Origin: a virus
Reading direction: 5' to 3' (one strand)
DNA: 24,819 nt
IMG/VR virus record: IMGVR_UViG_3300031630_000026
Location: 1 to 24,819 of that record
Each line of letters opens with the position of its first letter. Position 1 is the first letter of the stretch. Below the pieces are notes generated by a model. The model saw only the letters and a program-made list of their open reading frames with translations. It did not search any database and was not told the DNA's origin. Of this stretch, positions 1 through 24,819 are shown piece by piece. The position numbers and the translations under genes were made by a program.

Positions 1-143
1 CTCTTGGCTTCTGACATAATCTTTACTAATGCGTTATTAATGCTATCACGTTCTTTGCTAAAACGTGGTAACTCATACTGGTAATAACCAGAAGTCATCA
101 TTCTTAAGATCGTCTCACGCATTTCTTCACTATCGTAGTTCAT
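1..143 (-). CDS. Hypothetical protein, 3'-truncated by the window edge
   Basis: An ATG at 143 opens a frame that stays open to the window edge (47 codons). The start overlaps the stop of the upstream 80-aa gene as ATGA, which is the spacing used by coupled genes throughout this window. The visible N-terminus reads MNYDSEEMRETILRMM and goes on with YYQYELPRF. It is charged and probably helical. I do not recognise a family. It would be the last visible gene of the unit driven by the promoter near 626-654. Confidence 0.6.
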   Translation of the reverse strand, partial: MNYDSEEMRETILRMMTSGYYQYELPRFSKERDSINNALVKIMSEAK

Positions 144-382
144 GCTGAAAGCTCCCGTTGTTGAGCTTCCCACTTGCCACACAACGCATCAAAATAATCG
201 TAATATGCTTCACATGCCTCCATGGTGAAGCTAGTTGATTCAACGCTGTGATAGCTAGCGCCATGTAAGTTTACGTCCTTAGCGCAGTCCGCATCAACAT
301 AGTTCCAGTTTACAGAACCATCTTCATTCCGATTGCTCTTTTGGTTGATTGCCTTTTCAAATGCTTGTGCTAATGTAATCAT
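140..382 (-). CDS. Hypothetical protein, 80 aa
   Basis: Small acidic ORF beginning MITLAQAFEKAINQKS. A ribosome-binding site (TGAGGTA) lies about 7 nt before the ATG. Aromatic residues are frequent in the C-terminal half (YHSVES, EAYYDYFDAL). No domain or motif is recognised. It sits 15 nt downstream of the 63-aa gene and its stop overlaps the next start, so the three genes look like one short operon from the promoter at 626-654. In T4-like phages such clusters of tiny early genes usually hold host-takeover or accessory functions; that is context, not evidence for this protein. Confidence 0.7.
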   Translation of the reverse strand: MITLAQAFEKAINQKSNRNEDGSVNWNYVDADCAKDVNLHGASYHSVESTSFTMEACEAYYDYFDALCGKWEAQQRELSA

Positions 383-397
383 AATGAAATACCTCAG

Positions 398-589
398 TTA
401 TTCAGAAAGTGCAGCTTTAGCTGCTTTAAGCGTTGCAAAAGTCATGCTGTAATAGTTATCCCAGTTAGTCCCTCTCCATGGCTCACTAGCAGAATACGAA
501 GACATAGATGGGTTCATTTTAGAAAATGAACACTGTTCGCCTTTATTGTTATCCCCGATCCATGAACCTGCAATTTTTGTTAACTTCAT
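398..589 (-). CDS. Hypothetical protein, 63 aa
   Basis: Starts MKLTKIAGSWIGDNNKG, with AAGGTAG as ribosome-binding site 6 nt before the ATG. The promoter at 626-654 would give a leader of about 30 nt. The protein is small, Ser/Trp/Tyr-rich in the middle (SYSASEPWRGTNWDNYY) and ends in an Ala-rich helix. No family is recognised. It is the first gene of a short early-type unit directly after repeat-cassette copy 1. Confidence 0.7.
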   Translation of the reverse strand: MKLTKIAGSWIGDNNKGEQCSFSKMNPSMSSYSASEPWRGTNWDNYYSMTFATLKAAKAALSE

Positions 590-625
590 GATAAACTACC
601 TTGTGTTTCTTGATTTGATATAGCC

Positions 626-654
626 ATTATACATTATAATGAGTGAGTTGTACA
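626..654 (-). promoter_or_regulatory. Early-type phage promoter P1
   Basis: On the minus strand TGTACA (654-649) and TATAAT (631-626) are exactly 17 bp apart, inside the extended form AATAGTTGTGTACA. The same arrangement recurs at seven other places in front of minus-strand genes. It would drive the 63-aa, 80-aa and terminal partial genes. Resemblance to T4 early promoters (sigma-70 type) is inferred. Confidence 0.85.
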
Positions 655-698
655 CAACTATTTTAGTTATTCTTAGATCATTTAGTTATATGCTTATA
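649..698 (-). repeat. 50-bp promoter cassette, copy 1
   Basis: Contains the TGTACA -35 element and about 44 bp upstream of it. It is nearly identical to copies at 1008-1057 and 1628-1677. In copy 1 the 12-bp distal end is TATAAGCATATA on the minus strand, the reverse complement of the TATATGCTTATA found in copies 2 and 3. The last codons of the 90-aa gene (YKHITK) are read from this cassette. Confidence 0.85.
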
Positions 699-950
699 CG
701 CTTCAAGTTCAAGTGGATAAGACTTATACACTTCTTCGATAGCTTCACAACATTCAGCGTCAAATTCACGTTGAGTGCATTCAGAATAATCAATTCCAGA
801 ACAATCCATTTCTTGCTCAACAAGCAATATAGTATCGATCCAATTTTCTGTGTTGATTGATGACTCAGGCTTTACAACATTAAGAACGTCTAGTATTCCA
901 CGACGAGTTAAAGTCATCTTGACGCCTGCGATATAAGTAACTTGATCCAT
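678..950 (-). CDS. Hypothetical protein, 90 aa
   Basis: The frame is open to an ATG at 1016, but that ATG is inside promoter P2, and the ATG at 977 coincides with the predicted transcription start. The ATG at 950 (MDQVTYIAGVKMTLTRRG) has a GAAAGAGAA ribosome-binding site about 5 nt upstream, so 950 is preferred. The protein is acidic in the middle (IDYSECTQREFDAECCEA), with three cysteines too irregular to call a zinc site. No family is recognised. Its C-terminus runs into repeat cassette copy 1, so the last six residues were probably acquired with the cassette. Confidence 0.7.
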   Translation of the reverse strand: MDQVTYIAGVKMTLTRRGILDVLNVVKPESSINTENWIDTILLVEQEMDCSGIDYSECTQREFDAECCEAIEEVYKSYPLELEAYKHITK

Positions 951-984
951 AATATTCTCTTTCACTGTTTGATTCATTAAGTAC

Positions 985-1013
985 ATTATACCATACATTG
1001 TCAAATATGTACA
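985..1013 (-). promoter_or_regulatory. Early-type phage promoter P2
   Basis: TGTACA (1013-1008), 17 bp, TATAAT (990-985) on the minus strand, preceded by AAAATAGTTG. The predicted start of transcription is about 977-978, giving the 90-aa gene a leader of about 27 nt. Confidence 0.85.
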
Positions 1014-1057
1014 CAACTATTTTAGTTATTCTTAGATCATTTAGTTATAAGCATATA
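1008..1057 (-). repeat. 50-bp promoter cassette, copy 2
   Basis: Nearly identical to copies 1 and 3. It begins 5 bp after the stop of the 168-aa gene and ends with the -35 element of P2. The TATATGCTTATA end matches copy 3 and is inverted relative to copy 1. Confidence 0.85.
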
Positions 1058-1062
1058 ACTTA

Positions 1063-1569
1063 TTAATGTTCCCATTGACCTACTTCTTCTTCATAACACA
1101 TAGAACACATGTCCGAATAATCTTCTTCTTCCATAAGATCCTTACACACAACACAAAATTGATCCATATCTTCTTTTAGATCATGCATATCAGTATGGTT
1201 TTCTAACTCTTCTAGCTCAGGATTCATCATGATGAAGAACACCGCTTGATCTATTAAGCTTTCCATTGCAGCTGAAAACGATGGAGCTTGCCAAGAAGCA
1301 AGTTGAAGAATATATGTCCAACCACGAGAATACTCGTGCACGGTCTTCCATGTGTCATGCGTGATCGAATCTTTAGCTTGAAGGTAGTTGACTGCACCAG
1401 AACAGTTATTACCCATTCCGTTGTTGTACAGCTCATGGCTAAGACAAACCGTTGCCCGCATTATTTCACCTGCAACAGTATCAGCCTTTCCCATATCAGG
1501 AATTAACTTTGATAGACGATCATATTGCTTCTGATATTTACCTTCGTGTAAGTAGTAAGTATTTTTCAT
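1063..1569 (-). CDS. Hypothetical protein with C-terminal zinc-ribbon-like cysteines, 168 aa
   Basis: The frame also contains an ATG at 1593, but that lies only a few nucleotides after the predicted start of P3 transcripts. The ATG at 1569 (MKNTYYLHEGKYQKQYDRL) follows an AAGAAGAGAA ribosome-binding site and is preferred. The N-terminal two thirds look helical, with the stretch WTYILQLASWQAPSF. Near the C-terminus two CxxC pairs (CVVC and CSMC) lie about 14 residues apart in an acidic segment, a spacing typical of a small zinc ribbon. Function is unknown. The gene has its own promoter (P3) and is separated from the next one by cassette copy 2. Confidence 0.75.
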   Translation of the reverse strand: MKNTYYLHEGKYQKQYDRLSKLIPDMGKADTVAGEIMRATVCLSHELYNNGMGNNCSGAVNYLQAKDSITHDTWKTVHEYSRGWTYILQLASWQAPSFSAAMESLIDQAVFFIMMNPELEELENHTDMHDLKEDMDQFCVVCKDLMEEEDYSDMCSMCYEEEVGQWEH

Positions 1570-1604
1570 AATGTAATTCTCTTCTTTATTCATTTGATAT
1601 AGGT

Positions 1605-1633
1605 ATTATACCATACATTATAAAATATGTACA
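1605..1633 (-). promoter_or_regulatory. Early-type phage promoter P3
   Basis: TGTACA (1633-1628), 17 bp, TATAAT (1610-1605) on the minus strand. Its spacer and upstream sequence are nearly identical to those of P2. It drives the 168-aa gene. Confidence 0.85.
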
Positions 1634-1677
1634 CAACTATTTTAGTTATTTTTATATCATTTAGTTATAAGCATATA
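1628..1677 (-). repeat. 50-bp promoter cassette, copy 3
   Basis: Third copy of the cassette, with a few substitutions (GATATAAAAATA where copies 1 and 2 have GATCTAAGAATA). The final codons of the 45-aa gene (VYAYN, then TAA) are read from this copy. Confidence 0.85.
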
Positions 1678-1798
1678 CTAAAAAAGAGGAGTCCTGTATT
1701 GGAATCCTCTTTCGGTTGTACTTACTTTTGTCTCTATGAACAGAACATTTGTTAACTTTCTTCGCATGCTTTGCCACAGGATTTCTTCTATGCTTCAT
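1661..1798 (-). CDS. Small basic phage protein, 45 aa (RNPVAKH family)
   Basis: An ORF of 45 codons with a perfect ribosome-binding site, AGGAGG, 6 nt before the ATG at 1798. It begins MKHRRNPVAKHAKKVNK, continues with VHRDKSKYNRKR, and is very basic. This start matches a widespread family of short T4-like phage proteins of unknown function with RNPVAKH followed by HRD-type residues; the match is from memory. The usual Lys/Arg-rich tail is replaced here by IPIQDSSFLVYAYN. That tail is read through a terminator hairpin and into repeat cassette copy 3, which suggests that cassette insertion replaced the original C-terminus. Confidence 0.75.
   Translation of the reverse strand: MKHRRNPVAKHAKKVNKCSVHRDKSKYNRKRIPIQDSSFLVYAYN
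1680..1712 (-). terminator. Rho-independent terminator inside the end of the 45-aa gene
   Basis: On the minus strand an 8-bp stem (AAAGAGGA with TCCTCTTT) is extended by three inner pairs (TCC with GGA) around the loop AATACA and ends in a run of six T. It would stop transcripts from the upstream operon before promoter P3. Confidence 0.8.
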
Positions 1799-1817
1799 AC
1801 TAATCCTCCTTAGTTAA

Positions 1818-1913
1818 TTAACCTCGGTGACCGACCTCATCTATTACTGACCAACCTAGTCCTTCATACCAGAACTGTGTATAGTCTATACAGTGCAACA
1901 TAAACCAAATCAT
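1818..1913 (-). CDS. Tiny Trp-rich hypothetical protein, 31 aa
   Basis: ATG at 1913, with GAGGG 5 nt upstream formed by the last codons of the 91-aa gene; the two genes are 1 nt apart. The product begins MIWFMLHCIDYTQFWYEG and is rich in aromatic residues. The next gene (45 aa) follows after 19 nt and has its own perfect ribosome-binding site. No family is recognised. Support comes only from the ribosome-binding site, the tight spacing and the absence of any other gene here, so it could be spurious. Confidence 0.45.
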   Translation of the reverse strand: MIWFMLHCIDYTQFWYEGLGWSVIDEVGHRG

Positions 1914-1914
1914 T

Positions 1915-2190
1915 TTAACCCTCGCAAATTTTATCTATGTGAGCTTCAAATGCATCGACCTTAACTAACCTGTCAGGCCAAAATATATAATCCTTTTCTG
2001 GATTAGCTCTTAAGTTGTTAAGTAATGGCTGAATAGCCTTACGTAGTTTAATGAGATCATCGGCAGACCTTTCAGACTTACCATCGGCAATATCTTTTAG
2101 GTTATTGACCTCATGTACAGCTTCAATATCGTTTTCGTGTACAGCGTGAAAACCAAAATCAAAGTTATATTCTATATCGTCGTTACTCAT
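1915..2190 (-). CDS. Conserved T4-like phage hypothetical protein, 91 aa
   Basis: Begins MSNDDIEYNFDFGFHAVHEN. The second half contains AIQPLLNNLRANPEKDYI followed by WPDR and a C-terminal helix. This LLNNL..NPEKDYI.WP(N/D)R signature is one I associate with a short protein of unknown function common in marine T4-like phages. It is probably cytoplasmic and largely helical, with no catalytic motif. Its start overlaps the stop of the 31-aa membrane protein (ATGAGTAA), so the two are likely coupled. Confidence 0.75.
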   Translation of the reverse strand: MSNDDIEYNFDFGFHAVHENDIEAVHEVNNLKDIADGKSERSADDLIKLRKAIQPLLNNLRANPEKDYIFWPDRLVKVDAFEAHIDKICEG

Positions 2191-2278
2191 CTTCTTTCCT
2201 GCCGTAATTTAATAATAAAAGAATTAAAGCGCATGCTGTAAATGCTATAGCCAAAGCTAACTCATCAGGCCCCGTCAT
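2183..2278 (-). CDS. Tiny single-span membrane protein, 31 aa
   Basis: ATG at 2278, embedded in the last codons of the exonuclease gene, with AAGGA 3-4 nt upstream. The product starts MTGPDELALAIAFTAC, continues with a Leu-rich stretch (ALILLLLNY) and ends GRKEDE. That gives one membrane segment at about residues 6-25 with a short charged tail. Similar one-helix proteins often sit at this place in marine T4-like phages. It overlaps the genes on both sides, which is typical of a real coupled gene. Function unknown. Confidence 0.6.
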   Translation of the reverse strand: MTGPDELALAIAFTACALILLLLNYGRKEDE

Positions 2279-2945
2279 TTTCCTTGTACCTCTTAATAGT
2301 GTTTAGTAACTGAGACGTCCAATTATCCCTATGTTCTATAAACACTTGAGGTGTAGGTGAATCGTCACAGGCGATAACCGTGACTAACTGCGTGATTGGC
2401 GTTGATGTACGCTCCTCCCACATGATAGCATATGAAGACTCTTGTATGAAATAGTTGGTTATCCATTTCGTCTCTTTCTGCTTCTTTGATGTTTTCCAAT
2501 CGATAATTGAAATAACACCATCCCACTCTGCGACCATATCGACTCTACCTGCAAGTCCAAGATGATCTGAATATAATGCAACTTCTAGACCATACACTGT
2601 ACCTAGCCTTTCAGCAAGTACTGGTTTGATCTTATTGACAGCCGAAAGAATATGCGGCATATAACCCTTACCATAGTCAGGATCATTATTAACATATTTC
2701 TCAAGGCAATCATGCACGTCAGTTCCACGGTTAGATGCTTGGTAACCTACCTTAGCAGCTTCTTCTGCACCAACCCGTGCTTTCCATGCATCAATACCTT
2801 TCTTAGATAATATCGATAGTACTGTTGTTACTGATGGATAATTGATTCCAGCAGGAGTAGCGTACGTCCTGCCAGATTCTAAAGTCTCCGCAATAAGATC
2901 TGTATATCCTAAATCAACGGTCTTGTGCTGAAAATTTTGTTTCAT
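2265..2945 (-). CDS. PD-(D/E)XK exonuclease, MGME1/RecB-like, 226 aa
   Basis: Predicted DNA exonuclease of the PD-(D/E)XK superfamily, close in layout to MGME1 and RecB-type nuclease domains. Numbered from the ATG at 2945, the visible motifs are a helix with H79 (GTDVHDCLEKY), E121 (YGLEVALY), D136 (GLAGRVDMVAEWDG), D149-W-K151 (IIDWKTSKK) and Q168 (QESSYA, motif IV). All expected metal and catalytic residues are present, so it should be active. Its likely role is DNA end processing in replication/recombination or host DNA breakdown. The frame allows a TTG start two codons earlier (2951). The start lies inside the 3' end of the 51-aa gene. Confidence 0.88.
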   Translation of the reverse strand: MKQNFQHKTVDLGYTDLIAETLESGRTYATPAGINYPSVTTVLSILSKKGIDAWKARVGAEEAAKVGYQASNRGTDVHDCLEKYVNNDPDYGKGYMPHILSAVNKIKPVLAERLGTVYGLEVALYSDHLGLAGRVDMVAEWDGVISIIDWKTSKKQKETKWITNYFIQESSYAIMWEERTSTPITQLVTVIACDDSPTPQVFIEHRDNWTSQLLNTIKRYKENDGA

Positions 2946-3069
2946 AATCAATGTACTTCATTTTATATTTAGTTGAAGCTCTTTCTTTGAGAGAGCTTTC
3001 TTCACGTTGTTCTGATTTGAATTTATCCTTTTTTTTATTGGATGCTTCAAATCTTTTAAACTTTGCCAT
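2914..3069 (-). CDS. Small Lys-rich hypothetical protein, 51 aa
   Basis: ATG at 3069 with AGGAAG 5 nt upstream. The product begins MAKFKRFEASNKKKDKFK and is strongly charged, with no hydrophobic core apart from KYKMKYIDYETKF. It overlaps the start of the exonuclease by 32 nt in another frame. Short proteins starting MxKFKxF with a Lys-rich stretch are common next to exonuclease genes in marine T4-like phages (recollection, not a search). It may be a nucleic-acid or protein-binding accessory; function unknown. Confidence 0.6.
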   Translation of the reverse strand: MAKFKRFEASNKKKDKFKSEQREESSLKERASTKYKMKYIDYETKFSAQDR

Positions 3070-3082
3070 CTGTACTTCCTAC

Positions 3083-3667
3083 TTATTTAATTTTTTCTAG
3101 CGTATCCAAGAAGACACTTACATCAGCACCCTTCTTAAAATCAACATAGACCTTATTACCCTTAGCGCGTTTCATGACACGGATCTCAACACCACCCTTC
3201 TTATCATGAAGCTTCTTGATCTCAACGCTATCTTCTGGACTAGCATCAATCACAACGCGAGGATTCTCTAGATCTTGAGCTCCAGCACCGTGAACACCAC
3301 CGACCTGTGTAGGTATTGACACTACGAACTTACCAACGGTTTGTTTACCAGCTTTACGAGGTGAACCTTTAGATGGAGTCACTACTATCTTTGGCATCTT
3401 AAGAATCATTTTCTTTAGATCAGCCATAGTAATATCGACATCCCAACCGTCATCGCTGATCAAGTCAGTTTGAACAGTCTTAGATCCAAATACTAGTGCC
3501 CCGCCGTCGAAGTAAAGATTGTCCTTTCCTCCGTGAGCTTTAATCTTAGGATCCTTTTTAAGATATGCTGTAATGTCTAACTCACGATCAAAGTCCGCAG
3601 TGACGCTTTTGTCGTTCTGCTTAGCTTCATTCATAAGGCGCTTATACGTCTTTAATGTCGTTGTCAT
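3083..3667 (-). CDS. Unknown protein with capsid-targeting-like N-terminus, 194 aa
   Basis: Starts MTTTLKTYKRLMNEAKQN with an AAAGGAAAG ribosome-binding site 5 nt before the ATG. The KTY...LMNE/A segment resembles the N-terminal targeting peptide of T4 internal proteins (MKTYQEFIAE/A), which the prohead protease cuts after Glu. The rest has beta-rich character (KDNLYFDGGALVFGS, GGVEIRVMKRAKGNKVYVDF) and a basic Pro/Gly linker (SKGSPRKAGKQ). No family is recognised. Both an early-type promoter (P4) and a TATAAATA late box lie upstream, which would allow expression throughout infection. An internal head protein is a reasonable inference; the targeting match is the weaker kind (M in place of I/L before x-E). 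Confidence 0.75.
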   Translation of the reverse strand: MTTTLKTYKRLMNEAKQNDKSVTADFDRELDITAYLKKDPKIKAHGGKDNLYFDGGALVFGSKTVQTDLISDDGWDVDITMADLKKMILKMPKIVVTPSKGSPRKAGKQTVGKFVVSIPTQVGGVHGAGAQDLENPRVVIDASPEDSVEIKKLHDKKGGVEIRVMKRAKGNKVYVDFKKGADVSVFLDTLEKIK

Positions 3668-3696
3668 TACTTCTTTCCTTTAGTTTCATTCGTTCT

Positions 3697-3725
3697 ATTA
3701 TAACACATTATGTACTATATGTACA
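3697..3725 (-). promoter_or_regulatory. Early-type phage promoter P4
   Basis: TGTACA (3725-3720), 17 bp, TATAAT (3702-3697) on the minus strand, preceded by AAATAGTTG. It drives the 194-aa gene and probably the genes down to the terminator at 1680. Confidence 0.85.
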
Positions 3726-3739
3726 CAACTATTTGAGTG

Positions 3740-3747
3740 TATTTATA
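3740..3747 (-). promoter_or_regulatory. Candidate T4-type late promoter box
   Basis: Perfect TATAAATA on the minus strand, between the stop of phoH and the early-type promoter P4, about 70 nt before the ATG of the 194-aa gene. In T4, this -10 box alone defines late promoters, read by the gp55 sigma factor. Confidence 0.55.
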
Positions 3748-3749
3748 TG

Positions 3750-4445
3750 TTACCGTTGCTTAGACAATCGCATTTCTTTTGTCATGATGTAATCACGCAC
3801 AAGACCTGATCGTACAATGTCTGCCCAATTAAATTCTATTACACTAAACTTCTTTAACTCACGCAATATATCAAGAAAATCAATAATGCCTTCTTTCTCG
3901 TCGCGATACTTTAAGTCAGACTGATAGTAGTCACCACACATGATGAACTTACAATCACGACCGACACGCGTTATTACTGTATCTAATTCATGTCCGGTCA
4001 TGTTTTGCATCTCATCAACAATTATAATCGCATTGTTAATAGTGATGCCACGAATAAATGACGTTGACATAAACTCTACTGTTTGCTGCTCTATCAGACG
4101 TTCCCACGCATCACCTTCACGTGGAATAAGCTCTCTGCATATGGATCTATATGGACCTGTGTATGCATCCTTCTTCTCGTCTTCGTCTCCTGGTAGGAAC
4201 CCTATATCTCTTGTAGGTACAATAGACCTTACAATAATAACTTTCTCGTAGGGAGTTTCTCTATCAAGAACTTCTTCTAAGGCAAGGGCCATTGCAATGA
4301 ATGTTTTACCTGTGCCTGCCGAACCGTTTAAAACTAAATTATAACCCTCATTGTATCTTTCAAATACTTCTCGCTGTGTGTCTGTCATTGGTTCTACTTT
4401 AGCGAGCTGCTCTAACTTCAACTTAATTGCTTTTTTAATTGTCAT
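3750..4445 (-). CDS. phoH: PhoH-like ATPase, 231 aa
   Basis: P-loop ATPase of the PhoH family, whose biological role in phages is not settled (RNA-related or stress functions are proposed). The Walker A motif GSAGTGKT is at residues 41-48 and the Walker B/DE box reads IIIVDEMQNMT. A later GDYYQSDLK matches the conserved GD..Q.D sensor of PhoH and RecD-type helicases. An upstream NEGYNLVLN strand and the R-rich IVRSIVPTRDIGFLPGD stretch are also typical of the family. At 231 aa it is a minimal core without an added domain. Its start overlaps the FmdB-like gene's stop by 4 nt. phoH is very common in marine phages. Confidence 0.95.
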   Translation of the reverse strand: MTIKKAIKLKLEQLAKVEPMTDTQREVFERYNEGYNLVLNGSAGTGKTFIAMALALEEVLDRETPYEKVIIVRSIVPTRDIGFLPGDEDEKKDAYTGPYRSICRELIPREGDAWERLIEQQTVEFMSTSFIRGITINNAIIIVDEMQNMTGHELDTVITRVGRDCKFIMCGDYYQSDLKYRDEKEGIIDFLDILRELKKFSVIEFNWADIVRSGLVRDYIMTKEMRLSKQR

Positions 4446-4690
4446 GATGAGGTAAATGTGCCTAATGGATTATTCTTCTTAATTGTTTTTAAGGTATCCT
4501 TCCAACCATCGTCTGTCTTTGAGAGGACCCCACCAGTTCCGTGATACAATACATTAGGAGCTCCTAATTTTATATACACGTTACCACCTCCACATGATAC
4601 ACATGTAGAGGGGGCATTTCTTTCTGCTATCTTACGAATTTCTGCATGAACATCCATACAGTCGTTACACTTATAATCATATATTGGCAT
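4442..4690 (-). CDS. FmdB-like zinc-ribbon protein, 82 aa
   Basis: Starts MPIYDYKCNDC, followed by a second pair CVSC, the classic N-terminal CxxC...CxxC zinc ribbon of the FmdB/putative regulatory protein family (MPxYxYxCxxC). The cysteine pairs are about 22 residues apart. The C-terminal half (GAPNVLYHGTGGVLS) resembles the part of phage FmdB-like proteins after the ribbon. The molecular role is unknown; DNA or RNA binding is plausible. The stop overlaps the phoH start, and this pairing of an FmdB-like gene with phoH suggests coupled expression. Confidence 0.85.
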   Translation of the reverse strand: MPIYDYKCNDCMDVHAEIRKIAERNAPSTCVSCGGGNVYIKLGAPNVLYHGTGGVLSKTDDGWKDTLKTIKKNNPLGTFTSS

Positions 4691-4694
4691 TTTA

Positions 4695-4859
4695 TCAAGC
4701 TACTTCCATTGTTATATCCATAATTTTTGACTCTAAATATTCCCGTTTTCTCTTTATCTTATACATTAACATCGTATTACCTTTTTTCTCCAAGTGTTTC
4801 TCATAATGATTTAATTCACGCGAGTCTTTTCTTAATCGTTCAAGGTGTGTTGGCGACAT
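4695..4859 (-). CDS. Small helical basic hypothetical protein, 54 aa
   Basis: ATG at 4859 preceded by AGGAGA at good spacing. The product starts MSPTHLERLRKDSRELNHYE, with KHLEKKGNTMLMYK and KRKREYLESK following. Charge and heptad pattern indicate one or two long helices, possibly a coiled coil. No family name can be given. It lies between rnh and the FmdB-like gene, 4 nt before the latter, and about 75 nt downstream of a TATAAATA box. Confidence 0.7.
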   Translation of the reverse strand: MSPTHLERLRKDSRELNHYEKHLEKKGNTMLMYKIKRKREYLESKIMDITMEVA

Positions 4860-4933
4860 AATGTCTCCTGTTATTATTGTAGTTAAGGGAAAGGTATTAT
4901 TGACAAGCCTCCATATAGGTTAGGTTAATTTTG

Positions 4934-4941
4934 TATTTATA
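4934..4941 (-). promoter_or_regulatory. Candidate T4-type late promoter box
   Basis: TATAAATA on the minus strand in the gap after the RNase H stop. It would serve the 54-aa gene, the FmdB-like gene and phoH. The 85-bp gap shows no clear sigma-70 promoter (TTGTCA and TACAAT occur but are 19 bp apart). Confidence 0.5.
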
Positions 4942-4943
4942 AA

Positions 4944-5789
4944 TTATGATTTGTTATTAAAATCGCCGACACATTCAATTAAGTTCCTGCAGCGTTTCTT
5001 AATAAGATAGTTCAGTGGCTTAGTAGCGTGGGCTTTCTTACGATCGCCATAGGCTTTAAGGATCTCATCCTGAACGTCCTTTGGTGTTTCCCTAAGATCT
5101 ATTAATGTACTGTTACGCTTATAATTGCGCTGAGCATCTTCTGGCATGATTGACAGATCCCGCCATTCTTCGATCTTCTTTTTAGTCATTGGTGATTGAC
5201 GAACACCTGAGACAAACGTATCATCCGGAGATAATATGTTAGGAACACCATCCGATGAATCACCTTTACATACGTGTTCATGCAGATCAAACTTATCTTC
5301 TTGAAGGATAAGCTTCTTAAGCATTGGACTAAACTGTTGGATATTATCCGTATTAGCCTGCAACTGAAGAAAGTCCTTATCGGAAGAAACGATCATCACG
5401 TCTTCATGCTGTCCAAACTCTTGAGTAGATAACGCAATATGAGCAATGGTATCATCAGCCTCACATGAATTAACATTGACAACATACCATGGCATATTTT
5501 CAATGATCTCTTCAGTCACAAGGTTAATAATACGAAACGCTTCTGGCCAATCTAACTTTGACTTTTCACGTGTTGCCTTACGCTTGAACTTGTATTCAGG
5601 AAAGTAATCCTTACGCCAGTTCTTACGACCCTCTGTACAGATAACCATTGCACCGTACTTGTCACGGAATTTCTTATTGTACATACGAATAGAGTTAAGG
5701 ATAACATGACGAATGATGTCTTCCTTGATCTCTAAGTTCTGTAACAAAATAGACGAAATTGCGATTCCACTATAATCTAATAATATAAT
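4944..5789 (-). CDS. rnh: T4-type RNase H, 5'-3' FEN-like nuclease
   Basis: Homologue of T4 RNase H, the flap/5'-nuclease that removes RNA primers from lagging-strand fragments. Acidic metal-site motifs are visible in order: CEADDTIAHIA, IVSSDKDFLQLQ and KGDSSDGVPNIL. KYGAMVICTEGRKNWRKDYF and PEYKFKRKATREKSK match the T4 enzyme's primer-region helices. The first standard-like start is TTG at 5747. The in-frame sequence above it encodes IILLDYSGIAISSIL, equivalent to LIDFSQIA in T4, which carries the first catalytic Asp. The real start is therefore most likely ATT at 5789 or ATA at 5786, behind GGAGAAGG. With that start the protein has about 281 residues, against 305 in T4. Confidence 0.9.
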   Translation of the reverse strand: MILLDYSGIAISSILLQNLEIKEDIIRHVILNSIRMYNKKFRDKYGAMVICTEGRKNWRKDYFPEYKFKRKATREKSKLDWPEAFRIINLVTEEIIENMPWYVVNVNSCEADDTIAHIALSTQEFGQHEDVMIVSSDKDFLQLQANTDNIQQFSPMLKKLILQEDKFDLHEHVCKGDSSDGVPNILSPDDTFVSGVRQSPMTKKKIEEWRDLSIMPEDAQRNYKRNSTLIDLRETPKDVQDEILKAYGDRKKAHATKPLNYLIKKRCRNLIECVGDFNNKS

Positions 5790-5812
5790 ATGCCTTCTCC
5801 AATTACTTAATG

Positions 5813-6160
5813 TTAATCATCGTTGTATCCATCGTCGAACTCATCATCGAATTCGTCTTCTTCATCAATCAATGCCTGCAATTCATTATGCATTGCATCT
5901 AATATTTCGTGAGTAAAATGCGGTATCTTTGATACCCGACTGATTGCACCACACATCATATTAATAGTAACGGTTAAATCATCTATTAATTTTTTATCTT
6001 CCATATCATAACCATCCATAACCATTTGGTCAATGATCATATCGGTCATGTACTGCACATAGTCTTCACATTCTTGAGCAGCTGCTAATAACTCATTGCG
6101 CTCAGTCTGATGCTTATTGATCTTTATGCCTGGGAACTTAACAACATTATTTTTACTCAT
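5813..6160 (-). CDS. Acidic hypothetical protein, 115 aa
   Basis: Begins MSKNNVVKFPGIKINKHQ, then is helical, with a Met-rich middle (MTDMIIDQMVMDGYDMED). It ends in a very acidic tail of Asp/Glu repeats (DEFDDEFDDGYNDD) that may mimic nucleic acid or bind a basic partner. VVKFPG-type starts occur in short marine T4-like phage proteins of unknown role. The ATG at 6160 is five bases after the TATAAT of promoter P5 and has no ribosome-binding site, so mRNA from P5 would be leaderless. It precedes rnh with a 23-nt gap. Confidence 0.75.
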   Translation of the reverse strand: MSKNNVVKFPGIKINKHQTERNELLAAAQECEDYVQYMTDMIIDQMVMDGYDMEDKKLIDDLTVTINMMCGAISRVSKIPHFTHEILDAMHNELQALIDEEDEFDDEFDDGYNDD

Positions 6161-6165
6161 AGGGT

Positions 6166-6194
6166 ATTATACCATAGTATGGTTGCAATGTACA
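6166..6194 (-). promoter_or_regulatory. Early-type phage promoter P5
   Basis: TGTACA (6194-6189), 17 bp, TATAAT (6171-6166) on the minus strand, in the form AAAGTTGTACA. The discriminator ACCCT leads straight into the ATG of the 115-aa gene at 6160. Confidence 0.8.
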
Positions 6195-6202
6195 ACTTTA
6201 TT

Positions 6203-6619
6203 TTAGCTAATTGAAATCTTTTTTAGGTGGGCTCTTCTGCATCGTGCCATTATCCATCCGTTATAATACTCGTCAGATAGTAACACATCATACTGAAATT
6301 GTAGCTTCGCTTCAAAGTAAGAACACTCAGATTTAGATTGGCACAATCGTAGAATCTCTCTATGAAATAATGTGCCGGAACCTCTCTCTTCGTTTAACGT
6401 TTCATTGGATCCATAATATGATTTCCAATCTGATTCAGCAAGATACTTCTTTTTCTTACCTTTGACTTGTCTGGTCTTCTTTGACCAGAATACCTTCTTA
6501 CCAATATACTTCTTACCTGTATCTATATTAGTAACAACATATACAAATCCATACACATCCTTGTGAGTGGATTCACCTAAATCGTATTCAGCTCCATTAT
6601 ATATCCAGCTCATCTTCAT
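6203..6619 (-). CDS. GIY-YIG endonuclease, Seg-like, about 138 aa
   Basis: The N-terminal motif YGFVYVVTN followed by GKKYIGKK is the GIY...YIG pair of the GIY-YIG nuclease fold. It is followed by the signature DWKSYYGSNETL, an R in FHREILRL, and the late KLQFQYDVLLSDEYYNGW. This layout matches the short free-standing GIY-YIG proteins (often called Seg-like or putative homing endonucleases) of T4-like phages. Starts are possible at GTG 6622, ATG 6619 or ATG 6613 (MSWIYNG); none has a strong ribosome-binding site. The start lies inside the zinc-ribbon gene. It sits at the end of the nrd operon and may have inserted there. Confidence 0.85.
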   Translation of the reverse strand: MKMSWIYNGAEYDLGESTHKDVYGFVYVVTNIDTGKKYIGKKVFWSKKTRQVKGKKKKYLAESDWKSYYGSNETLNEERGSGTLFHREILRLCQSKSECSYFEAKLQFQYDVLLSDEYYNGWIMARCRRAHLKKISIS

Positions 6620-6752
6620 CACGATCAGTTGCTACTGGATCTTCTGCTGGCTTACTGCAATACGGGCAATAATTAGGTTCAATGGATAGATCATCATCGT
6701 CGTTAATTTCATACTCAGTATCGCATTCTGCACAAATTAGATTATATTTCAT
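6597..6752 (-). CDS. Small acidic zinc-ribbon protein, 51 aa
   Basis: ATG at 6752 overlaps the glutaredoxin stop as ATGA. The product begins MKYNLICAECDTEYEIN and later has NYCPYCSKP, giving a clear C-x2-C...C-P-x-C zinc ribbon with about 19 residues between the pairs. The C-terminus is acidic (DRDEDELDI). Short zinc-ribbon proteins of this type are frequent in T4-like phages and have no known function. It overlaps the GIY-YIG start by about 23 nt in another frame. Confidence 0.75.
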   Translation of the reverse strand: MKYNLICAECDTEYEINDDDDLSIEPNYCPYCSKPAEDPVATDRDEDELDI

Positions 6753-7012
6753 AGACTAAGATCCATAATTGATTCTCGAACTTGATCGGCTATCACAGCG
6801 GTTCTTAATTCATCGAATCCGCCTATGCCTTTATTGTCCTTTTTGATTTGTGGGAAGGTTTTTGCATTATAGAATTCCATAGTGAAATCCTCAAGACTAA
6901 AATCCTTATCTAGTACTAACTTCTTATATTCTAAACCCTTAGCTTCACATAAATTAACTGCTGCAATGCAGTAAGCACAAGGTGGGTTATCCCTTGCATA
7001 AATCTCAATCAT
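6749..7012 (-). CDS. nrdC: Glutaredoxin, NrdC-like, 87 aa
   Basis: Small thiol-disulfide protein that supplies electrons to ribonucleotide reductase. The active site is C12-A-Y-C15 (PPCAYC), the cis-proline segment TFPQI is at about 52-56, and IGGFDEL near the C-terminus is the glutathione-binding GG-(F/Y)-D/TEL element. Length is normal for a glutaredoxin. The gene overlaps nrdB by 4 nt and is in the same operon as nrdA, the expected context for the NrdAB reductant. The symbol follows the T4 usage; strictly it is a phage glutaredoxin. Confidence 0.9.
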   Translation of the reverse strand: MIEIYARDNPPCAYCIAAVNLCEAKGLEYKKLVLDKDFSLEDFTMEFYNAKTFPQIKKDNKGIGGFDELRTAVIADQVRESIMDLSL

Positions 7013-8100
7013 AAGCTCATTCCTTTCAATGTGTCAGCATCGACATCCTGTTTAACTCCACCAATTATATATGAGGAGATTTCCACTTCTTGTGGAGCTA
7101 CTTGCACCTGAGATCCAGATATCCACTTCTCGGTCCACGGTAATGGATTAGCCTGAGATACTTGATAAGGAGATATATAGCCAAGTGTCTTCATACGCTT
7201 TGATGCAATCCATTCAACGTAGTCCTTCAATATTACACTGTTCAAACCGATCATAGAACCATCTTTAAATAAGTAATCTACCCATTCTTTTTCTTGATCG
7301 ATTGCAGATACAAACATTGAAGATACCTCTTCACGACATTCTTCCTGCAACGAAATAAAGTCCGAATCTTCTTTAAGGAGGTTACGGATGATTTGAGTAG
7401 ATGCAGATAAATGCAAATTCTCATCACGTGCAATCAGCTTAATAATCTTAGCGTTGCCTTCCATCTTCTTTAATTCTGCAAATGCCCAACTACATGCAAA
7501 TGAGACATAAAACCGTATTCCTTCCAATATGTATATAGAATGCAAACACAGCCATAAGGCTCGTTTCTGTTCGTACTTATCTACGGATCCGGGATTAGCT
7601 GATTCCGCTGAGTTGATTGCAATTAGGTTGTCATAGTACTTTGATACATTGTCTGCACAATCAAGAATCTCTGAGATACTATTGATCTCGTCAAATACTT
7701 GACCAGGGTTAGGATATATGTTACGAATAATATGCGTATATGAGCGAGAATGAATAGTCTCAAAGAACGCCCACGTTTCTACTAGCACTTCTAGTTCGGG
7801 TAATGAACAAATTGGCAATAACGCCAAGTTAGGTGACCGACCTTGTACGCTATCAAGGAGGATTTGTCTTTTTAAATTGGCTGTGAATATATGTTGCTCA
7901 TGTGTAGTGAGGTCACGAAATTCTGCTCTGTCTTTAGTTACATCAATTTCATTGGGGCGCCAAAAGAACCCCAACATTTTGTCGGATAACTTTTCGTATG
8001 TTGGATACTTTACTTCATCATAACGAGCAATATCCACTGCTTCATCAAAGAACATACTACGCTCTAGGTGGGATACTGTTACCGGCTTATAAACACTCAT
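7009..8100 (-). CDS. nrdB: Ribonucleotide reductase class Ia, beta subunit NrdB, 363 aa
   Basis: Carries the di-iron tyrosyl radical used by NrdA to make deoxynucleotides. Compared with E. coli NrdB, the ligands D83 (LLDSVQGRSP), E114 and H117 and the radical Y121 (ETIHSRSYTHI) are all present. EGIRF and ARDENLHLSAS carry the second-half ligands. The C-terminal tail DADTLKGMSL corresponds to the peptide that docks to NrdA. The length is close to the E. coli protein, and no intron or inserted homing endonuclease interrupts it. It follows nrdA by 15 nt and overlaps the glutaredoxin gene. Confidence 0.97.
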   Translation of the reverse strand: MSVYKPVTVSHLERSMFFDEAVDIARYDEVKYPTYEKLSDKMLGFFWRPNEIDVTKDRAEFRDLTTHEQHIFTANLKRQILLDSVQGRSPNLALLPICSLPELEVLVETWAFFETIHSRSYTHIIRNIYPNPGQVFDEINSISEILDCADNVSKYYDNLIAINSAESANPGSVDKYEQKRALWLCLHSIYILEGIRFYVSFACSWAFAELKKMEGNAKIIKLIARDENLHLSASTQIIRNLLKEDSDFISLQEECREEVSSMFVSAIDQEKEWVDYLFKDGSMIGLNSVILKDYVEWIASKRMKTLGYISPYQVSQANPLPWTEKWISGSQVQVAPQEVEISSYIIGGVKQDVDADTLKGMSL

Positions 8101-8115
8101 CTCTTTTCTTCCTTA

Positions 8116-10371
8116 TTAAATAGTACAGCTATCACAATTCTCATCATCATCGAGTACATCACCTGCTCCATCATGTGTGTTAAAATAATATAAATGTTTG
8201 CCACCGTACTTATAGAAGTTTATAAGGTCACGGATCATTTCAGACATCGGCACTTTACCGTCCTCATACTGATCTGAATTGTATGAAGTATTGACTGAGA
8301 TGGCTTGATCAATGTATTTTTGTAGGACCGCACAGATCTTAAGGTATCCTTCTGGTCCATTTTGATCCCATAGTAGATCATATTTATTCTTTAAACGAGG
8401 ATAGCCTGGAACTACTTGAGCCATGATGCCATCCTTCGATTGCTTATATGATACCAAACTACGTGGTGGTTCAATACCATTCGTTGAATTTGATACCTGT
8501 GCAGACGTCTCTGCTGGCATTAACGCCATTACAGTAGAGTTACGTATTCCATGCTTGCGCAAATTGCCTCTTAGCTTTTCCCAATCCATTCTTTGATTAG
8601 GTGCCACTAACTCATCTACTTCAGTCTTATATGTATCAACCGGAAGAATTCCAGTGTGGTACTTAGTCTCGTTAGATGCAGGACAATTACCCTTTTCCTT
8701 AGCAAGGCGGTTAGATGCACTGATCAAGTAATATGACCATGCCTCTGCGTATTCATCAATTGTTTCTAATGCAGCGTCATCATACTTTAGCCCACGCTTT
8801 GCTAAAAAGTAAGCAAGGTTAATGATACCGACACCCAATGGTCTGCGACGTTTAGTTCCAGCCATTGCTGCGGGGACAGGATAATCTTGGTAGTCAAGGA
8901 GTTCGTCGAGAGATCTAACTGCCAAGTCACAATATTTTTCAAACTCTTTAGGGTCATTAATGAGTCCCCAGTTAATTGCGCTGAGGGTACAAAGGCTAAT
9001 TTCTCCATTCGTATCGTCTGCATGCTCCAAAGGTTTAGTAGGTAGTGCAATCTCTGCACATAGGTTACTCATCTTAATTGGAGCAACTTCTGGTAAGAAT
9101 GATCCGTGATCGTTTGAGTGATCTACATTCTGTAGGTATATACGACCTGTTTCTTTTCTTTCCGTAAGAAACGACGAAAAGACTTCTAGTGCTGGCAATG
9201 ACTTCTTACGTACAGAACGTGACTTTTCATATTTCTCGTATAATGCCTTGAACTTATCTTGATCATCATAGAATGCCTTATATAGATCAGGCACTTCGTC
9301 AGGTGAGAAGAAAGTAATATTACCACCAGTGAGTAGACGTTCATACATCAACTTGTTAAACTGTACACCATAATCGATATTGCGAATACGGTTCTCATCA
9401 GTACCTTTATTATTCTTTAATACAATAAGGTCTTCGAATTCCCAATGCCATACAGGATAATACACTGTAGCTGCACCACCACGAACTCCACCTTGTGAGC
9501 AACTTTTAACAGCCGCTTGAAAGTATTTTAGAAACGGAATGAGACCAGTATGTACAACAGAACCGTCTCCAATGCGAGCGCCCAGACCACGTATTCCACC
9601 AACATTGATACCAATACCCGCTTTCTTAGATATGTAGCGAACGACTGAGGTAGCCGTAGCATTGATTGAACCAAGTGAATCACCTGACTCAATGAGAACA
9701 CACGACGAGAACTGTCTCGTAGGAGTACGCACCCCAGCCATAATTGGTGTAGGTAGTGAGATATAAAATAGCGAAACTGCGTCATAGAAGTCTTTGACAT
9801 ATTTCATCCTTGTATTTGTTGGATAGTTTTGAAATAAAGTTGCAGCAATCATCATATAGAGAACTTGAGGTGTTTCAAATAACGTCTTAGTCTTTCTATC
9901 TTGCACTAGATACTTACTACGGAATTGTTCCATACCGACATATGTAAACGAGTTATCACGTTCATGCTTGATATAGTCATTCATCTTTTCGAATTCTGAT
10001 ACACTGTATGCGCCAAGTATTGATGAATCGTATACCTTACGGTCAACGTTTTTCTCAATTGTATCGAATAAGTGTGTTGGCTCAAATCCGTTATAAACTT
10101 CTTTACGAATTTTATAGTTGATTAAACGAGCCGCCACATACTGGTAATTTGGTGTATGTTCTGATATAAGTTCTGCTGATGATTTGATCAGTAGCTCATG
10201 TATTTCAGAACTAGGAATAGATTGATATAACTGAATGTTAGCTTTGATCTCAATCTCAGAAATAGATACACCTGAGATTTCTAAACATGCCCACTCAAGA
10301 ATACGATGTATTTTCTCTAACTCAAATCCTTCTTTATGCCCATTCCGTTTAGTGATAGAGATGTCATTCAT
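8116..10371 (-). CDS. nrdA: Ribonucleotide reductase class Ia, alpha subunit NrdA, 751 aa
   Basis: Catalytic subunit that reduces ribonucleoside diphosphates. An N-terminal ATP-cone (ITKRNGHKEGFELEKIHR) spans roughly residues 1-90, so allosteric activity control is likely retained. Active-site cysteines are C224 (FSSCVLIESG), the thiyl radical C438 with E440 (NLCAEIALPT) and C461 (LCTLSAINWG). The C-terminus ends CDSCTI, the swinging redox pair served by glutaredoxin. The length matches the E. coli family (761 aa). The start overlaps the o-spanin stop (ATGA), so nrd expression probably comes from promoter P6 through the spanin genes. Confidence 0.97.
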   Translation of the reverse strand: MNDISITKRNGHKEGFELEKIHRILEWACLEISGVSISEIEIKANIQLYQSIPSSEIHELLIKSSAELISEHTPNYQYVAARLINYKIRKEVYNGFEPTHLFDTIEKNVDRKVYDSSILGAYSVSEFEKMNDYIKHERDNSFTYVGMEQFRSKYLVQDRKTKTLFETPQVLYMMIAATLFQNYPTNTRMKYVKDFYDAVSLFYISLPTPIMAGVRTPTRQFSSCVLIESGDSLGSINATATSVVRYISKKAGIGINVGGIRGLGARIGDGSVVHTGLIPFLKYFQAAVKSCSQGGVRGGAATVYYPVWHWEFEDLIVLKNNKGTDENRIRNIDYGVQFNKLMYERLLTGGNITFFSPDEVPDLYKAFYDDQDKFKALYEKYEKSRSVRKKSLPALEVFSSFLTERKETGRIYLQNVDHSNDHGSFLPEVAPIKMSNLCAEIALPTKPLEHADDTNGEISLCTLSAINWGLINDPKEFEKYCDLAVRSLDELLDYQDYPVPAAMAGTKRRRPLGVGIINLAYFLAKRGLKYDDAALETIDEYAEAWSYYLISASNRLAKEKGNCPASNETKYHTGILPVDTYKTEVDELVAPNQRMDWEKLRGNLRKHGIRNSTVMALMPAETSAQVSNSTNGIEPPRSLVSYKQSKDGIMAQVVPGYPRLKNKYDLLWDQNGPEGYLKICAVLQKYIDQAISVNTSYNSDQYEDGKVPMSEMIRDLINFYKYGGKHLYYFNTHDGAGDVLDDDENCDSCTI

Positions 10372-10724
10372 TTCTTTTCCTCAAAGTATGTCTTGTATGC
10401 TATAATAATGTTTTTTTGGTCCTTTATATATCTCTTTAGTTCTGCGAAGTTTAAGGACATTGCTTCATATCCCTTATCCGTAATTGCAAAATATACACGC
10501 TGGTCGGCTTCTAACTTATCAAATTCAGCATCAGTAGTATCTGGTGTGAGTATGATAATATCCATATCAATCCATTCGATTGCTACTGGATTAGGGAATG
10601 ATATGGTCGGATCATTGACTTCTAATATAGGGCAATCAACTGCAATAACAGGCGGAGGCTGCGAAAATGATGAGCATCCTGATAGTCCAACCAGTATGCT
10701 ACATAAAATAATAGGTTTATTCAT
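10368..10724 (-). CDS. Candidate o-spanin lipoprotein (Rz1-like), 118 aa
   Basis: Signal sequence MNKPIILCSILVGLSGC with a lipobox (LSGC, lipidated Cys17) followed by SSFSQPPP. This marks a small outer-membrane lipoprotein with a Pro-rich start, as in outer-membrane spanins. The mature part contains FDKLEADQRVYFAITDKGYE and a C-terminal helical region. The gene overlaps the end of the inner-membrane spanin candidate by 8 nt, the arrangement expected for a two-component spanin that fuses inner and outer membranes at lysis. Sequence alone does not prove the role; another lipoprotein function is possible. Confidence 0.75.
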   Translation of the reverse strand: MNKPIILCSILVGLSGCSSFSQPPPVIAVDCPILEVNDPTISFPNPVAIEWIDMDIIILTPDTTDAEFDKLEADQRVYFAITDKGYEAMSLNFAELKRYIKDQKNIIIAYKTYFEEKK

Positions 10725-11154
10725 TGGTTTCTTCTATGGCTGTTAGATTCTCAACCTGATCACCTAATGCCGCAGTCGCTTTATTGACAATCTTAGATAT
10801 TAGCGATGGCTTTTTAGCAGCTAATACACCGATATCACGATCGTTGCCTGATGATGAAGTATTGAATTTTGATTTAAGGTTAGCTACTTCTTTGGCTGAT
10901 GCCCGAGCTTCAATAATAAGGTTATTTTGAACTTCTTGCAGCAGCGCAATATTGCCATTGAGGTTTACAATGGCTTCACTTTGCTTACTTATAAACTGCT
11001 TTTGAACTTCGATTGCAGCACCTGATTGTGCTACAGTTGTTTGCAAACTATTGATTTTAGCTTGCGAGCTGGTATAGTACCAGTATCCACCTGCTGCTAC
11101 GGACATTAACCCTCCGAGGGCCAGCATTCGTATTCCTGATGTTATTCCTATCAT
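10717..11154 (-). CDS. Candidate i-spanin (Rz-like), 145 aa
   Basis: An N-terminal membrane segment (MLALGGLMSVAAGGYWYY, about residues 10-27) is followed by a long coiled-coil periplasmic part (roughly 32-110: INSLQTTVAQ, EVQKQFISKQSEAIVNL). It ends with a motif common in phage spanins, RDIGVLAAKKPSLISKIVNK followed by AT. Topology, length and the downstream overlapping lipoprotein gene fit an inner-membrane spanin. The ATG has GTAGGAAC as ribosome-binding site and promoter P6 is directly upstream. An annotation as a generic coiled-coil membrane protein would be the fallback. Confidence 0.78.
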   Translation of the reverse strand: MIGITSGIRMLALGGLMSVAAGGYWYYTSSQAKINSLQTTVAQSGAAIEVQKQFISKQSEAIVNLNGNIALLQEVQNNLIIEARASAKEVANLKSKFNTSSSGNDRDIGVLAAKKPSLISKIVNKATAALGDQVENLTAIEETNE

Positions 11155-11188
11155 GATATAGTTCCTACGTTAATTACTCATTGGTACT

Positions 11189-11217
11189 ATTATAACACAT
11201 GTCTCATGATAAGTACA
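11189..11217 (-). promoter_or_regulatory. Early-type phage promoter P6
   Basis: TGTACT (11217-11212), 17 bp, TATAAT (11194-11189) on the minus strand, in the context AATAGTTGTGTACTT. The -35 differs from the other copies only in its last base. It drives the spanin genes and probably the nrd operon. Confidence 0.8.
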
Positions 11218-11223
11218 CAACTA

Positions 11224-11745
11224 TTATAAGTTATTTGATGATCTTCTTCGAATAGATCTCATAGCACCAGTTGTCTCATCTTGAAGGATGATAGTATTTG
11301 ATGGATTCTTACTTGCATAAAGATGAATAGCCTTTTGGTTAGAGTCATTCATATCTAAGAACTTATTCCAACGCTCAAACTTATTACGACCAGTTTCAAA
11401 CTTTCTAAAAGTTTCAGATGGAACGTTAAAGTGCTTATACTTACTACCAAGGGGAATAGAGTTTGTGGCAACACCTGCAGTAACGTTTGCCGGTGTATCT
11501 TCTCTGACACAGTTGTTGACCTGCTTACCTTTGTTCTTTCCGGTGCCTGGTTTAGTACCATCCTTCTTATATCCGTCCCAGCAATCCATATCACCTGGAT
11601 CTGCTTCTTTAAGTCTTGGCTTCTTTTCTTTATCTAACATTGCACGAACTTTTTGTAGTTTAGCCATATCTTTTTTAGAAGGACCTTTCTTCTTAGTTAA
11701 TACTGTTTTGCCCTGTGGGATAGTTTGTTCAACGAATGTGTTCAT
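11224..11745 (-). CDS. Virion-associated-type protein with CWDGY...NNC motif, 173 aa
   Basis: The N-terminal part is basic (VLTKKKGPSKKDMAKLQK). It is followed by RLKEADPGDMDCWDGYKKDG, then GTGKNKGKQVNNCV. The C-W-x-G-Y...G-T-K...V-x-N-C-V segment recurs in head or internal proteins of many T4-like marine phages and may form a small disulfide or metal-stabilised loop. RLKE/A matches the prohead protease consensus (L-x-E/A), so the basic N-terminal 48 residues could be removed during head maturation. The C-terminus ends in a run of Arg and Ser (RSIRRRSSNNL). It overlaps the 194-aa gene by 4 nt and closes the late block. Function unknown. Confidence 0.75.
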   Translation of the reverse strand: MNTFVEQTIPQGKTVLTKKKGPSKKDMAKLQKVRAMLDKEKKPRLKEADPGDMDCWDGYKKDGTKPGTGKNKGKQVNNCVREDTPANVTAGVATNSIPLGSKYKHFNVPSETFRKFETGRNKFERWNKFLDMNDSNQKAIHLYASKNPSNTIILQDETTGAMRSIRRRSSNNL

Positions 11746-12326
11746 CGGTTTAAGTCTCTTGATGTTACGTTAATATATTGTCTAGTGGCAATATGCTCCA
11801 CTTTGTATACGTTCATACCGAATATAGATCCAACTCTTTCTTCATGACCATGCGCAATAACCTTAGATTCTGCGAAAGCAAGTTCTTCACCAGAGTGTGG
11901 AAGTAATATGTTCTTATTTAATGTATATACACCAGGAAGTAATTCGTTATCCTGACCAATAATAAATGTTTCGTTGATGTCTTCAAATTCTAATTCAAAA
12001 TCTAAAGAATGCATCGCGTCAAGAAGCTGTGCCTCTGACATTCCTGTTTCTTCTTTAATTAAGTATAATGCAGCACCATAAGAAGCAATCTTTGACTTGC
12101 CACCAGGTACCTTATTCATTAGGCGTTTAATCTTATAAACTAACCTATGGAACATAGTGTATACGTCCCTTTCAGTTGATGTAAGATCCCTTACCTTCTT
12201 TATTGGTTGACCATCCTTGTCGATGATGCCTAATTCAAACGCGGGTGTATCTTCCCATGCCGTGACTAATAGTTTTAGGAACCTAAATGTGTATACCGTA
12301 TCGGCAGCGCGTGTTAAAAACCCCAT
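11742..12326 (-). CDS. Conserved T4-like structural-type protein, 194 aa
   Basis: Starts MGFLTRAADTVYTFRFLKLL, continues with VTAWEDTPAFELGIID, and has KIASYGAALYLIKEETGMSE in the middle. This start (MGFLxRAADTxYTFRFLKLLVTxW) is one I associate with a conserved protein of unknown function in marine T4-like phages, usually among virion genes. A later PGVYTLNKNILLPHSGEEL and SIFGMNVYKVEHI look like beta strands. It is joined to its neighbours by short overlaps (1-4 nt). A virion role is inferred from context only. Confidence 0.75.
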   Translation of the reverse strand: MGFLTRAADTVYTFRFLKLLVTAWEDTPAFELGIIDKDGQPIKKVRDLTSTERDVYTMFHRLVYKIKRLMNKVPGGKSKIASYGAALYLIKEETGMSEAQLLDAMHSLDFELEFEDINETFIIGQDNELLPGVYTLNKNILLPHSGEELAFAESKVIAHGHEERVGSIFGMNVYKVEHIATRQYINVTSRDLNR

Positions 12327-12694
12327 TAGATTTTACTCAGCTCGTTAGTAATAAATGTATCTATACATATGTCAACATGAGGCGGTTCTGTAATATAATT
12401 TAGAAAAATTATAAACGTTGTCAGAGCGTTCCATGATGCACTGTTCATCTTATGATATAGCATTGCAGTACAGGCGTCAGCCTCAAATACATTATATAGT
12501 ATGATGATATGGTTTAGAATTAATCTAATCTGCAAATCATCGTTATTGTTATACCTAGTGAAGAGTTTCTTGAGGTACTTAAACTTAAGCAGATCCTCTT
12601 GAAACTCTTCAATAGACGTACACTGTGGGTTAGTATAATATTTCCCTGCAAACAACTCAAAGTTATCTGCATTTAACGCATCAAATAGTGACAT
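12326..12694 (-). CDS. Conserved T4-like hypothetical protein, 122 aa
   Basis: Begins MSLFDALNADNFELFAGKYY and carries NPQCTSIEEFQEDLLKFKYL, then a helical, hydrophobic second half (LILNHIIILYNVF, TTFIIFLNYI). The N-terminal YxNPQCxxxEEFxEDLxxFKYLKxL pattern is familiar from marine T4-like genomes, where it sits next to the MGFLxRAADT protein as it does here. The hydrophobic stretches look like buried helices rather than membrane spans. No known function. It overlaps the 194-aa gene by one base. Confidence 0.75.
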   Translation of the reverse strand: MSLFDALNADNFELFAGKYYTNPQCTSIEEFQEDLLKFKYLKKLFTRYNNNDDLQIRLILNHIIILYNVFEADACTAMLYHKMNSASWNALTTFIIFLNYITEPPHVDICIDTFITNELSKI

Positions 12695-12700
12695 AAAATT

Positions 12701-12901
12701 TTACTTAGAGAAGAGTTTGTTAATCGTACCTTTCTTATCGGTTGATTCTGCCTTAGCAGGAGCTGCTTTCTTAACGCCGTTAAACTCGTCACACTCATCT
12801 TGAGTAAACTTACCAATCATTAGTGGTTCGCCAGACTGGCTAAAAAATCCACTTAAGGTCAATTTACTTCCAGCAGGTGCTCTTTTAAATCGTGGGTTCA
12901 T
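12701..12901 (-). CDS. Small hypothetical protein, 66 aa
   Basis: A longer frame begins at 12961, but it overlaps the upstream gene. The ATG at 12901 (MNPRFKRAPAGSKLTLSG) has an AGGAAT ribosome-binding site about 6 nt away. The protein has basic ends and an Ala/Lys-rich linker (GVKKAAPAKAESTDKK), then ends GTINKLFSK. It might be a cleavable or flexible head-associated peptide; nothing in the sequence fixes a function. A CATAAATA late-type box lies about 33 nt upstream. Confidence 0.65.
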   Translation of the reverse strand: MNPRFKRAPAGSKLTLSGFFSQSGEPLMIGKFTQDECDEFNGVKKAAPAKAESTDKKGTINKLFSK

Positions 12902-12933
12902 GTGCTTATTCCTATTACTTATTGTTGTAGTAC

Positions 12934-12941
12934 TATTTATG
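12934..12941 (-). promoter_or_regulatory. Variant late promoter box (CATAAATA)
   Basis: CATAAATA on the minus strand overlaps the TAA stop of the 230-aa gene and precedes the 66-aa gene. It differs from the T4 late box by one base, so this is a weaker candidate than the TATAAATA sites. Confidence 0.35.
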
Positions 12942-13629
12942 CGGGTTTTTCGTGTGTCCAACCAAGGTCTTTTAAGCGATTATGCTCTTCTTCGGTAGGT
13001 GCATCAGCTACTTTACCATCTTTATACATTTTGTGTGGTACGTATTCTTCATCACCTTCATCACCTTCCATATCTTCCACTTTGTACTTTTTACCAGAAA
13101 CAATAAAGGTTGAATCACCTTTTTCTCTTGCAGCATTAAGTGCGCCAGTAAAAGCATTACCTTCTTCTTTATTTTTAGAAGCATTCATCTTCTTCTTAGG
13201 TGTGCCGATTGCATACTCGACCAGTTCTAACTCATCGGCTGTATGATCCATAGTCTTATCGCCATGTGCAACCTTAATAGAGTCTTTAGTAACACTTAAG
13301 ACTTTACCTACATTACCATTCTTCTTCATTTTAACTTTGCTTCCTTCAGGAAACTTAGCAGACATTTTAGCTATATCTTTGCGAAGGTTTTCTTTCATTT
13401 TCTTTTTCTTAGAACCATCATAGGTTTCAGCTTTTTCGTCATCAGCTTCCCAGTTGGCATCGATATAGTCGTAGAATTTCTTCTCGTCATCGCCTTTAAG
13501 TTCGCCTGGACTGGATACACCAAATTTCTTTAATGCAGCTGCAAAGAACGCTTGATATTCTTTACCATCATTCTTAGTATCACTATTGGCACCTTCGGCA
13601 ACCATTTGTTTAAACGTTTTCACTAACAT
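12937..13629 (-). CDS. Candidate internal head protein with KOW/SH3-like domain, 230 aa
   Basis: The N-terminus MLVKTFKQMVAEGANS resembles the T4 internal-protein targeting peptide, with cleavage expected after MVAE. Residues about 24-60 (EYQAFFAAALKKFGVSSPGE, then KFYDYIDANW) match a helical module I associate with head-associated proteins of many T4-like phages. A KOW/SH3-like segment follows at about 93-137 (FPEGSKVKMKKNGNVGKVLS, then DSIKVAHGDKT). The tail is acidic (EDMEGDEGDEEY). It is charged throughout, as expected for a prohead core or ejected protein. An ejected or core role is inferred from the targeting-like start and the late block. Confidence 0.78.
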   Translation of the reverse strand: MLVKTFKQMVAEGANSDTKNDGKEYQAFFAAALKKFGVSSPGELKGDDEKKFYDYIDANWEADDEKAETYDGSKKKKMKENLRKDIAKMSAKFPEGSKVKMKKNGNVGKVLSVTKDSIKVAHGDKTMDHTADELELVEYAIGTPKKKMNASKNKEEGNAFTGALNAAREKGDSTFIVSGKKYKVEDMEGDEGDEEYVPHKMYKDGKVADAPTEEEHNRLKDLGWTHEKPA

Positions 13630-13640
13630 GTACTCCTAAT

Positions 13641-13946
13641 TTATCTTAATTGACCAGGACCGTAAACGGTTATTCCCGCGATCACTAATGCTACTACGAC
13701 AGCCCAGAAAACTCTGGATATAATAACAATTTTAACTTCATTTACACGGGCCCTGTCATCAACAGCGTCCATTTTACTTTCGGTATAATCCATTCGTTTT
13801 AAGATAGTCTTAATATCATCTTCAACACTCATTTGCTTTTCTTCTAATCTAGCTATGCCTACCATGAAGTCAGTTAATTTATCTATCTTTTCTTCAATGC
13901 GATCTAATCTTTTGTGGGCCGCATCAGCCACAGTACTTTCGGTCAT
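13641..13946 (-). CDS. Coiled-coil protein with C-terminal membrane helix, XhlA-like, 101 aa
   Basis: A long heptad-rich N-terminal helix (AAHKRLDRIEEKIDKLTDFM, ARLEEKQMSVEDDIKTIL, ESKMDAVDDRARVNEVKI) is followed by one membrane segment, VFWAVVVALVIAGITVYGPG, at about residues 79-98. This layout matches haemolysin XhlA-like and holin-associated phage proteins. It could be the missing holin or holin partner for the secreted hydrolase at 17.9-18.4 kb, but it sits among head genes and could equally be a structural membrane-anchored coil. It overlaps the nucleotidyltransferase gene's stop by 4 nt. Confidence 0.7.
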   Translation of the reverse strand: MTESTVADAAHKRLDRIEEKIDKLTDFMVGIARLEEKQMSVEDDIKTILKRMDYTESKMDAVDDRARVNEVKIVIISRVFWAVVVALVIAGITVYGPGQLR

Positions 13947-14773
13947 ATTACTTTATCTACGTTATCCAGCCATTTACGGAGTGACTTACCGTTAGTGGTT
14001 TTTAATATGACATAATTTGTTCCAAGATGTGATACTACACCTACTTCATCAGATTCTTTAACAACAACCATATCACCAACACTAAATAAATCGCCATTAA
14101 TATAGTCTTCTCTGATCGTAGATACCGATTCTAATTGTATATGCTTTCTATATGTATATGATTCTTTAAGATTCATACCAGAACGTACTGCATTAAATAA
14201 TTTTTGTCCGTCTTTAAATGCCCTTGGTAGACCTTTATTAAATAGTTCAAAGTCATTACTTTCTGCTGCAGCTCTCATCTTAGAGGCAGACATACCAGAC
14301 ACTCCTTCTGAATCAGGATCACGCTCTCCAGCCGAGATGATATTAATACCACCTTCAAAGTTGTAGAAACCGTGACGGGCTTTTACACCATTATACTTAT
14401 TGGCAAGAGCATCAAATTCATTGACACGATCAGATCCAACAACCATTGAGACTTTCGTAAATCCGTCATCATATAACTTTACTAAGACATCAATTGCATT
14501 CTTAACACTTTTATCACTAATAATACTACGTGCATGCTTAGGAAACATTTTACGCATAAACTTAATTTTATCATCATATCCAAGAGGATTCTTTTTCTTA
14601 TCCTGTGATTGAGATGAGTATACTCGATACACATCTCCACCCTTAGATGACTTAGCTAATACTTCTAATAACTTTTCATGTCCAACTGTTGGCGGATTAA
14701 ACCTGCCAAATGTAAATACTACGCCTACGGCTGCTTCAGTTAGATAGTCATTGAACGACTTAAAATTCGACAT
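13943..14773 (-). CDS. NMNAT/cytidylyltransferase-like nucleotidyltransferase with capsid-targeting-like N-terminus, 276 aa
   Basis: Residues 1-16 (MSNFKSFNDYLTEAAV) resemble the T4 internal-protein targeting peptide, with cleavage predicted after YLTE. A HIGH-type nucleotidyltransferase domain follows: GRFNPPTVGH at 23-32 ((H/T)xGH motif), VVGSDRVNEF, and GMSASKMR at 160-167 in the place of the ISSTxxR motif. These bind ATP or CTP phosphates in NMNAT, NadR and cytidylyltransferases. The substrate cannot be read from sequence; NMN is one candidate. A KOW/SH3-like end at about 226-274 (FSVGDMVVVKESDEVGVVSH, then GTNYVILK and RKWLDNV) resembles the C-terminal module of other phage internal proteins. 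It is likely packaged and ejected. Confidence 0.85.
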   Translation of the reverse strand: MSNFKSFNDYLTEAAVGVVFTFGRFNPPTVGHEKLLEVLAKSSKGGDVYRVYSSQSQDKKKNPLGYDDKIKFMRKMFPKHARSIISDKSVKNAIDVLVKLYDDGFTKVSMVVGSDRVNEFDALANKYNGVKARHGFYNFEGGINIISAGERDPDSEGVSGMSASKMRAAAESNDFELFNKGLPRAFKDGQKLFNAVRSGMNLKESYTYRKHIQLESVSTIREDYINGDLFSVGDMVVVKESDEVGVVSHLGTNYVILKTTNGKSLRKWLDNVDKVI

Positions 14774-15141
14774 TAACCTTTTTCCTTGTTCTTCTTCAAT
14801 TTCGCTTTGTCTGCTCTTTTAACATCCGGCAACTTCTTCTTAGCGATCTTGGCAATTGCGGCTTTCTTCTTATCGACTTTCTTTTCAATTGATTGACGTT
14901 GTGCAAATGATAATTCACCCTTACCTTTGCCCTTGGTCAACTTCTTAATAATAGCATCTTTTGCTTGTTTAGTTGCACGCTTCATAAGTGTGTCTTTGTC
15001 TGCAAGCTTCTTAGAGGCTTTCTTACGTCCAAGTGCGATCTTACTTTTATTCTTTCTAAATGCCGCTTTCATCTTAAGGCGTTGCTGCATTGTTGCTGCT
15101 TCGTCTAATTTATCAATAATATACTCATCAAAATTCTTCAT
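14773..15141 (-). CDS. Highly basic internal head/core protein, 122 aa
   Basis: N-terminus MKNFDEYIIDKLDEAATM resembles a capsid-targeting peptide (cut expected after KLDE). The rest is extremely Lys/Arg/Ala-rich: QQRLKMKAAFRKNKSKIALG, KKLTKGKGKGELSFAQRQ and KKAAIAKIAKKKLPDVKR. That composition suggests a DNA-binding, histone-like core protein packed with the genome, like the basic internal proteins of T4. A GKGKGELSFAQRQ.xEKxxxKKxAAIxKIAKK pattern is shared, as far as I recall, by marine T4-like phages. A TATAAATA box lies about 41 nt upstream of the ATG, which fits late expression. Confidence 0.85.
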   Translation of the reverse strand: MKNFDEYIIDKLDEAATMQQRLKMKAAFRKNKSKIALGRKKASKKLADKDTLMKRATKQAKDAIIKKLTKGKGKGELSFAQRQSIEKKVDKKKAAIAKIAKKKLPDVKRADKAKLKKNKEKG

Positions 15142-15181
15142 AAGTAATTAATCCCATTTATATTTATTAATGTTCGTATTA

Positions 15182-15189
15182 TATTTATA
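15182..15189 (-). promoter_or_regulatory. Candidate T4-type late promoter box
   Basis: TATAAATA on the minus strand (context TTAGTATAAATATAAT) immediately after the stop of the ligase-like gene. It would give the basic core protein and the genes below it a late transcript. A second, imperfect box (TATAAATG) is at 15162-15155. Confidence 0.6.
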
Positions 15190-16434
15190 CTAATTACGTG
15201 TTGCGGTTTGCCAGCCTTTAAGTACTGCTGGATCAAAGTTGTTCTTTGAGAATTCCATTCTATCTACTAGCTTAACCGCAGAACCTGATAAATGGTCAAT
15301 GGCAACGAATCCTTCAGGACTTGTTACTTTAAAACCATCGGCAGTTTGAACAAACGTTGATATACCACCAACCTCTGCCAACTTATTAATGAGCATATGC
15401 TTAGCTTCTACGATGTAATTCTGTAGGTCAAATATTAACTTAAGACTTGCTTTGTTATCCTTTGAGAAAAAGGAAAGGATCTCATCGCGTGCCTTTGTTT
15501 GAGAAGTTTTGCCCTTCTCTGATTTACGCTTATCGATCTCTTTTTGATAACGATTCTCAACCCATGTGATGAGCTCAGCAACATGTTTAGTAGTATTGGT
15601 AACACGCTTGCCTGAACGTACCTTAGTGTTATTAAAGGTATTAATCAGCAAGTTTAAATCTTTATTAGTCTCGATCTCTTTTAGAGTAGACGCAGCAATC
15701 TTTTTAAATAACTTACCAGCATTTGATAAGTGTCCGGTCAATACCTTAGTCTCTTTGTCGGTAAACGTAGCAAGGCCTGACATATCAGGTAGATCAGCAG
15801 AGATGCTCCATACTGAAGGAACAGTCTTAAGCCTTGATATGTCAACACCGAACGATGCAGACATATCCTGTAGAGAAGATCCAGTGTATGTGGTATGCCA
15901 CACAACACCAATATTAGCTTTAGATATAGTTTTTTCTAGGTCAGATCCTGCTGGTACGGCATAGGCAATAGTGTTTGGATGCATGGTGACATACTTATCA
16001 CCATCAATAACTGCTTTCTTTAGATCACCTTTGGTGTACATTATGTCACCTTGAATAACACCAGTAATACCTAACTTAGGGAATTCTTTTAGAGCCATCT
16101 TTAATTTGTCTGCAAGGCCACCGCCGTGGTTAGCATCAACGTCTTCTTCTGTATAATTAAGCTTAGGGTTTGTATTGAATACGGACTTAGAACCTACAAA
16201 AAACTTACCATTCTCAGGGTTAATTCCAGCAAATACCGCAGGTGCGCCATCCCATTTAACAGTCACATCAGTCTTACCTTTAGCATGACCTGCTAACATA
16301 TCCCTTAATGAGCGAAGCGCAATTATTGCATCTCGTGCACCTTTTACTCCACCATCCAGCACAAGATCTTCAATATGAGTCATGTGCGTATTCTTAGCAG
16401 ATGCCTCAGTGATATAATTATTAAAATCGTTCAT
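15190..16434 (-). CDS. Ligase-like nucleotidyltransferase with capsid-targeting-like N-terminus, 414 aa
   Basis: The first residues MNDFNNYITEASAK resemble the T4 targeting peptide (cut after YITE). Downstream, K60-W-D-G63 (VTVKWDGAPAVFAG) is a KxDG motif I as in ATP-dependent DNA/RNA ligases and capping enzymes, where this Lys takes the AMP/GMP. GKFFVGSKSVF (77-87), GVIQGDIMYT (125-134), PEGFVAID (373-380) and AVKLVDRMEF (386-395) sit in the order of motifs Ia/III/IV/V. A long helical insert (about 200-350) separates motif III from IV. I associate this protein with an uncharacterised family in marine T4-like phages. Activity and substrate are unknown. It is 8 nt after the 463-aa gene. Confidence 0.78.
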   Translation of the reverse strand: MNDFNNYITEASAKNTHMTHIEDLVLDGGVKGARDAIIALRSLRDMLAGHAKGKTDVTVKWDGAPAVFAGINPENGKFFVGSKSVFNTNPKLNYTEEDVDANHGGGLADKLKMALKEFPKLGITGVIQGDIMYTKGDLKKAVIDGDKYVTMHPNTIAYAVPAGSDLEKTISKANIGVVWHTTYTGSSLQDMSASFGVDISRLKTVPSVWSISADLPDMSGLATFTDKETKVLTGHLSNAGKLFKKIAASTLKEIETNKDLNLLINTFNNTKVRSGKRVTNTTKHVAELITWVENRYQKEIDKRKSEKGKTSQTKARDEILSFFSKDNKASLKLIFDLQNYIVEAKHMLINKLAEVGGISTFVQTADGFKVTSPEGFVAIDHLSGSAVKLVDRMEFSKNNFDPAVLKGWQTATRN

Positions 16435-16442
16435 TGTATTCC

Positions 16443-17834
16443 TTAAGCCGAAATTTTGATATAGATTGATGAGTCATTAGTCTTAGATCCTGCATAGTTT
16501 ACCATATGCGTTACAAAGTTGTTCCTCTGTGCCGAAGAAGACTTTAGTAAACCAGTTGCAAGGTAAGCTGCAGCTAAGTTAGCGTGGATTCGATCTATTG
16601 TAGTGGTCTTTAACTCAGCCATGAAGTCTTCTTTAGACATCATATTCTTTTCAACTGCGTGAGTCATTGTATAAAATTTGTTTGCATCGGTTCGGCTCTT
16701 TCCGCCAAGTAGCTTCTTTGATTGAGCTTTGATATCGTTATTAGTAGGTAAATCAAGCTTCATATGTGCTTTGGCTGCATAGGTTATTTGACCGTATCCA
16801 GCTCTACCACCTCGTGCTCCTTTACCTATGATTTCAACATTGAGTGCACCCATAGAAGACGGTGCTCTAAAGTCCATTTTAGTACTACCATCGAATGTGA
16901 TAACACCACCCTTTAGTGTCCATACGGTTGAATTTTTACCGTCGCTCTTAAGTCTTACTTTAGTAAACTTATGCTTGTCTAGTATTTCATCATCACGATT
17001 GTATTCTTTGGATTGTGCTTTCTTATCAAGTGAAGCGATTTGCTTAAGTGATATACCAATGATCGTTTTATTGTCATAGGCTTTTAGAATATCTGCATTG
17101 AGCGTAGCAACTGTGGTGACGTCAAGAAGCTTCTTTATATCAGCACCTTTCTTCACTGCCCAAATATCACCTGGGTTCCACTTGTCGTCGTTCAATACTG
17201 GTTGGCCTGAGTTCTTAAATGCTTGTCGCTTAGCACTATATATTGCCTTCATTGTGGATGAACCACGGTGCAATGTATGAGCATTTGTCACGTACTTCTT
17301 TCTGATTAAATATCGTGCTGTAACGAATGCAGAGAAGAACCATGCATCATCCGATGCCATAACGTCTTTAATGCCTACATCAACGTCGATATCTTTATAA
17401 TAAGATTGTAACAATTCAGGAGTAAAGTGTGAGAATTCGTTATTAGGACCTTCACCTAACATGGCAGCTAAGAATAAGCATTGCAATGATTCACCGTTAG
17501 CAGTGATACCAGTTGCTCCGCCACCCTTACCTTTACCACCAAAAATAGGTGATTTGCCTATCATGTTAGAAACTATTTCACCTTTTTTCTTTAACTTCAG
17601 AGTAAAGGTAGCAGGAGCTTCGTCGCCTAACTTAGTATAGTCGTCCACAATTTTAAGATTTGCAGTAGTACCGGCAACCATAGCATCTTCGCCGTTAGTC
17701 ATTGTTATTGGATCACCGTCTACAATTGTTTGCCTTAAGACGTCTAATCTATCATCTCCATACTTGAACCATTGACTTTTTGTCATAGAGGCCCAACCGG
17801 TTAATTCAAATAACATGTTTTCAAACGTCTGCAT
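16443..17834 (-). CDS. Large virion/internal protein with possible nuclease-like motifs, 463 aa
   Basis: Begins MQTFENMLFELTGWASMT, which resembles a targeting peptide with a possible cut after MLFE. A Gly-rich run (SPIFGGKGKGGGATGITA) leads to GESLQCLFLAAMLGEG (114-129). DKWNPGDIWAVKKG (217-230) and IIGISLKQIA (258-267) follow. E115, D223 and K264 could form a PD-(D/E)XK-like active site, since NP(A/G)DIW and GISLK segments occur in some restriction-like nucleases; this is a weak, pattern-only suggestion. The last third is helical (EKNMMSKEDFMAELKTTTID). The ribosome-binding site is AAGGG and a TATAAATA late box lies 28 nt before the ATG. It is the first gene of the late head block. Confidence 0.7.
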   Translation of the reverse strand: MQTFENMLFELTGWASMTKSQWFKYGDDRLDVLRQTIVDGDPITMTNGEDAMVAGTTANLKIVDDYTKLGDEAPATFTLKLKKKGEIVSNMIGKSPIFGGKGKGGGATGITANGESLQCLFLAAMLGEGPNNEFSHFTPELLQSYYKDIDVDVGIKDVMASDDAWFFSAFVTARYLIRKKYVTNAHTLHRGSSTMKAIYSAKRQAFKNSGQPVLNDDKWNPGDIWAVKKGADIKKLLDVTTVATLNADILKAYDNKTIIGISLKQIASLDKKAQSKEYNRDDEILDKHKFTKVRLKSDGKNSTVWTLKGGVITFDGSTKMDFRAPSSMGALNVEIIGKGARGGRAGYGQITYAAKAHMKLDLPTNNDIKAQSKKLLGGKSRTDANKFYTMTHAVEKNMMSKEDFMAELKTTTIDRIHANLAAAYLATGLLKSSSAQRNNFVTHMVNYAGSKTNDSSIYIKISA

Positions 17835-17861
17835 CGTGTCAACCCTTATATACTTTTAATC

Positions 17862-17869
17862 TATTTATA
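17862..17869 (-). promoter_or_regulatory. Candidate T4-type late promoter box
   Basis: TATAAATA on the minus strand (context TTATATAAATAG), in the 42-bp gap before the 463-aa gene. It is placed to start the late head block. Confidence 0.65.
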
Positions 17870-17876
17870 TAAAATA

Positions 17877-18353
17877 TTACTTATAGAATATGTGATCATC
17901 TATAGTAGCAATATAATCTAGGCTAGCATTCCAATACGGATTTACCTTAGTAGTATGATAATGTGTTGCACCATCTACAAAATCATGTCCAGCTCGATAC
18001 CATAGGATAGCATCAATAGCATGACGGCGGGCATCTATAAAGGCGCCAACATCACGTATTTGGTCAGACAAACCGTCACAGTACCAAGAAAATTGGCATT
18101 GATGACGAACAACAACTTCACCCCACATCTTTGCCTGCTTAACAACGCCGCATATATCGTTGGGCCAGCGTGGATGCATTACTCTATTCAATGTTACTAA
18201 AGCAACTGCAATCTTACCTAACTTACCCTGATTGCGTGATTCAAAATAGATATTCTCTGCAAGACATTGAATATCCGCTTCTTCGTAATTGTGGTCATTT
18301 GCATAGGTTGCAGATGAAAGTATTAGTGCTAGTACTACTATTAATTTATTCAT
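17877..18353 (-). CDS. Secreted SleB-type cell-wall hydrolase (endolysin candidate), 158 aa
   Basis: A cleavable signal peptide (MNKLIVVLALILSSATYA, then NDHN) is followed by a SleB/cell-wall hydrolase 2 domain. CLAENIYFESRNQGKLGKIA holds the catalytic Glu region (E38) and ends ALVTLNRV. CQFSWYCDG and ATHYHTTKVNPYW are the other conserved blocks of this lytic transglycosylase-like family. With a Sec signal, the enzyme should reach the periplasm without a large-hole holin. The gene overlaps the metallopeptidase by 8 nt and has no strong ribosome-binding site, so translation is probably coupled. It is the best endolysin candidate in the window. A host-spore role is excluded by context. Confidence 0.9.
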   Translation of the reverse strand: MNKLIVVLALILSSATYANDHNYEEADIQCLAENIYFESRNQGKLGKIAVALVTLNRVMHPRWPNDICGVVKQAKMWGEVVVRHQCQFSWYCDGLSDQIRDVGAFIDARRHAIDAILWYRAGHDFVDGATHYHTTKVNPYWNASLDYIATIDDHIFYK

Positions 18354-18687
18354 GTGTGTTTACTAAGGCCTCTAAGTAAAGTGATTCTTCGATAAAATAA
18401 GCTACTTGCTCGTCAAGTTCAAAACCTTCTTTGAATTGGCATGCATGGATTAGCTCGTGTGCAATAGTAATTAACTGCTCAGTTCTATTAATGTTTTCAC
18501 TAATAACAATGTCAATATTACTTTGCTTATTTGTTGGGTCAATATAACAATAACCATTATCTGCTATATCATCATCAAACATTATTTCAATATCCAAGTC
18601 TTCAATACATAACAACCTAACCACTTCTTGAGCGAACTCTGAAGTGTGATACAAGAAAATACTGTCTTTCATATAAACGTGAAGCAT
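18346..18687 (-). CDS. Small HExxH metallopeptidase-like protein, 113 aa
   Basis: IAHELIHACQF is a zinc-metallopeptidase HExxH helix, followed about 10 residues later by a second acidic helix (LDEQVAYFIEE) that could give the third ligand. The size and motif suit small gluzincin-like phage peptidases. The N-terminal part (MLHVYMKDSIFLYHTSEF) forms the expected short beta sheet. There is no signal peptide, so it should act in the cytoplasm. The ribosome-binding site AAGGGG is 6 nt before the ATG and lies in the 3' arm of a hairpin (18693-18733). Substrate unknown. It shares its transcript with the downstream cell-wall hydrolase. Confidence 0.8.
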   Translation of the reverse strand: MLHVYMKDSIFLYHTSEFAQEVVRLLCIEDLDIEIMFDDDIADNGYCYIDPTNKQSNIDIVISENINRTEQLITIAHELIHACQFKEGFELDEQVAYFIEESLYLEALVNTHE

Positions 18688-18692
18688 AAAAA

Positions 18693-18733
18693 ACCCCTTA
18701 ATGTTATACTGTTATTATATCACAGAAAGGGGT
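18693..18733 (-). promoter_or_regulatory. Hairpin hiding the ribosome-binding site on read-through mRNA
   Basis: On the minus strand ACCCCTT (18733-18727) pairs with AAGGGGT (18699-18693), and CTGT/ACAG can pair inside. The 3' arm is the ribosome-binding site of the metallopeptidase gene and is followed by a T run, so the structure could also act as a terminator. Promoter P7 fires from within the loop and its transcript lacks the 5' arm. Confidence 0.65.
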
Positions 18734-18743
18734 GTGTTGTACA
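18714..18743 (-). promoter_or_regulatory. Early-type phage promoter P7
   Basis: TGTACA (18743-18738), 18 bp, TATAAT (18719-18714) on the minus strand, preceded by AAAATAGTTG. The spacer is one base longer than in the other copies. The expected start near 18707 gives a 20-nt leader to the metallopeptidase gene. Confidence 0.8.
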
Positions 18744-18756
18744 CAACTATTTTAAC

Positions 18757-19221
18757 TTATTTTAAAAATGTGTCATTTCTTCGATGGGAATTCCAAGCAA
18801 AGCGACCAAAGACGCGTAGTATGTAATAGGCAATATTATTTATTACCTTAAATCCGTTAATCTCAATGGCTAAATCTCTAAAGAGTTCATCACACTTCTT
18901 TTGATCAAGCATTTCAGCATCACGACCATCGGCTCGTTTAACACTTCGTGTCTTATAGACCCAATCGTGTACAAGTCCTGGCATTAATAATACACCAGTT
19001 GGAGATAAGTATTTCCAAAAGAACTTTGGAATAGACGCGCCATCAAAAGTGAATCCAGCTGGAATAACACATTTGACACCATGAAGCTCATAGTTCCAAT
19101 CTTCGGCGATAGTCCATTGACGTGTAGCCAATAGCCACAATAGTATTGCTCCAATAAAACCTTTGTCCTTTGTTAGAATAGGCACAGGTCTCATTGACGG
19201 CATTTCTTTAAATTTAATCAT
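18757..19221 (-). CDS. DUF1353 family protein, 154 aa
   Basis: Matches the DUF1353 phage family: IPAGFTFDGASIPKFFWKYL, then GVLLMPGLVHDWVY and a Lys/Arg/Asp segment (RADGRDAEMLDQKKCDELF). The C-terminus is helical with aromatic residues (IAYYILRVFGRFAW). Members are small phage proteins of unknown function. A hydrophobic stretch near the N-terminus (FIGAILLWLLA) may be buried or membrane-bound. It overlaps the thyX stop by 8 nt and so belongs to the replication/nucleotide transcript. Confidence 0.88.
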   Translation of the reverse strand: MIKFKEMPSMRPVPILTKDKGFIGAILLWLLATRQWTIAEDWNYELHGVKCVIPAGFTFDGASIPKFFWKYLSPTGVLLMPGLVHDWVYKTRSVKRADGRDAEMLDQKKCDELFRDLAIEINGFKVINNIAYYILRVFGRFAWNSHRRNDTFLK

Positions 19222-19903
19222 GCGTGTATTTCTCTATGTTAGGAAAGATGGACTGCAATACTTTAGAGCAAGCTCTAGCAATTTGCATGTGTTCTTTCTG
19301 TGTTCCATTGGATGAACGTAGATCAACATAATGAACCCACGATCGGATAGTACCATTGACATAAACACGCGAGATAGTATTACCCTCAGGCAAAACAACC
19401 CTTGCACATTCTTTCGCAATGCCTTTCGACACTGCCCAACGATATGATTCTTCTGCCAGATCAATTACTGATTTCTGACGACGTCCCCACTCAATCATAG
19501 TATCAAGATGCTCAGGACCACACTCAATTGAATTCTGTCGATTGACCGGATCTTGCAAACGTGCTTCACGCAATACGAACTCTAGATCTTTAGTAGGATC
19601 TGCGTATCGTTGTGAATACTCTTGAAACGAAAACGAACGATGCCTAAGAAATTGACGTGCAATATCTCGGGTCGTTTCAATACCAATACATGCAGAGACC
19701 ATCTCAAGTGGACTCCAATGCTGATGCTTAACCAGGTAATTAATCAGCTTTTGACCAGATGAATAATCATCTTGGTTGTCTGGAGCTGATACTCTTGCAC
19801 AAAACGAAATCAAATTAGTTAAAATTTCGTTATCCGATTCTGTGTTAAGAGTTATTGTACTGCCTGCTGGTGGTTGAGAATACGATATTAAACTAGCTGT
19901 CAT
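19214..19903 (-). CDS. thyX: FAD-dependent thymidylate synthase ThyX, 229 aa
   Basis: Makes dTMP from dUMP using FAD, methylene-THF and NADPH. The ThyX signature RHRxxSxxxxSxR is complete at residues 87-99 (RHRSFSFQEYSQR). HQHWSPLEM (61-69), ECARVVLPEGNTISRVYVNG and RSWVHYVDLRSS are the other conserved blocks. Its length is usual for the family. The phage thus uses the ThyX route rather than T4's ThyA-type enzyme. The start overlaps the 50-aa gene by 11 nt. If the DNA carries modified thymidine, ThyX would be one of several supply enzymes; that is inference. Confidence 0.97.
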   Translation of the reverse strand: MTASLISYSQPPAGSTITLNTESDNEILTNLISFCARVSAPDNQDDYSSGQKLINYLVKHQHWSPLEMVSACIGIETTRDIARQFLRHRSFSFQEYSQRYADPTKDLEFVLREARLQDPVNRQNSIECGPEHLDTMIEWGRRQKSVIDLAEESYRWAVSKGIAKECARVVLPEGNTISRVYVNGTIRSWVHYVDLRSSNGTQKEHMQIARACSKVLQSIFPNIEKYTHD

Positions 19904-20045
19904 TTACTTCTCCATTATATACTTCTCTAAATTCTTTCAATTCAACTCTTATCTCATTTATTACAATAACCATTAAGGCAAGGGTTTCCTTAACGGTCTT
20001 ATCATCTGACAACGTGCTATCTTCAGTTGCTATAGTTACGTTCAT
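19893..20045 (-). CDS. Small hypothetical protein, 50 aa
   Basis: ATG at 20045 with AAGG about 8 nt upstream; the stop lies 11 nt inside thyX. The product begins MNVTIATEDSTLSDDKTVKE, has a hydrophobic middle (TLALMVIVIN) and a charged helical end (EIRVELKEFREVYNGE). The tight overlap and ribosome-binding site support a real gene. Function unknown. A TATAAATA box lies 28 nt upstream. Confidence 0.6.
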   Translation of the reverse strand: MNVTIATEDSTLSDDKTVKETLALMVIVINEIRVELKEFREVYNGEVNDS

Positions 20046-20072
20046 TATATTTGCCTTAGTTTAGATTGATAT

Positions 20073-20080
20073 TATTTATA
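20073..20080 (-). promoter_or_regulatory. Candidate T4-type late promoter box
   Basis: TATAAATA on the minus strand, formed around the TAA stop of the DUF3310-like gene, 28 nt before the 50-aa gene. Its position within a replication operon makes it less expected than the boxes in the head block. Confidence 0.4.
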
Positions 20081-20363
20081 CGTCTTTATCTTTATCGCTT
20101 ATGCCAAGAATAAGCACAATATAATGTATAGCCTTGATCATATCCTTACGATTAAATCCGTCCTTCTCACCATAACGCATAAGGTATTTAATAGCAGTAT
20201 CTCTACACGTGGTCTGTGCAGATCCTAATGCTTTATACACATCAAGCGTCTGTAAAGAATCGCCTTTTGCATAATGAGAGGAATAAGTTGACTCTATATA
20301 TTCCTCTACCTCTGTTAATATCATATCTTCATTATACTTCATCACTTCATTATACTTAATCAT
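20076..20363 (-). CDS. DUF3310-like protein, 95 aa
   Basis: Contains SSHYAKGDSLQTLDVYKALG, then IKYLMRYGEKDGFNRKDMIK and AIHYIVLIL. This follows the DUF3310 pattern (HYxxG...QTxDxxxA...AxKYxxRxGxK......D(L/M)xKAxxYI) of small phage proteins of unknown function. The ribosome-binding site AAGGA and start overlap the end of the helicase gene (TGA/ATGA). The first 13 residues include an 18-nt tandem duplication (KYNEVM then KYNEDM), so internal starts at the second or third Met are possible. Confidence 0.75.
   Translation of the reverse strand: MIKYNEVMKYNEDMILTEVEEYIESTYSSHYAKGDSLQTLDVYKALGSAQTTCRDTAIKYLMRYGEKDGFNRKDMIKAIHYIVLILGISDKDKDV
20327..20357 (-). repeat. 13-bp direct repeat in the start of the DUF3310-like gene
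   Basis: AAGTATAATGAAG occurs twice, 18 bp apart (20357-20345 and 20339-20327), in frame, giving KYNEV and KYNED. A small slippage-type duplication. Confidence 0.7.
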
Positions 20364-21748
20364 TGTTTAAATCCTTCAAAATTGTTTTCTCGTTTACCAA
20401 AAGCATTACTTGAACTATTTGGCATTGGGGTTTCTCCAGTCATCAAACCTTGTGCAGATTCTTCAACATCATATAGCTTCATCTTAGCTCTGTCAATACC
20501 GAGGATAAAACGTTTGTTATCATTTATATCGGAATAACGATTCTTTAATTGCTTTACCATAACTTGATTCAATGATTGTAATTCTTCATTACTCACTAAG
20601 GCAAACATTAAATCAGCCGTAGCTGGTAGGCCAAACGACTCTGAAGTATCCTCTAGACCGACATCGGTATTAGAGAAACCGCTTCTTGTTGTCTGTGTTG
20701 CAGTCAAGATTGGTACGTTATTCTCAACAGATAGACCACGTAATTCTTCTGCTATAGATTTGATTAAGGAGTATGTATTGACACTTCCACCCAAGCCATT
20801 CTTAATCCGTGAGGATGAACAAATGTTAATGTAGTCAATCATAATAATATCTGGCTTAAACTTCTTCTTTAAGCTTAATTCAGCGATAAGTGCCCTAAAG
20901 TGTCCTGCGTGAGCAGAACCAGTAGGGTATTCTTTAATAATAAGATTACCATCAGTCTTCTTAGAGATATTAGTCATCTTATTTGTGAATGATTCTTTTG
21001 TTAATGTTTCAATCTTATCAATAGGCACATTCATTAGGTTAGCATCAATACGTTCTGCGATACGTTCCTCTGACATTTCCATAGTAATATACAGAACATT
21101 TTGACCTGCACTTAATGCAGCAGCGGCAACATGACACATGAACAACGACTTACCTGTACCAGTACCTGCCATAACAACAGATAATGATTTCTTTGGTAGA
21201 CCACCCTTTGTAATAGAGTTAAACTTCTCTAAGTCAAATGGCATACGTTCTTCCGTAGTATGATAAAATTCATAACGATCATCGATAGCACCGAAGTAGT
21301 CATGACCGATATTAGTATCGAATCCGACAGCTAGAGCTTTCTGCAATAAGTCTGGCAATGCATCCTTACTAAGATTCTCATGCTTACCATCAATGATTGA
21401 AATAGATTCTATAATAGCTAAGTATATAGAACGGTCTTGGCACCACTTTTCAGTACTTTCTAGAAGCCAATCCACATCGGCATCTTTCTCTACTGAAGTA
21501 ATATTGGATAATACCTTACCAGATTCAGTCAATTGCTGATCTGATATATCTGAGTTTTGCATTTCAATGGACAACGATTCGAATGTAGGCAAGTTATTAT
21601 ACTTACCCACAAACGATATAATCTCATTGAACACAGTCTTGAATGGACCCTCGAAGTATTCACGTTTAAGGAAAGGAATAACCTTACGCATATAAACATC
21701 GTTACTAATAAGGTTACGTAATATCAATGACTGAATATCTGGATTCAT
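20360..21748 (-). CDS. 41: Replicative DNA helicase, T4 gp41/DnaB-like, 462 aa
   Basis: RecA-fold hexameric helicase that unwinds the fork and recruits primase. The N-terminal helical domain (about 1-165: LILRNLISNDVYMRKVIPFL) is followed by the motor domain. Walker A is AGTGTGKS (194-201), with ITMEMSEERIAERIDANL and IIMIDYINIC (Walker B). ILTATQTTRSG is the sensor/arginine region typical of DnaB proteins, and IDRAKMKLYDVEE is near the end. The length and the position downstream of uvsX match T4 gene order (uvsX-40-41). No gp61 primase is seen in this window. Confidence 0.95.
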   Translation of the reverse strand: MNPDIQSLILRNLISNDVYMRKVIPFLKREYFEGPFKTVFNEIISFVGKYNNLPTFESLSIEMQNSDISDQQLTESGKVLSNITSVEKDADVDWLLESTEKWCQDRSIYLAIIESISIIDGKHENLSKDALPDLLQKALAVGFDTNIGHDYFGAIDDRYEFYHTTEERMPFDLEKFNSITKGGLPKKSLSVVMAGTGTGKSLFMCHVAAAALSAGQNVLYITMEMSEERIAERIDANLMNVPIDKIETLTKESFTNKMTNISKKTDGNLIIKEYPTGSAHAGHFRALIAELSLKKKFKPDIIMIDYINICSSSRIKNGLGGSVNTYSLIKSIAEELRGLSVENNVPILTATQTTRSGFSNTDVGLEDTSESFGLPATADLMFALVSNEELQSLNQVMVKQLKNRYSDINDNKRFILGIDRAKMKLYDVEESAQGLMTGETPMPNSSSNAFGKRENNFEGFKQ

Positions 21749-22039
21749 TTAGGTCTTTTTCCCTTTATCACTTGCACTTTCTGCTTTATAATCAATTGCT
21801 TCAATCAAACATTCATGTAGAATATGACCTAACTCTTCTTCAAAGTCAGTATCATTATGGAGATCCATATTACCCTCCATGATATGATAATCAAACTTTA
21901 AGGTGGCGTAATCGTCATCGGATTCAGTCACCTTAATTTCATTATAACGATAGATAGTATCTATGTACTTACCTTCGGTGATGCGAACTGCGAAATGCTC
22001 GTCATCAGTCTTATCGTCAACTAGCTCATACTTCATCAT
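21749..22039 (-). CDS. Small acidic conserved protein between uvsX and 41, 96 aa
   Basis: The frame opens at 22060, but a GGAG ribosome-binding site lies inside that extension, so ATG at 22039 or 22036 (MMKYELVDDKTDDEHFAVRI) is preferred. It is acidic, with alternating beta-type sequence (YATLKFDYHIMEGNMDLHND) and a helical end. T4-like marine phages usually carry a protein of this size and pattern between uvsX and gene 41, the place of T4 gene 40; homology to gp40 is not claimed. It overlaps the end of uvsX by 14 nt and ends next to the gp41 start. Confidence 0.7.
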   Translation of the reverse strand: MMKYELVDDKTDDEHFAVRITEGKYIDTIYRYNEIKVTESDDDYATLKFDYHIMEGNMDLHNDTDFEEELGHILHECLIEAIDYKAESASDKGKKT

Positions 22040-23099
22040 TATATTCAATCTCCGGCACATTGTCTAAGAAGTCTTCGCCTAGCTCAGCTTTACGATCAAC
22101 CGAGTATTGATTCTTAATAAATTCGCCGAAGTCAGTATCTTTAAAGATTGGATCCCAGAATTCTGCACATGATGTATCTTTAGCACGTCGGTTAACGCCA
22201 ACGACTTCACCCGTAGACTTATCAACTAATGCATACCAGCCATTCTTAGGTTTAATAACATAACCACCAGCAAGAGCAACATCAAGTAATCCTGAGTACT
22301 TTTCAATACCGCCTTCCCATGATACTGAGATAGGAATCTTTGATTTCTCTTTAACAAATCGTGACTTCTCGATATTAACAACAAAGTCATATCCAGTAAT
22401 CTCTGTGCCAGTTTTAGTTTGGCGACGGCCGATAATCCATATGTTATCTGCTGAGTAATAGATACCAGTGCCACCTGATACAATTGCCTTTGGAAACAAA
22501 CCGATTTCTTGGTAGGTATGATTGACAGCAAGTAAAGGAATATTCTTCATTGCAAGGAATGGTGTGGTCATACGGAATAAACCCTTAAGAGCTTTTGCTC
22601 GAGTCATATCTGCAACAGACTTTTCATTTAATGCATCATCTAATTCTTTCTTACTTGCAAGGTTACCAATAGAATCTATTACAACAATGACTTTGTCATC
22701 TCGAGTAATTTCTTCTAATTGATTAATAAGATCAAACTTTAGTTCTTCGACATTGGCAACAGGTGTATGCAATACACGTGAAGTATCAATACCAAAGTTT
22801 TCAAAGTATGATTGTGGTGAGCCAAACTCTGAATCATAGAACAACATTACAGCATCGGAATACTTATTAAGATAGGCTGCAGCAATTTTCAATGCAAAGC
22901 TTGTCTTAAAATGCTTAGATGGACCTGCCAGAACCGTAAGGCCTGGAACTAATCCGCCATCTAAACTTCCAGATAGTGCTACGTTAATCATAGGAACATC
23001 AGTTTGAATGACGTCCTTCTCCGAGAAAAAGATTGACTCAGAGAGGACCGCAGTATGTTTTAGCCTCGAGTTCTTTTTTAATTTATTCATTATTGACAT
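22026..23099 (-). CDS. uvsX: UvsX RecA-like recombinase, 357 aa
   Basis: Strand-exchange protein of T4-type recombination and recombination-dependent replication. Walker A is GPSKHFKT at residues 59-66, the exact form found in UvsX (G-x-SKxFKT). VMLFYDSEFGSPQSYFENFG and KVIVVIDSIGNLASKKELDD (Walker B region) follow, then LLAVNHTYQEIG for loop/sensor. IVSGGTGIYYSADNIWIIGR is the L2-type region. It starts MSIMNKLKKNSRLKHTAVL behind TAGGAG, 39 nt downstream of promoter P8, and heads the replication operon. Confidence 0.97.
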   Translation of the reverse strand: MSIMNKLKKNSRLKHTAVLSESIFFSEKDVIQTDVPMINVALSGSLDGGLVPGLTVLAGPSKHFKTSFALKIAAAYLNKYSDAVMLFYDSEFGSPQSYFENFGIDTSRVLHTPVANVEELKFDLINQLEEITRDDKVIVVIDSIGNLASKKELDDALNEKSVADMTRAKALKGLFRMTTPFLAMKNIPLLAVNHTYQEIGLFPKAIVSGGTGIYYSADNIWIIGRRQTKTGTEITGYDFVVNIEKSRFVKEKSKIPISVSWEGGIEKYSGLLDVALAGGYVIKPKNGWYALVDKSTGEVVGVNRRAKDTSCAEFWDPIFKDTDFGEFIKNQYSVDRKAELGEDFLDNVPEIEYNDEV

Positions 23100-23137
23100 A
23101 ATATAATACTCCTAGTATTTCCTGATTGATAAGACCT

Positions 23138-23166
23138 ATTATACACTGTTTGGGCAGTAATGTACA
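23138..23166 (-). promoter_or_regulatory. Early-type phage promoter P8
   Basis: TGTACA (23166-23161), 17 bp, TATAAT (23143-23138) on the minus strand. The upstream flank (AATATGTATGTACA) diverges most from the consensus. It drives uvsX and the genes below. Confidence 0.8.
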
Positions 23167-23213
23167 TACATATTATCATTATTTTTCCTGTGTTTTTTAT
23201 TAGTATGCATCTA

Positions 23214-24239
23214 TTATAACATGAATGCATCCAATTGTAAACCTTTTTCTGGCGGCTTTCCTTGCCTTTGATCCCATCCGGATACCCATCCTGAACCATT
23301 CGATAATGCAGATGATACATGATCAAATGTTCCATTGCCACGTGGTACATAATTCTGACCAAATCTAACAAAATCACACATAACATCCTCTAAATCTTTT
23401 GCCTTACCACCTGTACGTTCAACCAGTAAGTCCATAAAGTCATCCGGCTTCCATCCTGATGATAATCGTTTCATGCATCTTACTGCATTATTACCTAAAT
23501 AAGTATGTGAATCCACATCAACATATTCAGGAAAGTAGTCAGAGCAATCCATTGAGAATGCTGCATATACAAAGTTAAACTTCCTATGACCTACTTCAGC
23601 ATTGTATCCATTAAGGTAGTCTACAATATCCTTATGCCCACGAGTTTCTAGTATAAGCCATTTATGAAAACGGTCAATGAGTGGTGGAAGTTCGATTGAC
23701 ATATAGTCTACGTTTGATGTGCCTTTCTTTGGAGCAGGTGGTTGGTTACCAATAGAGGTAAACATTGGAACACCACGTGACTTGGTTTCAACCATGTTTG
23801 CAGCCATCTCTTCGATAGTCTTATACTTACCCCAATGCTGAACCACGTTATTACGATAACCATGATCATTCTCAAATGATGCACCCGATCCCATAATACG
23901 ATGACATAAAAATACATATAACCATGTTTTCATATCCCAATCGATACTATCATTAGATGCATTTAATTCACGACGTTGCTCGTTATGCCATCTTGACTTA
24001 GGAGTCTTTGAACCGAACCATAAGTCCTGTGGTACATTAGAGAATCCTGCAGCATTACGAGTGTAACAGTCATAAATGTCTATGGTCTGCATGAGCGGAT
24101 CATTAACAGCAACATCAGCCTCATCACAAAAGTAATCAGAATCTCCCCAGTTAACGTTATCCTGTAACCATTTTGCCCTAGGATAATAGTAGTTAGAGAA
24201 TACGTCTATTGCTTCTTCGTTAAGCCACGGTTGTTTCAT
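23214..24239 (-). CDS. Possible thymidine-hypermodification enzyme (AADNAT/aGPT-PPlase-like), 341 aa
   Basis: The frame opens at 24287, but ATG at 24239 (MKQPWLNEEAIDVFSNYY) has GGAG 5 nt upstream and is preferred. WLYVFLCHRIMGSGASFEND leads into HGYRNNVVQHWG. Other visible blocks are DIYDCYTRNAAGFSNVP, MDCSDYFPEYVDVDSHTYLG and FVRFGQNYVPRGNGTFDHVS. The GSGASF...HGYRN segment reminds me of uncharacterised phage proteins placed with amino-acid:DNA transferase or alpha-glutamyl/putrescinyl-thymine pyrophosphorylase families (phage base-hypermodification enzymes). That is recollection, not a search, and a structural comparison could contradict it. The start overlaps the PLP-like gene by 20 nt, which strengthens a shared pathway. 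Confidence 0.65.
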   Translation of the reverse strand: MKQPWLNEEAIDVFSNYYYPRAKWLQDNVNWGDSDYFCDEADVAVNDPLMQTIDIYDCYTRNAAGFSNVPQDLWFGSKTPKSRWHNEQRRELNASNDSIDWDMKTWLYVFLCHRIMGSGASFENDHGYRNNVVQHWGKYKTIEEMAANMVETKSRGVPMFTSIGNQPPAPKKGTSNVDYMSIELPPLIDRFHKWLILETRGHKDIVDYLNGYNAEVGHRKFNFVYAAFSMDCSDYFPEYVDVDSHTYLGNNAVRCMKRLSSGWKPDDFMDLLVERTGGKAKDLEDVMCDFVRFGQNYVPRGNGTFDHVSSALSNGSGWVSGWDQRQGKPPEKGLQLDAFML

Positions 24240-24819
24240 TTTTACTCCAGTCTCTGTATGAATCGATTCTATCGTATATAGAATCATCTAGTAGTTCAGG
24301 CTCACCGCCAACGTTCCAGAATAGAATATCTTTATCACTATTCTTAGGTATGTACTTCCAGACTTTACCATCATATGTTGCAATATTAGGAAATGGTGGA
24401 AGGTTGTGTGTCTTCTCGGATGCTTGAAAGGCAAGTGGTTCTGATATAGGTTCTGCTACACCTAACTCGCCAGCCTTCATATTACGTGACACACATACAG
24501 AAGTAAACTTTGCATTAGGCCATGCTATTTGAAGTGATCGTGTGAGTACACCTGTTGATGTTGCAAGGTATACTTCATCAGGCTCTTTAATCCTCGATGC
24601 AACCTTAACGAAACCAGCAGTAACTAATTCATGCTTCAATCCAAGAGGAACAAAGAATGCATTAGGATGTCTGTCTGCCCATTTCTTTGCAATAAGATTT
24701 AGGTTAGGCATCGCTGCAATACGATAGAAGTCATAGTCACATCCACGTTCAATACAGCAAGCCTGATGTACCGATATCTTCTTTGAAGATGGCATGAATA
24801 GTTTAACCTTCTTACCATG
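24220..24819 (-). CDS. PLP-dependent (fold-type II) enzyme-like protein, 5' end outside window
   Basis: The frame is open to the window edge (HGKKVKLFMPSSKKISVHQ before and after the first Met at 24795), so the N-terminus is missing. HGKKVKLFMPSS and PNAFFVPLGLKHELVTAGFV resemble the cofactor-domain strands of fold-type-II PLP enzymes (ACC deaminase/threonine synthase-like). PDEVYLATSTGVLTRSLQIA is in the place of the Gly-rich phosphate loop, and LPPFPNIATYDGKVWKYI is near the end. The PLP lysine would be upstream, outside the window. Similar proteins occur in phages that hypermodify thymidine. A non-enzymatic relative cannot be excluded. Confidence 0.6.
   Translation of the reverse strand, partial: HGKKVKLFMPSSKKISVHQACCIERGCDYDFYRIAAMPNLNLIAKKWADRHPNAFFVPLGLKHELVTAGFVKVASRIKEPDEVYLATSTGVLTRSLQIAWPNAKFTSVCVSRNMKAGELGVAEPISEPLAFQASEKTHNLPPFPNIATYDGKVWKYIPKNSDKDILFWNVGGEPELLDDSIYDRIDSYRDWSKNETTVA

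Follow-up and report, generated by a model that had tools for sequence, protein, structure and literature searches.

The window analysed here is the whole 24,819-nt stretch of IMG/VR record IMGVR_UViG_3300031630_000026, and covers part of the genome of a T4-like marine phage, with homologues of UvsX, DnaB, ThyX and NrdA/B. Its DNA matches Kyanoviridae such as Melnitz and HTVC008M, and nearly all of its genes lie on the minus strand. On this strand, thyX (19214-19903; Pfam Thy1) and a DUF1353 gene (18757-19221; Pfam PF07087) precede an operon in the same direction. The first gene of the operon (18346-18687) encodes a metallopeptidase-like protein of 113 aa (DUF6782/M78-like; Pfam DUF6782, 8e-7; metallo-protease in PHROGs), and the next (17877-18353) a SleB-like Hydrolase_2 protein of 158 aa with a signal-peptide-like N-terminus (Pfam PF07486, 1.6e-22). 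The two reading frames overlap by 8 nt, which suggests that the hydrolase is controlled together with the metallopeptidase; given this overlap and the poor spacing of its own Shine-Dalgarno sequence (SD), the hydrolase is probably translationally coupled to its neighbour. The DUF1353 protein is labelled 'tail assembly chaperone' in PHROGs and in some records, yet its gene adjoins thyX, and this name may be wrong.

The DUF1353 stop (18757) and the metallopeptidase-like ATG (18687) are separated by 69 bases, and this minus-strand gap reads TTGTGTACA-ACAC-ACCCCTT-TCTG-TGATATAAT-AACAGTATAACATT-AAGGGGT-TTTTT-ATG. It contains a promoter, P7, of the form TGTACA/18/TATAAT with an extended -10 (10 of 12 matches in the promoter scan). 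An A-tract and the -35 region, AATAGTTGTGTACA, occupy 18738-18751, with TGTACA at 18743-18738. The spacer carries ACCCCTT (18727-18733), an anti-SD arm that pairs with AAGGGGT (18693-18699), whose AAGGGG (18699-18694) is the SD of the metallopeptidase-hydrolase operon. The loop of the resulting hairpin is 27 nt long and holds the extended -10 TGATATAAT (18714-18722), with its -10 box at 18719-18714. Six T residues (18688-18693) lead from the SD to the ATG and form a candidate terminator U-tract behind the GC stem, as the initial annotation had suggested. Transcription is predicted to start near 18707, about 7 nt past the -10 box, a position set by spacing only, and the P7 transcript would thus lack the 5' arm of the hairpin. 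The pairing had been proposed in the initial annotation with exactly this sequence and these coordinates, and direct reading also bears out the promoter placed inside the hairpin. The SD and promoter calls assume the anti-SD sequence and sigma-70 specificity of the host.

P7 is not isolated in the window. At 8 places, all upstream of gene starts, the -35 region is AAATAGTTGTGTACA or nearly so, with TATAAT 17-18 bases further on; their minus-strand -10 boxes are at 23143, 18719, 11194, 6171, 3702, 1610, 990 and 631. The 13-mer AATAGTTGTGTAC occurs in six exact copies, all on the minus strand, each with TATAAT 17-18 nt later, and no copy was found on the plus strand of the window. Membership of this eight-copy family makes it very probable that P7 is a genuine promoter of host type, in line with the early type first assigned to it. 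The SD-hiding arm is present at one of the eight promoters, that with the -10 box at 18719. The exact T4 late motif TATAAATA occurs five times, always on the minus strand and at gene boundaries (20080, 17869, 15189, 4941 and 3747), in a window of which about 6% is intergenic; none was found on the plus strand of the window, and these five motifs are likely late promoters. One of them (20080-20073), with the same sequence in a diverged relative, lies upstream of the operon of a small ORF, thyX and DUF1353 and is the likely source of late read-through into the hairpin. Elsewhere on the minus strand, AAAGAGGATTCCAATACAGGACTCCTCTTTTTT (in 1594-1914) looks like an ordinary intrinsic terminator.

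The initial annotation described the hairpin as guarding a candidate lysis gene. This description is weak: the operon opens with a gene for a small metallopeptidase. The Hydrolase_2 protein has lysis-named relatives; against a role in lysis, a SleB-type gene lies next to a separate VanY endolysin in a T5-like phage. A spanin pair (Rz-like, PHROGs 812 and 739; 10368-11154, minus strand) lies directly downstream of an early-type promoter, and since the same promoter family drives this pair, lysis genes under a P7-type promoter are at least possible.

The energy computed for the isolated hairpin is -13.6 kcal/mol, close to the -12.3 kcal/mol given by the same computation for the T4 gene e hairpin and to the -13.5 kcal/mol of another hairpin of the window that resembles a terminator. 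The fold of a 101-nt segment includes the stem, with an ordinary energy (z = -0.90; 40 of 200 shuffles fold at least as well). In the read-through RNA, exposing the SD takes 7.8 kcal/mol, versus 2.9 kcal/mol in an RNA starting near 18707, as expected of the SD-hiding hairpin first proposed; the corresponding values in the diverged relative are 7.7 kcal/mol for read-through RNA and 0.8 kcal/mol for RNA from its own promoter. The stem is only 7 bp long. In shuffled sequences about 2% of starts have their SD covered by a stem of 7 bp or more, so that the stem alone proves nothing. When promoter and leader were kept and the spacer sequence was randomised, 0.2% of trials yielded a stem at least this long with 4 GC pairs.

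Relatives of the locus in IMG/VR comprised two near-identical contigs and one diverged relative (L093/L199), whose DUF1353 protein is 86% identical to that of the window. This relative keeps ACCCCT/AGGGGT, the T-run (seven residues), the ATG and an identical extended -10, while the -35 flank, the spacer and the inner loop differ. Six pairs of the stem are retained; the inner seventh is broken, with C facing T, and two A-T pairs have been added on the outside. Complementary changes in relatives had been named as a check in the initial annotation: at this locus they come down to this single diverged relative, and covariation was found for the same layout elsewhere (see below). In L103, L114, L117, L141 and L145 the layout precedes a 126-aa gene of a related operon, which is followed by the metallopeptidase homologue in L114, L117, L141 and L145. 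In distant relatives the metallopeptidase gene directly follows its neighbour, and the element lies one gene further upstream. No metallopeptidase relative was found in INPHARED, and no promoter/SD-hairpin element was seen directly upstream of the hydrolase in the leaders of hydrolase relatives.

The layout was then looked for in other phages. The pattern ACCCCT..TATAAT..AGGGGTTTT retrieved 58 contigs from IMG/VR versus 11 for a control with the -10 scrambled to TAATAT, 4 of the 11 being the same elements, and an AGGAG version gave at least 120 matches. Clusters based on shared words merged unrelated elements and were replaced by clusters based on the downstream protein. Among the matches listed, the two TATAAT sets fell into 34 such groups, and in 25 of them a start codon lies 12 bases or less from the T-run; in these matches, about 25 unrelated phage gene families have the layout in front of them. 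Where the pattern fixes no base, the inner positions of the matches listed pair to a mean depth of 3.4, versus 0.73 when partners are permuted (p < 5e-5). The layout covaries within one family, 13 distinct exonuclease leaders in which 96% of pairs hold and 28 double changes are seen versus 10.8 in shuffles (0/500), a number that also far exceeds the slid controls. Across phages the sequence of the arms varies freely with matching changes, their spacing ranges from about 12 to 31 nt, and the 3' arm is always the SD plus start codon.

We also scanned loci obtained without the pattern, through protein similarity or as reference phages. There were 20 SD hairpins of at least 9 bp, where shuffles gave 6.2, and 15 of them enclose a -10 in the loop, where shuffles gave 0.4. 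The 15 include a few overlapping or opposite-strand readings of one element and one element inside an RB49 gene. Providencia phage PR1 was fetched after an earlier pattern match and is not independent. At a threshold of 7 bp there was little enrichment overall (54 versus 48 hairpins; 16 versus 9 with a -10), so that 7-bp stems alone are not evidence and the excess is clear from 9 bp on. A T-run follows the SD in 8 of the 15 elements, versus 2.5% of 2927 starts with an SD followed by TTTT. PR1 is an isolate, and its depositors annotated the hairpin as 'terminator'. In Alishewanella phage Slicko01 (L373), a covarying hairpin (GCTAGTA/TACTAGC or GCCAGTA/TACTGGC) recurs in repeated gaps (242-313, 794-864, 1417-1488, 2456-2562 and 2893-2966); its 3' arm overlaps a possible -10 (TATACT), with TTGACT upstream in most gaps, and these gaps are possibly another kind of promoter/terminator overlap.

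A scan of T4 detected SD-covering hairpins at 11 of 212 genes (1.45 in shuffles) and a promoter-like motif in the loop of such a hairpin at 8 of 212 (0.45 in shuffles). It recovered the known cases e, 49 and I-TevII. At regB, denV, alc, alt.-3, 30.8 and motB.2 (where the motif falls under the cut-off), the early-promoter -35 GTTTAC stands directly before the 5' arm, which, as at P7, belongs to the promoter spacer, the SD being part of the 3' arm. The early-promoter version of the gene e logic ascribed to this phage is therefore not peculiar to it, its layout being shared with these T4 genes and with many other phages. The early-gene hairpins were found computationally, and no T-run follows the SD-hiding stems of regB, denV, alc, 30.8, alt.-3, motB.2 and e, whereas the P7 locus has six T. 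Compensatory changes maintain the regB stem in Mosigvirus and, to a lesser degree, in Gelderlandvirus, and the regB promoter is annotated in phage Lutter. In T4 (L379), alc and alt.-3 share a near-identical leader cassette, an early promoter in an SD-hiding hairpin, as if copied. The passages of PMC3014915 on these genes assign a typical early promoter to regB, beside which no hairpin is mentioned, and list e, soc, 49 and I-TevI as having inhibitory leader structures. Earlier T4 promoter papers may already have noted hairpins at early genes.

The closest described switches are those of T4 e, soc, 49 and I-TevI, and of Aeh1 mobE, in which, as reviewed in PMC3014915 and PMC2988022, a late promoter lies inside an SD-hiding hairpin. 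As at P7, the SD is the 3' arm, read-through hides it, and RNA from the internal promoter lacks the 5' arm. These switches differ from P7 in their promoter, the late motif TATAAATA instead of a sigma-70-like TGTACA/TATAAT, and in having no U-run after the stem. Read-through RNA of T4 e is translated about 100-fold more poorly. Hairpins of the gene e type, with a TATAAATA-like motif inside an SD-covering stem, also precede marine phage genes in L031 (minus 5250), L060 (plus 7878) and L160 (plus 7350).

A second precedent is provided by the PeSLs of RB49-type phages, reportedly described by Arbiol (2010) and Comeau (2014). They are presented in citing papers (PMC4503421, PMC3950731) as composite early-promoter/stem-loop terminators. 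Like the P7 element, they are intergenic and combine a host-type early promoter with a -10 in a terminator-like stem-loop. In contrast, in the RB49 gaps examined by sequence the stem leaves out the SD, which follows downstream, and at P7 the SD is the 3' arm itself; PeSLs are moreover repeated, near-identical cassettes that mediate gene shuffling, whereas one of eight promoter copies in the window has a stem and there is no repeat cassette. On its sequence, the P7 element joins a trait of gene e, the SD inside the hairpin, with a trait of RB49, the host-type -10 in the stem-loop.

Several explanations of the hairpin can be weighed against this evidence. Its main role might be to end the thyX/DUF1353 transcript as an intrinsic terminator, the overlap with the following promoter being a saving of space and the SD pairing a by-product of a purine-rich arm. 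A GC stem followed by T6, or T7 in the diverged relative, has the appearance of a terminator, as do the T-runs enriched in the wider class and the hairpin so labelled in PR1, and RB49 hairpins likewise enclose a -10. Yet a 27-nt loop is long for a terminator, regB, denV, alc, 30.8, alt.-3 and e of T4 hide their SD with no T-run, and RB49 stems need not hold the SD, so that its overlap with the stem is a separate choice. We consider this explanation unlikely. Termination may instead be partial and act together with occlusion of the SD in the RNA that escapes it: the anatomy is the same, both effects have the same sign, and the T-run is enriched after the SD in the class. The chances that both operate at this locus are about even, and such combined action would be a subset of the best explanation rather than an alternative to it.

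Chance complementarity between a C-rich spacer and the SD deserves attention with a stem of 7 bp, a length that is not rare in shuffled sequences. This becomes very improbable in view of the 0.2% obtained with promoter and leader fixed, the pairing kept in L093/L199 and the wide recurrence of the layout with covariation. The inverted repeat also overlaps the promoter spacer and start region, where a DNA operator for a repressor of P7 might be sought. Arms that vary freely with matching changes over a variable spacing are unlike the operator of one protein, and the 3' arm is invariably SD plus start codon; a DNA operator is thus disfavoured, to the point of being hardly credible.

A self-insulating promoter is the reading that we favour as likely: read-through RNA would be untranslatable and probably terminated in part, and P7 mRNA would be translated. 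Polymerase arriving from thyX/DUF1353 would transcribe the 5' arm, which would pair with the SD of the metallopeptidase-hydrolase operon and prevent ribosome loading, and some of this read-through would probably be terminated because six U follow the stem. Polymerase starting at P7 would begin inside the loop, leaving the SD free, so that translation would proceed from P7 transcripts only. The translation block of read-through RNA is the best-supported function, because a hidden SD is common to elements with and without a T-run; the subset with a T-run, which includes the P7 locus, probably adds termination.

The likeness to T4 gene e drawn in the initial annotation holds for the SD-hiding hairpin with its internal promoter and probably not for the timing. 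In T4 e, early read-through hides the SD and the late promoter frees it. Because P7 is early-type and a conserved late-type TATAAATA lies upstream, late read-through would be silenced here, and the timing is probably the opposite, with a productive early-type promoter, as would be the case for T4 regB. The operon would then be confined to the active period of P7, or simply uncoupled from its neighbour. Since the upstream promoters and P7 are partly of the same family, the two transcripts may also coexist, and the gain may be modest.

Whether many phages, T4 included, share one general device, unnamed so far, in which the spacer of a host-type promoter carries the antisense of its own gene's SD and makes the gene deaf to read-through, is a tentative proposal that we hold with slightly less than even confidence. 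If it is true, regB, denV and alc would be among the T4 early genes confined to the early period, and a U-run in the marine phages would add termination, packing promoter, terminator and ribosome-binding site into about 60 bases. Transcript levels would mislead on the protein levels of such genes, and a very short insulated promoter/ribosome-binding part would be on offer. T4 itself, with several early genes of this layout, would provide a ready test. Gene e would then illustrate a broader principle of compact genomes: transcription may pass through a gene, yet translatable RNA comes only from the gene's own promoter.
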